This document shows, one piece after another, positions 1 through 64,000 of a DNA stretch of 64,000 nt; within the stretch, counting starts at the first letter, position 1, and the number at the start of each line of letters is the position of its first letter. Origin of the DNA: Brevinematales bacterium (GTDB lineage Bacteria > Spirochaetota > Brevinematia > Brevinematales > Thermospiraceae). A program made the position numbers and the translations under genes. The DNA lies in the NCBI GenBank assembly GCA_013177995.1, contig JABLXN010000005.1, positions 1 to 64,000 on the forward strand, written 5' to 3'. The notes under the pieces were generated by a model, which did not search any database, was not told the origin of the DNA, and saw only the letters and a list, made by a program, of their open reading frames with translations.

Positions 1-151
1 CCCCAGAAAAAACTTGTTTATCTAAAATGTTCCCTGTATACTACAGTTGACAAAAATCTTTTGAGCCAGGGGTAACTTCTTTATCCTTTTCTCTCTCTTT
101 CAGGTCTCCTGTTGGAAACGTAATCAATCTTTTCTCTTTGAGATTCGTTTT
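1..151. other. Window edge downstream of thiH, no gene seen
   Basis: No convincing coding frame or RNA gene was found on either strand. The thiGH transcript presumably continues into this stretch, but no clear hairpin followed by a T-run was recognised. Confidence 0.4.
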
Positions 152-1258
152 TCATAAGACCCCAACCCAGTCCTTGAAGACTGGTTCAAACCCCTTTGAA
201 CGAATCACTGCTATCATTTCTTCCACACTTCGATTATCCGCTACCTCGAACTGGGGAATGTGATGATTTTGGGCTGCATAGCCACCCACCTCTGTATGGG
301 ATTCTGCTGAGACCTTCGTTACCCCCAAAGGCAAAAGAATATCTCTCATCTGTGGTCGTTCTCTTGTAGACAAGGTGATCCCCGCTGTGGGGAAAAAGAT
401 CCGAAAAGCAAAAAGAAACTGCACAAATTTCTTATCAGAGAGATGATACGTAGGAACAAAATCCCCTTCTGCTGGATTCATCCTGGGAAGAGAAAGCCCC
501 CATTCCACCGAAGGGTAATATTTTTTGAGAGTGAGAAGATGCATCCCCGTCCAGAAGGCATCATGAAGGGGATTGGCAAGACCATAAAGCGCCCCAATGG
601 TTATCCACCGAAGACCGGCAAGAGCCCCCCTCTCCGGCGTTCCAAGTCGCCAGAGATAATCCTTTTTTGGACCAGCTGGATGAACCTCATCATACACCTC
701 TCTGTCGTACGTTTCCTGATAGATCGTAAGACCATCCAACCCAACCCTTCGCAGGCGAAGATACTCTTCTTCTGAAAGGGGATATACCTCAACAGCAAGC
801 GAATCAAACATAGGGCTAAGAAGAGAAAGAACCTCTTCAAGAAAATCTACAGGAGTGATAGAAGGGGCATCTCCCGTTAAAAGAAGAATATGTCGAAATC
901 CCTTTTCTGAAAGCACTTCTCCATTTTTTCGAATCTCCTCAAGAGAAAGTTTCGTTCGTGGAAATCGATTCTGAGCCCTAAACCCACAATACACACACTG
1001 ATTCTGACAGTAGTCGGCGATATAGAGAGGCGCAAAGAGAAGGATAGCCCTTCCGAAGTGGTGGGCTGTTATCTTCTGAGAGAGGATAGCCATCTCCTCA
1101 AGAAAACCCTCTGCTGCTGGAGAAAGAAGACAGAGAAAATCCTCCGGCGTTAACGAATCCTTCCTCAGAACCCTTTTCACATCCTGGGATGTCACCCGTG
1201 AAACAAACCCCTCAATATCGTACTCAAGCCAGGAAAGAAACTCCGTTGTTGCTTTCAT
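152..1258 (-). CDS. thiH: 2-iminoacetate synthase ThiH
   Basis: Radical SAM enzyme that cleaves tyrosine to dehydroglycine (2-iminoacetate) for the thiazole ring of thiamine. The 368-residue protein has the family's usual length. The [4Fe-4S]/SAM motif is CQNQCVYC, with cysteines at about 84, 88 and 91, followed by conserved stretches such as LLLTGDAP and EVYPL. The ATG start gives an N-terminus typical of ThiH. It lies 9 bp after thiG and is controlled by the TPP riboswitch ahead of thiG. ThiH, rather than the oxygen-using glycine oxidase ThiO, fits an anaerobic lifestyle (inference). thiS, thiF and thiC are not next to it. Confidence 0.96.
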   Translation of the reverse strand: MKATTEFLSWLEYDIEGFVSRVTSQDVKRVLRKDSLTPEDFLCLLSPAAEGFLEEMAILSQKITAHHFGRAILLFAPLYIADYCQNQCVYCGFRAQNRFPRTKLSLEEIRKNGEVLSEKGFRHILLLTGDAPSITPVDFLEEVLSLLSPMFDSLAVEVYPLSEEEYLRLRRVGLDGLTIYQETYDREVYDEVHPAGPKKDYLWRLGTPERGALAGLRWITIGALYGLANPLHDAFWTGMHLLTLKKYYPSVEWGLSLPRMNPAEGDFVPTYHLSDKKFVQFLFAFRIFFPTAGITLSTRERPQMRDILLPLGVTKVSAESHTEVGGYAAQNHHIPQFEVADNRSVEEMIAVIRSKGFEPVFKDWVGVL

Positions 1259-1267
1259 TTTTCTTTC

Positions 1268-2035
1268 CTATGACAATAAACCTGAAAGAGGAGAACTTGC
1301 CTGGGCATAGAGACTCTCCTGGGCCTTTTGACAGAGGTAAGAAATCCGCCCGGCCTCTACTGCCAGACTAAAAGCCCTTGCCGCCGCCACCGGATCCACA
1401 CTGGTAGCAATGGCGGTATTGACGAGAACGGCATCCGCCCCCATTTCCATGGCTTCTGCGGCATGAGAGGGTTTTCCAATGCCTGCATCCACAATAATAG
1501 GAAGATCAATCTTTTCAATGAGCATAGCAATCAGATCTTTGGTCCGAAGTCCACGATGAGAACCAATTGGAGAACCCAAAGGCATCACCGCCGCCGCCCC
1601 TGCATCCACGAGCTTTTGAGCCGCAATTAAATCAGGCATTACATACGGCAAAACCACAAAGCCTTCTTTAGCCAAAAGAGCCGTTGCCTTTATGGTTTCC
1701 TCGTTATCTGGCATAAGGTAGTCCATTTCATGAATGATTTCAATTTTGACAAAATTACCACAACCAGCTTCTCGAGCCAATCTGGCAATTCTCACCGCTT
1801 CCTCAGCATTTCTTGCCCCTGAGGTGTTGGGTAAAACCACCACCCCTTCAGGTATATAGGAGAGAATATTCTCCTCAGGGCGAGAGAGATTCACCCGTCT
1901 CAAAGCTACCGTGATCATCTGGGTTCCACTTGACTTCACAATCTCGGGAATAAGAGAAGAAGAAGGAAGCTTTCCCGTTCCTACAAAAAGCCTACAGGAA
2001 AACTCCTTACCACCTATGACAAGAGGGCTATCCAC
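1268..2035 (-). CDS. thiG: Thiazole synthase ThiG
   Basis: TIM-barrel enzyme that builds the thiazole phosphate of thiamine from 1-deoxyxylulose-5-phosphate, dehydroglycine and ThiS-thiocarboxylate. The protein is 255 residues, the normal length. The Schiff-base lysine lies in NFVKIEII (about K97), and the phosphate-binding MPLGSPIGS segment is present. Translation starts at GTG (2035-2033), preceded by a GGGAGG ribosome binding site at about 2041-2046. First gene of the thiGH operon, directly under the TPP riboswitch. It runs into thiH with a 9-bp gap. Confidence 0.96.
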
Positions 2036-2068
2036 AAAGAACCTCCCACATTATCGCCGGGGAGGGCG

Positions 2069-2150
2069 CTTTCCTTCGCCGGTATGACCCGGATCAGGTT
2101 CGAGGGTTGGGAGACATACTCCCTCTCAGCCTCGGAGGCACCCCTAGCGT
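2069..2150 (-). promoter_or_regulatory. TPP riboswitch (THI element)
   Basis: Read on the minus strand it has the conserved TPP aptamer blocks in order: GGGGTGCC near its 5' end, GCTGAGAGG, then ACCTGATCCGGGTCATACC and GGCGAAGGAA. Downstream, CCCTCCCC (2060-2067 read on the minus strand) is complementary to the GGGAGG ribosome binding site of thiG at 2041-2046. Ligand-controlled sequestration of the start site, meaning translational control, is therefore the likely mode. That mode is inferred from base pairing by eye. Confidence 0.95.
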
Positions 2151-2156
2151 ACCTAT

Positions 2157-2185
2157 AGTATACGATAGAAAACTCTCTCCGTCAA
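2157..2185 (-). promoter_or_regulatory. Promoter of the thiGH riboswitch transcript
   Basis: Minus-strand TTGACG (2185-2180) and TATACT (2162-2157) are separated by 17 bp and lie just upstream of the riboswitch. The -35 box sits directly after the T-run of the purine permease terminator. Confidence 0.75.
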
Positions 2186-2217
2186 GAAAAAGCCCCCCTC
2201 TCTTTCTGAGAGGGGGG
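2183..2217 (-). terminator. Rho-independent terminator of the purine permease
   Basis: A perfect 10-bp stem (2193-2202 with 2208-2217, CCCCCCTCTC against GAGAGGGGGG) and a 5-nt loop are followed on the minus strand by CTTTTTC. It sits just after the permease stop codon. Confidence 0.88.
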
Positions 2218-2229
2218 GTGTGGTAAAGC

Positions 2230-3558
2230 TTAGTGAAAAAAGAGAATCAAAATCGCCAACACATCAATCACATAAAGCATGGGATGAATCTCTTTGATCT
2301 TGCCCGTAAAAAGCTTGATAAGCGTATAGATCAAAAATCCCCATACAATACCCTGCGTGATAGAGTAGGTGAGAGGGATCAAAATCAAAGCCATAAAAGC
2401 TGGGACAGTTTCCTCAAAATTATTCCAGTCTATCTGAAGAAGAGGCTTCATCATGAAGGCACCCACAATCACAAGAATAGGAGCTGTAGCCACAGCAGGA
2501 ACAAAACTCAACAAAGGACTCAAGAACATAAAGGGTAAAAAGAGAAGTCCTGTAACAATGGCGGTAAGACCTGTTCTTCCCCCTTCTTCCACACCAGCGG
2601 CTGATTCAATATAGGTAGTTCCCGAAGAGGTTCCAAAGAGACCGGAAATAGTGGTAGAAACAGCATCCACAAGAAGGGCTTTCTTTGCATTGAGTGGTTG
2701 CCCATCCTTATCCACCAATCCGGAAACCTGAGCAATTCCCATGAAGGTCGAAATAGAATCAAACATATCGGTAAAAAGAAGAGAAAACACCGGCCCGATC
2801 ATGGAGAGTTTCAACGCACCTATCACATCAAGTTGAAAGAACACATCAAGCTTTGGTAAAGCCACCAAAGACTTTGGTAATTCCACCAAAGGTTTAGCAA
2901 GCCATCCGTACTTCACTCCAAAAAAGGAAACCAAAACTGTAGCAAGAGAAGTTACCACAATACCAAGGATAAGAGCTCCCTTCACTCTTCGAATAACAAG
3001 AATAGAGGTGAGAAGGAGTCCAAAGATAAAAAGAAGCGTCTGGGTGTTGATGCCACCAAAACCCACCAAGGTTGCCTGATTAGAAACAATAAAGCCTACC
3101 GACTTAAAACCAATAAGCGTGAGAAAAAGCCCAATACCCGCAGCCACTCCGTAGCGTACCGACTGAGGAACCGCATGGAGAATCCAGAGCCGAATAGGAA
3201 GAATAGAAAGCAAAATAAAAATAATCCCTGATATAAACACCGCCCCTAAAGCCGTTTGCCAGCTCATACCCATTCCAATCACAAGGGTAAAGGTAAAGAA
3301 GGCATTGATACCCATTCCGGGAGCCAAGGCATAGGGAAGGTTAGCATACAGTCCCATCAAAATACTGGAAATTGAAGAAACCAAAACCGTCGCTAAAAGA
3401 ACACCACTAAAATCCATACCAGCAGCAGAGAGAATCTGTGGATTCACCACGATAATGTACGCCATGGTAAGAAACGTGGAAATACCCGCAAGAATCTCTA
3501 CAGACACCGATGTCTTTCTCTTTGAAAGCTCAAAAAACCTATCTAAGGTCTTTTCCAT
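2230..3558 (-). CDS. NCS2 family purine permease (AzgA/PbuG-like)
   Basis: Inner-membrane proton-coupled uptake of hypoxanthine, guanine or adenine is expected for this family. The protein is 442 residues and hydrophobic throughout, with about 12-14 membrane segments. It carries AzgA/PbuG signatures: FLTMAYIIVVNPQIL near the N-terminus, ALAPGMGINAFF, and GTSSGTTYIESAAGVEEGGR. The start is the ATG at 3558, where MEKTLDRFF follows a GGAGGATGT ribosome binding site. An upstream extension to 3687 crosses the promoter and is rejected. It has its own promoter and terminator. The leader is too short for a purine riboswitch. Exact substrate is not shown by the sequence. Confidence 0.93.
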   Translation of the reverse strand: MEKTLDRFFELSKRKTSVSVEILAGISTFLTMAYIIVVNPQILSAAGMDFSGVLLATVLVSSISSILMGLYANLPYALAPGMGINAFFTFTLVIGMGMSWQTALGAVFISGIIFILLSILPIRLWILHAVPQSVRYGVAAGIGLFLTLIGFKSVGFIVSNQATLVGFGGINTQTLLFIFGLLLTSILVIRRVKGALILGIVVTSLATVLVSFFGVKYGWLAKPLVELPKSLVALPKLDVFFQLDVIGALKLSMIGPVFSLLFTDMFDSISTFMGIAQVSGLVDKDGQPLNAKKALLVDAVSTTISGLFGTSSGTTYIESAAGVEEGGRTGLTAIVTGLLFLPFMFLSPLLSFVPAVATAPILVIVGAFMMKPLLQIDWNNFEETVPAFMALILIPLTYSITQGIVWGFLIYTLIKLFTGKIKEIHPMLYVIDVLAILILFFH

Positions 3559-3587
3559 ACATCCTCCTTCTCTGTTTAAGATAAAAT

Positions 3588-3616
3588 ATTGTAATGAAAA
3601 AAATTTTTTCTGTAAA
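3588..3616 (-). promoter_or_regulatory. Promoter of the purine permease
   Basis: Minus-strand TTTACA (3616-3611), 17-bp spacer, TACAAT (3593-3588), about 30 bp before the start codon. Confidence 0.72.
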
Positions 3617-3914
3617 CCCCTTCTCTCAAAATTTCTGTGCAAAACCCTTGCTTTTTTTGTCAAAAACCCTTTTCTTTTTTTCTTCAATAAAAAATTCTTT
3701 TTCTCCTTCCTACGATTCTTGTTTCTTTGTACTCAAAAAAACACACCGATAAAGAAACTTTTGCACACCCTTAAAAAATCCTATTTCTTCACCCGAAGAA
3801 AAAATAAAAACCATTTTTCTACAAAAACAAAGGTCATGATTACTATGACGAGGGATTTTTTTGTATTTCTACCAACCTTCTTTCCCTCTTTCTTTTCTGT
3901 GCAGAAAAGGGAAT
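3617..3914. other. AT-rich divergent intergenic region, no gene
   Basis: T-rich and A-rich runs separate the divergent permease and parA promoters. Open frames here are low-complexity (runs of Phe, Lys and Leu) and lack ribosome binding sites. Nothing else was recognised. Confidence 0.6.
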
Positions 3915-3943
3915 TTGAAGAAAAAATTATTTCGTGATATAAT
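3915..3943 (+). promoter_or_regulatory. Promoter of the parAB operon
   Basis: TTGAAG (3915-3920), a 17-bp spacer and TATAAT (3938-3943), about 30 bp before the parA start, which is preceded by GGAGGA. Confidence 0.8.
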
Positions 3944-3972
3944 AATATTCCAGCACGGAGCAGGAGGAACTT

Positions 3973-4743
3973 ATGTCAAAAATCATTGTGATAGCCAATC
4001 AAAAAGGTGGGGTGGGAAAAACAACTACCACCGTCAATTTAGCTGCCTATCTCTCCAATGTAGGAAAAAAAGTTCTCCTCATCGATATAGATCCCCAGGG
4101 AAACGCATGTAGTGGCTTAGGGATCGATATTCGAGAGAGAAGTGGAAACGGTATCTATGAGGTTCTTATTGGTCAAAAAAAGATCAAAGAGGTCATTCTT
4201 CCCACAAAGTACAAAAACCTCTTTATTGTTCCTGTAACCTTGGATCTTGCTGGTGCTCAGATAGAACTTCTTAACACCCCACGTAAGGAATTTATTCTCA
4301 AAGATGCTCTTGAAGAGGTACGGCATGCGTATGATTTTATTCTCATTGATACACCTCCATCCCTTGGTCTTTTCACTCTCAATGGGCTTGTTGCTGCGGA
4401 TTCTGTTCTTATTCCCATGCAAAGTGAGTTTTATGCTATGGAGGGACTTGCCCAGCTTCTCAAGGCAATTAAACTTGTGAAAAGTGGGCTTAATAAAAAT
4501 TTAGCCATCGAAGGGGTTTTGGTTACCATGTACGATTCAAGAACCAATCTTTCCAAACAGGTCCTTGATGAGGTAAAGGGATACTTTCAGGAAAAGGTAT
4601 ATGAGACGGTTATTCCCCGGAATGTGAGGCTTTCTGAGGCTCCAAGCCATGGGATTGCGATTTTTGAATACGATGAAAAGAGTCAGGGTGCTGAGTCCTA
4701 TGCGGCTTTTGGGAAGGAATTTCTTCAGAGAGTAGGGGGATAA
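3973..4743 (+). CDS. parA: Chromosome partitioning ATPase ParA (Soj)
   Basis: Deviant Walker ATPase that forms an ATP-dependent sandwich dimer on DNA and drives segregation of ParB-parS origin complexes. The 256-residue protein has Walker A KGGVGKTT at 11-18 with the signature lysine at 11, DIDPQGNAC (switch region), and Walker B with FILIDTPPSLG. Its short N-terminus without a helix-turn-helix marks the chromosomal Soj type. parB follows 1 bp later, and parS sites lie in and after parB, giving a complete system. The ATG is preceded by GGAGGAACTT. Confidence 0.96.
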   Translation: MSKIIVIANQKGGVGKTTTTVNLAAYLSNVGKKVLLIDIDPQGNACSGLGIDIRERSGNGIYEVLIGQKKIKEVILPTKYKNLFIVPVTLDLAGAQIELLNTPRKEFILKDALEEVRHAYDFILIDTPPSLGLFTLNGLVAADSVLIPMQSEFYAMEGLAQLLKAIKLVKSGLNKNLAIEGVLVTMYDSRTNLSKQVLDEVKGYFQEKVYETVIPRNVRLSEAPSHGIAIFEYDEKSQGAESYAAFGKEFLQRVGG

Positions 4744-4744
4744 T

Positions 4745-5608
4745 ATGGCTCAAAAACACGGCCTTGGAAAAGGAATGCTTGCCCTTGTAGATGAGAATAT
4801 TCTGGAGGAAGAAGCCCAAAAAGGGAATATTCAGATGATAGACGTTGGGAAGATTCTTCCCAATAAACATCAACCAAGAAAGTTTTTTGGTGAAAATGAG
4901 TTAAAGGAACTTGCTGATTCGATAAAAGAAAAGGGAGTTATCCAGCCTATTCTGGTAACAGACCTTGGAAATGGCCGTTATGAGCTTGTCGCAGGGGAGA
5001 GAAGATGGCGTGCAGCCAAGATGGCTGGTCTTCTTGAAATTCCGGCTATTGTGCGAGACTTTAGTGAAGAGGATAAGCTTGAAATAGCGTTGATTGAGAA
5101 TATTCAGAGAGAGGATTTAAATCCCATTGAAGAGGCTTTGGCTTACAAGGAAATTATGGAAAAGCTTCATCTTTCTCAGGATGAGCTTGCCCAGAGAATT
5201 GGAAAAAATCGAAGTTCTGTAGCCAATACCCTCAGGCTTCTCAAACTTCCCGAGAGTATTCAGGAGAAGCTTATTCGAAAGGAACTCACAGAAGGACATG
5301 CTAGGGCGATTTTGATGCTTTCTGATGTGGATAAGATGATCCAATTCGCTGAGTATATTGTGGAAAAGGGGCTTTCTGTTCGTGAGGCTGAGGATATGGC
5401 GAAGGTGTTTGAGAGGGAAGAGAGTGTTTCACGTGAAACAACTTCTTCGAAGTCTTCCACTCTTGAGCACCTTGAGGAGAGATTTATTCAAGCCTTAGGA
5501 ATGAAAGTAACGATTAAAGGCTCCCAGAAAAAAGGAAAGATTGAGATTCATTATTTTTCGGAACAGGAATTAGAATATCTCTGTGCGATCCTTTCTCAAA
5601 GGAAGTAG
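4745..5608 (+). CDS. parB: Chromosome partitioning protein ParB (Spo0J)
   Basis: CTP-dependent DNA clamp that loads at parS and spreads along DNA, recruiting SMC and stimulating ParA. In the 287 residues are the ParA-contact N-terminus (HGLGKGMLALV), the CTP-binding box GERRWRAAK and ENIQRED, a helix-turn-helix (about residues 137-165, LAQRIGKNRSSVANTL) and a C-terminal dimer domain. One parS site lies within its own coding sequence and a second begins right after the stop codon, so the clamp loads on its own gene. Confidence 0.96.
   Translation: MAQKHGLGKGMLALVDENILEEEAQKGNIQMIDVGKILPNKHQPRKFFGENELKELADSIKEKGVIQPILVTDLGNGRYELVAGERRWRAAKMAGLLEIPAIVRDFSEEDKLEIALIENIQREDLNPIEEALAYKEIMEKLHLSQDELAQRIGKNRSSVANTLRLLKLPESIQEKLIRKELTEGHARAILMLSDVDKMIQFAEYIVEKGLSVREAEDMAKVFEREESVSRETTSSKSSTLEHLEERFIQALGMKVTIKGSQKKGKIEIHYFSEQELEYLCAILSQRK
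5425..5440. promoter_or_regulatory. parS site 1 (inside parB)
   Basis: Perfect 16-bp palindrome TGTTTCACGTGAAACA, matching the widespread chromosomal parS consensus TGTTNCACGTGAAACA. It is embedded in the parB reading frame and encodes the V-S-R-E-T stretch. Confidence 0.95.
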
Positions 5609-5624
5609 TGTTTCACGTGAAACA
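5609..5624. promoter_or_regulatory. parS site 2 (parB-dapL gap)
   Basis: A second perfect copy of TGTTTCACGTGAAACA starts at the base after the parB stop codon, 184 bp from the first. It fills half of the gap before dapL. Confidence 0.95.
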
Positions 5625-5642
5625 TTCATATGGAGGAGATAG

Positions 5643-6866
5643 ATGGTTCGGGTAAACGAAAACTACACCCTTTTGCAGGGAAGTTATCTCTTTTCTGAGG
5701 TAGCTAAAAGGGTAAAGGCGTATCAGCAGAATAACCCTGAGAAAAAAATTATTCGGCTTGGTATTGGTGATGTGACACAACCTTTGGTTCCTTCGGTAGT
5801 AAAAGCCTTTCAGGAAGGTGTAGAAGAAATGGCAAAGAAGGAAACCTTCCATGGGTACGGTCCTGAACAGGGATATGAGTTTCTCCGGGAAGCAATTGCT
5901 CAGGTGGACTTTCAGAAGAGAGGTATATCCATTACCGCTGATGAAATCTTTATCTCCACAGGAGCAAAAGAAGATACCGCGAACTTTCAGGAGCTTTTTG
6001 ATACGAAAATTTCTCTTGCTATTCCTGATCCGGTGTATCCCGTCTATGTGGATAGTAATGTGATGGCGGGAAGAGCAGGAAAATTCTCCCACGGAAGATA
6101 CACTAACTTTTTTTACCTTGATGCCACTATTGAAAATAATTTCAAACCAGAGATTCCAAAGAAGCGATTTGACGTGGTATATCTTTGTTTTCCCAATAAT
6201 CCCACGGGTCAGGTTTTAACAAGGGAGGAGTTAAAGGCATGGGTGGAATATGCTCATAAACACGGGAGTATTCTGCTCTTTGATGCCGCGTATGAAGCCT
6301 TTGTTGAGGATCCTTCCATTCCGAAGAGTATTTTTGAGATTGATGGAGCTCGTGAGGTAGCGGTGGAGTTTCGAAGTCTCTCGAAAACAGCTGGTTTCAC
6401 AGGAACCCGGTGCGCCTACACGATTGTGCCAAAGGAGGTGAAGGTATATACGAAAAAAGGGCACGCCCTTTCTCTTCATTCTCTCTGGTTTCGTCGGCAG
6501 TCCACGAAATTCAATGGAGTCTCCTATCCTGTACAGAAGGCAGCAGCCGCCGTTTTTACCGCTGAGGGACAGAAGGAAATAAAAGAAGTGATTGGATACT
6601 ACAAGGAAAATGCTCGGCTTATTTATGAAACAATTGCGTCACTTGGTTTACCCTGTACCGGTGGAAAACATTCTCCCTACATATGGTTTAAGACCCCAAT
6701 GGACTCTTGGCGATTTTTTGATTATCTTTTAGATAAGGTGCAGATTGTAGGAACACCAGGGATTGGCTTTGGAAGAAATGGCGACGGGTATTTCAGGCTT
6801 TCGGCCTTTGGAGAGAGACAGAACGTGCTCGAGGCTATAGATCGTTTGAAAACACTTTCCTGGTAA
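5643..6866 (+). CDS. dapL: LL-diaminopimelate aminotransferase
   Basis: PLP enzyme that converts tetrahydrodipicolinate and glutamate directly to LL-diaminopimelate, for lysine and peptidoglycan. The 407-residue length and starting motif VNENYTLLQGSYLF are typical of DapL. Further features are RLGIGDVTQPL, CFPNNPTGQ, and the PLP-lysine region FRSLSKTAGFTGTRCAY (lysine near residue 248). The ATG has a GGAGGA site and follows parS 2 within the parAB transcription unit. DapL is typical of spirochaetes such as Leptospira, chlamydiae, plants and some anaerobes, a mild taxonomic hint. Confidence 0.95.
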   Translation: MVRVNENYTLLQGSYLFSEVAKRVKAYQQNNPEKKIIRLGIGDVTQPLVPSVVKAFQEGVEEMAKKETFHGYGPEQGYEFLREAIAQVDFQKRGISITADEIFISTGAKEDTANFQELFDTKISLAIPDPVYPVYVDSNVMAGRAGKFSHGRYTNFFYLDATIENNFKPEIPKKRFDVVYLCFPNNPTGQVLTREELKAWVEYAHKHGSILLFDAAYEAFVEDPSIPKSIFEIDGAREVAVEFRSLSKTAGFTGTRCAYTIVPKEVKVYTKKGHALSLHSLWFRRQSTKFNGVSYPVQKAAAAVFTAEGQKEIKEVIGYYKENARLIYETIASLGLPCTGGKHSPYIWFKTPMDSWRFFDYLLDKVQIVGTPGIGFGRNGDGYFRLSAFGERQNVLEAIDRLKTLSW

Positions 6867-6889
6867 AACGAGAGATAAAGGAGGTTTCC

Positions 6890-7123
6890 ATGCCACACTA
6901 CGATTATGTGTGTCTTGACTGTTCTCACGAATTTGAGGCTTTTCAGATGATGAGTGAGGCTCCTCTTGAGAACTGTCCTTCCTGTGGGGGAAAGGTAAAG
7001 CGAAAAATTGGTGGAGGAATGGGTATTATTTTCAAGGGGAGTGGTTTCTACGTAACTGACTACAAGAAGAGTTCTTCTTCGGAGGGAAAGGCAGAGGGAA
7101 AGTGTGAGGGGTGTTCAAAGTGA
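6890..7123 (+). CDS. FmdB-family zinc ribbon protein
   Basis: Small 77-residue protein of the FmdB/CxxC_CxxC_SSSS putative regulator family. Its zinc ribbon has CLDC (about residues 8-11) and CPSC (about 31-34), followed by GSGFYVTDYKKSS and a Ser/Lys/Glu-rich tail ending in CEGCSK. GGAGG precedes the ATG. The family is common but its biochemical role is poorly known, and regulation of the neighbours is a guess. It overlaps the fumarase start by a GTGA junction, implying translational coupling. Confidence 0.85.
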   Translation: MPHYDYVCLDCSHEFEAFQMMSEAPLENCPSCGGKVKRKIGGGMGIIFKGSGFYVTDYKKSSSSEGKAEGKCEGCSK

Positions 7124-7950
7124 AAAAAATACGAAAAAAGGATTTTGTTCGCCGTATGGAGGAGGCTCTCCATACGGCGCATTTTTCCTTAAGGCCGGAC
7201 GTCTTCGCTTATTTTGAAAGAATAAAAGATGAAGTGCCTTCTGGAGCCAAAGAGATTGTTTCCGTTTATCAGGAGAATGCTTTTCTTGCCCATCAAGAAA
7301 AGAGGGCGCTTTGTCAGGATACGGGATATGTTCAAGTTTATCTCTATCATGGAAGGGTTTGTCTTGATTTTCCCCTTCAGGCTACGATTGAGGAGGTAGT
7401 GCGCTCGTTTTATAAGAAGCATCATCTTCGGGCGTCGCTTGCCCATCCTCTCACCAGAGAAAATACAGGTGATAATACCCCTGTTTTTCTTACCACGGAA
7501 TGGACAGAAGAGGAAAGATTAGAAGGGGTGATTCTCATAAAGGGAGGGGGATCGGAAAATACCACAAGAAGTCGGCTTTTTCTTCCTACGGATGGTTTGC
7601 CAAAGATAGAGGAATGGATTGTGGAAGAGATGAAGTCCATCGGCTCCAAGGGATGTCCTCCTTATCTTTTAGGTGTGGGAATTGGGGGGACTTTGGAAAA
7701 GGCTCTCAGTGCTTCCAAGCAGATGCTCCTAAAACCATTGGGATACCGTTCTTCTGATGCCACGGCCAATGAGATAGCGCATTCTTTGAAGCAAAAAATC
7801 AATTCCCTTCCTATTGGTTTTCAGGGATTGGGGTTTGGGGAAACGGTGATGGATGTGTTTGTCAAGATCCTTCCTTGTCATATAGCGACCCTTCCTGTGG
7901 CTTTTTCCATAGGGTGCAATTCAGTTCGTCAGGGACATTTTTCTCTTTAG
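7120..7950 (+). CDS. Class I fumarate hydratase alpha subunit (TtdA/FumA N-terminal type)
   Basis: Iron-sulfur hydro-lyase subunit; with a beta subunit the family interconverts fumarate and malate, or acts on tartrate. Family motifs are ALCQDTGYVQVYL with a cluster cysteine, RENTGDNTPVF, KGGGSENTTRSR, and SKGCPPYLLGVGIGGT with another cluster cysteine. The GTG at 7120 overlaps the fmdB stop (GTGA) with GAGGGG about 8 bp upstream. A GTG at 7111 is also possible. The partner beta domain (FumA C-terminal/TtdB type) is not fused and not adjacent, because argB follows; it may lie elsewhere. Substrate cannot be fixed from sequence. Confidence 0.9.
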   Translation: MKKIRKKDFVRRMEEALHTAHFSLRPDVFAYFERIKDEVPSGAKEIVSVYQENAFLAHQEKRALCQDTGYVQVYLYHGRVCLDFPLQATIEEVVRSFYKKHHLRASLAHPLTRENTGDNTPVFLTTEWTEEERLEGVILIKGGGSENTTRSRLFLPTDGLPKIEEWIVEEMKSIGSKGCPPYLLGVGIGGTLEKALSASKQMLLKPLGYRSSDATANEIAHSLKQKINSLPIGFQGLGFGETVMDVFVKILPCHIATLPVAFSIGCNSVRQGHFSL

Positions 7951-7959
7951 GAGAGGGAT

Positions 7960-8817
7960 ATGGAAAGATACATCGAAAAAGCAAGAATCATTATGGAGGC
8001 ACTCCCTTATATTCGGGAGTTCTCCGGAAAAACGGTAGTCATCAAATATGGTGGCAATGCCATGGAGTCCCCAAAACTCAAAGAACTGGTGATGCAGGAT
8101 ATTGCCCTTCTGAAATTGGTGGGGATCAATGTAGTGATTGTGCATGGTGGGGGACCAGCCATTTCTGAGATGATGAAGCGTTTGGGAATGGAGCCAAAGT
8201 TTGTTGATGGATATCGATACACGGATGAAGAGACCATGATGGTCACAGAGATGGTCTTGAGTGGGCTTATCAACAAGGAACTGGTGGCCGCCGTCAATGC
8301 CCATGGGATAAAGGCGGTAGGACTTTCGGGAAAAGACAATCGACTGATTGTGGCAAAAAGAAAAGGTCCAAAGGATATAGGTCTTGTAGGCGAGATTGTT
8401 TCTATTCACCCGGAGGTCATAGAAACCCTTCTTTCTGGGGGATATGTGCCGGTTATTTCTCCGGTTGGTGTTGGAGAAGATGGAACAACCTATAACATTA
8501 ATGCTGATGTGGCGGCAGGTGAGATAGCCATTGCCCTTCGGGCGTACAAACTGATCTATATGACGGATGTCAAGGGTATCTATGAGGACATCAAGGATGA
8601 GAAGACCTTCCTTTCTACGGTTGATGAGAAAACCATTGCAAGGCTAAAAAAAGAAGGACGCATCAGCGAGGGTATGATTCCCAAGATAGATTCCGCCTTG
8701 AAAGCGGTAAAAAGTGGGGTGGAAAAGGTGCATATCATTGACGGAAGGATTGAACATTCGATCCTTCTTGAGCTTCTTACCGATGCAGGAATAGGAACAG
8801 AGATTGCCAGGGGATAG
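7960..8817 (+). CDS. argB: Acetylglutamate kinase
   Basis: Phosphorylates N-acetylglutamate in arginine synthesis (amino acid kinase fold, cytoplasm). The 285 residues show TVVIKYGGNAM (phosphate-binding lysine), VIVHGGGPAISEM, YNINADVAAGEIA and MIPKIDSALKAV near the C-terminus. Arginine feedback control is possible because an N-terminal helix (RYIEKARIIMEALPYI) is present, as in arginine-sensitive hexameric forms; that is inference. Last gene before a strong terminator. No other arg gene is adjacent. Confidence 0.95.
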   Translation: MERYIEKARIIMEALPYIREFSGKTVVIKYGGNAMESPKLKELVMQDIALLKLVGINVVIVHGGGPAISEMMKRLGMEPKFVDGYRYTDEETMMVTEMVLSGLINKELVAAVNAHGIKAVGLSGKDNRLIVAKRKGPKDIGLVGEIVSIHPEVIETLLSGGYVPVISPVGVGEDGTTYNINADVAAGEIAIALRAYKLIYMTDVKGIYEDIKDEKTFLSTVDEKTIARLKKEGRISEGMIPKIDSALKAVKSGVEKVHIIDGRIEHSILLELLTDAGIGTEIARG

Positions 8818-8838
8818 AAGGGCAGAAAAAAACAACAG

Positions 8839-8878
8839 GAAGGCTATGGTAGGTTTGTGCCGTAGCCTTTCTTTTTTT
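8839..8878 (+). terminator. Rho-independent terminator after argB
   Basis: Stem AAGGCTATGG with CCGTAGCCTT (one G-U pair) and an 11-nt loop, followed by TCTTTTTTT. It closes the parA-to-argB transcription unit. Confidence 0.85.
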
Positions 8879-8901
8879 GAAAGGGAGTGGGTCTACTTTT
8901 T

Positions 8902-9102
8902 GAGACCCTTGCACGGGTGTTTTCTTACCCTATTTGGGTCAGGGGCTACGCCCTTTTTCCCCGCTTTTTCTATTTCCAAGGGCTTATTTGTCTTTTTTTG
9001 TTCAAAGGAATAGTTTTATTTATTACGTTAAGGAACATTTTTATACTATTTTTTGTTTTTTTACTACTTTTTTGAGACCTTCGCACATTCGTGCAAAGGT
9101 CT
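8902..9102 (+). repeat. Family A MITE-like repeat, copy A1
   Basis: About 200-bp non-coding unit starting GAGACCCTTGCAC and ending in a palindrome whose right arm is GTGCAAAGGTCT. Internal blocks shared with the copies at 39515 and 42319 include GGGTCAGGGGCTACGCC, AAGGGCTTATTTGTC, TTAAGGAACATTTTTATAC and TTTTTTGTTTTTTTA. Outer flanks are T-runs on both sides. Short frames through it are low-complexity and not conserved. It fills most of the argB-arsC gap. Confidence 0.85.
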
Positions 9103-9169
9103 TTTTTTGCTTTTTTTCTTCTTTCTATGTATAATAAACATACTAAAACAGTATAATTTTGGAGGATGT

Positions 9170-9601
9170 ATGGCAAAGAAACGGGTGCTTTTTGTGTGTA
9201 TTCACAATTCGGCGCGAAGTCAGATGGCAGAGGCTTTTTTGAATCGGATAGGAAAGGAATTTTTTGAAGCAGAGAGTGCCGGGCTTGAGCCAGGAAAGCT
9301 GAATCCTTTTGTTGTGGAAGTTATGGCGGAGATAGGGTATGATTTATCCAAGAATAAGACAAAATCCGTTTTTGATCTCTATAAGGCTGGAAAGACCTAT
9401 GATTATGTGATAACCGTCTGCGATCCTGAAGCCGCCGAGCGTTGTCCTATTTTTCCTGGAAAAGTGGAAAGGCTTCACTGGGGTTTTCGGGATCCTTCTT
9501 CCTTTCAGGGAACCGACGAGGAAAAGCGAGCCTTTACAAGACAGGTGAGAGACGAGATTCAAAAAGCAGTAGAAGAGTTTGTGAAAACATACAAGGGTTA
9601 A
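9170..9601 (+). CDS. Arsenate reductase-like protein (ArsC, thioredoxin-coupled type)
   Basis: Low-molecular-weight phosphatase fold enzyme expected to reduce arsenate to arsenite. The 143-residue protein has the P-loop VCIHNSARS with the nucleophilic cysteine at 10. A redox cysteine pair lies in [12 protein letters not shown] (about 84 and 92), which distinguishes ArsC from tyrosine phosphatases. The ATG at 9170 follows TTGGAGGATGT; an in-frame upstream extension runs through the repeat and is rejected. Its stop overlaps the convergent holB-like gene by 4 bp. No arsR or arsenite pump is adjacent. Confidence 0.92.
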
Positions 9602-10782
9602 CTTATTTTTCTCTTCTGCATCCATCGAGCCAGTTTGATGAGAAGATCGGTGAGAAGATAGGAAGGCTGGAGTGTACTCTTTTTGAGAGAGATTTTGAGA
9701 GAGAGGATTTCTCTTCTCCATTCTACAACTTCTGAAGTGTAGGGGAGAAATTTTTTCTCTTCTGTATTCGGATCCTTTTTCCCATGAATATTTTTCTGGT
9801 GATGGAGCCAGCGAAGTCTTAGCTCTTCAAGAAGACTATCCAAGAAAAATTGGGTTATCCATGGGCTTGCGGAAACCTGCTGGACAAAATCAAAAAGATC
9901 ATCGCCATACTGGACACGAAAGCCAAGGTCGTCAAGAAAGAATTTTGCGAACTGAGAAGCCTTTGAGTGTTCTTTGAAAAGAGATTCTCTCATATGAAGG
10001 GTACAACTTGGAAAGGAAGAAGGGGTCCCGAGGATCTCTTCGACAAGATGTGGAGAAAGAGAGGGCAGAGAAATCACGAGGCTTCGAGATACAATGGTGG
10101 GGAGAACATTTTCGATGGCATTGGTCTGGAGAATGATCCGGCTATTGAGTGGCATTTCTTCAAAGAGTTTCAGAGCGGCATTCTGGGCCTCAAGAGTAGC
10201 CATTTCCCAACCACCAATAAAGGTGAGACGGGGGGCATCACTGGTATACTGGTGAAAGTGAATAACCTCCTGAATAAAAGCGATAGGAATACTTTTTTTC
10301 TTTGTGATTTCCTCAGCAAGGGAAAGAATATGTTTTTTGAATTCTTCGTCTTCAAGAAGGGTTTTTGCAAAACCTTGTTGCATCAAAAGCGTATGAATGA
10401 GGGTTCGAAATTCATCGAGACTGTGAGAGTGTTTTTTATATGAGAGGTGGGAGGTCTTGATTTCCTTGAGAAGCATAAGCTGGGAAAGGTGGGCAAGAAA
10501 TTGAATACCCCATAGCTGGAGGTGAGAGGTTTGAAGTGGGGTGGGATGGGAGAGATAATAGGAGAGTTTCATGTCGTAGTCATCAGGTCGAAAAAATTGA
10601 AAAGAGGGAGAGAGAAGAAAGTCTTCCCCATACAGTTTGGCAAGGGTGGAAAGCACAAGAGAGGTTTTTCCAATTCCTGGTTCTCCACTCACGATGAGAA
10701 GTCTTCCCTGAGATTGGGTGAGAATACGTTCTAAGAGAAGAGGGTAGTGGCTATTGCCCTTCCAGGTAAACGAGGAGATCAT
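9598..10782 (-). CDS. holB: DNA polymerase III delta-prime subunit-like clamp-loader ATPase
   Basis: AAA+ clamp-loader component that helps load the sliding clamp. The 394 residues contain Walker A GEPGIGKT at about 33-40. The delta-prime hallmark block runs [11 protein letters not shown] ... [18 protein letters not shown], corresponding to NALLKTLEEPP ... LLPTIRSR. The P-loop is intact. The C-terminal half is divergent. The start codon overlaps the upstream PP2C regulator stop (ATGA), so it is translated from the pyrB-recJ-regulator operon. Delta-prime is more likely than another AAA+ protein because of the SRS motif. Confidence 0.82.
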
Positions 10783-11942
10783 GGGATTTTCTCCAGCATA
10801 AAGATAGTAACATCATCCTCAAAGTGGTAGGCGTACTCTTTGGCAATGCGATTATACAGGTTGGCCAAAGAAAATTTTCCATCTTTCTCTAACGAGGTGA
10901 GAATCTGCAGAAAACCGGAGATAGAAAGCATCTCCTTCGATGGAGATTGGATTTCATAGATGCCGTCGGTAAAGAAGAGAAGTCTTTTCCAGGACTTAGT
11001 GCTGAAGCTATTGAGATGAAAAATTGCCGGAGAAACCACCCCAATAGCCACGGAATTTTTGAGTTCTACCGTGGCAAAGGTCTCTGTTTGAACGATAGGG
11101 GGAGGAGAACCCGCAGAGATGAGATGAATAGTTTCTGATTCCTCATCACAGAGACCAAAGATCCCTGAGAGAAAGATTCCCATAGCGCCATATTCTTTTT
11201 CCATTTCCCCGTTGATCCATTCCACATACCTTTGAAGATGTTCAGCGGAGGCTAAAGACCTGGTGGCTATCCATTGCTGGGTGAGAAAGTTGAGATGAAA
11301 CCCCACAAGGGCTGCTCCAACGCCATGACCGGAAACATCCAACAGAAAGAAGAAGGTTTTTTCGTGGGGAAAACTGGTGGCAAAGTAAAAGTCTCCGCTG
11401 GCGATATTGTAGGGATGCCATATAACCTCAACATGGTGATGTTTCATGTGGAGGTTGGTCATCTTTTGAAATTTTTCCTGAACATGGGCTGCAAATCGGA
11501 TATCTTCTTCAAGGCGACGATTTTTTTCAAAAAGGCTTTTCATGGAGTAGTTTCTTGTGAGGATGTTGTTGATTCGGACTAAAACCTCAAGGGGATTACT
11601 TTCCTTGGGGATAAAGTCTTCCGCCCCCTGCTGAAGGCACTGAAGAATGAGATTTTCGTCTGAGGAATGAGAGAGAACAATTACGGGAAGATTTCTTGTT
11701 TTGATATTATTTTTGAGTGTTTTGAGAATATCCACGGCGGTTGTTTGGTGAAGGATCATGTCGAGAAGAACGAGGTCGGGGGGTTTGGTCAACATGGCCA
11801 CTAAAGCCTGGCTTTCCTGTTGAAAGGAGGTGATATGGGAAAATCCGGCGTCTTTGAGAATTTTCTCAAAGAGGCGCAGGCTGGTAGGTGAATCATCAAC
11901 AAGGAAGATGGAAGCATCGAGGATTTCCCGTTTTATCTGCAT
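10779..11942 (-). CDS. Response regulator with RsbU-type PP2C phosphatase output
   Basis: Signalling phosphatase predicted to dephosphorylate an anti-sigma antagonist (STAS protein) when its receiver is phosphorylated. Residues 1-125 form a receiver domain with acidic pair D16-D17, phospho-acceptor D61 (LVLLDMIL) and a lysine in EDFIPKES. A short coiled linker follows. Residues about 190-387 form a SpoIIE/RsbU phosphatase domain with metal-binding aspartates in SGDFYF, LDVSGHGVGAA and FFTDGIYE. Its natural partner could be the STAS/RsbW pair at 24.9-25.7 kb (inference). It sits between recJ (2-bp gap) and holB (4-bp overlap). Confidence 0.93.
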   Translation of the reverse strand: MQIKREILDASIFLVDDSPTSLRLFEKILKDAGFSHITSFQQESQALVAMLTKPPDLVLLDMILHQTTAVDILKTLKNNIKTRNLPVIVLSHSSDENLILQCLQQGAEDFIPKESNPLEVLVRINNILTRNYSMKSLFEKNRRLEEDIRFAAHVQEKFQKMTNLHMKHHHVEVIWHPYNIASGDFYFATSFPHEKTFFFLLDVSGHGVGAALVGFHLNFLTQQWIATRSLASAEHLQRYVEWINGEMEKEYGAMGIFLSGIFGLCDEESETIHLISAGSPPPIVQTETFATVELKNSVAIGVVSPAIFHLNSFSTKSWKRLLFFTDGIYEIQSPSKEMLSISGFLQILTSLEKDGKFSLANLYNRIAKEYAYHFEDDVTIFMLEKIP

Positions 11943-11944
11943 GG

Positions 11945-14215
11945 TTATCCCCTTTCGTAGGGATGAAGGGCTATATCCACTAAGTTGAGGCGTACCTGTT
12001 CTGTTGAGTTGTAGCGATTGATTTCAGGAACAGCCACGATATCAAACCACTGATCGGCAAACTTCTCAAAACCAAAATTGGTGAGGGTTTCCTTGAAAGC
12101 CCATCCCACCGCGGGAAGACTGGTCTCCCCTTTGACGACAAAACACTGAAAGTGGTCTTTTTGTTTTCCGAAAAAGTAGGTATTGGCGAGTTTCACTTTG
12201 GAGATAAAGAGACGGGGAAGTTCGTTTCCTGTTCCGATGGGTTCCATCATGGTTTCAAGATAGCGAAGGTTCTCAAGGGTGATGTCTGAGAGGCGGTCTA
12301 TTTCAAGGTCTATGACAATTTGATCCGGGGTAGCATCCTGTTGAGATTTTTCGTAGTATTCCAACACGCGTTCTTTGAAGATGGGAAGCTTTTCATTGGC
12401 TATTGTGAAGCCTCCGGCTGCCCTGTGTCCACCAAACTGCGAGAGAAGATCGCTACAGTGTTCAAGCATTTCGATCACGTTGAAATTGACGGCGCTTCGG
12501 ACGGATCCAATGGCTTCTTTGTCCTGGACCGCAATGACAACAACAGGTTTCTGGTACTGGAGAGAGAGTTTGTTGGAGAGAAGCCCCGTGGAATTTTTGG
12601 AAATTTCATTACTTTCGAGAATGATCACGGTTTCATCAAGGATCTCTGCGGTGAGTTTTTTTTCAATGTTTTTGAGGTTGTTGTCAAATTGCTGGCGACG
12701 TTCATTGTCCTTGTTTACGATGTGGCTGAGGAGTTCATCAACCTCATGGATTTTTGAGGAGAGGAGAAGTTCGACGCTGATGCTTGCCTGTCCTACTCGT
12801 CCCGGGGAATTAAGCATAGGGGCGATACCCCAGCCTATATCCTTGACACTCACCTTCTGGATGGGAATTTGTTGGGACTGGATGAGCTTGATGAGGCCAA
12901 TGGAGGAGTACTTGATAAACTCAAGGCCATTCTTGACGATAGTGCGGTTTTCGTTGACAAGTGGCATAATATCGGCTATGGTTCCAATGGCTGCTAAGCT
13001 CATGATGTCCTGAAGGGATTGAATGAGGGGGTGATTTCTTTGAAGGATCATGGACCTGTACACACGGGCACAGAGTTCTGCGTCGGCCGAGGCACGGTGA
13101 AGTTCAGAGGGATTCACATAGATGCCTAATTCTTCAGCCACGGTAGAGAGTTTGTGGTCTTTGATCTTTGGAAAGAGAATCTTGGAGAGTCGAAGGGTAT
13201 CTTCAATGGGGGGAGAAAAGTGTTTCCCGATGTGTTTTCTGATGGCCTGCTGGAGAAAACGCATGTCAAAATCGGCAATATTATGGCCAATGATTTTCTT
13301 ATTGGCGGTGAAGGACAAGAATTTTTCCAGGGCTTCTTTTGGGGGAATTCCGTCTCTCTCGAGCATTTCAGGGGTAATTCCCGTGAGTTGAGAGATCTCT
13401 TTTGGGAGAGGCTTCTCTGTCTTGAAAAAACATTGAAAGCGGTCTATCACAACGCCATTTTTGACCTTGACTGCCCCTATTTCGATAATATCATCACGTG
13501 AGGGATTGAGCCCTGTGGTTTCAATGTCGCAAAAGATGAGTTCCTGGTCATGGTATTCATGGAGAAAATGGGCTTCAAGAAGAGCCCAGGCAAGGTTCAT
13601 GGCCACGCTGGCACCACTCAGAAGGGGAAAGGGATACCCACTTTCAGGTATTTTGGGATTGATGAGAGCAAGGGCCTCGGGGAGTTGCTGCCGTGGTTCA
13701 TGGTGATCCGTAATAATGACGTCAAGTCCCAATTTTGAGGCGAGCTTGACCTCATCGATAGCAGTGATTCCACAATCCACCGTAATGATCAGATCAAATC
13801 CTTCAGAGGCTGCCCACTGAATAATATCGGTGGAAAGGCCATATTTATCATCTCCTTCTGGGACACGAAAAGCCACGTTGGCTTTGAGTCTGGACAGGGT
13901 CTTGTGAAGGATACTGGTCGCGGTCACACCATCGACGTCTTTATCTCCAAAGATAAGGATGTTTTCTCCTTCTTTGATGGCCCCAAGAATTCTTTTGACC
14001 GCTTTTTCCATATCCTTGAAGAGAAAGGGGGATGGGAGCTGAAGAAAATGTGGTTTTAAGTAGCCAAGGATTTGTTCCGTAGTTTGATACCCCCGATTGA
14101 TCAGGGTTTTCAGGAGAAGATCCATCACGGGGAAAGGAAGACAGGCCTTGATCTCCTGAAGCTTTTGTTTGGGGTTGGTGGGCATGATCCAGAGGCGATT
14201 CTTGACTGATACCAT
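11945..14215 (-). CDS. recJ: RecJ-type ssDNA exonuclease with inserted DnaQ-like 3'-5' exonuclease domain
   Basis: RecJ (DHH family) degrades single-stranded DNA 5' to 3' in repair and recombination. The 756 residues contain DHH motifs FGDKDVDGVTAT (about 90-100), TVDCGI (about 147), DHHEP (170-174) and SGASVAMNLAWAL (200-211). A complete DEDDh exonuclease of the DnaQ/PolC type follows at about 225-392: FCDIETTGL, GHNIADFDMRFL, and HRASADAELCARV. The RecJ fold then resumes with LAAIGTIADIMPLVNENR and a DHHA1/OB region (SQFGGHRAAGGFTI). Ordinary RecJ lacks the insert. Both sets of catalytic residues look intact. It lies 5 bp after pyrB; an alternative start is Met-11. Confidence 0.93.
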   Translation of the reverse strand: MVSVKNRLWIMPTNPKQKLQEIKACLPFPVMDLLLKTLINRGYQTTEQILGYLKPHFLQLPSPFLFKDMEKAVKRILGAIKEGENILIFGDKDVDGVTATSILHKTLSRLKANVAFRVPEGDDKYGLSTDIIQWAASEGFDLIITVDCGITAIDEVKLASKLGLDVIITDHHEPRQQLPEALALINPKIPESGYPFPLLSGASVAMNLAWALLEAHFLHEYHDQELIFCDIETTGLNPSRDDIIEIGAVKVKNGVVIDRFQCFFKTEKPLPKEISQLTGITPEMLERDGIPPKEALEKFLSFTANKKIIGHNIADFDMRFLQQAIRKHIGKHFSPPIEDTLRLSKILFPKIKDHKLSTVAEELGIYVNPSELHRASADAELCARVYRSMILQRNHPLIQSLQDIMSLAAIGTIADIMPLVNENRTIVKNGLEFIKYSSIGLIKLIQSQQIPIQKVSVKDIGWGIAPMLNSPGRVGQASISVELLLSSKIHEVDELLSHIVNKDNERRQQFDNNLKNIEKKLTAEILDETVIILESNEISKNSTGLLSNKLSLQYQKPVVVIAVQDKEAIGSVRSAVNFNVIEMLEHCSDLLSQFGGHRAAGGFTIANEKLPIFKERVLEYYEKSQQDATPDQIVIDLEIDRLSDITLENLRYLETMMEPIGTGNELPRLFISKVKLANTYFFGKQKDHFQCFVVKGETSLPAVGWAFKETLTNFGFEKFADQWFDIVAVPEINRYNSTEQVRLNLVDIALHPYERG

Positions 14216-14220
14216 AGAAA

Positions 14221-15132
14221 CTATCCTACAAGAATTTTTTCAAGTAACGCCATACGGATATAGAGCCCATTGTGTGCCTGGCGAAAGTAAGCAGCCCGGT
14301 GGTCGTTATCCACTTCATAGGAGATTTCATCAACACGGGGAAGGGGGTGCATAATAATGGCATGAGACTTCATACGGGAGAGGATTTCTTCGGTGATGAT
14401 ATAGATGCCCCGTGTTTTTTCGTATTCTACGATGTTGGCAAACCGTTCTCTCTGGATACGAGTCTGATAGATCACATCTACCTGAGGGGCCACTTCCTCA
14501 AGGCTTTCTGATTCGGTGAAGGGAATGTTTTGGCTGGTCAGGTAGGCTTTGATATCGTCTCGCATGCGGACATTGGGGGGAGAAACAAAGAAGAGCCGGA
14601 TATTCTTGTAGAAGGAGAGAAGATACGAGAGAGAGCGAACGGTTCTTCCATTGGCAAGGTCTCCCACCATGGCCACAGAAACCCCATCGATATGGCCCAA
14701 TTCCTTCTGGATGGTGTAGAGGTCGAGAAGAGCCTGAGTAGGATGTTGTCCTGTTCCATCTCCGGCGTTGATCACAGGAATGGGAGAGACCTGACTTGCC
14801 CGAAAAGCGGCGCCCTCTTCAAAGTGCCGGATAACGATAACGTCTCCATATCCTGAGACCACGCGGATGGTATCTTCAAGGGTTTCTCCCTTGGCAGCAG
14901 AAGAGAATTGAGCAGCATTTTCTGTTGAGACCACATTTCCACCCAACCGAATCATGGCTGTTTCGAAGGAAAGACGAGTACGGGTGGATGGTTCATAGAA
15001 AAGGGTGATCATGATTTTATTTTGAAGAAGGGTGGGTTTTGGGGCTTTTTCAAGTTTGGAAGCCCTCACAAAAAGATCCTCAAGTATCTCTCTTGTGAAT
15101 TGTTGTGCCTCGAGAACATGAAAAAGAGCCAT
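14221..15132 (-). CDS. pyrB: Aspartate carbamoyltransferase catalytic subunit
   Basis: Catalyses the first committed pyrimidine step, carbamoyl phosphate plus aspartate to carbamoyl aspartate. The 303 residues have the carbamoyl-phosphate motif PSTRTRLSFE at about 48-57, GDGTGQHPTQALLDLYT, and MHPLPRVDEI near the C-terminus. No regulatory pyrI follows. It leads the operon pyrB-recJ-PP2C regulator-holB from a promoter at 15159-15187. No pyrimidine attenuator was recognised in the short leader. Confidence 0.96.
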   Translation of the reverse strand: MALFHVLEAQQFTREILEDLFVRASKLEKAPKPTLLQNKIMITLFYEPSTRTRLSFETAMIRLGGNVVSTENAAQFSSAAKGETLEDTIRVVSGYGDVIVIRHFEEGAAFRASQVSPIPVINAGDGTGQHPTQALLDLYTIQKELGHIDGVSVAMVGDLANGRTVRSLSYLLSFYKNIRLFFVSPPNVRMRDDIKAYLTSQNIPFTESESLEEVAPQVDVIYQTRIQRERFANIVEYEKTRGIYIITEEILSRMKSHAIIMHPLPRVDEISYEVDNDHRAAYFRQAHNGLYIRMALLEKILVG

Positions 15133-15158
15133 GATGTCCCCTTTCTTCCTTTTGGGAT

Positions 15159-15187
15159 ATTATAGGAGAAAGGAGAGAAAAAATCAA
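15159..15187 (-). promoter_or_regulatory. Promoter of the pyrB operon
   Basis: Minus-strand TTGATT (15187-15182), 17-bp spacer, TATAAT (15164-15159). Confidence 0.72.
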
Positions 15188-15207
15188 TTTCCAGAGAAAC
15201 CTTTTTC

Positions 15208-15236
15208 TTGACAAAAAGTTTGTCTATATTTATAAT
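15208..15236 (+). promoter_or_regulatory. Promoter of the dtxR-feoB operon
   Basis: Consensus TTGACA (15208-15213) and TATAAT (15231-15236) with a 17-bp spacer, divergent from the pyrB promoter. Confidence 0.85.
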
Positions 15237-15237
15237 A

Positions 15238-15251
15238 TTAGTGTAAACTAA
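15238..15251. promoter_or_regulatory. Candidate DtxR-family operator
   Basis: Palindrome TTAGT-GTAA-ACTAA immediately follows the -10 box, at the expected transcription start, ahead of a DtxR-family gene. TTAG/CTAA half-sites are common in operators of this family. Assignment is inferred from position and symmetry only. Confidence 0.5.
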
Positions 15252-15266
15252 CTTTGAGGGTGGATA

Positions 15267-15653
15267 ATGACAGGAAGTCTTGAGGATTATATTGAGGCCA
15301 TCTATCTTCTGGTGGAAAGTCATGGTTTTGCCAGAGTGAAGGAAATAGCCGAGAAACTTGGTGTTTCTAAACCCTCGGTGATCCAGGCACTCAGGCAACT
15401 CAGTCAGCAGGGTCTGATTGAACAGGAAAGGTATGGCTATATTCGTCTCACGGAAAGTGGTGAGAAAACGGCTTTTCGTGTTTTTAGGCGGCATTATCTT
15501 TTGAGAGATTTTCTGGTGGCACTTGGGGTGTCTTCAGAGACGGCCGAAAAAGATGCCTGTCAGATGGAACATATTGTGAGTGAGGAGACCATGAGGGTGA
15601 TAGAAGGGTTTTTGTCAAAACAACAGGGAGGAAGACATGATCGAGACGCTTGA
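15267..15653 (+). CDS. DtxR/MntR-family metal-dependent transcriptional regulator
   Basis: Winged-helix repressor that binds Fe2+ or Mn2+ and controls metal uptake. The 128-residue protein has SLEDYIEAIYLL at the N-terminus, a helix-turn-helix (about 25-50, IAEKLGVSKPSVIQALRQL), and metal-binding positions including DACQMEHIVSEET (Cys/Glu/His). It lacks the SH3-like third domain, so it is MntR-like in length. It overlaps feoB by 17 bp, so its own operon is the obvious target, and a palindrome overlaps the promoter. Confidence 0.93.
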   Translation: MTGSLEDYIEAIYLLVESHGFARVKEIAEKLGVSKPSVIQALRQLSQQGLIEQERYGYIRLTESGEKTAFRVFRRHYLLRDFLVALGVSSETAEKDACQMEHIVSEETMRVIEGFLSKQQGGRHDRDA

Positions 15654-17838
15654 TAGGGTTTTAGAGGGAAAACGATTTCGGGTGAAGCAGATACTCGGGG
15701 AGGGAAGGGGGTTTCATCGACTTCAGGAATTGGGACTCACATCTATTCAGGAGGGTGTGGTTATTCGAAATGGCAGGGGTCCTGTTTTGATAGCTATTCA
15801 GGGAAGACAGGTGGCGGTAGGCAGGGGGCTTGCTTCTCGGATTCAGGTAGAGGTGATGAGAGATTTTCGCTATAAACAGCTGGCCTTGATCGGTCAACCT
15901 AATTGTGGAAAAACCCTGATTTTCAATCGACTCACGGGTTCTAATCAGCATGTAGGGAATTGGCCTGGTGTTACCGTGGAGAGAAAAGAGGGAGTCACCC
16001 TGGTAGGAGGAACCCCCCTGCCTGTGATTGATCTACCCGGTATTTATAGTTTCTCCAGTCTCAGTGAAGAGGAAGAGGTAGCCAAGGCTTTTGTTTTAGG
16101 AGCACAAGATACCCTTTTTCTTCATGTATTGGATGCTACACATCTTGAGGCAAATCTTTATCTCACCGTTCAGTTGGCCCTGATGAGGATGCCCATGGTT
16201 CTTGTGGTCAATATGATGGATGAAGCGGAAAAGGAGGGGCTTTCCCTTGATTTGAAGAGACTTTCGGAACTCTTGGGGGTGCCTGTGGTGGGGATCTCTG
16301 CTCTCAAGGGAGAGGATATAGCAAGGCTCAAAGAGGTGATTCTGAGTGTTTTAGATAAGGAACTCTCTGTGTCTCTCAAATTAGGCCAGGATGAGGTGGC
16401 CATGGCTATAGAAAAGATAGCCGAGGTGTTTGCTTCGAGTGGGGTGACCTTTTCTTTCTGGAAGGCGTATAGTTTTCTTGAGAGTGGGGCGGAAGAGACT
16501 CAGAGTGAAGAGATCAGAAAAAAGATTTTTCAGATTCGAGAGGAACTGGCTGGCAGGGTAAAGAGGGATTTGGGAGGTGTGATGACAGAGTGGGTTCTGT
16601 CTCTCTGTATGGGAATTTCCCGGGAGGTGGTGAAGAGAAAGCTTATCTCTCTTCAGGCGAAGAGAAGGCTTACCGCCTTTCTTGATGCCCTTTTTCTTCA
16701 GCCCTTTGTTGGGATGGTGATATTTTTGGGTGTGATGGGAGGGATTTTTTATACCACCTTTCAGATTGGGGCGTGGCTTTCAGGTTATATAGAAGAAGGT
16801 TTTGCGTCTCTTGCTACCCTGAGTTCGCGTATACCTGTGCCCTGGCTGGCTTCTTTAGTTTCCGATGGGCTTATTGGGGGTGTGGGGAATGTCCTGGTGC
16901 TTTTTCCCTATATTGTGGTTATGTTTTTCTTGCTTTCTTTTCTTGAAGACTCGGGCTACATGGCACGAGGGACCTTTCTTGTGGATAGGTTTATGCACAA
17001 TTTGGGGCTTCATGGGAAGTCTTTTGTCCCACTTGTGTTGGGTTTTGGTTGTTCGGTGCCGGCTCTCATGTCCACCCGTATGTTGGATAACAAGGGGGAT
17101 AAACTCAAAACGATGATGATGATCCCATTTTTTTCCTGTTCGGCACGTATGCCGGTTTTTACCCTTTTTGCGGCGGCCTTTTTTGGCAAAGAGGGATGGA
17201 TCATGGTGCTTCTTTTGTACCTGATAGGGATAGGGGTGGCTATAGCGACGGCCTGGTGGTTGAATAAAACCCTTCTCAAGGAACATTCTGAGGGGCTTAT
17301 TATGGAATTACCTGTTTACAGAATGCCTGCCCCACTCAATCTCTGGAGTAATACCTGGCTGAGAAGTAAGGAATACCTTGTTCGGGCGGGGAGTATTCTT
17401 CTTGTTTTTTCTCTTGTGCTCTGGGTTTTGTCGGTGCTTCCCTGGGGAGTGGAAGTAGGTTCGGCCGATTCGCTTATTGGTCTCATAGGAAAATCTCTTG
17501 CCTGGATATTTTCCCCTTTGGGTTTTGACTGGAAGATGACGGTGGCTTTAGTTAACGGCTTTTTTGCCAAGGAAATTGTTATTTCTACTCTTGGGGTCCT
17601 ATATGGGGGTGGAGAGGAAGGGCTTTCGGTTCTTTTACCCCGCATGATGAGTTTACCCACCATGGTTTCGTATATGGTCTTTGTGCTTTTGTATATTCCC
17701 TGTGCAGCCACTGTGGCTACCCTTCGGGCAGAAAGCAGGTCCTGGAAATGGACTTTGTTTGCCATTTTTTACGGACTTGTGGTGGCGTGGGTACTGGCGT
17801 TTGTGGCTCGATGGTTCGTAGGGCTTGTGGTGGGGTGA
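15637..17838 (+). CDS. feoB: Ferrous iron transporter FeoB with fused FeoA domain
   Basis: Inner-membrane GTP-gated Fe2+ uptake. The 733 residues begin with a FeoA/SH3-like domain (about 1-75). Then comes a G domain: G1 GQPNCGKTLIFN, G3 DLPGIYSF, G4 NMMDE. A helical GDI-like region and polytopic membrane domain follow, with two gate repeats and the metal-path motif FSCSARMPVF. All G motifs are intact. The start overlaps the regulator gene, with GGGAGGAAG ahead of ATG. The FeoA domain is normally a separate protein or occasionally fused. Fe2+ uptake fits reducing habitats. Confidence 0.96.
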   Translation: MIETLDRVLEGKRFRVKQILGEGRGFHRLQELGLTSIQEGVVIRNGRGPVLIAIQGRQVAVGRGLASRIQVEVMRDFRYKQLALIGQPNCGKTLIFNRLTGSNQHVGNWPGVTVERKEGVTLVGGTPLPVIDLPGIYSFSSLSEEEEVAKAFVLGAQDTLFLHVLDATHLEANLYLTVQLALMRMPMVLVVNMMDEAEKEGLSLDLKRLSELLGVPVVGISALKGEDIARLKEVILSVLDKELSVSLKLGQDEVAMAIEKIAEVFASSGVTFSFWKAYSFLESGAEETQSEEIRKKIFQIREELAGRVKRDLGGVMTEWVLSLCMGISREVVKRKLISLQAKRRLTAFLDALFLQPFVGMVIFLGVMGGIFYTTFQIGAWLSGYIEEGFASLATLSSRIPVPWLASLVSDGLIGGVGNVLVLFPYIVVMFFLLSFLEDSGYMARGTFLVDRFMHNLGLHGKSFVPLVLGFGCSVPALMSTRMLDNKGDKLKTMMMIPFFSCSARMPVFTLFAAAFFGKEGWIMVLLLYLIGIGVAIATAWWLNKTLLKEHSEGLIMELPVYRMPAPLNLWSNTWLRSKEYLVRAGSILLVFSLVLWVLSVLPWGVEVGSADSLIGLIGKSLAWIFSPLGFDWKMTVALVNGFFAKEIVISTLGVLYGGGEEGLSVLLPRMMSLPTMVSYMVFVLLYIPCAATVATLRAESRSWKWTLFAIFYGLVVAWVLAFVARWFVGLVVG

Positions 17839-17876
17839 TGGAAGGGGCTCAGAGAGAAGAAGAAAGAGGGAAGGGG

Positions 17877-18803
17877 TTATTTTTTCTGCTTTTCTTCTAA
17901 GCGGGTGATAAACCTGTAGGTAAGCCATCCGATAAGGACCATCGCTAAACAGAAAAGGCCATACGAGATGGGCCAGGGTATACCCTGTGTCATGACGGAG
18001 TATTCTGACATCCCCCCAATACTGGCAATAAGATTCAGGGGAAGAAAGATGATGTTGATAATCGTAAGATTTTTGATGAGAACGTTCATGTTGTTGTTGA
18101 TGATGCTGGCTCTGGCATCCATGAGAGAAGCGAACACCTCAGAGTAGATTTCTGCTTGTTTTGCGGCCTGTTCTGTTTCGATGAGGAGGTCCCCAAGGAA
18201 GTCTTCATCACAGGGGATGGCCTTGACGAAGAGGTAGTTCTGAAACTTGGTGAGGGATTTCTGGTTTCCATTGAGGGCTTCAAGATAGAAGGTAAGGATT
18301 TCACTGAGATGAAACATCTGGAGAAGGTATTCGTTCTGCATGGAGGTATTGATCTTTTCCTGGATCTCTCTGGACATGAGTTTGATGATCTTGAGATGCT
18401 CGGTAAAATTGCGGATAATATGGTATTGAAAAAAGAAGATGACATCCGTAAGGGTTTCCATATGAAGAGGTGGTTTTCCCGGCAGGTTTAGGAGTTTTTT
18501 GTTAGAGATGATGATGAGATTGCCTTTTCTCACAAAGAAACCAATGGACATAATATTGAGAGAAGAGATATCGGCTAAAATGAGGGGGGTTGGAGACTTC
18601 CAGATGATGGTGTACTCGTTTTCCTCAAACTCAAATCGTGCTACCTCATCTACGTCAAGGGCTGAAGCTAAGGAGTGCTCATCGATATCGAAAGTCTTTT
18701 CAATGAATTCTTTTTCTTCGCTATCCACATTGTAGTAATAGTAGATATTCCCTTCTGGCGAAGGACAAAGAGAATGATTCTGGATACCAAAGCGCTCAAC
18801 CAT
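17877..18803 (-). CDS. CorA-family divalent cation channel with variant GMS motif
   Basis: Member of the CorA Mg2+/metal transporter family: a 308-residue protein with a large cytosolic alpha/beta N-domain, a long helix (about 180-245) and two C-terminal membrane segments. The pore signature, normally GMN just after TM1, reads GGMSEYSVM, with Ser in place of Asn. The TM1-loop-TM2 layout is otherwise right, and the tail is basic (EEKQKK). Transport of Mg2+ cannot be assumed with this change; ZntB-type relatives use GIN. It has its own consensus promoter. Confidence 0.85.
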   Translation of the reverse strand: MVERFGIQNHSLCPSPEGNIYYYYNVDSEEKEFIEKTFDIDEHSLASALDVDEVARFEFEENEYTIIWKSPTPLILADISSLNIMSIGFFVRKGNLIIISNKKLLNLPGKPPLHMETLTDVIFFFQYHIIRNFTEHLKIIKLMSREIQEKINTSMQNEYLLQMFHLSEILTFYLEALNGNQKSLTKFQNYLFVKAIPCDEDFLGDLLIETEQAAKQAEIYSEVFASLMDARASIINNNMNVLIKNLTIINIIFLPLNLIASIGGMSEYSVMTQGIPWPISYGLFCLAMVLIGWLTYRFITRLEEKQKK

Positions 18804-18850
18804 AGGCGCCTCCTGTGGAAAAAGTGGCCAGAGGGAAAAACCCTGTCTAT

Positions 18851-18879
18851 AGTATAAGACAAGGGAGAAAGAGTGTCAA
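18851..18879 (-). promoter_or_regulatory. Promoter of the CorA-like gene
   Basis: Minus-strand TTGACA (18879-18874), 17-bp spacer, TATACT (18856-18851). Confidence 0.8.
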
Positions 18880-18890
18880 GGGATTCACTC

Positions 18891-19763
18891 TTATTTCCCT
18901 GGATAGGTTCGGGACTTTTGTTCAGCGTCTTTTCTGTCTCCTCTTGTCATATCAAGGTCTTCTTGAGTGAAGACATTTCTCTCAAAGTTGTTGGTGATGA
19001 ATTCGGTGAGGGTTTGAACAACCCTATCCACCTGATCCTTCTGTGAGGCCGGGACCTGTTCTGGTTTGTTTTTGAGGCTGTCTTTGAGAGAGAGGATGAA
19101 ATAGGGATAAGCCGGGTTGGGAAAGGGTATTTTTTCAAGGGAGACCCAGGCGGCCTCAATCGTTTGAGGGAGATGGTTCTGAATATGCACTATCTGCAGG
19201 AGGATGGGAACAGCCTTTGGACAACCACATTCTCCGAGGCTTTTGACCATCTCAAGGACAACCTCATCTACTTTTTGCATTTTGGGATCATCGTAGCGGA
19301 AATTTTCAATGTAGTAGTCATAATTGATAAGGTACGACAAGCCTTTGATAAAGTTATCTTCTTTGATGTGTCTTGCCATGCGGGCTGCCCATTTTTTGAC
19401 CTCGTAGCTTTTGTCAAATTTGAGGATGTACCATACCATATACCCATCATTTGTGGTGTACTGAATATTGGTGAGGGCATGGATTCGGGTTTCTGCGGAA
19501 AAAAGACGGGAGTTTCCGTAAACATCTGCCCCTCTGATATCGTACATGACAATATCCTTGAGGACCTCGTTTTTGAGGGGATCGTTACTCTGAATGATAA
19601 AGTCTAAAAGAAAAATCTGGTTGTTTCTATTTCTTGGCTGTTCCAGTTCCGTCACAAGATACTGGAGTTTAGGTGAAAGCTGTTTGAAGGAGACACGAGT
19701 CAAAAATCCCCACTGCCACGAAAAAAGGCACAGAAAAAAGACGAAGAAAGCCTTTGCTCTCAT
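18891..19763 (-). CDS. Exported protein of unknown function with helical-repeat look
   Basis: The 290-residue protein starts with a signal peptide-like segment (MRAKAFFVFFLCLFSWQWG). Its body is mostly helical and could be HEAT-like (segments such as KKWAARMARHI and CGCPKAVPILLQIV). No catalytic motif was recognised. It follows the 101-residue gene by 18 bp on the same strand and is probably the last gene of the amino acid ABC operon. Periplasmic location is inferred. I do not recognise the family. Confidence 0.7.
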   Translation of the reverse strand: MRAKAFFVFFLCLFSWQWGFLTRVSFKQLSPKLQYLVTELEQPRNRNNQIFLLDFIIQSNDPLKNEVLKDIVMYDIRGADVYGNSRLFSAETRIHALTNIQYTTNDGYMVWYILKFDKSYEVKKWAARMARHIKEDNFIKGLSYLINYDYYIENFRYDDPKMQKVDEVVLEMVKSLGECGCPKAVPILLQIVHIQNHLPQTIEAAWVSLEKIPFPNPAYPYFILSLKDSLKNKPEQVPASQKDQVDRVVQTLTEFITNNFERNVFTQEDLDMTRGDRKDAEQKSRTYPGK

Positions 19764-19781
19764 GGTTCCCCCATTTCTCTT

Positions 19782-20087
19782 TTACTCTTTCTCTTTCATC
19801 ACCGTTTTAATAGCCTCTATGAGGATCTCTTCGATGTTAGAGTGGGTGAATTTCCCCTCGGTAAAGAGCTGTTCAAGATTCATAAAGACCCTTTCATTGG
19901 TTTGATAGAGGATTTCGCCAATGATTTCCTCGAGATCCTGAGGGGTGGCTTCTTGTGTGTAACCCATTTTGGCAAGGAGTTTATTGAGAGCTGGAAGAAG
20001 GGTTTGGTAGTTGATGTGTCCTTCTCGAATATCATAGGCAAAAACAAGGCGCCCCTGGGTTTGACCACTGATTTTCATCTTGGGCAT
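19782..20087 (-). CDS. Small acidic protein of unknown function
   Basis: 101 residues, predicted soluble and largely helical, rich in Glu, Leu and Ile, with no signal peptide or cysteine motif. The ATG follows GGAGGAAAT, and it starts 9 bp after the ATPase stop, so it is cotranscribed with the polar amino acid transporter. No domain recognised. Confidence 0.7.
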   Translation of the reverse strand: MPKMKISGQTQGRLVFAYDIREGHINYQTLLPALNKLLAKMGYTQEATPQDLEEIIGEILYQTNERVFMNLEQLFTEGKFTHSNIEEILIEAIKTVMKEKE

Positions 20088-20096
20088 ATTTCCTCC

Positions 20097-20828
20097 TTAC
20101 AGGACTTTGCTTAAGAAGTCCTGGGTCCGTTTTTGCTTCGGGTTATCAAAGAGCTGATCGGGTTCGTTTTCTTCGATGATTTTTCCTTCGTCCATAAAAA
20201 CCACGCGGTCTCCTACTTCCCTGGCAAATCCCATTTCATGGGTGACAATCATCATGGTCATTCCTTCATTGGCGAGGTCCCTGATGACGAGGAGTACCTC
20301 TCCCACCATTTCTGGATCGAGGGCTGAGGTAGGCTCATCAAAGAGCATGACCTTTGGCTTCATGGCAAGAGCCCGGGCAATGGCCACCCGTTGTTGCTGG
20401 CCACCGGAAAGCTGCGAAGGGTAGCTTTTGGCTTTGTCTTTGAGCCCTACGCGTTCAAGAAGGGCGTAGGCTCGTGCTTCAGCCGAGGCTTTGTTTTCTT
20501 TCAGCACATGGATGGGAGCAAGGGTAATGTTTTCTAAAGCGGTGAGGTGGGGAAACAGATTGAAGGATTGAAAAACCATCCCCGCTTCTTCACGAATTTT
20601 TCTGATATCGACCTTGGGGTTGGTCACCTCATCGTTGTCTATCCATATTTCTCCGCTATCCACCGTCTCAAGACGATTCACACAGCGGAGAAGGGTGGAT
20701 TTGCCACTCCCGGAAGGACCAATAATCATCACCACTTCCCCTTCTTTGACGGTAAGGGAGACATTGGTCAGAGCCTGAAAATGCCCAAAGGATTTGGATA
20801 CGTTTCGGATACGGATTCTATCGGCCAT
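20097..20828 (-). CDS. Polar amino acid ABC transporter ATP-binding protein (GlnQ/HisP-like)
   Basis: Energises an amino acid importer. The 243 residues have Walker [11 protein letters not shown]-loop [17 protein letters not shown], signature LSGGQQQR, Walker [17 protein letters not shown] and switch histidine IVTHEMGFA, all typical of GlnQ/HisP. The start is the ATG at 20828 (MADRIRI), with AGAGG upstream inside the end of the permease gene. An upstream TTG is less likely. Overlap with the permease indicates coupled translation. Confidence 0.95.
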
Positions 20829-21588
20829 GATGGAGCCTCTTTTCAAGGATATTCACAAGACGGGAAAAGAAAAGGGTAAGAACAAGATACACTAAAGCCA
20901 CCATCGTATAGCTTTCAAAGTAGAAATATTTCACCGAGGCGTATTCTCGTGCCCGGCGGAAGATGTCAATAACCGCAATGATAGACACGAGGGAAGAGTC
21001 CTTCAAAAGAGCGATACACTCATTCCCAATAGGGGGGAGAACCACCTTGAGGGTCTGGGGAAGAACCACAAGGCGGATAGCCTGCCATCGGGAAAGTCCT
21101 AAAGCAATGGCGGCTTCCATCTGCCCTTTGGGGATGGATTGTATGCCCCCACGGAGAATTTCAGCGATATAGGCTCCATAGCAAATGGCCATTCCCATGA
21201 CAGCTGAGACTATGGGGGGTAACTGAATAAGACGGGCGACCACATAATAGATATAGAAAATCTGGACTAAAAGAGGGATACCACGAATGACCTCTGTATA
21301 AAGAGAAGCAATAAGATTGAAGAGAGCAAAACGAGACATACGGGCAAGAACCGTAAGCATCCCTAAGAGAAGAGCAAAAACAATAGAGAGAAGGGTCACC
21401 TGGAAAGTAATCCAGAGACCATCAGGGAAAAAAGAGACGATTTCCAGGTATGGAGTGGGTTTCACAAGCGGAAGAACAACAAGAGCCGTAAGAGCCCCCC
21501 AGAAAGCTACATTCCAGGCGATCCTCTGAAGCGAGGATTCGCCTGGAATGAGAATAGCATCAGAGATACGATCCCTTAGCGAAGCCAT
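20818..21588 (-). CDS. Polar amino acid ABC transporter permease (HisM/GlnP-like)
   Basis: Membrane component of the same importer: 256 residues and about five to six membrane helices. The HEAA-type EAA loop reads [21 protein letters not shown], and the family motif [17 protein letters not shown] opens the permease core. It overlaps the binding-protein gene upstream by 13 bp and the ATPase downstream. With only one permease, it probably forms a homodimer. Confidence 0.94.
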
Positions 21589-22307
21589 TTTTTCTCAAGC
21601 TCCTTGTCAATACCGGCTTTTTTGACCTCAGCAAGGCCTTTGTTGATGAGGTCAAGGACTTTCTTGTTGCCCTTGCGGACGGCAATGCCATAATACTCTT
21701 CGGTAAAGGGTTCTCCGACAATGGTGAGAACATCTTTGTATTTTGGATTCTGAAGCACAAAACTGGCGGCCGTGGGGGTATCGACGACGACCCCATCAAT
21801 TCTGCCAAGATAGAGGTCCTCAATGGCAAGGCCAATTTCATCATAGGTCTTGAGGGTAATTTTGGGGTTTTTCTGGATTTCCATCACCCCTGTTGTGCCA
21901 ATCTGTCCACCCATTTTTCGCCCCTTGAAATCATTCAGTGTGGTACCTGGTGTTCCCTTTCTTACCACAATGACCTGACCGGCATTGATGTAGGGTTCTG
22001 AAAAGTCCATTTGCTTTTTTCTTTCTTCGGTAATGGTAACAGAAGAAATAACAACATCATACGAACCATTGGCAAGACCTGCAAAGATTCCATCCCAGGC
22101 GGTATTGCGGATTTCTACTTCAAAGCCGGCCTTTTCTGCAATGGCCTTGATGAGATCGATGTCATAACCGACGATGTTTTTGTTCTCATCGATAAATTCC
22201 ATCGGGGGCCATGTGGCATCGGTAGCCACGACGATTTTCTGGCTTCCTTTGGAAGCGCAGCCCACAAGTAAGAGCCCTACCATCAAAAGAAAAGAAACTT
22301 TTCGCAT
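21576..22307 (-). CDS. Polar amino acid ABC transporter substrate-binding lipoprotein
   Basis: Periplasmic solute-binding protein family 3, 243 residues. A lipoprotein signal ends in LLLVGC with the lipid-modified cysteine at about 17. Family signatures are TWPPMEFIDENKNIVGYDID, AWDGIFAGLANGSYDVVI and RIDGVVVDTPTA. The ligand-contact region suits a basic or polar amino acid, but the ligand is not determined. First gene of the operon, with a ribosome binding site AAGGAGGATAT. Confidence 0.95.
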   Translation of the reverse strand: MRKVSFLLMVGLLLVGCASKGSQKIVVATDATWPPMEFIDENKNIVGYDIDLIKAIAEKAGFEVEIRNTAWDGIFAGLANGSYDVVISSVTITEERKKQMDFSEPYINAGQVIVVRKGTPGTTLNDFKGRKMGGQIGTTGVMEIQKNPKITLKTYDEIGLAIEDLYLGRIDGVVVDTPTAASFVLQNPKYKDVLTIVGEPFTEEYYGIAVRKGNKKVLDLINKGLAEVKKAGIDKELEKKWLR

Positions 22308-22360
22308 ATATCCTCCTTAGACAATAAGAGATGAATTTACTTTTTTTCAGACTTGTTTAC

Positions 22361-22389
22361 ATTGTAATGATGGGAATTTTTTTTTGCAA
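22361..22389 (-). promoter_or_regulatory. Promoter of the amino acid ABC operon
   Basis: Minus-strand TTGCAA (22389-22384), 17-bp spacer, TACAAT (22366-22361). Confidence 0.7.
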
Positions 22390-22407
22390 CTTCTTTGAAA
22401 GGATTTT

Positions 22408-24267
22408 TTAGGGGAGAATCCACTGCCCATAGACGCTTTCATTGCCGTTGGCATCCTGGGCTTTGATCTGGATGTATCCTCCTGTGTAGTTTTCAAGGGA
22501 AAGAATAAACTTTTCTTCTTGACCGTCACAGAGGCCATCTTCGGGAAGGATGGGTTTCCATTCCAGAGGAGAGAAGCTATACCATACGCGGGCAATGCCA
22601 CTACTATCAAAGACACTCCATTCGCACTGGAGGCGGGTTTTCATCAGGGTGGCTTTGACATTTCTTATCTGAGGTGGGGTATGATCGATGGTGACAAAAC
22701 CGCTTTCCCTACTTGCAGAAAGGGCAAGAGTGGGTGGATTGGAGGGACTATCTTCTACCGAAAGGAGAAAACTGTAGCCTCCTTCGGGAAACATACGGGC
22801 CGAGAGTTCAAGAGAAGAGTTGGTAAGAGGAGAGGAAAAGAGGGGAACCCAGCCACTTTTTCGTTTGATGGAAAGGGTGTATATGAGGTCATCTTGATTG
22901 GGGTCTCTCACCCCCCATGAGAACAAAAGCTTCTCTCCCTGTTGAGAGACATCAAAGCGGGTAATCTCCGGTGCCTGGTTGAGGGGAGAAGCGGCTACCA
23001 CGACCTCTCGAAGTGAGAGGGGGGAGGGATCTGAGAGGGAAAGTTGTATTTGAAGGTAACGATTGGGTTGAGAGGTGGGTTGTTTCTGGTAGGATGACCA
23101 TTCTTCCAGAAGATCAGAGAGGGGTGTCATCCCCGATCGTGTCATGAGAGAAAGAGAAGAAAGGCGAGTGTCAAGGCCGAGAATTTTTCCCCATGTGGCT
23201 TTTTGTCCGGCATCAAAAAGGGGTGTGGTGAGTTTTCCTTCGCGTGCTTTGGTGACGTCCATTTGAAGTATTTTGGCTGGTCTTTCTGTGATGAGGTGAA
23301 GCCTATCACTGGCCACAGCAAAAAGCCTCACCCCACCCTTTCCATAACCGGAGGCCTGAAGGGAATTATCACTTGTGTCATAGATGAAAAAGTTTTGCAG
23401 GCTTCCTATGTAGAGTTTTTTTTGCCACAAGAGTATCTGGGAGAGACGAACACCGGGAAGCGAGGTGAGAATAGAAATAGTCTTTTTGTCGTATCGATAG
23501 ATGACCCCTTCCTGTCTTTCAGCCTCTCCATTTTGGCGACGACTTCGCGAAACCGTTCTATTAATCGCAAGGTAGAGGGTATGGCCATCCCCTGTTATGT
23601 CCTGAATGGGTTCGGAAAAGTCTGCGGCAATACGTATGTTTGCTGAGGATGGGGAAAGAAAATAAAGAAAAGAGGATTCTCCCATGATATAAAGCCCTTC
23701 TTCTGTCCAGATGCCTTTGAGAAGATGACGTTCACTCGAGAGACTGGCTATTTTCTGAAGTTTGTTTCCTCGAAGAAGGTAGATCTCTGCTGGTTCTCCT
23801 GTGAGAAGCCATACGCCATAGGGGGAGGGAACAATACTCCAGAGGTAAGAGGGTGAGAGAGGGTATTTTTCTATGACTTCTCGTTTGGTATTCAGAAGGT
23901 AAAGGGTGGTATTTGGAATGGCTCCCACATAAACAAAGTTGTCATCAGTCGCTAAAGCGGAAATGATTTCGTGATCAGGAAAGGAGTTGCTCTGGAGAGA
24001 ATTTCCGCTTATCCAGAGAAGAGAGGCTCCTTCGGCTGTTCCTGCAAGGAGCATATTTTTCCAGCCAATAGCGCACCAGACGGGATTTGGTGAGGTGTAC
24101 AGGGTAGAGAAAGAAGAAGAGAGAGAAAGCTCTCCTGCCGATGAGAGGGAGAGGTTACTGAGTTCGTATTCTCCAATTCTTTCCCACTGAAAAAGGGGAA
24201 TGTAGGTGGTTTGAACAGCAAAGGAAAGGGATACAAACACAAAAAAAAGAGGAGAAAGCCGTCTCAT
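22408..24267 (-). CDS. Large exported protein, probable beta-propeller
   Basis: 619 residues with a cleavable signal peptide (MRRLSPLFFVFVSLSFA). The first 330 residues carry recurring short hydrophobic strands with ends like LLAGTAEGASLLWI, VYVGAIPNTTLYLLN and LYLAINR, which resemble propeller blades. The C-terminal part has Ig/FN3-like segments (SWGVRDPNQDDLIYTL, RTGFVTIDHTPPQI type). A structural or binding role at the cell surface or periplasm is inferred. No catalytic residues seen. It is divergent from the coiled-coil/STAS/RsbW operon. Confidence 0.7.
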   Translation of the reverse strand: MRRLSPLFFVFVSLSFAVQTTYIPLFQWERIGEYELSNLSLSSAGELSLSSSFSTLYTSPNPVWCAIGWKNMLLAGTAEGASLLWISGNSLQSNSFPDHEIISALATDDNFVYVGAIPNTTLYLLNTKREVIEKYPLSPSYLWSIVPSPYGVWLLTGEPAEIYLLRGNKLQKIASLSSERHLLKGIWTEEGLYIMGESSFLYFLSPSSANIRIAADFSEPIQDITGDGHTLYLAINRTVSRSRRQNGEAERQEGVIYRYDKKTISILTSLPGVRLSQILLWQKKLYIGSLQNFFIYDTSDNSLQASGYGKGGVRLFAVASDRLHLITERPAKILQMDVTKAREGKLTTPLFDAGQKATWGKILGLDTRLSSLSLMTRSGMTPLSDLLEEWSSYQKQPTSQPNRYLQIQLSLSDPSPLSLREVVVAASPLNQAPEITRFDVSQQGEKLLFSWGVRDPNQDDLIYTLSIKRKSGWVPLFSSPLTNSSLELSARMFPEGGYSFLLSVEDSPSNPPTLALSASRESGFVTIDHTPPQIRNVKATLMKTRLQCEWSVFDSSGIARVWYSFSPLEWKPILPEDGLCDGQEEKFILSLENYTGGYIQIKAQDANGNESVYGQWILP

Positions 24268-24293
24268 AATTTCTCCTTGGATAGGGATAAAGC

Positions 24294-24322
24294 ATTATAG
24301 AAGAGAGAAACAATAATCGCAA
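24294..24322 (-). promoter_or_regulatory. Promoter of the propeller-like exported protein gene
   Basis: Minus-strand TTGCGA (24322-24317), 17-bp spacer, TATAAT (24299-24294). Confidence 0.72.
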
Positions 24323-24367
24323 CTTTTGGTAAAAATGGGGTATTTTTGCCTCTTTTGATTTTGGTAT

Positions 24368-24396
24368 TTGCATTTTTTGTTTCTCTATTGTATGAT
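24368..24396 (+). promoter_or_regulatory. Promoter of the coiled-coil/RsbV/RsbW operon
   Basis: TTGCAT (24368-24373), 17-bp spacer, TATGAT (24391-24396). The ATG at 24414 is close behind. Confidence 0.65.
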
Positions 24397-24413
24397 AAAA
24401 GAGAGGAGAGACT

Positions 24414-24944
24414 ATGCCATCGTTTCTGATTTCGCTTGTGATTTTTGGCTTTTCCGTCTATTTGTTTGTGATCACGTTGAGGCGTATCAAACAACTTGAG
24501 GATGGGGCTCTTGATGCCCGTCTCAAAAAGGAGATGGAGAGCCTCATTGTTGAGTTTAACGCAGCCGCCACAAGGAATATTTCGATGTTAGAAGCCAAGA
24601 TTGAGGAACTCCAGAAGCTTCTTCAGAGAGCCAATCAGAAGATTATTCAATTGGATGAGAAAATCGATAGGGCTCAGCGTCCTATTGTGGTGGAAAAGAT
24701 TGTGGAAAAGAAACCTGAAAAGGTTTTTTCTCAGGAAGCGGTTTCTTCCCCACAGGCCAAAACTCTCGTTGAAGAACACATTTCCCCTCCCAAAGAGAAA
24801 AAAGAAGCCCCCCTTTCTCGGGAGGAACAACTCAAAAAGTGGCTCAGGGAGGGAAAGACACGAGAGGAACTCTTGGCCATGGGGTTTTTTGAAAATGAAA
24901 TCAATTTAGTGGAGTTTCTCTACAAGAATGAAATCAAATCCTAA
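24414..24944 (+). CDS. Membrane-anchored coiled-coil protein of unknown function
   Basis: 176 residues. One N-terminal membrane helix (about 3-22) is followed by a coiled coil (about 25-100, regular Leu/Ile spacing, IEELQKLLQRANQKIIQLDEK) and a charged Pro/Glu/Lys linker. A short C-terminal helical domain (EEQLKKWLREGKTREELLAMG) resembles a helix-turn-helix-like tail. It is first of an operon with the STAS and RsbW-like proteins, so it might tether or sense for that switch (inference). No named family recognised. Confidence 0.75.
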   Translation: MPSFLISLVIFGFSVYLFVITLRRIKQLEDGALDARLKKEMESLIVEFNAAATRNISMLEAKIEELQKLLQRANQKIIQLDEKIDRAQRPIVVEKIVEKKPEKVFSQEAVSSPQAKTLVEEHISPPKEKKEAPLSREEQLKKWLREGKTREELLAMGFFENEINLVEFLYKNEIKS

Positions 24945-24954
24945 GGAGGAAGAT

Positions 24955-25287
24955 ATGGCAGGATTTCAGGTGGTGAAAGATGGGAGTGTGGTGATTGTGA
25001 AAATTTCGGGGGAGATGGATGCCCACACCGCTCCTCAGTTAGACAAGGTACTGAAAGAAGCCGCCTCTCAGGGGACAAAGCTTCTTCTTGATATGGCTCA
25101 GATGAGTTATATTGCTACGGCGGCGCTGGGTGTTTTGATGGCCAACCACAATACCCTGAAAACAAAAGGGGGGAAGATTGTCATTGCCAACATGCAAGAA
25201 AAAATCAAAAAGGTGTTTGATACCATGGGTTTTTCAAAGGTTTTTCCGGTAGCTTCTTCGATAGAGGAAGCAAAAAAACTTTTGTAA
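24955..25287 (+). CDS. STAS-domain anti-sigma factor antagonist (RsbV-like)
   Basis: 110-residue single STAS domain, the phosphorylatable antagonist of an RsbW-type kinase. The fold motif VVIVKISGEMDAHTAPQL leads to the phospho-site region DMAQMSYIATAALGVLMA, where RsbV proteins have a phosphorylated Ser (SYIDSTGLG). Here the site reads YIATAALG, with a threonine as likely acceptor. ATG at 24955 follows AAGGAGGAAG; the longer upstream frame overlaps the previous gene and is rejected. Confidence 0.9.
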   Translation: MAGFQVVKDGSVVIVKISGEMDAHTAPQLDKVLKEAASQGTKLLLDMAQMSYIATAALGVLMANHNTLKTKGGKIVIANMQEKIKKVFDTMGFSKVFPVASSIEEAKKLL

Positions 25288-25297
25288 GGTTTGTTTC

Positions 25298-25714
25298 ATG
25301 GAGGAAAGTATCCAAATTAGTATTCAGGGAGATCTTTCTGAACTGAAAAAGGTACGGGAAAGGCTTGAAGAGTTTTTGCATCAGTGTTCTATGCCAGAAG
25401 AAAAGGTGTTTCAGCTTGTTCTTGTGGTGGATGAGGTGGTCACCAATACTATCAAGTATGGGTATGAGAAAAAAGGGGGAGTGGTGAAGGTGAAGGCCTC
25501 TTGCCATGAGAAAATGGTAGAGATTATTGTTGAGGACGAGGCTCCTCCCTTTAATCCCCTTGAGTACCCTCCTGTGGATATGGAAGCCCATCTTCAAAAG
25601 GGAAATACCCATGGCTTAGGGATCCATGTTCTCAGGACGTATGCCGATGAGTGTGCGTATCAGAGGCTTTCGGGTGGCAATCAATTGATCATACGAAAGA
25701 GGGTATCCTCGTAA
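25298..25714 (+). CDS. RsbW-like serine kinase / anti-sigma factor
   Basis: 138-residue GHKL ATPase domain that phosphorylates STAS partners and may sequester a sigma factor. Motifs: N-box VVDEVVTNTIKYGY, G1 VEDEAPPFNPLEYP, G2 HGLGIHVLRTYADE. It follows the STAS gene by 10 bp. No sigma-B-like gene is nearby, so the kinase may act on another output. The response regulator phosphatase at 10.8-11.9 kb is a plausible upstream partner. Confidence 0.92.
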   Translation: MEESIQISIQGDLSELKKVRERLEEFLHQCSMPEEKVFQLVLVVDEVVTNTIKYGYEKKGGVVKVKASCHEKMVEIIVEDEAPPFNPLEYPPVDMEAHLQKGNTHGLGIHVLRTYADECAYQRLSGGNQLIIRKRVSS

Positions 25715-25734
25715 AGGAAAAAAGTAAGGAGGGA

Positions 25735-25881
25735 ATGATGTGGTTTTGGGCTTTGGTTTTTGTGGGAGTGGCGGTGATAGTGGTGGGATTTCAGTTTGCT
25801 CTTTTTTTAGGTGCCCCATGGGGCGATTTTACCTTGTGGGGAAAATTTCCTGGAAAAATGCCTGCTTCGATAATAAGCTAA
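25735..25881 (+). pseudogene. Truncated N-terminal fragment of a small membrane protein
   Basis: A good ribosome binding site (AAGGAGGG) precedes tandem ATGs. The 48-residue frame starts with one membrane helix (WALVFVGVAVIVVGFQFALF) and continues GAPWGDFTLWGKFPGKMPASI. That block resembles the start of a family of roughly 140-residue membrane proteins with an ALGAPWGE-type motif. The frame stops exactly where the convergent acyltransferase-like gene ends, so the rest seems lost. Family resemblance is from memory; a genuine short protein is the alternative. Confidence 0.5.
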
Positions 25882-27131
25882 AGAACAGAGAGAAGAATCT
25901 CTATACCCCGTTGAAAAAGGTGACGACTTATGTCATCAGGCATGAACTCCGGTTTACTTACCCATGAGAGGGTCATGGTGTCGTGGTAAGTGCAGACACC
26001 CAGGACAGTTTCCGTGGGAAGTCCCTGGGCGATAGGGCCATAGATAGCCTTGACAAAGGCAGGAAATCCATCTACTATCCCTATATTGGTGAGAGAGAGA
26101 TCATAGTCCTTGCGCGTATCAAAGCGTCTTCGTCTCTGGAAGCCGTGAAGAAGGGCTCTTTTCAAATCCTGTTCGGATCGATAATGAAAGTAGAGAAAAT
26201 CTGTTTGTTTTATCTGAAGGTCAAGCAGGCGTTTGAAAAAACGACACCTCTCCCAGAAAGGGCGAGAATCTGAAAAGTCCACCGTGGTTCGAATGGTGCC
26301 ATTGAAAAGCCCAAACGTATCAGGGGAAAGACCATACAGTGGCCGAAGATTGACAGGAGAGAGGACAGTTCTTTGTGGGCGTTTGTGGCCGCATCCCTTT
26401 TCGTAAAAAGCTTGAAGAAAACTCACAGCCAGAGCCGCATGTACCGTCGTGTGTTCTTTTTGTGTTTTTTCTCTCAGTTTTCGGGTGGTGGAGGGGGGAA
26501 AAGCATGCGAAAGAAGGCGATAGTGCCAGTGAGAGGGCCAGGAGGGTTCAGAAAGGATTTCCTGAAGACTTTTCCACCAGTTTTTTTTCGTGCTTCTCTC
26601 GGAAATATATTTGTCTTGCCAGGTTGTGGTGAAGTGTTTTGCAAGAACATCATCCCAATCGCAGGTAGGAAGAGGGGAAGGGTCTTTCCCATCGAGAATG
26701 GCGAAAAGGGTTTTAAGCCAGCTGATAGCCCCTATTCCATCGACAAGGGCATGATCAAAATGAGCATAGAAAAATCCCCCTTGAGGACTTTTGTAAAGTT
26801 TTATCCTGAGAAGAGGAAGAGAGGGGTCGTCAAAAAGTTGCCCCACTTGAGAAGCCACGGCATCCCAGATATCGGGCACTTCTTCAAAGGTCACAGGAAG
26901 AAGAGAGGTGTCAGTGGTGGTGAGAATACCGCGCTCTTTTTCTCTCAGAATAACACGGGTTTTGCCGAAGGGGAAGAGGCTCTCCATTTTCTGGAGGGCA
27001 CTTCTTACCACCTGCTCTTCTGGAAGGGGCTCACAGAGCAGGGCGATACCAAAATTGATAGGAAGAGGTGTGTGTTTTCGTCTTGAGGCTCGGTAGATCC
27101 ATTCTTCCATGGCAAACAGATTTCTTTCCAT
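25878..27131 (-). CDS. Condensation/acyltransferase-fold protein (HxxxDG)
   Basis: 417 residues. The active-site motif HFDHALVDGIGA (about 136-147) is the HxxxDG of the CoA-dependent acyltransferase/condensation superfamily, which includes wax-ester synthases, alcohol acetyltransferases and Pap-type enzymes. DFSDSRPFWERC and a late DTMTLSWVSKP segment resemble the bridging motifs. The start is the ATG at 27131 (MERNLFAMEEW) with AGAGG upstream. A solo family A palindrome lies 14 bp upstream, in the leader region. Substrate unknown; not part of a recognisable peptide synthetase cluster. Confidence 0.75.
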   Translation of the reverse strand: MERNLFAMEEWIYRASRRKHTPLPINFGIALLCEPLPEEQVVRSALQKMESLFPFGKTRVILREKERGILTTTDTSLLPVTFEEVPDIWDAVASQVGQLFDDPSLPLLRIKLYKSPQGGFFYAHFDHALVDGIGAISWLKTLFAILDGKDPSPLPTCDWDDVLAKHFTTTWQDKYISERSTKKNWWKSLQEILSEPSWPSHWHYRLLSHAFPPSTTRKLREKTQKEHTTVHAALAVSFLQAFYEKGCGHKRPQRTVLSPVNLRPLYGLSPDTFGLFNGTIRTTVDFSDSRPFWERCRFFKRLLDLQIKQTDFLYFHYRSEQDLKRALLHGFQRRRRFDTRKDYDLSLTNIGIVDGFPAFVKAIYGPIAQGLPTETVLGVCTYHDTMTLSWVSKPEFMPDDISRHLFQRGIEILLSVL

Positions 27132-27145
27132 AGTATCCTCTTTTC

Positions 27146-27175
27146 GAGACCCTTGCACATTCGTGCAAAGGTCTC
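27146..27175. repeat. Solo family A palindrome S1
   Basis: 30-bp palindrome with arms GAGACCCTTGCAC and GTGCAAAGGTCTC. It is flanked on both sides by the 5-bp direct repeat TTTTC, consistent with a target-site duplication. It matches the 3' terminal part of the 200-bp family A repeats. Confidence 0.8.
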
Positions 27176-27348
27176 TTTTCGTTGGTTTTTTAGGATATGA
27201 AAAAACAAGAAAAAAATCAAAAAAATCCTTTGCGGATTTGGTCGTGACCTCTTTTCTTTAGGTTGAGAGTAAGGTTTTTTCAAAATTTGCAAAAAAGAGA
27301 ATGTTTATATACAATGTACCTGTTAGTAAAGGAATCGTGGAGGGATAT

Positions 27349-28641
27349 ATGACGGCACTCAAAAAGTTATGGTTTTTTCTTGTTCTTTCTTTAGGATTAG
27401 CGACGCTTTTGATTGTTCTTTTTCCTTATGAGAGAGTGTATCTTTTGATGCTTTTTCTTGGTATGGTGGGGGTGGGGGTTACGTATTTGTATGTGACAGG
27501 GGCCACGTTTTCTTTTGTTTCCCATGATGCGGCCTTGCTTTCTGCTTTTGGTGTCTCGGGTGTTTTAGTTGGGGTGGTGTATGAGTTGTTTTTGTTGATG
27601 AATGCCCCTTCTTCTCCTGCTTTTATGTATCCCCTTCATTTTCTTCTCGCTCTCTGGATGACGTTCTGGCTTTTTGTGGGGGCGTGGTATGCCCATAGAC
27701 GAATTTCTCTTTACTGGCCTTTTGTAGTGGTGTATGGGCTCTTTTTGGTGGGGCTGTGGTGGATTCTTCGGGAATATGCGGCAGTTCTTTTGCCGTTATG
27801 GAAGAATCTTTTTCTTCCCTTTGCATTGTGGTGGATTGTGGGAATAGAGGTGGTTCTTCTGGTGACACTGGGTCTTCTCTTTGTCTGGCGGCATCGTATT
27901 CTTTCCACAGTGTATACGGCCTTTGTTCTTTGGGTATTGTTTCGTATGATAACGGGGGTTTTCTGGTGGCAAGTCGCGAAAACGGAGGATTCGTTTCTCT
28001 GGCTTCAGTATATCCTTACTCTTGAATGGATTGGACTTCTTTTTGGATTAGATGGGGTTATCTATAGTGGGATTCAGTATCCATTGCACAAGCTAAACAG
28101 GCAACTTCAGGTTTTGCAAGAGGAGAATATGCTTTCTCTTCGGTTGGATAGAGTGACAAGGACACTCAATGCTGAGGCTTTTCAGGATATGGTGCGGTAT
28201 GAGGTATTGAGGCAGAAAAGACAAAAGTCTGATCTTGGGCTTTTGGTGATTGAGGCTCTCATTGAGATGGCATCGACAAATTATACCTGTCCTGATAATG
28301 TGCTTGGGCTTCTTGCGGCTTCGTTTCGGGCTAATCTCAGGGCGCATGATGTGATTTCTCATTGGGGAGGGGGGAGATTTGTGATTCTTTTCATGGATAC
28401 GGACCTGGTGGGGGTGTGTGCGGTGGGGAAGAAGATGCGGGAGGTGGTGTCGATGAGTGAGTATCTCTGTGGGAATACCAGTGCCAAGGTAACACTTTTT
28501 ATGGGGGCGTCAGTCTATGTGCCGGGGATGAGTGTGGAGGATTTTCTTTCGGTGGGGTTTGCGAATCTTCAAAAAGCCAAGGAGAAAAAGGCCACAGACG
28601 TGGTCACAGAAGTGATTTTTGATTATCCTGAAAAATCATAG
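27349..28641 (+). CDS. Membrane protein with degenerate GGDEF domain
   Basis: 430 residues. About eight membrane helices (1-250) are followed by a short coiled linker (LNRQLQVLQEEN) and a GGDEF-fold domain (about 270-425). The signature loop reads WGGGRFVIL instead of GGDEF/GGEEF, so the usual catalytic metal-binding acid is missing and c-di-GMP synthesis is doubtful. LDRVTRTLNAEAF and FMGASVY match the domain's flanks. ATG 27349 follows GTGGAGGG; the upstream frame is rejected. The 3' end overlaps the convergent photolyase by 19 bp. Confidence 0.85.
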   Translation: MTALKKLWFFLVLSLGLATLLIVLFPYERVYLLMLFLGMVGVGVTYLYVTGATFSFVSHDAALLSAFGVSGVLVGVVYELFLLMNAPSSPAFMYPLHFLLALWMTFWLFVGAWYAHRRISLYWPFVVVYGLFLVGLWWILREYAAVLLPLWKNLFLPFALWWIVGIEVVLLVTLGLLFVWRHRILSTVYTAFVLWVLFRMITGVFWWQVAKTEDSFLWLQYILTLEWIGLLFGLDGVIYSGIQYPLHKLNRQLQVLQEENMLSLRLDRVTRTLNAEAFQDMVRYEVLRQKRQKSDLGLLVIEALIEMASTNYTCPDNVLGLLAASFRANLRAHDVISHWGGGRFVILFMDTDLVGVCAVGKKMREVVSMSEYLCGNTSAKVTLFMGASVYVPGMSVEDFLSVGFANLQKAKEKKATDVVTEVIFDYPEKS

Positions 28642-29966
28642 TCAGGAAGAGTGTTTGCCCATTGGATATAGCGATCGACGTCGAATTTTCTTTTGCAGCC
28701 GCTGAAGGTCATGGGTCTTATCTGACCGATGATGGGTTTGTCTCCATAGGGTCTATCGTGAAGACCACCAATGCTCCAGAGAACTCCTACATAGCCGTTT
28801 GGATCTCTTCCATCGAGAAGGTAACTGTCATTGAAAAAAATAGCCCATTCGATGGCCTTTTCTGGAGAGGGGGACCACTCGAGGATCTTTTTTGCCCAGT
28901 ACATGCGAAGATAGCCGTGAAGATAGCCGGTGAGACGAAGAGAACGCTGACAGGCGTTCCAGAGAGGATCATGGGTTTTCTCCATCTCAAGGGTTTCTCT
29001 GTCGTAGAGGTATTCTCTCGGGTCATCGCGATGGCGGTCAAGGGATTTTTGTGCCCATGAGGGAATGCCTTCCCAGCTATCATAATATGGCTGGTAAAAG
29101 ACAAAATTATCTGAGAGTTCTCGTCTCACAATGAGTTCTTCGAGAAAAACCTGTCGGTTGATGTCGCTTATGGTGGGATGATGATGGATTTCGTAGGCCA
29201 CCCTTTGGGGAGAAAGCTGGCCAAAATGAAAATATCCCGAGAGACGGGAAGTCGCAAAAGCCATGGGATCGTTTTTTTCGGTGGCATATCGGTGAATGCC
29301 TGCTTGTAAGAACTGAAGAAATGTCTCCCAGGCGGCTGTTTCCCCGGGCTTGGGGGAGAAGGGGGGCAAGGATGAGAAGGATGGCCACAAAAGAGAAGGA
29401 GAATATCCTTTCCATGGATAGGGGTGAATGATTGGTTTGGGGATATCGGTGAGAAAAAAAGGCAAAAGGCGTTGAATCTTTGGGCGAAGGGTTCTGGCGG
29501 CGAATTCAGCATGATCACTGGCTTTCCAACAGGGGACGATGTTGTGGGTATCTACTTCGATAATCGTTTTGGGAAGGTTTTGTGTGAGGATGGTTTTCCA
29601 TTGTCTTTTTATTCGGAGGGGGTCAAAGTCGGTCACGACCACTTCGGGGTTTATTTTGAGAAGAAAGGAGATGAAATCCTCTTCTATAGTCCCAGAGACA
29701 AGAAAAAAGGGGATCTGGTATTGAGAAAGGGTGTTAGCAACCTCTTTAAGGCCCTCTATCATGAAGGCAAAATGCCATGATTTCGCGCCTAAAAATTGCT
29801 TAGCAAGATAAAAAACCACAACGAGGGGGAGTTTTTTTTCAATGGCCTTTTGCTGGGCAAAAAGAAGGGCCCAGTTATCGTACACACGCTGGTCTCGACT
29901 CATCCAGTAAACGACACACTGTTCCGTTTTTTGATGCGAAGAGAGATATCTTGTTCGCTCTGTCAT
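28623..29966 (-). CDS. Class II deoxyribodipyrimidine photolyase
   Basis: FAD-dependent repair of cyclobutane pyrimidine dimers in light. About 447 residues. Class II signatures: YWMSRDQRVYDNWAL near the N-terminus, FLEELIVRRELSDNFVFYQP, HGYLRMYWAKKILEW, DGRDPNGYVGVLWSIGG and KFDVDRYIQWA. The ATG at 29966 lies 4 bp after the upstream GerMN gene stop; a GTG at 30035 is an alternative overlapping that gene. Presence implies exposure to light at times. Confidence 0.93.
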   Translation of the reverse strand: MTERTRYLSSHQKTEQCVVYWMSRDQRVYDNWALLFAQQKAIEKKLPLVVVFYLAKQFLGAKSWHFAFMIEGLKEVANTLSQYQIPFFLVSGTIEEDFISFLLKINPEVVVTDFDPLRIKRQWKTILTQNLPKTIIEVDTHNIVPCWKASDHAEFAARTLRPKIQRLLPFFLTDIPKPIIHPYPWKGYSPSLLWPSFSSLPPFSPKPGETAAWETFLQFLQAGIHRYATEKNDPMAFATSRLSGYFHFGQLSPQRVAYEIHHHPTISDINRQVFLEELIVRRELSDNFVFYQPYYDSWEGIPSWAQKSLDRHRDDPREYLYDRETLEMEKTHDPLWNACQRSLRLTGYLHGYLRMYWAKKILEWSPSPEKAIEWAIFFNDSYLLDGRDPNGYVGVLWSIGGLHDRPYGDKPIIGQIRPMTFSGCKRKFDVDRYIQWANTLPDYDFSG

Positions 29967-29970
29967 CAAT

Positions 29971-30612
29971 TTAGTAAGGTATTTCAAAGGGTTCTTTGGG
30001 AGGAAGGACTGGTTGGGGGATGGGGAATCCTTCACCCCCTAAATAGCGGAGGGGTTTACCTTCAAGATAGAAATATACTCCCTTGATATTGGGAAACTGA
30101 CATGCGGTGAGTACTATCTGATAGATCTGAAGTTTATACCCCTGAAGGCCATAGGCGTTGTAGGAAAACTCTTCGCTTACGTCAATATGGGCGTATCCGT
30201 CTTTAATCCAGAGGCGTTTGATTTTTGTGTCGGGAGGTATCAGGTTGAGGTCGTCGTATTCCCGTGCCTTGAGAAGGGCCTGGAGGGTGGCTTGAAGAAT
30301 CCCTTCTCCGTCTTCAATGGGTATGGGATGGGGGACAAGGCGCACCCCTTTCTCTAATTGCTTAGCCAAGTAAATAACCACCTCTTTTGTTGTTTTTGGC
30401 GATGTTTTTTGTTGAGAAGAGGGGGGTTTTTGAGAAGGGGAAGGTTTATTTTGCGAGGTTTCTTGAGAGGCAATCTTGCCGGAGGTGTCAATGGCAATAT
30501 TCCCTGAGAAGACCAGAACAAGGGCTAAAAGGGCACCCGTAATGAGCCACAAGAGAGGGAGGTAACGGGAGGATTTTCGCCGTCGGCGAGAACGCTTTGT
30601 TTTCTCTGGCAT
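29971..30612 (-). CDS. GerMN-domain membrane-anchored protein
   Basis: 213 residues: a basic N-terminus (KRSRRRRKSSR), one membrane helix (about 19-38), a Ser/Pro/Gln-rich linker, then a GerMN domain (about 75-200). The domain carries IYLAKQLEKGVRLVPHPIP, LWIKDGYAHIDVSEEF and LTACQFPNIKGVYF, typical of the family named after spore germination protein GerM but widespread in non-sporeformers. Likely periplasmic, role unknown. It lies between ptsN-like (3 bp) and photolyase genes. Confidence 0.85.
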   Translation of the reverse strand: MPEKTKRSRRRRKSSRYLPLLWLITGALLALVLVFSGNIAIDTSGKIASQETSQNKPSPSQKPPSSQQKTSPKTTKEVVIYLAKQLEKGVRLVPHPIPIEDGEGILQATLQALLKAREYDDLNLIPPDTKIKRLWIKDGYAHIDVSEEFSYNAYGLQGYKLQIYQIVLTACQFPNIKGVYFYLEGKPLRYLGGEGFPIPQPVLPPKEPFEIPY

Positions 30613-30615
30613 AGG

Positions 30616-31083
30616 TTATTTGTGGCACTCAGCTTCCTTCTCAAGGATCAGTTTGTAGAGATCGTGGGGAGTTTTGACTTTTTTGATAGCCTGGACCATG
30701 TCTGTTTTTTCGTAGATCTCTACAATGATTCGGAGAATCTCCAGTTGCTGTTGAGGGCTGTATTCATCAGAAGTAATCACCGCCAAAAAGAGATAGGAAG
30801 GCTGTTTATCATAGGCTTCGAATTCTCTGCCTTCAGGTTCGTAAACAAAGAGGAGATGAAGGTCTTTGACATGGGGACTTCGCCCGTGGGGTATAGCAAG
30901 ACCGTTTCCCAGCCCCGTTGATCCCTTTTTTTCTCTTTCTACCATGGCTTTGTAGGCTTCTTTCTTGTCAATTCCATGGATCTCCTGAAAAAGTTCAGCA
31001 AGTTCCTCAAAAATTTCGTTCTTTTTCGTTGCCTTGAGGCCTATGCGAACAAAGCGCTCCTCAAGGATTTCACGGAATAACAT
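30616..31083 (-). CDS. PTS EIIA (PtsN/fructose-type) domain protein
   Basis: 155-residue EIIA domain of the fructose/nitrogen-regulatory type. The phosphorylatable histidine lies in GNGLAIPHGRSPHV. A stand-alone EIIA without EIIB/C neighbours suggests a regulatory phosphocarrier rather than sugar uptake (inference). First gene of the ptsN-GerMN-photolyase operon. Confidence 0.9.
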   Translation of the reverse strand: MLFREILEERFVRIGLKATKKNEIFEELAELFQEIHGIDKKEAYKAMVEREKKGSTGLGNGLAIPHGRSPHVKDLHLLFVYEPEGREFEAYDKQPSYLFLAVITSDEYSPQQQLEILRIIVEIYEKTDMVQAIKKVKTPHDLYKLILEKEAECHK

Positions 31084-31125
31084 ATGATTCCTCCTTCCAC
31101 CACAACGAACACTCTGATGGATGTT

Positions 31126-31154
31126 ATTATAGACCCTTTTCTAAAAAAACACAA
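31126..31154 (-). promoter_or_regulatory. Candidate promoter of the EIIA operon
   Basis: Minus-strand TATAAT (31131-31126) with a weak TTGTGT (31154-31149) 17 bp upstream. Confidence 0.5.
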
Positions 31155-31225
31155 ATTTTTTGAAGGTTTTTTTGAAAGGGTGTGGTGGACATTTTTTGTT
31201 TCATATTTATTTCACCTTGGGGATA

Positions 31226-31282
31226 GGGCTATCACTTTATTTCAGCAAAGGGGTATGGTTGGCTGAAACAAGGGAATAGCCC
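31226..31282. repeat. Family B palindromic repeat B1
   Basis: Arms GGGCTATCACTTTATTTCAG and GCTGAAACAAGGGAATAGCC form an imperfect long hairpin. It lies between divergent genes. Confidence 0.75.
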
Positions 31283-31347
31283 ATCACCATTGGCTACTCT
31301 CAGGAGACTATACTTTGCCTATCACCACGTTCTTTTCAATTTTCTAT

Positions 31348-31376
31348 TTGACTTTTTCTCAAACTAAGCATATAAT
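31348..31376 (+). promoter_or_regulatory. Promoter of the debranching enzyme gene
   Basis: TTGACT (31348-31353), 17-bp spacer, TATAAT (31371-31376), just before the GGAGGAG ribosome binding site. Confidence 0.78.
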
Positions 31377-31398
31377 GAAAAACTCACAAGGAGGAGAC

Positions 31399-33711
31399 AT
31401 GGAAATCTACAGCGTGTGGCGGATTACTGATACCACCATTGACGTGGAAGGGCACGGCGAATGGCCGCGTCTTATTGCGCTGAGGGATATAGAAGATGGT
31501 TCCACGTTTCTCATCAAAAAGAAAAAACAACTTCGACCAAACGCCTGGAGGCTTTTTACACCCCTTCTTCGACCTGATCATAACTACGAACTTATTGTTC
31601 ATAATCGCTCTTTTTTTGTGGAGTTTAGTGAGGCTTACTGGGCGCGTTTTCATTTTCGGGGATGGCTTGGGACAAGACGGTATGGGAACACAACCATCTT
31701 TCGACTTTTTGCTCCGAGGGCAAAACGGGTGATTCTTTCCCTTTTTGAATTTCCTTATCAGGAAACAGAACCATCCCCTTGCTATCAGGGAGAAATCCAG
31801 ATAGAGATGAAACGAAAGAAGGCGGGGGTATGGGAAGCCATCGTTCCCAAAAATTGTACAGGATATTACTATGGCTACCGGGTTTTTGGTCCTAAAGGTC
31901 CTGGAGAGTTGTTTCATCCAGGCTACATTGTTGCAGATCCGTATGCCAAGGCGGTGGCGAGTTATATTGGCTATCCACAGCGGCACCTTGGTCTCATTGT
32001 AGAGGACAATTACCAATGGAAGAAGCCCACCATTTCTCTTCCAAAGCCCCATGAGTGGATTATCTATGAGTGCCACCTTCGGGATATGACCATGCTCTCC
32101 GAGGGTTGTCAAAGAAAAGGCACATACGAGGGTTTTGTCGAACCCCATCAGAAGGGGGGTATAGCCCATCTCAAAGAGATAGGCGTGAATGCTGTGGAGT
32201 TTCTTCCTCTTCAGGAGTTTTGTGAGATAGAACCTCCCTTTGGGGTGAAAGGCGCTTCTCCTTTCTATAATGATTTCAATCCCTATAGTCGAAACCATTG
32301 GGGATATATGACCACATCTTTTTTTGCCCCGGAGAATTATTATGCGAGTGGAAACCTCTCACCTCACAGCTGGAATGGGCTTGATGGTCATCAGGTGAGA
32401 GGGATGAAGGCCATGGTGGATACCCTTCATGAGGCGGGAATAGCGGTTATCATGGATGTGGTGTACAACCACGTCTCTCTTTATGATCTGAATGCCCTCC
32501 GATTGATTGATAGGCGATACTACTTCTGGACATCTCATGGACATGACGAAAGCCGAACGGGATGTGGAAATGATTTTCGTAGTGATCGTCCCATGGCAAG
32601 GCGGCTCATTGTGGATAGCCTCATCCACTGGGTCAAAGAATACCATATCGATGGTTTTCGTTTTGATTTAGGAACGGTGATAGACTGGAAGACCTACACT
32701 CTTCTTGCCCGCAAGCTTCGAAAAATCAAACCAGATATCTTTCTCACGGCTGAACCCTGGCATGGGGGAAGAGGAGGGACACGGGACGGAGGAGACTATT
32801 GTCTTCTTCCTGGACGAAACGGTTTTGCTTCCCTTGGCATCAGTGCCTGGAATGATCGTTTCCGAAACCTTGTTCGTGGAGGAACGCATGCGACGGAACA
32901 CCCCTCTTATGGACTTGTTTTTGGCAAAGTCTCTCCAGATGAAGTCTGGCATGCTATCCAGTGTTATCCAGAGATTTTTCATAGACCGGAGTTGAGTGTG
33001 AATTATATAGAATCTCATGATAACCATACCTTTACCGATTTTTTGCGAATAGGAAATGGAAACGCTACCTTTACGACTGAGTACAAACCTGAGGAAATTC
33101 TTTCTTCTTCTGTGCTTACTCCCCACCAATTTGACCAGGCGAAGCTTGCCGCCTTTGTTCTTTTTTGTTCTCCGGGAGTGATTATGATCCATGAGGGGCA
33201 AGAATTGGGACGCATGCGAATCGTTTATCCCCCCGATGGAAGTTTTTCTCTTCTTGGGAATGTTCACTGGCACAAGAGTCCTCAGGGAGAGTGGATCAAC
33301 CATCATCAGCACTGGCCAAAACACAAAGCAAAACCCTGGACCATCGATGGCGACGGATATGAGAAAGACAATCCAACAAACTGGATAAATTGGGAACTCA
33401 AGGATATCAACCGGCCTTTGTACGACTTTTATCGTTCACTTATCGCTTTTCGTAAAAACCATGCCTGGATAGGAAAACTAAAGCCTCCTCATCTCTTTCG
33501 TATTGATCCTGTTGAAGGAAGTGGCATAGGATGGGGTGCCTCTCATAAAGGTAACACGCTCTTTTTCTTGATCAACTTTTCTGCAGAAAAAGCGACGTTT
33601 GCCTTTGAAAAGCCTCTTCGTGTACTCTTTGCCACTCATCCTGAGGAAAAATATTCCGGGGAAAAAGCAATAACTCTTTCTCCTTTGCGGGGAGTTGTGC
33701 TTACCTTCTGA
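31399..33711 (+). CDS. GH13 glycogen debranching/isoamylase-type enzyme
   Basis: Cleaves alpha-1,6 branches of glycogen or limit dextrins, predicted cytoplasmic. The 770 residues have an N-terminal CBM48-like domain (FRLFAPRAKRVILSLF). The TIM barrel has DVVYNHVSLYD, the nucleophile in GFRFDLG, the acid in LTAEPWHGGR and YIESHDNHT. A C-terminal beta domain ends in an aromatic-rich region. ATG 31399 follows GGAGGAG. It is monocistronic with its own promoter. GlgX-like, isoamylase or pullulanase specificity is not resolved by eye. Confidence 0.9.
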   Translation: MEIYSVWRITDTTIDVEGHGEWPRLIALRDIEDGSTFLIKKKKQLRPNAWRLFTPLLRPDHNYELIVHNRSFFVEFSEAYWARFHFRGWLGTRRYGNTTIFRLFAPRAKRVILSLFEFPYQETEPSPCYQGEIQIEMKRKKAGVWEAIVPKNCTGYYYGYRVFGPKGPGELFHPGYIVADPYAKAVASYIGYPQRHLGLIVEDNYQWKKPTISLPKPHEWIIYECHLRDMTMLSEGCQRKGTYEGFVEPHQKGGIAHLKEIGVNAVEFLPLQEFCEIEPPFGVKGASPFYNDFNPYSRNHWGYMTTSFFAPENYYASGNLSPHSWNGLDGHQVRGMKAMVDTLHEAGIAVIMDVVYNHVSLYDLNALRLIDRRYYFWTSHGHDESRTGCGNDFRSDRPMARRLIVDSLIHWVKEYHIDGFRFDLGTVIDWKTYTLLARKLRKIKPDIFLTAEPWHGGRGGTRDGGDYCLLPGRNGFASLGISAWNDRFRNLVRGGTHATEHPSYGLVFGKVSPDEVWHAIQCYPEIFHRPELSVNYIESHDNHTFTDFLRIGNGNATFTTEYKPEEILSSSVLTPHQFDQAKLAAFVLFCSPGVIMIHEGQELGRMRIVYPPDGSFSLLGNVHWHKSPQGEWINHHQHWPKHKAKPWTIDGDGYEKDNPTNWINWELKDINRPLYDFYRSLIAFRKNHAWIGKLKPPHLFRIDPVEGSGIGWGASHKGNTLFFLINFSAEKATFAFEKPLRVLFATHPEEKYSGEKAITLSPLRGVVLTF

Positions 33712-33806
33712 AAGCCGTGGAGGTCTTGAGTTTTTTTGAGGGTTTTGCGTTATGAGAGGGGAGATTGTGTTTTCCCGCAAGTGGGAAAAGAGAAATAGAG
33801 AGAATT

Positions 33807-33859
33807 GGCTATTTCCTTATTTCAGCAAAACCGCTTTTTGCTGAAATAAGGAAATAGCC
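33807..33859. repeat. Family B palindromic repeat B2 (perfect)
   Basis: Perfect 24-bp inverted arms (33807-33830 and 33836-33859) around a 5-nt loop; the left arm starts GGCTATTTCCTTATTTCAGC. It lies between convergent genes and could also act as a transcription barrier, but lacks a T-run. Confidence 0.9.
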
Positions 33860-33905
33860 TCATCAAAACATCCGCTTTTTGTGAGCCAATACCCTCTTGT
33901 CTTTC

Positions 33906-35249
33906 CTATTTCAAGATGCTTTCGTCTTCCTGAACCACATCTGGTACGGCTGTTTCCTGCGTTTTTGTTTCTTTTTCCGGGAGGGGAGGAGTTGTTTTTG
34001 ATTTTTCCCCCGTGCCACCCTCTTTCATAGCGTAGAGAGAAAATTTCGATTCCTCTGACCGTTGTCTACTTTCGGCAAATTTCTGTTTGATCTCTTGGAG
34101 CTTCTGAATAGAAGCCTCATGGGTAATAAGGCTTCGTATACTTCTTGTATCGTCAAGGGCTAAATTGACCTGGATGGGATAGCGCATAATCTCACGGTTA
34201 CCACTGATATAGATCATCACTGTGGGGAAAATAGTATGCGGATTGTCAAAATCTATCACTTCAGCCACCTCACCCGTACTGAGAACAACAAAAGACCCCA
34301 CGGGAAAGATGGGTTCGGTGGCAAGATAGGATGGAATATCCGTAATAAACGACTTGGCAAGCCTGGGAGCAAAGCTTATCCCACTCTGCTGATATATCTC
34401 TATCAAAGCTGCCCAGAAAGGACGAGCAGGCCTATAGGGATGATCAGAGGTGATGGAATCAAAAAGATCGCAGATGCTGACTATCTGAGCGGCCTCTCCC
34501 ATTTGTTCTCCTCGAAGTCCAAAGGGATAGCCCTTTCCTGATACCTTTTCGTGGTGAAGGAGGACGATCTTCTGGACAATTCCCCCATAGTCTGAGTATC
34601 GTTTCAAAAGTTCATAGCCATAAATGGGATGTTTTCGAAGAATGTCTGCTTCGGCTTCTGTGAGAGGTATGGTTTTGTTTAAGATTTCTGGAGAGATCAG
34701 AGTTTTTCCGATATCATGCAAAAGACCAGCTAGTCCTAAGACCTTCAGTCCAGTCTCATTGTAATTGAGTTTTTTCCCAAACAAAACAGAAAGGAGGGAG
34801 ACATTGATCATGTGAGTATAGGTAGTTTCATCAAAGTTTTTGGCATCTAAAAGATTCAGAAGGGCTGTTTGAGAGGATTGGATACTTTCAACAAAGCCAT
34901 CGACGACTTTATTCACCGCTTCTTTGGGGAGAAGAGATTTTTTCTTGATGGCTTCTTCTATTTCTTTGGAAACATCTATCGCTTCTTTCATCAGGGAGTC
35001 ATCTATCATTCCTCTCTTTGGTTCTCCTTCAGGGGAAGATCCTTGTGCTTCTTCTCCCAATTCGGGAAGAGGTCTGTCATAATACACCTTTTGAATACCA
35101 CGGGCAAGAAGAGAAGCAATAAATTCTCGTGTCAAAGGTATCCTGGCATCAAAAAGTTTTTCCCCCTTCATGGAATAGAGGTCTCCTTTGAGAATCATAC
35201 CCGGGTACAAAAACTTGGTGAAGAGTTCTACTCTCTCTATCTGTGGCAT
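33906..35249 (-). CDS. HD-GYP domain protein
   Basis: 447 residues. An N-terminal segment of the DUF3391-like type precedes an HD-GYP domain (about 125-300) with LLHDIGKTLI, HPIYGYELLKRY, LLHHEKVSGKGYPFGLRG (the GYP loop) and SICDLFDSITS. Such proteins hydrolyse c-di-GMP. The C-terminal tail is disordered and Glu/Thr-rich (EKETKTQETAVP). It lies 1 bp downstream of the TPR protein gene, in one operon. Confidence 0.93.
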   Translation of the reverse strand: MPQIERVELFTKFLYPGMILKGDLYSMKGEKLFDARIPLTREFIASLLARGIQKVYYDRPLPELGEEAQGSSPEGEPKRGMIDDSLMKEAIDVSKEIEEAIKKKSLLPKEAVNKVVDGFVESIQSSQTALLNLLDAKNFDETTYTHMINVSLLSVLFGKKLNYNETGLKVLGLAGLLHDIGKTLISPEILNKTIPLTEAEADILRKHPIYGYELLKRYSDYGGIVQKIVLLHHEKVSGKGYPFGLRGEQMGEAAQIVSICDLFDSITSDHPYRPARPFWAALIEIYQQSGISFAPRLAKSFITDIPSYLATEPIFPVGSFVVLSTGEVAEVIDFDNPHTIFPTVMIYISGNREIMRYPIQVNLALDDTRSIRSLITHEASIQKLQEIKQKFAESRQRSEESKFSLYAMKEGGTGEKSKTTPPLPEKETKTQETAVPDVVQEDESILK

Positions 35250-35250
35250 C

Positions 35251-36660
35251 TTATGCCTCTTCTATCATCCTGAGAAATTTAGTAGGTTCTACATAAAGCA
35301 TTTTTTGATATTTTGAGGGAGAAATTGTAGAATGAAGACCAAAAATGGAATAAAGGGTATACGAGGAACTCGCAGGAAATTGTCTTTCCACGGTACCCTC
35401 TATATCTACTATATCTTTCTCTGTTATCGGTAAAGGCTTGCGAAAAAAAACGTGAATTGTATCCCCTGTGTCCATGACCCAGTAGGCTTCTTCTTTTACT
35501 GTTTGTTTTACAAAACGGGCCTTTATTACTCGCTGGAGATAGGCTTCAAGCATGGCCTCTTTTTTACTGAAATACGTTTCCAGTTGGGGGTATTTGATGA
35601 GAATCTGGTAGGTGTCCAGAAGATTTTTGACGTCCTTGTAGGCCGGAATGGTTTTGTAAATCCGTTCCCACAACCTGAGTGCCTGATAAATCTCATCTGA
35701 TTTGAAATACTGAGCCGCAATGATATACAGAGCATCGGCCAAATGGATTTTTGAAAGCCTATTACTATAGCGGGAAACAAGGTCTTCGGCTTCCTTGAGG
35801 CGATTGAATTTCACATAATTGTCCACCATTTTGACCAAGGCTTCTTCAAAATAGTCAGGAACATCCAGAAGAAGTCTGTAGGTATCAATGGCTTTTTGAT
35901 AATTCTTCAGTCGGCTATAACACTCAGCCTGGAGAAATCGTACACTCTGGATAAAGGTGTCCTGGGAAACCTTGTAGTTTTTGGTAATAGCCTCAAGTTG
36001 AGAGAGTGCCTCAGAAATCATGCTTGATTGAAGGTACACCTTGGCTAAAAGAAAACGGCCACGAAAATGGTCTCCTTTCATTTTGACAAGTATCTCCAAG
36101 TACTCTCTGGCCTTGCGGTAGTTTTTGGTATCATAGAGAATCTCTGCCGCCGCATAAAGGGCTTTGCTATTATTGGGGTTTTTGTCTAAAACCATCACAT
36201 AATAGCCAAGGGCTTCTTTTTTTCGCTTGATTTTGTTATAGAGTTCAGCAATCTTGAGATACATCTGCATCGCAATGGTATCCTCTGATGTTCCACTCAT
36301 AGAAGCGGCCACCGAGGCCTTTTCATAATATTCTACCGCCTTGGCGTAGTCCCCTAATCCCTCATAGGCCTGAGCCATATAGTATTTCAAAATATAGTTA
36401 TCGGGATGCTGAACGGCATACTTTTGAGCTAATGAAAGGGCTTTTTTGTAATGTTTTCCCTGAAGAGCTTTTTCTATGCCTGTAAGGGCGGTATCCCTTG
36501 TCAGAAAACGGATGAGAAAAAACACCCCGAGTCCCACAAGAAAAAGCGCTACCCCAATCCAGATGAAAAGACTCACGTTCAGCCACTCCACGTAGGTCCC
36601 TCCTTGTGCGCTTTGCCTATATGTATCGGCAGTAATGTCTTGAAAAATTGAGACTTTCAA
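35251..36660 (-). CDS. Membrane-anchored TPR protein
   Basis: 469 residues with an N-terminal membrane helix (about 27-50) and a series of tetratricopeptide repeats (about 80-330, e.g. LKYYMAQAYEGLGDYAKAVEYYEKA and AAEILYDTKNYRKAREYLE, residues shown in part). The C-terminal 130 residues form a separate unassigned domain with VEEAYWVMDTG-like strands. A protein-protein scaffold is inferred. Cotranscribed with the HD-GYP protein. Confidence 0.88.
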   Translation of the reverse strand: MKVSIFQDITADTYRQSAQGGTYVEWLNVSLFIWIGVALFLVGLGVFFLIRFLTRDTALTGIEKALQGKHYKKALSLAQKYAVQHPDNYILKYYMAQAYEGLGDYAKAVEYYEKASVAASMSGTSEDTIAMQMYLKIAELYNKIKRKKEALGYYVMVLDKNPNNSKALYAAAEILYDTKNYRKAREYLEILVKMKGDHFRGRFLLAKVYLQSSMISEALSQLEAITKNYKVSQDTFIQSVRFLQAECYSRLKNYQKAIDTYRLLLDVPDYFEEALVKMVDNYVKFNRLKEAEDLVSRYSNRLSKIHLADALYIIAAQYFKSDEIYQALRLWERIYKTIPAYKDVKNLLDTYQILIKYPQLETYFSKKEAMLEAYLQRVIKARFVKQTVKEEAYWVMDTGDTIHVFFRKPLPITEKDIVDIEGTVERQFPASSSYTLYSIFGLHSTISPSKYQKMLYVEPTKFLRMIEEA

Positions 36661-36735
36661 GAAAAAAGAGGCAGAAGAAAACGGATTGTTTTGTCGTATG
36701 GGCGAGGGGGAGAGAAGATAGGGTGAAAGGCTTTA

Positions 36736-36783
36736 GGGTTATTCCCTTATTTCAGCTGTTTTGCTGAAACATCGTAATAGCCC
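36736..36783. repeat. Family B palindromic repeat B3
   Basis: Short-loop member: arms GGGTTATTCCCTTATTTCAG and GCTGAAACATCGTAATAGCC. It lies between divergent genes. Confidence 0.75.
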
Positions 36784-36884
36784 CTCCCCATCCCCTTTCT
36801 TTTTTCTCTCTTTTTAACTTTTTTTATTTTCTACCGATAGAAAAAACGAGGAAAAAAGATTTTCCTAGTCACAGGAGGCCATTG

Positions 36885-38474
36885 ATGAGAAGAATAAACA
36901 AAATTTTTCTTCTTTTGTCTACTTTGGCAGTGTTTGCCTTTGCCTATGAAGCCAAAGCCGAACTCTCCGCCCCGAATAGAGAACTCAAGGTAAGTATCCA
37001 GTATCGTTTAGACGGAGAGAGCGTTACTATAACCCTACCCCAGAGAGCACGCATTCAACTCATTGTTGGTACGAACCAGCAGCCCATTTCCGTTTACCAG
37101 AATGGCAATGTTCTGACCTTTTCAAAACTCTCCGAGATAGGCAAAACGGTTCAGATATCCTACAGTATTCCCACAAGCGCAGAAGAGTTCTTTCTTGAAG
37201 AATGGCTTCCAGTATGTTCTGAAAAGGGGTTTGTGTCTATAAATACTTTGTCTCCGCAAGGTTACCGTTTTCTTATCTTTCCTTATGAACGAAGAAGAAG
37301 TGATGGCTATACGCTTGACCCTTCTATGAAACCTCGCCTCATTTATGGTCGTTATAGCATAGTTGATGATTCGTACAGTCAGAAAAAAATCACGGTGTTT
37401 TCTCATATGAAACTGCAGACGGAAGTGTCGACCCTTTTTGCCATGCTTCGAACCATGGAAAGTATTCTTTTTCCTCTTCAGGTGAATACTATTGATTTTG
37501 TCACTCTTCCTGCCTGGCAGGGAATGGTATTTACCAACAGCAATCAAATGGTGGTCATTGTTGGGAATACCACTCCCGAAGCCTTCAAAAATGCGATTGT
37601 CTCGTTGTACTTTTTCTCTCTTGTCAACTCTTCGTGGAGACAGACCTTGAGTGATTATTACAAGCGACTACTGGCTGATGATGGAAGCCTTCAAACAGAC
37701 GAAGCCGTTCGTCTTCCTGTTCCTTCAGATAGCTATTATCAAAACGTTCTCAAAACGGGTTTCCCTTCTGCGGAGAGGCTTGTGGTGGACATCAATTCGA
37801 TGGAGAAAAATTATGTACTTCTCCAATTTGGATTTTTTACCGTACCGGAGAAACGTTTTCATGAAGCCGTCAAAAAACTTCTTGCCAATTCTACCAATCA
37901 AGCCTGGGATTTTTCTCCGCTCTTTGAAGGAACCAATGAAAAAGAAAATACGGTTATTCAATGGGCTATTGAAAAACTTCTTCCCACTCCATCTTTTACC
38001 CCTGACCTCTCTGTCAAGTTTCCTTATGCGTATCGAAATTTCACAGAAATCGATATTCCAGCCAAAATAAATGGCACTCTCACCAATCTCCTCTGGAATG
38101 GTTCGCGGACAATAGCCTTAAACGAGACATCGAAGGAGGTTATCCTTGATCCGGAAAGAAAAATTCCGCAGTGGAACTATGCTAATGATCTCTGGATTCC
38201 CCCCGAAGAAAAACCTCTCTGGGATATTGTTCTTGCGACAGCTCAGAACCACAAGGTCTTCTCCTCTGATTCTACACGGGAAATTCTTGCTATAAAAAGG
38301 TTTTCTGCTCCTTCGCCCAACAAGTGGAATATTCCGGCCGGAAATCCTGTGTACGTGGTGATAAGTCGTATCTATACCACCTATCAGAACAGGATGACAG
38401 TGGCCCTCAAAGAGATGGTGATTACTCTTAGCGAAAATCGGGCTTCCGTTGTTGCCTACCGACTCCGTTTCTAA
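36885..38474 (+). CDS. Exported protein of unknown function
   Basis: 529 residues with a signal peptide (KIFLLLSTLAVFAFAYEAKA). The rest is beta-rich with many aromatic residues and no cysteine motif. No catalytic signature. ATG 36885 follows CAGGAGG; a TTG one codon earlier is possible. Restriction of an N-terminal SH3/SPOR-like domain cannot be judged. Not recognised; perhaps an envelope protein of the lineage. Confidence 0.7.
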   Translation: MRRINKIFLLLSTLAVFAFAYEAKAELSAPNRELKVSIQYRLDGESVTITLPQRARIQLIVGTNQQPISVYQNGNVLTFSKLSEIGKTVQISYSIPTSAEEFFLEEWLPVCSEKGFVSINTLSPQGYRFLIFPYERRRSDGYTLDPSMKPRLIYGRYSIVDDSYSQKKITVFSHMKLQTEVSTLFAMLRTMESILFPLQVNTIDFVTLPAWQGMVFTNSNQMVVIVGNTTPEAFKNAIVSLYFFSLVNSSWRQTLSDYYKRLLADDGSLQTDEAVRLPVPSDSYYQNVLKTGFPSAERLVVDINSMEKNYVLLQFGFFTVPEKRFHEAVKKLLANSTNQAWDFSPLFEGTNEKENTVIQWAIEKLLPTPSFTPDLSVKFPYAYRNFTEIDIPAKINGTLTNLLWNGSRTIALNETSKEVILDPERKIPQWNYANDLWIPPEEKPLWDIVLATAQNHKVFSSDSTREILAIKRFSAPSPNKWNIPAGNPVYVVISRIYTTYQNRMTVALKEMVITLSENRASVVAYRLRF

Positions 38475-38477
38475 AAC

Positions 38478-38506
38478 TTGCAAAAGGCAAAAAAATATGG
38501 TATAAT
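38478..38506 (+). promoter_or_regulatory. Promoter of tRNA-Ala
   Basis: TTGCAA (38478-38483), 17-bp spacer, TATAAT (38501-38506), 12 bp before the tRNA. Confidence 0.75.
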
Positions 38507-38518
38507 ATACTCTCATCT

Positions 38519-38591
<73 letters not shown>

Positions 38592-38594
38592 AAA

Positions 38595-38625
38595 AAGGCA
38601 CACCTTCAAAGGTGTGCCTTTTTTT
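38595..38625 (+). terminator. Terminator of tRNA-Ala
   Basis: Stem AAGGCACACC with GGTGTGCCTT around a short loop, then TTTTT. Confidence 0.88.
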
Positions 38626-38633
38626 CAAGGTAC

Positions 38634-39458
38634 TCAAAGTACGACACTTATCCCTTCTCTGGCAAGAAACGTCGGAGGAAAAATTCTCTGAGCCTCTTTT
38701 TCAATAGCAAAGCAGGCTTCATCTGTTCTATCTGGGTCATGATGAAAAAGAGCTAATTTTTCTACCCCGGCTTGTTGGGCTACCTGAATAGCCTGTCCCC
38801 ATGTGCTGTGTCCCCATCCCAATTTTGCCTCAATCTCTTCGTCGGTATATTGAGCATCATGAATCAGGAGATTGGCTTCCCTTGCCACCTGGACGACTCT
38901 TTCGTCTAAAGATCCCTTGAAGTGTTCTGTATCGGTAGCGTACACAAGAGTTTTGCCACCATATTCAATACGATAGGTGTAGGCAATACCAGGATGAATA
39001 TGTCTTTTTGCCTGGACCTTTATGCCCTCAAGTTGGTATCCCCCTTCTGAGAGATCATAAAACGCCATCTTGGCTGGAAGATGTGAGATTTTTACCGGCC
39101 AGTAATCATACTGCATCTGACCGGAGAATACGTCTGCAAAATGTCTATTTGCCCGCCCTGGACCAAAGAGATGCATCTCAAAAGCAGGGATATAGATAGG
39201 AGCAAAAAAAATGAAACCCTGAATATGATCCCAATGGGTATGACTGAAAAAAATATACAGTTTGGGGGCTTTGCCTGTCTTTTGAAATTCCTGCACAAGA
39301 TTTTTTCCCAGCATCCGGATTCCTGTGCCCGCATCAAGGATAATTTTTTTCTCCTCGTCAATGCTTACTTCCACACAGGAGGTGTTGCCGCCCACTTCTA
39401 ATTTATCCCTGTCTGTCAAAGGGCTGGAGCCACGAACCCCCCAGAAACGCACTACCAT
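38634..39458 (-). CDS. MBL-fold metallohydrolase
   Basis: 274 residues of the beta-lactamase-like fold. The zinc motif FFSHTHWDHIQGF is HxHxDH, with later ligands in IHDAQYTDEE and the C-terminal LFHHDPDRTDE. RGSSPLTDRDKLEVGGNTSCVEV at the N-terminus resembles cyclic-nucleotide phosphodiesterase/PhnP-like proteins. Phosphodiester hydrolysis is likely, the substrate unknown. ATG 39458 (MVVRFWG) follows AAGGAGGTCC. Confidence 0.85.
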   Translation of the reverse strand: MVVRFWGVRGSSPLTDRDKLEVGGNTSCVEVSIDEEKKIILDAGTGIRMLGKNLVQEFQKTGKAPKLYIFFSHTHWDHIQGFIFFAPIYIPAFEMHLFGPGRANRHFADVFSGQMQYDYWPVKISHLPAKMAFYDLSEGGYQLEGIKVQAKRHIHPGIAYTYRIEYGGKTLVYATDTEHFKGSLDERVVQVAREANLLIHDAQYTDEEIEAKLGWGHSTWGQAIQVAQQAGVEKLALFHHDPDRTDEACFAIEKEAQRIFPPTFLAREGISVVL

Positions 39459-39514
39459 AGGACCTCCTTTGTTTTTCATTATCGGATAGGGAATAAACAA
39501 AAATAAAGCAAAAA

Positions 39515-39717
39515 GAGACCCTTACACGGTTTTTTCTTCCCCTGTTTGGGTCAGGGGCTACGCCCCTGAAACCCCGCTTTTTCCATTTACAAGGGCTTAT
39601 TTGTCTTTTTTATCCACAACAATAGGATTGCTTATTATAGATTAAGGAATATTTTTATACTATTTTTTGTTTTTTTATTACTTTCTTGAGACCTTTGCCC
39701 ATTCGTGCAAAGGTCTC
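39515..39717 (+). repeat. Family A MITE-like repeat, copy A2
   Basis: About 203 bp from GAGACCCTTACAC to the palindromic end GTGCAAAGGTCTC. Same internal blocks as A1, including GGGTCAGGGGCTACGCCCC, which folds back on GAAACCCC, and AAGGGCTTATTTGTC. Between the MBL and DUF1015 genes. Confidence 0.85.
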
Positions 39718-39725
39718 TTTATGTG

Positions 39726-40949
39726 TTAAAGAAACGCCTCCTCAAGGGGATAGGCAAGCACACCATCCTTGAGTTTTGGTTCAAACCAGGTAGATTTAGG
39801 AGGCATGATTTTATTTTCGTCTGCTACAGCTAACAATTCTGAGAGACTCACAGGATAGAGGGCAAATGCCACCGCGGCTTCTCCTTTGTCCACAGCTTCT
39901 ATCAGGCTTTTTGTTCCCCGGATGCCTCCTACAAACTGGATCCGTTTTGAGGTTCTGGGATCTTCAATGCCTAACATGGGTTGAAGAATCATTTTCTGAA
40001 GAAGACTGACATCTAAAGATTCTATGGGATCAGAAGGAATAATCCTTGAAGGAATTGTGATGTGATATATCTGACCATCAAGATACATGCCAATCACTCC
40101 CTTGCGTGGAGAATCAAGGGAGCTACTTACATCCAGGGCAAAGCGTTCCGCTAATCTTTCTAAGAAACGATCGGCGGTCATTCCATTGAGATCAAGCACC
40201 AATCGGTGATAGGGCAAAATAGCTAACTCATGAGAAGGGAAAAGAGCGGCCATAAAATACGCATATCCTTCTCCCTTTTCTCCATAACGCTTCCATACGT
40301 TATAGGCGGAGGCTGCCCGGTGATGTCCATCAGCAATATAAAACCTTTCCACGTCTTCAAAATATTCCTGAATGGTATGAATCATTTCCTCACTTTCGAT
40401 GACCCAGAGTTTATGTTCTACATTCTGCGCGTCGGTAAAATGATATTCTGGGGGATAGGCCATAATGGTGGCTTTCAAACTTTCCCATGCCCCCATATCG
40501 CGAAAGGTTAAGAAAACGGGTCCCGTTCCCACTTTGGTAATGGCAATGTGTTTTGTTCTATCTTCTTCTTTGTCTTTTCTTGTTAGTTCATGTCGTCGAA
40601 TATCCCCTTTCTCATAATCCTCACAGCGAACAGCGGCATAGACAGCGGTTTGTTCTCTTTCCTGCCATTTTTGCCAGAGAAAATACAGACAGGGTTTTTT
40701 TTCCCGAAAAAGCCACCCTTTCTCCCGAAATTGCTCTATCATTTTTCTCGCTTCTTCATACAGCCTTTCATCATGTTCATCCCATTCTGGAAAAAGAGCG
40801 TCTGGTCTCGTAATTCGAAGAAAGCTCTTTTCTTTGCCTTGAATCATATGAATGGCCTCTTCTCTTGACATCACATCATAAGGGGGGGATTGAACCTCTG
40901 CTACCATATTCGCAGGTGGCCGAAGTGCCGCAAAAGGCCGAATTACCAT
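39726..40949 (-). CDS. DUF1015 family protein
   Basis: 407 residues of the DUF1015 family. The N-terminus reads IRPFAALRPP followed by SPPYDVMSREE, and YIADGHHRAASAY is a hallmark. The family is widespread and of unknown function, often near serine metabolism genes, which is not the case here. Cytoplasmic. Confidence 0.9.
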   Translation of the reverse strand: MVIRPFAALRPPANMVAEVQSPPYDVMSREEAIHMIQGKEKSFLRITRPDALFPEWDEHDERLYEEARKMIEQFREKGWLFREKKPCLYFLWQKWQEREQTAVYAAVRCEDYEKGDIRRHELTRKDKEEDRTKHIAITKVGTGPVFLTFRDMGAWESLKATIMAYPPEYHFTDAQNVEHKLWVIESEEMIHTIQEYFEDVERFYIADGHHRAASAYNVWKRYGEKGEGYAYFMAALFPSHELAILPYHRLVLDLNGMTADRFLERLAERFALDVSSSLDSPRKGVIGMYLDGQIYHITIPSRIIPSDPIESLDVSLLQKMILQPMLGIEDPRTSKRIQFVGGIRGTKSLIEAVDKGEAAVAFALYPVSLSELLAVADENKIMPPKSTWFEPKLKDGVLAYPLEEAFL

Positions 40950-41133
40950 GATAACCTCCTCGTATAGCTCGTAAAGGAAGTATATTATACAGCCAAAAGC
41001 CTCTTTTTTGCAATGAAGTAATGAGATATGTGTATGGCTTTGTCTTAGTTTAGCTCTTTCTTGAGAAAATGAGTGATTTGGGGAATACTTTTGGGGTATA
41101 TTTTTGAGAGGAAAAGGGGATGGTAAAACCCTT

Positions 41134-41218
41134 GGCTATTACCTTGTTTCAGCAGAACTCATGAGACAAGGGGAAGAAGAGGTGAGGTTTTAGCCTTTGG
41201 CTATTACCCTATTTCAGC
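41134..41218. repeat. Family B half-repeats B4 and B5
   Basis: Two left arms 65 bp apart in direct orientation: GGCTATTACCTTGTTTCAGC (41134-41153) and GGCTATTACCCTATTTCAGC (41199-41218). Their right arms are badly degraded or absent. Confidence 0.75.
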
Positions 41219-41266
41219 AAAATCATATGCTTTGGGGTCAACTAGGATAGTACCACTGTTCCTTCA

Positions 41267-41320
41267 GCTATCACCTTATTTCAGCAAACCCCCTTCTTTT
41301 AGCTGAAACATGGTAATAGC
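41267..41320. repeat. Family B palindromic repeat B6
   Basis: Full palindrome, arms GCTATCACCTTATTTCAGC and GCTGAAACATGGTAATAGC, 100 bp before the IS1595-like gene start. Confidence 0.8.
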
Positions 41321-41369
41321 ACAAAAAAAATTTTCCACATAACAACTTTCTAACCACTTCTGGACAACC

Positions 41370-41399
41370 TTGACAATATTTTTTCGATAATAATACAAA
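41370..41399 (+). promoter_or_regulatory. Candidate promoter of the IS1595-like gene
   Basis: TTGACA (41370-41375), 18-bp spacer, TACAAA (41394-41399). The -10 box is weak. Confidence 0.5.
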
Positions 41400-41419
41400 G
41401 AAAAAAACAGGAGGCTCCT

Positions 41420-42202
41420 ATGACAAAAGATGTTTTCACCTACAGCGAAGAAGAGACTATCCAATTTTTTGAAGATCTCTTCTGGCACGGAAAAATCCGC
41501 TGTCCCCGATGTGAAAATTCCGCCTACCGACTCTCCAGTCGTCCTCTCTACCAGTGCAGGCATTGCCGTTACCAGTTTTCCATCAAAAGCATTTCCATTA
41601 TGCGCAAAAGCCATCTTTCTCTCAAAACCTGGCTCTGCGCTATGGCTATTATCTGTGAAGGAAACGTTAACGGCGTTGGGCTTGCCAAACATCTTGGGGT
41701 AAGCTACAAAGCCGCCTGGCTACTTCTCCACAAGGTCCGCAACCTGATGCGAGCCCTTTCGGCAAGGCAAAAACACCACCTTCGCCACCTTCTTCGGAAA
41801 TTTTTTCTTCTCCCTGGCATCAAAAAAGTCCAGAGGGAAAAGAAACGGCCCTTTCAGGTTATCGAATGTGATAATGCGTCCTCTCCCACCCATTTTCACA
41901 TTCACCTTGTAGAGAATATCTCGTGCGATAGTCTTAAGACACTCTTCTCCTGCCAAAGCATGAGGGCCATTCTTGATGCTCCTGAAGCTTTTTCTGATAT
42001 CTTTCAGCAACTTGTTAACCGACTTGAAAACCTTTATCACCATGGCTGTCGAAAACACCCTCAGCGCTACATTGATGAGTTTTGTCTTTTTTCATTGTAT
42101 CAGGACTCTGACCTTCGAATGAAAAAGCTTTTGTCGATGATAAATAGGGAAGAGCTTCTGCTCCCTTACAAGACGCTCATTCAGGAATCCATCGTCCTGT
42201 AG
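41420..42202 (+). CDS. IS1595-like transposase-derived protein, probably catalytically inactive
   Basis: 260 residues. The N-terminal zinc ribbon (about 28-54, CPRCENSAYRLSSRPLYQC..C) and helix-turn-helix (GVGLAKHLGVSYKAAWLLLHKVR) match IS1595/ISXO2 transposases. The C-terminal HGCRKHPQRYIDEFCLF resembles the conserved end of that DDE domain. The first catalytic block, normally VEVDETYIGG, is not found, and the middle is shortened (VIECDNASSPTHF, MRAILDAPEAF). DNA binding without transposition, a domesticated role, is inferred. A good ribosome binding site (AGGAGGCTCC) and intact frame argue against decay. Family B repeats surround it. Confidence 0.75.
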   Translation: MTKDVFTYSEEETIQFFEDLFWHGKIRCPRCENSAYRLSSRPLYQCRHCRYQFSIKSISIMRKSHLSLKTWLCAMAIICEGNVNGVGLAKHLGVSYKAAWLLLHKVRNLMRALSARQKHHLRHLLRKFFLLPGIKKVQREKKRPFQVIECDNASSPTHFHIHLVENISCDSLKTLFSCQSMRAILDAPEAFSDIFQQLVNRLENLYHHGCRKHPQRYIDEFCLFSLYQDSDLRMKKLLSMINREELLLPYKTLIQESIVL

Positions 42203-42318
42203 GAAAGGCGTACCGACGACTGGGATTTTTCCTGAGGTGTTCCAACTTCTTATCCTAAAAAGTCTTCGAAGTCTGCTTCTCGTCTGGATATTCGTTTGCA
42301 AAAAGGAAAAAGAGTGAT

Positions 42319-42520
42319 GAGACCTTTGCACAAATGTGCAAAGGTCTCAAAAAAGTAGTAAAAAACAAAAAATAGTATAAAAATGTTCCTTAACGTAATA
42401 AATAAAACTATTCCTTTGAACAAAAAAAGATAAATAAGCCCTCGTGAACGGAAAAATCGGGGTTTCAGGGGCATAGCCCATGACCCAGATAGGACAAGAA
42501 AGCACCCGTGCAAGGGTCTC
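42319..42520 (-). repeat. Family A MITE-like repeat, copy A3
   Basis: Inverted relative to A1 and A2, about 202 bp, from the palindrome at 42319-42348 to CAAGGGTCTC at 42520. It is flanked by GTGAT on both sides, consistent with a 5-bp target-site duplication. It starts 117 bp downstream of the IS1595-like gene. Confidence 0.87.
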
Positions 42521-42537
42521 GTGATGATTGAAGATAA

Positions 42538-42567
42538 AAGCCCTTTGCACATTCGTGCAAGTGGCTC
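42538..42567. repeat. Degenerate solo family A palindrome S3
   Basis: Imperfect palindrome AAGCCCTTTGCAC / GTGCAAGTGGCTC, 18 bp from A3. Confidence 0.6.
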
Positions 42568-42653
42568 GATAATTTATTCTTTGCACAACGAAAAGGGAGC
42601 TTGGAAGGGATGAGGAAGATAAAAAGAAGGGGAAAAGGTTTATTACCGGCTTT

Positions 42654-42772
42654 GGCTATGACTTTGTTTCAGCAAAACCTACCGCTTTTTCTCTGGACAC
42701 GCACCGAGTTTGCACTTTGGCTATTCCCATGTTTCAGCAAAAGGGGGCTTTTAGCTGAAATAAGGAAATAGC
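42654..42772. repeat. Family B repeats B7 (half) and B8 (full)
   Basis: B7 at 42654-42673 is the arm GGCTATGACTTTGTTTCAGC. B8 at 42719-42772 is a palindrome with arms GGCTATTCCCATGTTTCAGC and GCTGAAATAAGGAAATAGC. Confidence 0.78.
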
Positions 42773-42793
42773 AAAATCTTCTCCTAAATCTTC

Positions 42794-42827
42794 CAAAACA
42801 AAAAAGCCTGCCCAAAAGGGCAGGCTT
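42794..42827 (-). terminator. Terminator of the MsmX-like gene
   Basis: Stem AAGCCTGCCC with GGGCAGGCTT and loop of four. On the minus strand it is followed by TTTTTGTTTTGG. The stem occupies 42804-42827. Confidence 0.88.
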
Positions 42828-42844
42828 TTGAATGCTTTTGGTGT

Positions 42845-43954
42845 TTAGTAGATTGCCATCTCCGTTTCTTTGTCAAAGAGATGGGAACGATTGAGGTCAA
42901 AGATTACCTCACGATTGGTATCTCCCATGTGAACATTCACCTGAGGATCATACTTCGCAATAAAGGAGTATCCACCATTGGTAGCAAAGTAGACAAATTC
43001 CTCAGCTCCGAGACGTTCCACAATTTCTACATTAGCAAGGGTTGTATTGGAATCAATCGAACCCTGGTACATGCTGCGATCATAAATATCTTCTGGGCGG
43101 ATTCCGAAGGTTACCTCTCGGCCAACATAGGGACGAGCTTTGTCTACAAACTGAGAAGGAATCTTGAGCTGGAATTCATTGAAGTCAAGCCAGAGAGCCC
43201 CATTAGAATCCTTGACGGTACAATCAAGGAAGTTCATGGGCGGACTTCCAATAAAACCAGCGACAAATTTGTTCACAGGATTGTTGTACACCTCAAGAGG
43301 AGTGCCAATCTGCTGAACAAGCTTATTATTCATCACCACAATCTTGTCGCCCATCGTCATAGCCTCAATCTGGTCGTGGGTCACATAAATAGACGTCGTT
43401 TTCATGCGAGCATGAATCTTGATGAGTTCTGCACGCATTTGGACACGCAGTTTCGCATCAAGGTTGGAGAGAGGTTCATCGAAAAGGTATACCTTTGGTT
43501 TGCGCACAATGGCACGGCCAATAGCCACACGCTGACGCTGACCACCGGAGAGGGCTTTGGGTTTTCGGTTGAGATACTCTGTGAGGCCAAGAATCTGAGC
43601 AGCCTCATTGACACGCTTTTTGATCTCTTCAGGTGGGAAATGCCTGAGTTTGAGACCAAAAGCCATGTTCTCTGCTACCGTCATATGGGGGTAGAGAGCG
43701 TAGTTCTGGAACACCATGGCGATATCACGATCTTTGGGTGGTTTGTTATTCACAACCACGCCATCGATCAGGATTTCACCTTTGGTAATCTCCTCGAGCC
43801 CTGCGATCATTCGCAGCGTCGTGGATTTCCCGCACCCCGAAGGGCCAACCAACACGACAAACTCCTTGTCGTTAATTTCCAGGTTTACGTCCTGAACGGC
43901 TACTACGTTCCCTTCGTAAACCTTGGACACGTTTCTTAACACAACGTGTGCCAT
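42845..43954 (-). CDS. Sugar ABC transporter ATP-binding protein (MsmX/UgpC-like)
   Basis: 369-residue ATPase that powers carbohydrate importers and is often shared by several systems. Walker [10 protein letters not shown], signature [14 protein letters not shown], Walker [17 protein letters not shown], then an OB-fold regulatory C-terminus ([14 protein letters not shown]) typical of CUT1 transporters. No permease or binding protein is adjacent, which suits a shared ATPase such as MsmX. Monocistronic with its own promoter and terminator. Confidence 0.94.
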
Positions 43955-43996
43955 ATCTATCCTCCACGGATTTTATTTGCTTTTTGAGACATTACT

Positions 43997-44024
43997 ATTG
44001 TAAGACAAAAAAAAATCCGGTCAA
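43997..44024 (-). promoter_or_regulatory. Promoter of the MsmX-like gene
   Basis: Minus-strand TTGACC (44024-44019), 16-bp spacer, TACAAT (44002-43997). Confidence 0.72.
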
Positions 44025-44152
44025 GTATTTTGGAGAAAAAAAGAAAAAATCTTTCTCAAACAGGTTCGTTTTATATGATAGAGTAATGGAGTTTTCCCAA
44101 GCAAACAGCAGGGGAAGGGTTTCTATGATAAATTTCTAATAAAGGGGGTTAA

Positions 44153-44207
44153 AGCTATTACCTTATTTCAGCAAAAGCCATAGGTTGGCTGAAACAAAGT
44201 AATAGCC
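44153..44207. repeat. Family B palindromic repeat B9
   Basis: Palindrome with arms AGCTATTACCTTATTTCAGC and GGCTGAAACAAAGTAATAGC between divergent genes; the last copy seen in the window. Confidence 0.8.
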
Positions 44208-44356
44208 AAAAGGTGTCTCTTTAGTTTTTACCCCCTTCTCATACCTCATCTCCCAACTTTCCTCCCAATAGCCCCACTTTTTTTGTTCCCTACAAAAGAC
44301 TCACACAGATTTCGTGAAAAAACAACAAAAATCTTTTTCAAAAAGAGAGTGAACTC

Positions 44357-44384
44357 TTGCCATTTTTCTGAATCATGGTATAAT
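44357..44384 (+). promoter_or_regulatory. Promoter of the esterase-glycerol operon
   Basis: TTGCCA (44357-44362), 16-bp spacer, TATAAT (44379-44384). Confidence 0.72.
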
Positions 44385-44413
44385 AAAAACGTAAAAATAC
44401 GGAGGGGGAAGCG

Positions 44414-45169
44414 ATGCGTATTCTTCCAGGCTTTGAGCCGTTTTCTTTTGTGGGGACAAAGGATGAGGGAGTGCTTCTTATTCATGGGTTTACCGGGAGT
44501 ACGACAAGTATTCGAGAATGGGGAGAAGCCTTTTTTCGGGCTGGTTACCATGTCGAAGCTCCACGTCTTTCCGGTCATGGTACCTGCTGGCAAGATGTGA
44601 ACCGTTTTCGGGCAGAGGATTGGCTTCTCGATGTGGAAGATGCGTATCATGTGCTTCAACATCGAGTCAAAACTCTCTATGTAGCAGGTCTTTCCATGGG
44701 AGGGCTTCTTGCCTTAGCCATGGCGGAGGAACATCCTGAGATTCAGGCCATTATTCTTGTTAACCATGCGATAGAGTTCTTCCCAAACCCCCTTCTTCCT
44801 TATGTGGGGATTCTTCGATTTTTTCTTTCGAGTGTTCCAGCTATTTCTTCGGATATCAAGGATCCAAACACCAAAGAGACAGCGTACGACAGGACTCCCG
44901 TGAATGGTGTGTATGAGGTGAGAAGGCTTCAAAAGATGGTGAAAAGCCGCCTTTCAGAGATTACCCAACCACTTTTGATTTTCAAGTCTCAAGAAGACCA
45001 TGTTCTTCCTACAAGCAATGTTGAAGCCACGATAAAGGCGGTTCGTTCTTCTTTCAAAGAAGTGGTATGGCTGCATAATTCCTTTCACGTGGCTACGCAG
45101 GATTATGACAAAACCCTTATCTTTCAAAAGTCGATCGAATTTCTTCAAAAACAAGGGGGGAGTGTATGA
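44414..45169 (+). CDS. Alpha/beta-hydrolase, monoacylglycerol lipase/carboxylesterase type
   Basis: 251 residues of the Est30/monoacylglycerol lipase-like family. Oxyanion motif [11 protein letters not shown], nucleophile elbow [13 protein letters not shown], catalytic acid near SQEDHVLPT and histidine near [11 protein letters not shown]. The gene overlaps glpK (ATGA), so it heads a glycerol-using operon, suggesting release of glycerol from acylglycerols (inference). The ribosome binding site GGAGGGG precedes ATG 44414. No signal peptide, so it acts inside the cell. Confidence 0.88.
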
Positions 45170-46659
45170 AAAACTATATTGGGGCCCTTGATCAGGGAAC
45201 CACCAGTACCCGTTTTGTGGTATTTGACGAGGACGGCAATATTGTTTCCGTAGCTCAAAAGGAACACCACCAGATTTACCCAAAGCCTGGCTATGTAGAA
45301 CATGATCCTGAAGAAATTTTTACTCGAAGTGTAGAGGTGATGAAAGAGGCTCTCCAGAAAAAGGGTATCTCTCCTCGTGATCTGGCGGCCATAGGAATTA
45401 CCAATCAGCGAGAAACGACTATCCTCTGGGACCGAAAAACGGGAAAGCCGTTGTACAATGCCTTAGTGTGGCAGGATACACGTACAGCAGAACTCTGTGA
45501 AAAACTCTCTGGGAAGGAGGGTATTTACAGGTTTCAGAAAAAAACAGGGCTTCCTATTGCCACTTATTTCTCAGGTCCCAAGATTGCCTGGCTACTTGAA
45601 CATATCCCAGATCTTCGAGAAAAAGCCAACAAAGGGGAGGTGGCTTTTGGGACCATTGATAGCTGGCTTATCTATCGACTGACGGGGCGGCATATGACGG
45701 ATGTCACCAATGCCAGCCGAACGCTTCTTTTTGATATTACGAGGCTTTCATGGGATAGAGAGTTGTGTGAAGAGATGGGTATTCCCATGAGTCTTCTTCC
45801 AGAGGTCGTGGATTCTTCCCATTCTGAGGCCTATGGAAGGTTACAACGGGATATTGTAGGCCATGAGGTTCCAGTTACCGCTGTGCTCGGGGATCAGCAG
45901 GCGGCTCTCTTTGGACAAACGTGTTATGATATAGGTGAGGCCAAAAATACCTACGGAACAGGCTGTTTTCTCCTTGTGAATATTGGGGAGAAGCCGGTTT
46001 TTTCCAGTCGTGGCATTTTGACTACGGTGGGATATCGTATTCACGGAGAACCTGCCGTGTATGCCATGGAAGGTTCTGTGGCTATTGCAGGGGCACTTAT
46101 TCAATGGGCGAGGGACAAACTTGGTCTTATAGAGAAGGCTCCTCAGATAGATGATCTTGCCATGAAGGTTGAGGATAGTGGGGGAATTTATATTGTGCCT
46201 GCCTTTTCTGGACTTTTTGCTCCCTATTGGCGAAGCGATGCGCGTGGCGTCGTGGTAGGGTTAACCCATTACACCAATCGCTTTCATCTTGCCAGGGCAA
46301 TTTTAGAGGCCACAGCTTACCAGACGAAGGATATTTTTGATGCCATGCTTTCTGATGCGCATATCAACTTGAAAGAACTTCGGGTGGATGGGGGGATGGT
46401 GGTCAGTGAACCACTCATGCAATTTCAAAGTGATATCTTGGGTATTGATGTTGTTCGTCCCAGGATAACAGAAACCACGGCTCTTGGGGTGGCCTATGCC
46501 GCAGGATTGGCGATTGGATACTGGAAAGACAAAAAGGAACTCCGTACTCACTGGCAGATTGATAAACGCTGGAAACCCCAGATTACAGAAGAAAAAAGAC
46601 AGTCTCTTTATCATGGCTGGAAAAAAGCCGTAGAAAGAACCTTTCACTGGGTAGAATAA
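45166..46659 (+). CDS. glpK: Glycerol kinase
   Basis: Phosphorylates glycerol to glycerol-3-phosphate. The 497 residues have the FGGY start [45 protein letters not shown] and [18 protein letters not shown]. Length and motifs are standard. Start overlaps the esterase stop; its stop overlaps the ATG of the next gene (TAATGG), so coupling runs through the operon. No glpF facilitator is adjacent. Confidence 0.97.
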
Positions 46660-48110
46660 TGGTGTACGATTATCTTATTATTGGAAGTGGCATTGTGGGG
46701 TCTCTTCTCGGGAGGGAACTCGTTCGTTACCAGAATCGTGTGCTTATGATAGAAAAGGGCGTGGATATTGGTATGGGAACAAGTGCGGCCAACTCAGCCA
46801 TTATTCATGCGGGATATGATCCTGTGCCTGGCACGCTCAAAGCCATGCTCAATGTGAGGGGGAATGCTCTGTGGGATCATCTGGCCGCGGAACTCTTTAT
46901 TCCTTTCCGAAGAACAGGAAGCTATGTGGTGGCTCTTTCTCGTGAAGAAATTTCCAAACTCGAAGAATTGAATAAACAGGGAAAGGCTAATGGTGTTCCA
47001 GGGCTCAGGCTTCTCTCTGCTGAGGAAACCAAGGAACGAATTCCGGGGATTTCAGAAGAGGCCAAGGGAAGTCTCTTTGCTCCCACAGCGGGGATAATTG
47101 ATCCTTTTCAGGCGAACTTCTTTGCCTGTGAAAACGCTGTGCTCAATGGAATGGAACTTCAATTGGAAACCGCGTTTGAGGATTTTCTCTGGGAAAAAAA
47201 CTCCATTGTGGGGGTAAAAACCACCAAAGGCATTTTTCGGGCACGCTGGGTTATCAATGCGGCAGGTATTCATGCTGATGAGATTATGCATAAAGCGGGT
47301 CTTCATTCAGACTATCGGATTATCCCCAGGAGAGGGCAGTATGTGGTGCTGGATAGAAATCTTTTTCAGTGGGACAAGGTGGTTTTTCCCTGTCCAAATG
47401 AGAAGGGTAAAGGGATTCTTGTGGCCACCACTATGCATGGCAATACCCTTGTTGGTCCCACATCCGAAGAAGTCTCTGACAAAAGGGCTCTTTTTACCAC
47501 CGAAGAGGGGCTTAGGCAAGCCATCGAAGGGGGAAAACGCCTTGTTCCTGGTTGGGATACTCGCTGGATTATTGCCCAGTATGCCGGGATACGCGCGACA
47601 CTCTTTCCTACAAAAGACTTTCTGATTGAGGTGGGGGAGGTTCCCGGTTTTATCAATATCTGTGGTATAGACTCTCCTGGTTATGCTTCGGCACCGGCTA
47701 TTGCCGAATATATCATCCAAAAACTGAGAGAGAAAGGTGAAACTTTCATTCCTAAGTACGACTTCAATCCCATTCGTGAACCCCGAAGACTTTTTAAGCA
47801 TCTTTCTGTGGAGGAAAAAAAACAGCGCATACAAAGGGAACCCGCCTATGGTCATATCGTGTGCCGATGTGAAGAGATTACCGAAGGGGATCTCCTGGCG
47901 GAGATTCGAGGCCCCATTCCTGCAAGAACCTATGATGCTTTGAAGAGACGTACCTGGCTTGGTACAGGTCGATGTCAGGGGAGTTTTGATTTTCCCAGGG
48001 TGATAGAAATTCTTGCACGAGAAAATGGGACAACCCCGTACGAGGTGACCAAAAAAGGGGGGGTATCTCGTTTTGTCTTTTCCCCCACAAGAGGGCACTA
48101 TGACCTATGA
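46659..48110 (+). CDS. FAD-dependent glycerol-3-phosphate oxidoreductase-like protein (GlpA-like)
   Basis: 483 residues. A DAO-fold FAD domain opens with YLIIGSGIVGSLLGREL; GMGTSAANSAIIHAGYDP and VINAAGIHADEI follow. The C-terminus is a BFD-like [2Fe-2S] domain with CRCEEITEGDL and GRCQGSFDFPRV; the usual fourth cysteine (GRCQGGFC) is replaced. It is followed by a GlpB-like and a DUF1667 gene, the arrangement known beside glpK in Thermotoga. Role: oxidation of glycerol-3-phosphate to dihydroxyacetone phosphate, inferred from context. L-2-hydroxyglutarate oxidase is the main alternative. Confidence 0.88.
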   Translation: MVYDYLIIGSGIVGSLLGRELVRYQNRVLMIEKGVDIGMGTSAANSAIIHAGYDPVPGTLKAMLNVRGNALWDHLAAELFIPFRRTGSYVVALSREEISKLEELNKQGKANGVPGLRLLSAEETKERIPGISEEAKGSLFAPTAGIIDPFQANFFACENAVLNGMELQLETAFEDFLWEKNSIVGVKTTKGIFRARWVINAAGIHADEIMHKAGLHSDYRIIPRRGQYVVLDRNLFQWDKVVFPCPNEKGKGILVATTMHGNTLVGPTSEEVSDKRALFTTEEGLRQAIEGGKRLVPGWDTRWIIAQYAGIRATLFPTKDFLIEVGEVPGFINICGIDSPGYASAPAIAEYIIQKLREKGETFIPKYDFNPIREPRRLFKHLSVEEKKQRIQREPAYGHIVCRCEEITEGDLLAEIRGPIPARTYDALKRRTWLGTGRCQGSFDFPRVIEILARENGTTPYEVTKKGGVSRFVFSPTRGHYDL

Positions 48111-49368
48111 TGTGGTAGTTATCGGGGCTGGTCCTGCGGGGATGGCGGCCGCTCTTGCAGCCCATGATGAGGGAGCTCGTGTTCTCATCGTGGATCGCAA
48201 TAATGAGGCTGGGGGTATTCTGCCTCAATGTATCCATGCAGGTTTTGGGGCAAAGAGGTTCAAGAGGGACCTCCCGGGCCCCCTTTATGCCTACCATTTT
48301 CTTCAAGAACTCCAGAAACGGGAGATAGAACTTTGGCTTGAGACCTTTGTGATGGATATCACGCCATCACGAAGGGTTACCCTTCTCTCCCAAAAAGGGT
48401 ATCAAGAAATTGAGGCGAAAAGTATCGTTCTTGCCATGGGATGTCGAGAACGGACCAGATCTCAAATCAATATTCCCGGCACCCATCCCGCCGGTGTGTA
48501 TACGGCTGGGACTGTCCAGCGAATGATCAATCGTGAGGGCTGGATGCCTGGGAGACGCTTTGTGATCCTTGGCTCAGGAGATATAGGGATGATTATGGCC
48601 AGACGAATTACCATCGAAGGGGGAGAGGTTCTTCGGGTGATTGAGGCTCTTCCCTATCTCACAGGGCTCAGGCGAAACTATGTGCAATGTCTTCAGGATT
48701 TTCATATTCCCCTTTTTTTGAGTCATACTATCACAAGAATCGATGGCTACGAACGTGTCGAGGGAGTAGAAATCACCCCCCTTGATGAAAACTTCTGTCC
48801 CGTGAAAGAAAAAAGCGAATGGCTTGCCTGTGATACCCTGCTTCTTTCTGTGGGTATCATCCCGGAGAATGAACTCAGTCGTCGCTTAGGGGTTGTTCTT
48901 GATCCTATCACAGGTGGGCCAGTGGTGGATCAGTATAGCCAGACATCTGTCTATGGGGTTTTTGCTGCCGGTAATGTGGTACACATTTACGATCTTGTGG
49001 ATGATGTGACTGATCATGGGGAACTTGCAGGACGTTCGGCAGCTCGTTTTGCCAAAAGCCTTTCCCTCTGGAGTGAACCATCTCTCCCTGTTCACTGGAG
49101 CGTTCCTATCAGAAGCGTTGTTCCTCAGCGACTTCTCCTCTCCCCCTCTCAAGAGGCACCTCTTTCCTTTTTTCTTCGGGTCTCAAAACCGTGGGAAAAC
49201 CCTGTGACCTTCATCCTCAAGGGAGAAAATACCGTTCTTTTTGAGAAGAAAGTCCCCTACGCAAGACCCGCTGAGATGATTACCATAACCCTTCCCCTTT
49301 CGCTCACGTCATCTCTTTTCCAACGTTCTTTTTCTTCTCTTCTGTGGGAGGCAAGGTATGAATCATGA
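48100..49368 (+). CDS. NAD(P)/FAD-dependent oxidoreductase of the glycerol-3-phosphate cluster
   Basis: 422 residues with an N-terminal FAD motif VVVIGAGPAGMAAALAA, a CMP-like redox region (MGCRERTRSQINIPGTHPAG), a second dinucleotide motif FVILGSGDIGMIMARRI and GVFAAGNVVHIYD. It is likely the electron-transfer partner of the GlpA-like protein. ATG 48100 lies inside the end of the upstream gene after AGAGGG. Overlaps DUF1667 by 11 bp. Confidence 0.9.
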   Translation: MTYDVVVIGAGPAGMAAALAAHDEGARVLIVDRNNEAGGILPQCIHAGFGAKRFKRDLPGPLYAYHFLQELQKREIELWLETFVMDITPSRRVTLLSQKGYQEIEAKSIVLAMGCRERTRSQINIPGTHPAGVYTAGTVQRMINREGWMPGRRFVILGSGDIGMIMARRITIEGGEVLRVIEALPYLTGLRRNYVQCLQDFHIPLFLSHTITRIDGYERVEGVEITPLDENFCPVKEKSEWLACDTLLLSVGIIPENELSRRLGVVLDPITGGPVVDQYSQTSVYGVFAAGNVVHIYDLVDDVTDHGELAGRSAARFAKSLSLWSEPSLPVHWSVPIRSVVPQRLLLSPSQEAPLSFFLRVSKPWENPVTFILKGENTVLFEKKVPYARPAEMITITLPLSLTSSLFQRSFSSLLWEARYES

Positions 49369-49708
49369 ATTGTATTGTCTTCGCTGTCCACGTGGATGTC
49401 TTCTCCAGGTAGAGGTATCAGAACACGCTTTCAAAGTTGAGGGAAATTCCTGTAAGCTTGGAGAAGAATTTGCGATTCAAGAAATCCAGGCTCCACGCCG
49501 ATTATTTACATCGTCGGTAAGGGTAAAAGGTGGGAGATTTCCGGTTGTCCCTGTGGTAACGTCTGCTCCTGTTCTGAAAGAGGATATTCCACGATGGATT
49601 CAGCTCTGCCAAACACTTTCCCTTGAGTCTCCGGTAGAGCCAAATACTGTCGTGGCCTGTAATCCCTTTGGGGACGGGATAGATCTCATCACCACCTGGT
49701 TTGGATAA
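49358..49708 (+). CDS. DUF1667 iron-sulfur protein
   Basis: 116 residues. Cysteines at about 7, 10, 14 and 32 (LRCPRGCLLQVEV, NSCKLG) form a CxxCxxxC...C cluster-type motif. The RRLFTSSVRVKGG stretch is typical of DUF1667, normally found with these two flavoproteins. An electron carrier for glycerol-3-phosphate oxidation is inferred from the constant gene order in anaerobes. Confidence 0.88.
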   Translation: MNHELYCLRCPRGCLLQVEVSEHAFKVEGNSCKLGEEFAIQEIQAPRRLFTSSVRVKGGRFPVVPVVTSAPVLKEDIPRWIQLCQTLSLESPVEPNTVVACNPFGDGIDLITTWFG

Positions 49709-49717
49709 GGAGGCCCT

Positions 49718-52700
49718 ATGTCACTCACGGTAGGAGAATGGCAGGATATTCTCCGGCAAAGAAAAAACCTTTCTCATCTCTGGGCAATCAAAACTTCCCA
49801 TCCTGAACCCATCCTGAAAGTGATAGAGGATATCTCCTCGGAAGGGCAGTGTCTTTACTTTGTCAGTGCGTGTCCCTCTTATGTTCTTGAACCCTATCCT
49901 CCCCTTTTTGAACTTTTGCGCCATCTCCAGAAAGAAACAAAAACCGAAACCTCAAAACTTCTCTCAGAAAGTCGTGTCTATCATCTCCACCGGAGCCTTT
50001 TTGAGGGTCTTTATGAGGGAAAGGTGATTCATAGAGATATTCTTTTTTGGGAAGAACTCAGTTTTGAAAAATTGCGTCTTGAGGAGAGTATCCTATCCCA
50101 GATTTCCATTCTGACTTCTACGCTTCCCACCACGTGGGTGATTACAGAGGCGCATAATCTTTCTGAAAAAACGCTCTCTCTTCTCAGACAACTCATGAAC
50201 TCTTCTTCTCATCATCTTCAGATATTTCTTATTACTCATGCCATTCCTCAGAATGCCACCTTTACCGATTTCTGGGAAGAACTCCTTCAAGATGGGCTTG
50301 CCTATGAACTTGAGCACGTTTCTCCACCTCTTGTTTTTCCTTCCCTTTCTCTGCCTATTCAGGAGGCTTTTAGTCGTGCACGTTTTCTTCTTCACTATTT
50401 TCATTTCCAGGAAACCATTAGTTTGCTTGAAGCCATCCGGTCTGATATCTACCTTACCGAAGATGAGATCATGTATTTTTATCTCAAAGGCATGGCTCAT
50501 TATTATCTCAGGGAATTTCAACAGGCCATTGAATCCTTCCACAATGGTCTTGAAAAAAGTTTTGATATAGCCAGTGAGGAACAAACCCAGCATTTTCAAT
50601 TTTATTTGGCTCTCAGCTATCTTGGGCAGGGGGATCTCGAACAGGCTTACAAGCATATCTATGTGGTCTATCATCACTATTATTCCCAGAGTGTAGCTGA
50701 AACCTTTGGGTATCTTTTTTACTATCTTCTCATTACATCAGCTTATCAGGGGAGATGGTCTTCGGAGTTAGAGAGTCTTATTCATCAGGTTTTGGCTGAA
50801 GCCGATCGCTGGGGTTTTCTCAACATGAAGGCCTATATTTTAGGCGTCTATTTCATTGAAAATATGCAGGGAGGATTTGTAGAAGCCAAAAGTCAGCTCC
50901 TCTTTCAGGTATGTGAGGAGATGGTGAAGATAGCCGAAACCCTTGGGAATGAAGCACGCTTAGCGGCTGCCTATCACAATACCGCTATGATTCTCTCCCA
51001 TCTCAACCGACATGAAGAGGCTTTCTCCTACTATCGCAAAAGCCTTTCTCTCAAAGAGCGTTTTCAGAATCCTCTCGAACTTGCCCAGATACGCAATGGT
51101 ATTGCTTATGGATATCTCCTTGCCGAGAAGTACGAAGAAGCGGCTGGTTTTCTCCAGCAGAATATTAACTCTTTTCGTAGTATGGGGAATCTCACCGAAG
51201 CCCTTCTGACATTGGTCAACGCGGCTATCACACTCATAGGGACATCGCAGTATGAAGAAGCCGCCCTTCTTTTGCGTACCATCGATGAAATGAAAAGAAT
51301 TGCCGGTATTCCAGCTCTTCCCTATCATTCTGCTATGGAATTGGGGTGTTATCTCGGTATCTGCTATGCAAAAACCCACCAGTCCCTTCGTTTGTTTGGT
51401 CTCTATCAACGGGTAAAAACCCTTATGGAAACAAATCCCCATTCTGTCTATGAGGATATTCTCTGGCTTCTTTTTCAAGCCTATTTCTTTTATGAAGAAG
51501 GTCAGTTAGACGAATGTGCCAGGATTCTTCAGAAATGGGTTCTTGTCATGGCAGAATACCGCCCTTCTCTCTGGCTTCTCTGGCGTCATGGCTGTAGTCT
51601 TTTTTATGAGGTTTTCAAGGAAAACTCCGCCGAGAGAACCTCCTTTCAAGGAATTATTTCTCGTTTGAAAGAACAACAACTTATTTCTCCTGAACTTTAC
51701 CATATTATCATGACTCTCCCTCCCATCTCCTCTGTGAGTCTTTTCTGGAATAGAGAAGAATGCCTTGCCATAGCCCATGAATTTTTTACCCTTCAGTCTC
51801 TGGAACAGAACCTTGTTCGCATGCATTTTTTGAGACAGATCTACTCTATCATGGCCAATACCTCTCTTTCCACCCATCTTTTTCAAAAGATACTGAAAGT
51901 GATCGCCAACTATCTTCCTCTCTCTTCTGCCTTCTTTCTTCTCATAGAAGACTTTCACTGGCAAAATGTTGCTTCAGTCAATGATACCCATGTTTTTGAT
52001 CCTCTCTTTGTCATAGAAAAGGTCTATCGAGAAATCTCTGTGGATCAAAAGGTAGTGGAACTCACCTCCCAACCCTACTGGGAAAAACTCCTCCCCTTCA
52101 AAGGAAATGTTTACCTTGTGCCTCTTCGACGACGCTACACATGGGAAGGGGCACTTTTACTCTTGTGGAATGCCACTTTCCCGCTGAGCCGAGAAAACGA
52201 GGATATCCTCTCGATGTTAGGGGAATACCTTGCGGTCCAGGTGTATTACAAGAAATTACTTGACAATCTTCGGTTTTTGAATTATGATATTATTACTGGT
52301 TTTTACAAGGGCGAAGAGATTGTGCAGCAGATGCGCCGGGAAAGTGCCCGTATTGAGCGCTATGGCAAAAAGCTTCGCAACTTTGCGGTGGCGTATATTA
52401 TGCTCGAAAACCTCTTCCACTTCCGAGAAAAGTACGGCGAAAACCTCACGAATTTCTTCTTGAAACGTTTCAGGCAACACATTGAGCGAAGTGTGAGAGA
52501 GGTTGATATGGTAGGCTATATGCCTGAGGGAGGGGTGATTATTCTCTTCCCTGAAAGCCGTTCGGAGAATGTAGAACGCTTTGTGAAGCGCATGGAGAAG
52601 TTTCTTCTTTCTCCTCTGTCTGAACTCAAGGACGTGAAAAAACTTCTCCCTCCTGAAAAAACACACCAACAGGTGGAGATTCAGTGCCATATTGGGATTG

Positions 52701-52819
52701 TGGACTACCATACCTGTCCTGAATCACCAGAGAGTCTCCTCCATATGGCAAAAGAGATGGCTCTTCGGGCACGGGCAAATGCCACCTTAACAGAAACTTA
52801 TACGCCAAGGCGCCCATAG
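49718..52819 (+). CDS. Large TPR / GAF-like / degenerate GGDEF signalling protein
   Basis: 1033 residues. The N-terminal 220 resemble an AAA/STAND-type module ([30 protein letters not shown]), but no Walker A loop was found. About 230-660 are TPR-like helices ([20 protein letters not shown]). About 690-830 look GAF-like. The C-terminal domain has a GGDEF layout with the signature replaced by [12 protein letters not shown], so cyclase activity is unlikely. The final stop TAG at 52817-52819 lies within tRNA-Arg. It follows DUF1667 by 9 bp. Confidence 0.85.
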
Positions 52820-52883
52820 CTCAGTTGGATAGAGCGTCGGCCTCCGGAGCCGAAGGCCAGAGGTTCGACTCCTCTTGGGCGCA
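52810..52883 (+). tRNA. tRNA-Arg (CCG)
   Basis: 74-nt cloverleaf: acceptor GCGCCCA with TGGGCGC, D-arm AGCTCAGTTGGATAGAGC, anticodon loop CTCCGGA giving CCG, T-arm CCAGAGGTTCGACTCCTCT. Its first 10 nt are also the last three codons (CGC CCA TAG) of the preceding protein gene. CCA not encoded. Confidence 0.96.
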
Positions 52884-52886
52884 GAG

Positions 52887-52920
52887 ACCGCCACTTCCTG
52901 AAAGTGGCGGTTTTCTTTTT
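52887..52920 (+). terminator. Terminator after tRNA-Arg
   Basis: Stem ACCGCCACTT with AAGTGGCGGT around CCTGA, then TTTCTTTTT. Confidence 0.88.
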
Positions 52921-52923
52921 CAC

Positions 52924-52953
52924 TTGACATCACTCTCTCTTTTGCTTTAGAAT
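52924..52953 (+). promoter_or_regulatory. Promoter of tRNA-Gly
   Basis: TTGACA (52924-52929), 18-bp spacer, TAGAAT (52948-52953), 10 bp before the tRNA. Confidence 0.75.
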
Positions 52954-52963
52954 ATAGACTCTT

Positions 52964-53036
52964 GCGGGAATAGCTCAGTTGGTAGAGCGCTACCTTGCCA
53001 AGGTAGATGTCGCGGGTTCGAGTCCCGTTTCCCGCT
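52964..53036 (+). tRNA. tRNA-Gly (GCC)
   Basis: 73-nt cloverleaf: acceptor GCGGGAA with TTCCCGC, anticodon loop TTGCCAA giving GCC, T-arm GCGGGTTCGAGTCCCGT. Discriminator T; CCA not encoded. Confidence 0.96.
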
Positions 53037-53040
53037 ATCC

Positions 53041-53061
53041 AAGGGGCGAATGCCCCTTTTT
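53041..53061 (+). terminator. Terminator of tRNA-Gly
   Basis: AAGGGGC-GAAT-GCCCCTT hairpin then TTTC, before the RluA-like gene start. Confidence 0.8.
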
Positions 53062-53076
53062 CTTTTGGGGGAGAAT

Positions 53077-53772
53077 GTGGAGATTGCGGATATTCTCATC
53101 TATCAGGACAATGATATCCTTGTGGTAGAAAAACCTGTCAATATGCCATCTCAACCAGACAAAACTGGTGATGAGGCCCTCTCAAGTTTTCTTGAAAAAA
53201 ATCTCTTTTCTTCCGGGAAAAAAGCCTACATCGGCATTGTTCACAGGCTTGATAGGCCTGTGGGGGGGATCATGGTCTTTGCCAAAAACCGGAGAGCAGC
53301 AGAAAAGCTCTCCTCCCAGATGAAAACCCGCCAATGTGAAAAATATTATCTTGCCGTCGTGTATGGAGAAATCTCTCCTCCCACCGGTACCTTTGAAGAT
53401 TATCTTCTCAAGGATCCTCATCGAAACGTCTCTCGCGTGGTTGAACCTCATCACCCTGAGGCCAAAAAAGCCTCTCTCTCTTATCGTGTGCTTGCTTTCC
53501 ATCCAGAAAAAAAGCTCACCCTTGTAGAAGTCGAACTCCACACAGGAAGGCATCATCAGATCCGTGTTCAGTGGCAATCTCGTGGTCACCCCCTTTATGG
53601 AGACCAGAAATACGGACGTGGGTTTACCCGGGGAGGACAAAGGCTTGCCCTCTGGTCCTACCGCCTGAGTTTTGCCCATCCCCAGACGGGGGAGTATCTC
53701 ACCTTTACCAGAAAGCCCCCTGCGGTGTATCCCTGGATCCTCTTTGAAGGTTATTTTCGTCCTCAAGGGTGA
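53077..53772 (+). CDS. RluA/RsuA-family RNA pseudouridine synthase
   Basis: 231 residues of the RluA family, modifying uridines in rRNA or tRNA. The catalytic aspartate lies in VHRLDRPVGGIMVFAKN; LHTGRHHQIRVQW and HPLYGDQKYG are further family blocks. No S4 domain is present. The GTG at 53077 follows GGGGGAG; an ATG at 53050 lies inside the tRNA terminator hairpin and is less likely. Convergent overlap of 10 bp with the GH13 gene. Target site not predictable. Confidence 0.9.
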   Translation: MEIADILIYQDNDILVVEKPVNMPSQPDKTGDEALSSFLEKNLFSSGKKAYIGIVHRLDRPVGGIMVFAKNRRAAEKLSSQMKTRQCEKYYLAVVYGEISPPTGTFEDYLLKDPHRNVSRVVEPHHPEAKKASLSYRVLAFHPEKKLTLVEVELHTGRHHQIRVQWQSRGHPLYGDQKYGRGFTRGGQRLALWSYRLSFAHPQTGEYLTFTRKPPAVYPWILFEGYFRPQG

Positions 53773-55625
53773 AGAACGAGCCGGACAAGCTCGTGTCCCC
53801 AGGGGGCAAGCTTGAGTCTCCAGGTGGTGTTTTCCAGGGTATAGGAGTTTTCTTCCCACATGGAAGAAAATGTTTGTCCTTCTTCTACACCTAAACAGGC
53901 CAAGTCTACAAGCACCTCTCGACTCTCATCACTATTCGAAAGGGCGAGAAGCCATCCTTCTTCCATGGTAAACCGGGCCAAAACAAGCACATCCTCATCA
54001 GCATAAAGCACCTTGAAACTTCCCTCTTGAAGGGCTATACTCTCTTTTTTCCAGTGGGCCAATCGCTGATACCAGGAAAAGACTTCTTTGTCCCATCGGT
54101 TTTCATCCCACACCATGGGATAGCGACACCCCTCAATAGCCTGGGTGTCTCCATCAAGCAGAATTTCGTCTCCATAATAAATGGAGAAGGTCCCTGGCAA
54201 AAGAAAACCAGCCGAAATCATGCCACGATACCAATCCCTCCGAAAAAGTCCCCCCTGATTATGAAACCTGATGATATCATGAGAATCAAGAAGATTGAAC
54301 TGGGTATGGACAAGAGGATTGGGAAGTCTCGTATAGTGTTGCATGATCTGCGAAGCTACCGAGGTAGCTCTTCCCCTCTTTCCCTGAAAGCCTATGGGGA
54401 GCTTTGGCTTGAGAAAATGATCCATCTCTCCCGCAAAGAACCGAAGTGGCCTGAGAGAAGCAAAATAATTCATCGCCCCATCCCACTCATTTCCCAAATG
54501 ATAGGTGATATTGTCCTCCCAATGTTCCCCAATGAGATAGATATCCTTGCGAACGGATTTGAGAGCCTCTCTGATCTCTGAGAAAAGTTCATGTCCCATC
54601 TGATCGGCATCCCGACGAGCGGTCTGGTTTCCCACATCAAAACGCCAACCATCAATAAAATAAGGGGCCTTCAAATACATTTGCAAAATGGAATCGGTCG
54701 CCCGGTAGATTTTCTCTCTCAGTTTCTCCGAATGATAATTGAGCTGGGGTAGCGTCGGAATATTATACCAGGAGAGATAATTCCCCTGTTCATCAAAATA
54801 ATAGAACCCTCTTTCTTCTGAAGAAGGATCGGCCAAAGCCCTTTGAAACCAGTGGTGGTTTTTGCCTGTATGGTTGATAGAAATATCAAGAATAAGCCTC
54901 ATCCCCTCTTCATGAAGCGCCTCAGAAAGTCGGATAAGGGCGGTATTTCCCCCCAATTTTTCATCCACCCGGGTATAATCCACACAGTCATACCGGTGGG
55001 TGGTGGGGGCTTCAAAGATGGGGTTGAGATAGAGAGCCGTTACCCCTAATGACTTCAGGTAGGGGATTTTTTGTCTGATTCCCTCCAAGTCCCCCATATA
55101 AAAGTCTAAACACCCCGCTTCACGATAGGGAAGGGGTTTTGCTTCCCAGGGCATTTCTCTCGCCGTAAAACCATGATAGGTATAGGGTTTCAGAGGCCTT
55201 TGTTCTTCACGGGCAAATCTATCAGGAAAGATATGATAAAACGTGCCGCGGCATACCCAATCCGGGATATCATCCTGGGCAAGAAGGACAAAATCATGAT
55301 CTTCTGTCGGTGGGTAATCCACTATCCCCTGCCGGGTATAGTACCACACTCTATCTGATGTCACAAGCACAAAGCGGTACTGTTTATAGGGCTCATTAAC
55401 CCGAAGTTCTGTCTGGTAATACTCAAAAAAACGGGTAGTATGAGCCTTTTTCATCTCCTGCCAGTGCCCATCCCCATTGATAATTGTCCAGAGAAGGACC
55501 CGTTGGACAGGATGCTGTTTGCCAAGCCGGAGTTGCACAAAAACCATTTCTCCAAGTTTTGGTCGAACATTGGACACATAATCCCGACTCACATCCGAAA
55601 AGACCATCTCTTTCCAATCTCTCAT
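53763..55625 (-). CDS. GH13 alpha-amylase-family enzyme (neopullulanase/cyclomaltodextrinase-like)
   Basis: 620 residues with an N-terminal beta domain of the maltogenic type (VFVQLRLGKQHPVQ region). The barrel has GVTALYLNPIFEAPTTHRYD, LILDISINHTG, nucleophile GWRFDVGNQ, acid LIGEHWED and NLLDSHDI. It hydrolyses maltodextrins or cyclodextrins, predicted cytoplasmic (no signal peptide). ATG 55625 follows GGAG at 8 bp; an upstream TTG is rejected. A C-terminal all-beta domain follows the barrel. Confidence 0.92.
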   Translation of the reverse strand: MRDWKEMVFSDVSRDYVSNVRPKLGEMVFVQLRLGKQHPVQRVLLWTIINGDGHWQEMKKAHTTRFFEYYQTELRVNEPYKQYRFVLVTSDRVWYYTRQGIVDYPPTEDHDFVLLAQDDIPDWVCRGTFYHIFPDRFAREEQRPLKPYTYHGFTAREMPWEAKPLPYREAGCLDFYMGDLEGIRQKIPYLKSLGVTALYLNPIFEAPTTHRYDCVDYTRVDEKLGGNTALIRLSEALHEEGMRLILDISINHTGKNHHWFQRALADPSSEERGFYYFDEQGNYLSWYNIPTLPQLNYHSEKLREKIYRATDSILQMYLKAPYFIDGWRFDVGNQTARRDADQMGHELFSEIREALKSVRKDIYLIGEHWEDNITYHLGNEWDGAMNYFASLRPLRFFAGEMDHFLKPKLPIGFQGKRGRATSVASQIMQHYTRLPNPLVHTQFNLLDSHDIIRFHNQGGLFRRDWYRGMISAGFLLPGTFSIYYGDEILLDGDTQAIEGCRYPMVWDENRWDKEVFSWYQRLAHWKKESIALQEGSFKVLYADEDVLVLARFTMEEGWLLALSNSDESREVLVDLACLGVEEGQTFSSMWEENSYTLENTTWRLKLAPWGHELVRLVLHP

Positions 55626-55711
55626 TGGTTTACTCCGTGTTCTATCATAAGGCAACGAAGGAAAAAAGGCAATTTTGGGGTTGTTTTTGGGGTAAAGGTA
55701 TTATGAAGATC

Positions 55712-55741
55712 GAGACCTTTGCAAGAATGTGCAAAGGTCTC
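55712..55741. repeat. Solo family A palindrome S2
   Basis: 30-bp palindrome, arms GAGACCTTTGCA and TGCAAAGGTCTC, in the gap upstream of the GH13 gene. No matching flanking direct repeat was seen. Confidence 0.75.
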
Positions 55742-55825
55742 GAAATGTCCTAGATCCGTTTTTTGAGACCAAAATTCGTTTATTGATCTTCAATGAAGAC
55801 CATGCGATACATTTAATGTATTTCC

Positions 55826-57265
55826 CTATGGCAATACACTATTACCACTGGCTTCAGATGCCCCTGAATAGGAAGTTTCATTTAAAGCATCAGAATTGTT
55901 TGTATCTCCCATCACAAAATCATGATAAAAATACTCCAATTGACTACTCACAAACTTATTCTCTTTGAATATATGACCAGTGATATCGTTGTATTCATAT
56001 ATTCCTATTGATGTCCCATTTCCTCCCACCACACAATTAGAAATAAGCAAATTTGTTTCAGATTTCAGACCTACAACGTTATTTAGATTAATACCCCAAT
56101 TATTAGTGAGAATACTATTCATAATTTTATTGTTCTCTCCTGCAAAAAGATACACACCACCAGCACTCCCAGCTCTATTTCCAATAATATTTCCACTTAT
56201 TATGTTATTTGCTGAATACCACGAGTAAACTCCTCCTCCAGCACTTGCTTCATTTTCACACACACTTCCACTTAGAATATTGTTTGTTGAATACCACAAC
56301 AATATCCCGCCTCCAATATCACTCAAGGCTTTATTTTCCAAAATGCTTCCTTCTATTGTGTTATTTTCTGAGAAAACTATATAAATTCCTGCTCCTCTTA
56401 CAGAATTATTATTTTTCACATAAGCGATTATTCTATTTTGTATAGAAGAATCTAACAATATTCCGCCTCCACCATAGATTGCATTATTATTGGAAAAATT
56501 TCCTCCTATTATATTATTTGTTGCATAATATAATAACATTCCCCCACCATTTGTGGCTTTATTGTTTTCCAAAATGCCACTTACGGTGTTATTGGTAGAA
56601 TAGTTGACTGATAATCCTCCCCCAAAATAGGCAACATTGTATTTGGCAATTACATCTATTACATTGTTATGTGAGTTTCTCAAATATAATCCTCCTCCAC
56701 AGTCATGTGCATTATTATTTGATAGAATAATATTTCCAATAAATGAATAACATACATTTGAAAGATAAATACCGCCGCCTTTATCATGAGGAGGTGATTC
56801 CGAAGCATTTCCATTTCTTATAATAAAATTACTGATGACTACATTACTTGCATTTCGTATGAAAAATACATGATACAAGCTATTTAACCCATCCAATTCA
56901 GTATAGCCTACAATTTCACTGAAATCGCTATTCCATCCACCGATAAATCTTATGTTGCTTTTGTTAGTCAATAGTATACCATTTTCTAAGCTACTAAGTC
57001 CATTGCCTGCCACATAAACTCCAGTAGTAATATATATATTCATTTCTTTTTCTGTAATTTTCTGTATAGCTTTTCCGATAGTTCTCAAGGGTGCTGATGG
57101 AGAAAAACCAGAATTATTATCATTTCCATTTACCGAAACAAAGATAGTGTTATAGGCGGGTAAATTTTCTTTATTTTCTTGTGAAGATACAGTACAACCA
57201 TTTATTTGCCATATTCCCAAAAAAATAATGAGGTAAAAGCTAAGGGTTGATTTTATTTTTTTCAC
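55826..57265 (-). CDS. Parallel beta-helix lipoprotein (DUF1565/NosD-like repeats)
   Basis: 479 residues. Lipoprotein signal with lipobox WQINGC (cysteine about 24), a DUF1565-type segment (IFVSVNGNDNNSGFSPSAP), then about ten copies of a roughly 22-residue repeat (NNIISGNIIGNRAG type, rich in Asn/Ile/Gly) that form a right-handed helix. It is much more AT-rich than its neighbours, suggesting later acquisition. GTG start with AGGAGGATCTT. Surface-exposed carbohydrate binding or adhesion is possible; no catalytic motif is claimed. Confidence 0.85.
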   Translation of the reverse strand: MKKIKSTLSFYLIIFLGIWQINGCTVSSQENKENLPAYNTIFVSVNGNDNNSGFSPSAPLRTIGKAIQKITEKEMNIYITTGVYVAGNGLSSLENGILLTNKSNIRFIGGWNSDFSEIVGYTELDGLNSLYHVFFIRNASNVVISNFIIRNGNASESPPHDKGGGIYLSNVCYSFIGNIILSNNNAHDCGGGLYLRNSHNNVIDVIAKYNVAYFGGGLSVNYSTNNTVSGILENNKATNGGGMLLYYATNNIIGGNFSNNNAIYGGGGILLDSSIQNRIIAYVKNNNSVRGAGIYIVFSENNTIEGSILENKALSDIGGGILLWYSTNNILSGSVCENEASAGGGVYSWYSANNIISGNIIGNRAGSAGGVYLFAGENNKIMNSILTNNWGINLNNVVGLKSETNLLISNCVVGGNGTSIGIYEYNDITGHIFKENKFVSSQLEYFYHDFVMGDTNNSDALNETSYSGASEASGNSVLP

Positions 57266-57299
57266 AAGATCCTCCTATATCATATACCTATAATAAAAT

Positions 57300-57328
57300 A
57301 TTATACACTTCTTTTCTTCAAAAATCAA
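57300..57328 (-). promoter_or_regulatory. Promoter of the beta-helix lipoprotein gene
   Basis: Minus-strand TTGATT (57328-57323), 17-bp spacer, TATAAT (57305-57300). Confidence 0.65.
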
Positions 57329-57373
57329 ATTCTTTTGTCCTTTGTATTACCTCGAATGGTTCCCCTTTTCTTT

Positions 57374-58732
57374 TCACCTCTTCTCCAGGGGCACATAGGG
57401 CTGCTGGGGGGCAATACACTTGTACGCGGGGCGAATGATCCTTCCGCCGGCAATGAGTTCCTCCAAGCGGTGGGCTGTCCAGCCTGCCATACGTGAGAGA
57501 GCAAAAATCGGGGTGTACAACTCTCGGGGTATACCAAGCATATCATAGACAAAACCCGCATAAAAGTCTACATTTGCACAGATGATTTTGTTTTTGGCCT
57601 TTTCGGCGAAAAGTTGCTTCGAAAAGTGTTCAAAGAGGTTATAGAGCTGGAATTCTTCCTCTCTTTTCTTGTATTTGGCGAGTTCTTCTGCCTTTTTCTT
57701 GAGAAGAATAGCCCGTGGATCGGAGAGGGAGTACACCGCATGTCCCATTCCATAGATCAGCCCTCGTCTGTCATAGGCTTCTTTGTTGAGAAGGCGGCGA
57801 ATATAATCCTTGATCTGGTTTTCATTTGTCCAGTCTTTGATTTCCCGTTTCACATCGTCCATCATATTGACCACCTCGGCATTGGCGCCGCCATGACGGG
57901 GGCCCTTCAGGGAACACAGCGCCGCCACAATAGCCGAGTAGGTATCTGTATTGGTCGAAGAGACGACATGAAGCGTAAAGGTAGAGTTATTGCCTCCTCC
58001 ATGTTCGGCATGAAGCACAAAAGCAAGGTCAAGAATCTGGGCCTCAATGGGATCAAACTCCCGGTGAGGGCGAAGAAGAGAAAGAAAGTTCTCCACATGC
58101 GAAAGGTTCTCATCCTGGTGGTGAAGATAGAGACTCTCCTTCTCATAGTAGTGCCTTTTGGCATGATACCCGTAGGCTACCATGGCGGGAAATTGGGCGA
58201 GAAGCCTAAGACTCTGATCAAGAACATTGGCTATAGAAATATCATCGGGTTGAGGATCATAGGCATAGAGGGCACTGACTTCTCTTGTGAGAAGATTCAT
58301 GATATCCCGGCTGGGAGATTTGAGGATAATGTTTTCTTTGAAACCATCGGGAAGATGACGATATTTCTTCAAGAGAGAAGAAAATTCCTCAAGTTCCTTT
58401 TTGGTAGGAAGCTTGCCAAACAAAAGCAAGAAAATAGTCTCTTCAAATCCATATCTGTTTTCACTTTGAAAACCATTTACAAGATCAAAGATATCGATTC
58501 CCCGATATCGAAGTCTTCCTTCCACAGGAACGGGTACTCCTTCATCCATCACATATCCGTGGACCTCACCAATATGAGTAAGTCCTACTAAAACCCCTGT
58601 GCCATCGGCATTTCTGAGACCTCGTTTCACATTGTATTCTATATAGAGTTCATTTGGGATGACATCATTCTGCTCAAGATAACTGACATAAGGAGCAAGT
58701 GAAGAGAGATCCTTAGGCTGAAATTCTTTCAT
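57374..58732 (-). CDS. Citrate synthase
   Basis: 452 residues. Condenses oxaloacetate with acetyl-CoA. Conserved regions: GRLRYRGIDIFDLVNGF near the N-terminus, HAEHGGGNNSTFTLHVV and KGPRHGGANAEVVNMM with active-site histidines, YGMGHAVYS, and NVDFYAGFVYDMLG with the catalytic aspartate. The ATG at 58732 follows AAGGAGAATTG. It is last in an operon after an ABC ATPase/permease pair. No other TCA cycle gene is next to it. Confidence 0.95.
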   Translation of the reverse strand: MKEFQPKDLSSLAPYVSYLEQNDVIPNELYIEYNVKRGLRNADGTGVLVGLTHIGEVHGYVMDEGVPVPVEGRLRYRGIDIFDLVNGFQSENRYGFEETIFLLLFGKLPTKKELEEFSSLLKKYRHLPDGFKENIILKSPSRDIMNLLTREVSALYAYDPQPDDISIANVLDQSLRLLAQFPAMVAYGYHAKRHYYEKESLYLHHQDENLSHVENFLSLLRPHREFDPIEAQILDLAFVLHAEHGGGNNSTFTLHVVSSTNTDTYSAIVAALCSLKGPRHGGANAEVVNMMDDVKREIKDWTNENQIKDYIRRLLNKEAYDRRGLIYGMGHAVYSLSDPRAILLKKKAEELAKYKKREEEFQLYNLFEHFSKQLFAEKAKNKIICANVDFYAGFVYDMLGIPRELYTPIFALSRMAGWTAHRLEELIAGGRIIRPAYKCIAPQQPYVPLEKR

Positions 58733-58748
58733 ACAATTCTCCTTCTTC

Positions 58749-59546
58749 TTAGTCTTCTGAAAGTAAGGCACGGTCATCTTCATAAGACTTGTGCCTGAGT
58801 TTGTGGAAACGTTCAATGAGGTTCTCAACGGTGAGGCGTTTTTTCTCCTCACCTGAGATATCCAAAATAATCTCCCCTTCATCCATCATCAATAGTCTGT
58901 TCCCGTACTCAATGGCCTGACTCATATTGTGTGTGATCATCATGGCAGTGAGACGATATTCCTCAATAAACTCCTTCGTGAGGGTAAGGATCTTGTGGGC
59001 ATTTTTGGGATCAAGGGCGGCGGTGTGTTCATCAAGAAGGATAAGCGCTGGTCTTGAAAGGACCATCATCAAAAGGGTGAGGGCCTGTCGCTGTCCACCA
59101 GAAAACAGGGCAAGATTGTCCTTCATGCGATTTTCCAGTCCCATTTGGAGGCGTTTGAGTTCCTGTTTGAAAAGTTCTCTCATCCGGTGATCAAGACTGA
59201 CCACAGGCCATTTGAAGCCCTTCCGATAACAGATCATCATGTTGTCTTCCAAACTCATATTGGAAGCTGTTCCAAGCAGGGGATTTTGAAAGATCCGGCC
59301 GATGTATTTGGCTCTTTTGTATTCCGGGTCATTGGTTACGTCTATCCCGTTAATGAAAATCTGTCCTTTGGTGGGTTTGTAGGTTCCAGCAATGAGGTTG
59401 AAAAGGGTGGTTTTTCCCGCACCATTACTTCCTATTATGGTAATAAAATCTCCTTCCTTTACCGTGAGATTGATATTCTTGATGGCTATCCGCTCATCCA
59501 AGGAATTGGGATTGAAGACGTGGGTGATGTTTCGGAGTTCAATCAT
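58749..59546 (-). CDS. ABC transporter ATP-binding protein (TrpXYZ-like system)
   Basis: 265 residues, COG1101-like. Walker A IGSNGAGKTTLFNLI, signature LFSGGQRQALTLLM, Walker B LILLDEHTAALDPKN and TMMITHNMSQAIEY. Together with the overlapping permease it resembles the tryptophan/uncharacterised importer type (COG4120/COG2984). The switch histidine is present. It overlaps the permease gene by 4 bp. Confidence 0.92.
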   Translation of the reverse strand: MIELRNITHVFNPNSLDERIAIKNINLTVKEGDFITIIGSNGAGKTTLFNLIAGTYKPTKGQIFINGIDVTNDPEYKRAKYIGRIFQNPLLGTASNMSLEDNMMICYRKGFKWPVVSLDHRMRELFKQELKRLQMGLENRMKDNLALFSGGQRQALTLLMMVLSRPALILLDEHTAALDPKNAHKILTLTKEFIEEYRLTAMMITHNMSQAIEYGNRLLMMDEGEIILDISGEEKKRLTVENLIERFHKLRHKSYEDDRALLSED

Positions 59547-60442
59547 ACATCCCTCCGGAGTTTCTGAGAGGAAGTTTTTTGTAATCGACTGATCACAATC
59601 GACACAATGATGAGCAGTCCGCTGATGAGTTTCAAATCATTGGGGGTAAGTCCGACATAATACCCGTAGTAGCGTCCAAAAAACATGATGGCTTTGTAGA
59701 GAAGCGACCCCACCACAGCTCCTAAGGTAAGCACAAAAATCCGGTTGGAACGGAAGAAAAGTTCTCCCAACATCACCGAAGCAAGGCCGCTTATAATGAT
59801 CCCCTGTCCCAGTCCCACATCAGCATACCCAAGATACATGGCGGCAAAGGCTCCGGAAAGTCCTACAAGAGCATTGGAAAGCCCGATTCCAATATACTTG
59901 AGGGTGGCTGGGTTTACTCCCTGAGAGATCACCATCTGTTCGTTGTTTCCCATGGCTCCAATGGTAAGTCCCATATCGGTACGGAAGAAGAGATCCAAAA
60001 GGAGTTTTACCACCACGACCACCACAAAGAAAAAGAGAAAAAGACCCCATTCCTTGGGGAAGATCCCCTGGACCATGGTTTCAAAACGGGAGAGGAGATG
60101 ATCTATACGAAGAAGTTGAACATTTGGTCTATTTCCAAGAACACGAATATTGATAGAATAGAGCATGGTCATGGTAAGAATACTGGCCAAAAGCCCCGGG
60201 ATTTTGAGTTTATTGTGAATGAGGGCCGTAATCATCCCGGCTACAAAACCACCGACAAAGGCCAAAAAAAGCCCCAAGAAACTTCCCCCACCTGCGACAA
60301 GGGTAGCCGCCATAATGGCTGCCCCCAAAGGAAAGCTTCCATCTACAGTGAGATCGGGAAAATTCATGACACGGAAGGTAATAAAAACCCCTAACACCAT
60401 GAGAGCATAGATCAGTCCTTCAACCAAGATACCTTCAACCAT
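59543..60442 (-). CDS. ABC transporter permease (TrpY-like, COG4120)
   Basis: 299 residues with about eight to nine membrane helices. LIYALMVLGVFITFRVMNFPDLTVDGSFPLG at the start (split here: FRVMNFPDLTVDGSF) and GLSNALVGLSGAFAAMYLGY are characteristic of the branched-chain-like permeases. ATG 60442 follows AAGGGG. The binding protein (TrpX-like) usually precedes this gene but is absent here, where a degenerate repeat and a Res gene start. Confidence 0.88.
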   Translation of the reverse strand: MVEGILVEGLIYALMVLGVFITFRVMNFPDLTVDGSFPLGAAIMAATLVAGGGSFLGLFLAFVGGFVAGMITALIHNKLKIPGLLASILTMTMLYSINIRVLGNRPNVQLLRIDHLLSRFETMVQGIFPKEWGLFLFFFVVVVVVKLLLDLFFRTDMGLTIGAMGNNEQMVISQGVNPATLKYIGIGLSNALVGLSGAFAAMYLGYADVGLGQGIIISGLASVMLGELFFRSNRIFVLTLGAVVGSLLYKAIMFFGRYYGYYVGLTPNDLKLISGLLIIVSIVISRLQKTSSQKLRRDV

Positions 60443-60505
60443 GGTTACCCCTTCTTCTATTGTCGCAGGCTTATTATAAGGGGAAAGATGTTTTTTGGCA
60501 ATTTC

Positions 60506-60700
60506 GAGGACCTTGAAGGAGTATTTTCTTCCCAAGTTTGGTTAAGGGGCTGCGCTCTAGAAACTCCGCTTTTTCTGGTTACAAAAAGCCTATTTGTCTT
60601 TTTTCAAAAAGGAGTATTTCTCATAAATAAGAAATCTTTTTATACTATTTTTGTTTTTTATGACTTTTTTGAGAGCTTTGTACAAATGTGAAAAGGGCTC
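60506..60700 (+). repeat. Family A repeat, degenerate copy A4
   Basis: Recognisable blocks: AGGACCTTGA start, AAGGGGCTGCGCTC, CTATTTGTC, TTTTTATACTATTTTTG and an end like GTACAAATGTGAAAAGGGCTC. More diverged than A1-A3. Confidence 0.65.
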
Positions 60701-60774
60701 GTTATGATAAATAATAATGCAGGCATATATCTTAATTTTTATCATAGCCTACTCTTTCATTTTTTTATAATTAT

Positions 60775-60850
60775 CCGCACGCCGTTTCATATAACGGTTT
60801 GCGGCCATGCTGCCGTTTCAATGGCGTATAGCCGCTGTTGTGCGATGGGC
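60775..60850. other. Structured GC-rich patch, attC-like
   Basis: Palindrome-rich region with two nested patterns: CCGCACGCCGTT against AACGGTTTGCGG (60775-60804), and TATAAC (60790-60795) with GTTGTG (60837-60842) enclosing GCGGC and GCCGC. This resembles the outer and inner boxes of an integron attC site. It sits between repeat A4 and the Res gene. Tentative: it could be an unrelated folding RNA or terminator relic. Confidence 0.35.
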
Positions 60851-60895
60851 AGAGCGCCGCTTCAGTTTTTTGTCTTCATTTCTTAACACTGCTTC

Positions 60896-63800
60896 TCATT
60901 TGCCTGAGTTCGAGTGCGCATGGAGATGATCTTTATTTTCCGTTATTTTCTCCAAAATGCTCTTTATGTAGGTCTTTTTATCCTCTTCTTGAAACACGAT
61001 ATGCTTTGCCTGAATATCCGCTTTTTCGATTCCCCACAAGCGGATAATTTCATGGGACGGGGTGTTCGAAATGATAAACGAATTCAAAACCACCTGGGGA
61101 TTCCCGAGCCGCTTCTCAATTTCTTTAATGGTCTCATAAAACTGCACCTTGGGATCATTCAGTCCGATATTACGCAGTCCCTTGGGATCAATGAAGGTGA
61201 CATACTGCTTGTCTTTATCAAGTACCCAGAGGATAAAGTCCGGATAGAAATTGCCGGCTTCGAAAAAACCAACGCCTTTCCCTTTACTGAGGTTTCGTAA
61301 AAGATAGAGTTCCTTGCAGGCCAAGTACTCCGTATTCTGATCGCAGAAGGCTTTGAGGTCTTCTACAAAATCTTTTTCTCCCTTGTTCAAGGGAACAGGG
61401 CTAATCTCCACATTGCCATGTTCCAGGTATAAGAGGGGCTGGTACAGGTGCTTGCCAAACCAGAGGGCTTGGATCCCCTGGAATTCCCAGTCTCTCAAAG
61501 CGCCGCTTTCTATCAACATTTTAAGCTTTTTAAGTTTCTCGATAATCTCTTCTTGGGACTCTTCAATCACGATACGGTAACCAGGCCCATCCGGGCTTTC
61601 ATGTAACAAGAGATTGGAAGGATCGGATTTTGCCGTCTCCACTTTGTGTTTGCCATCCGGGCTTTCATGTAACAAGAGATTGGGATCGTTCGCGTTCACC
61701 TCGCAGTATTCCAGGTGGGGCATTTCCCACTCGCGTTTTTTGTAGGTGTAAAACCGCTCCACATATTTTTTAAGAAGCGCGATCGCGATTTCCTGCCACT
61801 CATAGATTTTTTCGAAACGGTCTAACTCAAGCTCGTTTTCTGGAATGTAGAGCTGATACCAGCTTTGATCCAACAGAAGTTTTTGGATCGCTTGCCGGGT
61901 TATATTGAAATTGTACCAGCCCCGCTCGGCTTTATACCGCTCGACTTCAAAATAAATCTGATCCATGTCTAAGAACGCGATATGCCATGGCTGTAAATGG
62001 GCCCTGTGGGGAGCCGCGTTTTCTTCTCCCGTAAGACCACGGGATTTGATCGCCTGGATTTTGGGATACCAGTTCAAAACCACCTGATTTTTTTGCAGGT
62101 ACTCCGTCGGCAGGTCCAAGGTGGGGATCGGCGCCAGTTTCCGGAAGGCATCCCCAAACTCAGTCGTGATCCCGTTGATCTGTTTTTTTAACCGAATAAT
62201 CTTTAAGGGTTGTGTCCCTAAACTCCGTATAACTGGTAAAAAGAACTCCAACCGCTCAGTATCGGCGGGAAGCCCCTCTTCTTCCAAAAAGTCGCGGAAT
62301 TGGGCCATGTAGTCCGCATGGATCCCGAAAATGGAGAGGGTCTCCAATACCTCGATGTATTTAGGACGGGTAATCCCTTCGGGTAAGGTTACTCGGTTGC
62401 TGCGTTTCAGACTGAAATTAAAGCCCTTTAACCGCACGCCGCGGCCAAAGAGCTGGATAATTTGCGCGCCTTCGGTGGCTCCAATGTTCATGAGGCCCAT
62501 GGTACTGACCCGCCAACTGCTCCAGCCTTCGGTAAACTTTTTTGACCCGATGAGGATGTTGATGGTCGAGTCGTTGTGATTGATCCTGTGAAAGAGCGAA
62601 CCGGAAAACTCGCGCTCCCCGGTTTCTATCTTGTTTTGCTCGCAGAGTTTCAGCAGTTTGGCGTCGTCGCCCACATTGATGAGGCCAAAGGGTTCGTTGT
62701 CCGCGCCGATTCTCAGGGCCAGTTCTCCGGCGGCGCCTTTTAGGTTTTCCACATAGAGCTGACCACCGGCCGGAGCATGAAACAGGGTAACGAGGATTTC
62801 ATTAAATAGGTCTGAAGCTTGTAAACCACAGGTATTCAAAAACGCAAAGCGGTTGGCAAAGAGATTTCTCCCATCGGCAGTGACCAGCCCTTGGGTTAAT
62901 ACCCGCTCGATGCGCTGAACACTCTGATTTCGTTCATTTGCCACAAAGCGCTTCAGGAATAGCAGAATTTCAATAATATCGGAGGCGTCTTTCGTGGCCA
63001 GGGTTGCAGTGACCTTGCTCCCCACAAAGATCCACAGGGGTTTTTCGATATGAAAGGCCCGGAAAGCGCTTTCATGGCTTTTATAGAGCTTTTGCTGCTG
63101 GAAGAAGGTTAAGAGGCAAGCAGTTAAATACAGTTCTAAATGATTTTGTTGCGTATCGTTATCCAGATTCAGAATCTGGTAGTCCTTGCCAAAACCATCG
63201 TTATAAAAATAGCGGTAGGAATAATCAAACAAAATAGAGCGGGCATACAGGCTGGTAAGATCCGGATTACCCTTGACTGCCTGGGCAAAGGTGGCGGAAT
63301 ATTCAAAGGAAAAGCCCTTTTCGCAGAGGGCATTGCGGTAACGCATCCAGGCGCCCTCCTCTCCCCGGCCGACCCCGCGGTGGCCTTCGTCAATGAGCAC
63401 CAGGTTGTTGCCTTCAAAGGCCTCGACCGCGACGGTTTTTTCCCCCATTTCCTCTTTGAGCTTGGTAATCTCGATGATTTCCACGCTGTGGCCGGTAAAA
63501 AGACCGCCGCCGTCTTTATTGAAAATCTCCGCCTCAATGCCCGAGGCCTGGAATTCCCGCAAATGCTGCTGGGAAAGCCCTTCGTTGGGAGTGAGGAGGA
63601 TAATCCGGTTCATTTCTTTTTGTCTGCGATGCTTTTCCACATAATGGCGGTATTGCAGGATATTGGCATGCATGAGGAGGGTCTTGCCTGATCCGGTGGC
63701 CATCCAGAAGGCGAGCTTATTCAAGTCCTGAGCCGCATCGGTGGAATTTTCAAAACCCTGAATGCGGTCCGCTTCTTCCAGATCCTGATTGATCCGATCC

Positions 63801-64000
63801 ACCTGGGCTGCAATATCGGCGCGCAGTTGTTCTGGGTTAGAAAAATAGCGGTCCAGGTAAATTTCGGTAAAGAGCAGGGCTAAGTATTGGAAATACTTCC
63901 AGACAATCGGCTTTTCGCCGTGCGCAATGCGCCGTTCGTTCAGTGATGCCGTATGGCGGAAAATGTTCTGGTCGTATTCCAAAAGAAGAGCGGGCGGTAA
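60896..64000 (-). CDS. Type III-like restriction Res subunit (DEAD helicase plus endonuclease), 5' partial
   Basis: At least 1028 residues; the frame stays open past the window edge, so the true start may lie beyond 64000. Helicase motifs: [15 protein letters not shown] (Walker A), [12 protein letters not shown] (a DExH-like box), motif [12 protein letters not shown]. The C-terminus has a PD-D/ExK-type nuclease pattern ([10 protein letters not shown] ... VTFIDPKG). No modification methylase gene is visible, but one may lie upstream. A 66-bp offset in-frame duplication repeats [10 protein letters not shown]. Higher GC than most of the window suggests transfer. Confidence 0.85.

Follow-up and report, generated by a model that had tools for sequence, protein, structure and literature searches.

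A RecJ protein of Brevinematales with a DnaQ-type exonuclease nested inside its DHH domain

We find that the recJ gene of a Brevinematales bacterium encodes, in one polypeptide, the domains of a bacterial RecJ and a complete DnaQ-type DEDDh exonuclease, which is nested inside the DHH domain. We regard it as probable that the protein is a bifunctional RecJ, that the DEDDh domain was inserted once and early, and that lineage-specific decay followed. A more specific reading, in which a single polypeptide degrades ssDNA from both ends, the insertion occurred once in an ancestor of most Spirochaetota and the two sites were lost reciprocally, appears to us evenly balanced.

Results

The window, that is, the whole stretch of DNA analysed (64,000 nucleotides), carries recJ-exo as a single, unbroken reading frame (Table 1). 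The encoded protein matches the TIGR00644 recJ model over residues 33-746, scoring 459.9 bits against a curated cut-off of 396.9, and its DHH, DHHA1 and OB domains stand in the usual RecJ order. The RNase_T domain within this frame aligns with its full profile (1-164 of 164) at 113.1 bits against a cut-off of 24, and the PF01368 alignment covers positions 1-104 of the 125 in the DHH profile, indicating that the model halts where the insertion begins. From SGASVA to LAAIGTIAD the protein has 199 residues between the motifs, as compared with 14-34 in RecJs of other phyla, and the insertion point lies past SGASVA and its helix and ahead of GTIAD, inside the DHH domain. A sequence-only reading of this DNA had claimed a complete DnaQ-type exonuclease within the DHH fold, not at a terminus, and both the order of the Pfam domains and the 199-residue segment agree with it.

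Table 1. Features of recJ-exo and of the neighbouring holB-like gene, in window coordinates
Feature	Position	Strand	Residues	Remarks
recJ-exo, RecJ whose DHH domain contains a DnaQ-type exonuclease	11945..14215	-		756 aa
DHH domain, first part, through SGASVA and its helix	13577..13963	-	85-213	Pfam PF01368
DHH motif I GDKDVDG	13928..13948	-	90-96	
DHH signature Asp-His-His	13700..13708	-	170-172	no variation in RecJ alignment
Inserted DnaQ-type DEDDh exonuclease	13058..13537	-	227-386	Pfam PF00929, 2.5e-32
Exo I motif	13520..13528	-	D230 and E232	kept in 16/16 active-type inserts
Exo II motif	13265..13267	-	D317	kept in 16/16 active-type inserts
Exo III motif	13082..13099	-	H373 to D378	kept in 16/16 active-type inserts
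DHH domain, second part, GTIAD resuming past the insert	12971..12985	-	411-415	
DHHA1 domain	12353..12631	-	529-621	Pfam PF02272
RecJ OB domain	11975..12313	-	635-747	Pfam PF17768
HolB-like DNA polymerase III delta-prime	9598..10782	-		PF13177

Structure prediction, which the same reading had proposed as a check, yields a confident model with a RecJ fold and a DnaQ fold in one chain. With 29 relatives as input, AlphaFold2 models the whole chain at a pLDDT of 91.1 and a pTM of 0.91. Foldseek matches this chain to the RecJ of S. aureus (8e-40) and to that of D. radiodurans bound to DNA (TMt 0.68), the RecJ-fold matches including 8y30 and 5f56; over the insert it finds DnaQ 8h2f, with a TMt of 0.90 and an rmsd of 1.9, and the epsilon subunit of E. 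coli, with a TMt of 0.86. In the model the insert begins past the helix formed by residues 201-217 and rejoins GTIAD via a long helix, residues 395-414.

The DEDDh set of the insert consists of D230, E232, D317, H373 and D378, and it is identical in all 16 active-type inserts despite an identity of 33-50% between families for the whole proteins that bear them. Four of these residues had been assigned correctly from the sequence alone; the remaining one, previously placed in a "D315 region", is D317, the Asp of the FD motif. By sequence, the nearest solved exonuclease to the insert is the exonuclease domain of T. maritima PolC. Likewise, all RecJ motifs are found in the 756-residue protein (GDKDVDG, TVDCGIT, TDHHEP, GTIAD and GHRAAGG), in line with the RecJ catalytic pattern GDxDxDG, DHH, GTxAD and GGHxxAGG. 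Judged by these motifs, the RecJ (DHH) and the DEDDh active sites both look intact. In Brevinematales the embedded exonuclease is demonstrably under purifying selection; for pairs with unsaturated dS, dN/dS is 0.09-0.12 in the exonuclease region vs 0.014-0.084 in the RecJ domains, the former evolving somewhat faster.

The closest named relative is Brevinematales bacterium SKW221 (89% identical). The same architecture is present in 12 other Brevinematales genomes, one of them single-contig; in G011, a Brevinematales genome that is 73% complete, recJ is split across two frames. Outside the order, the active-type architecture occurs in families f17 (G029) and f26 (G041, G051), so that the identical insertion point, which the sequence-only reading had suggested looking for elsewhere, is found throughout Brevinematales and in these two families. 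Among the 60 relatives searched, the RecJ insert is the sole PF00929 match in 12 of the 13 Brevinematales genomes (G009 has a second), and the whole genomes of family f5, which belongs to the same class, contain no PF00929 match. Across the sampled families of Spirochaetota most RecJs bear an insert of 50-199 residues, mostly about 160, at the identical site. No relative was found in the viral contigs searched, and the RecJs present in phage records all fall short of 80% of the query, indicating that these records contain no phage copy of the architecture.

The inserts of about 160 residues in RecJs of Treponema, Sphaerochaeta and similar genera lack the DEDDh residues. Aligned with the active insert after the RecJ flanks are trimmed, they give an hhalign E of 7e-7 and a score of 44.9, whereas none of 60 column shuffles scores above 26.3. 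The AlphaFold2 model of such an insert (pLDDT 90) has the order beta-beta-beta-alpha-beta-alpha, and its closest counterparts in the PDB are the exonuclease domains of S. aureus DinG (prob 1.00, TMq 0.61) and of T. maritima PolC. The insert of Treponema- and Sphaerochaeta-type RecJs is a DnaQ-like fold minus its catalytic residues. Sequence similarity to DnaQ is no better than chance for the inserts of f5, f8/f27, f10/f21 and Borrelia taken alone; the f14 insert scores 23.8 vs a shuffle maximum of 18.6, and for the f14 and f24/f15 inserts the weak signal is no more than suggestive of DnaQ homology. Given that the DEDDh residues are lost across much of the phylum, DEDDh activity is dispensable there.

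The opposite loss is seen in two genomes of another class, where DEDDh is kept and the DHH motifs are destroyed or missing. In G048 (76% complete) a RecJ without the insert (L134) occurs along with a RecJ-derived protein (L107:348-2513) in which the exonuclease residues are intact and the DHH motifs have degraded to TDKDSEG, IDTVN and SIIFN. The two halves of the latter match RecJ profiles with E of 1e-20 and 9e-10, and score 126 and 73 vs at most 19 and 21 when shuffled. G037 (81% complete) encodes a 489-residue protein (L166:1126-2592) with an intact exonuclease domain and little recognisable RecJ remaining. Both L107 and L166 adjoin an upstream gene that by eye resembles thymidine phosphorylase. 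The sequence-only reading had recognised neither this reciprocal loss nor the spread of the insert, mostly in catalytically depleted form, across Spirochaetota RecJs.

A question follows, is the insert mainly a structural, DNA-binding or partner-binding module, its DEDDh activity being incidental or weak even in Brevinematales? Many Spirochaetota retain this fold as an insert that lacks catalytic residues, which indicates that the fold is valuable without catalysis. However, the invariance of the five DEDDh residues in the otherwise diverged active-type proteins, and the DEDDh half outliving the DHH half in G048 and G037, speak against such a module, and we consider it unlikely.

All inserts of Spirochaetota RecJs are likely to derive from one insertion, because the insert-bearing RecJs share one side of a single branch. 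In a RecJ tree built with the insert columns left out, 38 insert-bearing rows lie on one side of this branch (100/93), and four insert-less spirochaetal RecJs group on the other-phylum side. In a tree of active exonuclease domains the inserts do not form one clade, as would be expected if active DnaQ domains had been inserted independently at one permissive spot, instead of being gained once and then decaying. Yet a single clade is disfavoured, not rejected (p-AU 0.11), one change suffices for the presence of the insert on the RecJ core tree, and the vestigial inserts score higher to RecJ inserts than to stand-alone DnaQs (medians of 21 and 16, with a p-value that is overstated since the rows are mutually related). 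Independent insertion is in our view improbable.

The surroundings of the gene bear on yet another reading, that the DEDDh domain is the proofreading exonuclease of the replicase, with the adjacency of recJ and holB as the link to replication. Linkage of recJ to holB is seen in three families, f2, f4 and f1, the last with a single intervening gene, and, as noted above, almost all Brevinematales genomes have their only RNase_T domain in RecJ. Nevertheless, in the DnaE of this genome none of the nine PHP metal ligands is missing (HHDHEHCDH), a pattern classed as that of an active intrinsic proofreader (PMC12926913), and f5, of the same class, does without any PF00929 match. We therefore hold a replicase proofreader to be very improbable. 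By comparison with known systems, Pol III epsilon is a stand-alone subunit bound to DnaE, whereas the domain described here is embedded in RecJ, and the DnaE of this genome has an intact PHP site. Finally, an assembly artefact joining two genes, the outcome that the sequence-only reading had named as fatal to it, is ruled out, because the architecture is shared by other genomes of the order, including the single-contig one, and by f17 and f26.

Other features of the locus and genome were recorded. The gene that separates the holB-like gene from recJ in this genus (9598-11942) encodes a response-regulator/SpoIIE phosphatase, and at 15267-17838 lie a DtxR-like regulator and then an ORF that by eye resembles a FeoA-FeoB fusion. 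Exonuclease VII is present, as is, in this genus, a Pol I with its DEDDy domain. Families f2 and f3 have a second DnaE-like polymerase (genomes G003, G004, G006, G007, G009), of which no copy was detected in f1 or f4.

Discussion

We found no description of a RecJ whose DHH domain encloses a DnaQ-type exonuclease in the open-access literature searched on RecJ with DnaQ, insertion, Spirochaetes and Brevinema, and the possibility raised at the outset, that this architecture was already well described in the lineage, finds no support there. The protein shares its domain order and all catalytic motifs with bacterial RecJ (TIGR00644; solved for D. radiodurans, T. thermophilus and S. aureus), from which it differs by some 170-180 added residues inside the DHH domain that are predicted to fold as a complete DEDDh exonuclease. 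PolC is the nearest architectural parallel: there, too, a DnaQ-type exonuclease lies within another domain (PMC3919608), and this exonuclease (domain 2p1j) is the nearest in sequence type. There the exonuclease sits in the PHP domain of a C-family polymerase and proofreads, and some PolCs are without the insert (PMC3919608), whereas here the host is the DHH domain of a 5'-3' nuclease family. S. aureus DinG also combines a DEDDh exonuclease with a DNA repair enzyme, the exonuclease being terminal on a helicase and not nested (PMC12345164). Within the RecJ family, archaeal RecJ/GAN and Cdc45 have extra domains in the DHH region as well, the archaeal MBD between motifs IV and V and the additional insertion of Cdc45 between III and IIIa; both are non-nuclease, and Cdc45 has also lost nuclease activity (PMC5615345).

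DEDDh enzymes are 3'-5' exonucleases, and RecJ resects 5' ends, leaving 3' ends to separate partners. DHH-family RecJ degrades ssDNA in the 5'-3' direction (PMC4846377). In the bifunctional RecJ that we favour, the outer DHH, DHHA1 and OB domains would constitute an ordinary bacterial RecJ, a predicted 5'-3' ssDNA exonuclease, into which a DEDDh exonuclease of the PolC/DnaQ kind, predicted to act 3'-5', would have been inserted once, early in the insert-bearing Spirochaetota, at a point bounded by the helix that follows SGxxVA and by the metal-binding motif GTxAD. Brevinematales, f17 and f26 would have retained both sites; many other Spirochaetota would have lost the DEDDh residues and kept a structural remnant; and in one class, where an insert-less RecJ is present, the old protein would have been reduced to its DEDDh half. 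The likeliest role of the DEDDh half is in repair, where it would degrade 3' ssDNA ends in gap, mismatch or recombination processing, alongside 5' resection by RecJ. Our data establish the architecture with its motifs and distribution, the purifying selection and the homology of the inserts of about 160 residues; we infer the catalytic activity, polarity and substrate of the two sites, as well as any coupling between them. It is conceivable, as a guess, that both sites act on one substrate, for example by trimming strands of either type where there is a gap or a flap, as was suggested from the sequence.

The comparison explains the extra 160 or so residues of Treponema-type RecJ as an exonuclease fold missing its active site. 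A natural fusion of both polarities in one rigid protein, if true, would offer a direct route to asking whether bidirectional excision is coordinated, and the relatives that carry both sites, DHH only or DEDDh only form a natural separation-of-function series.
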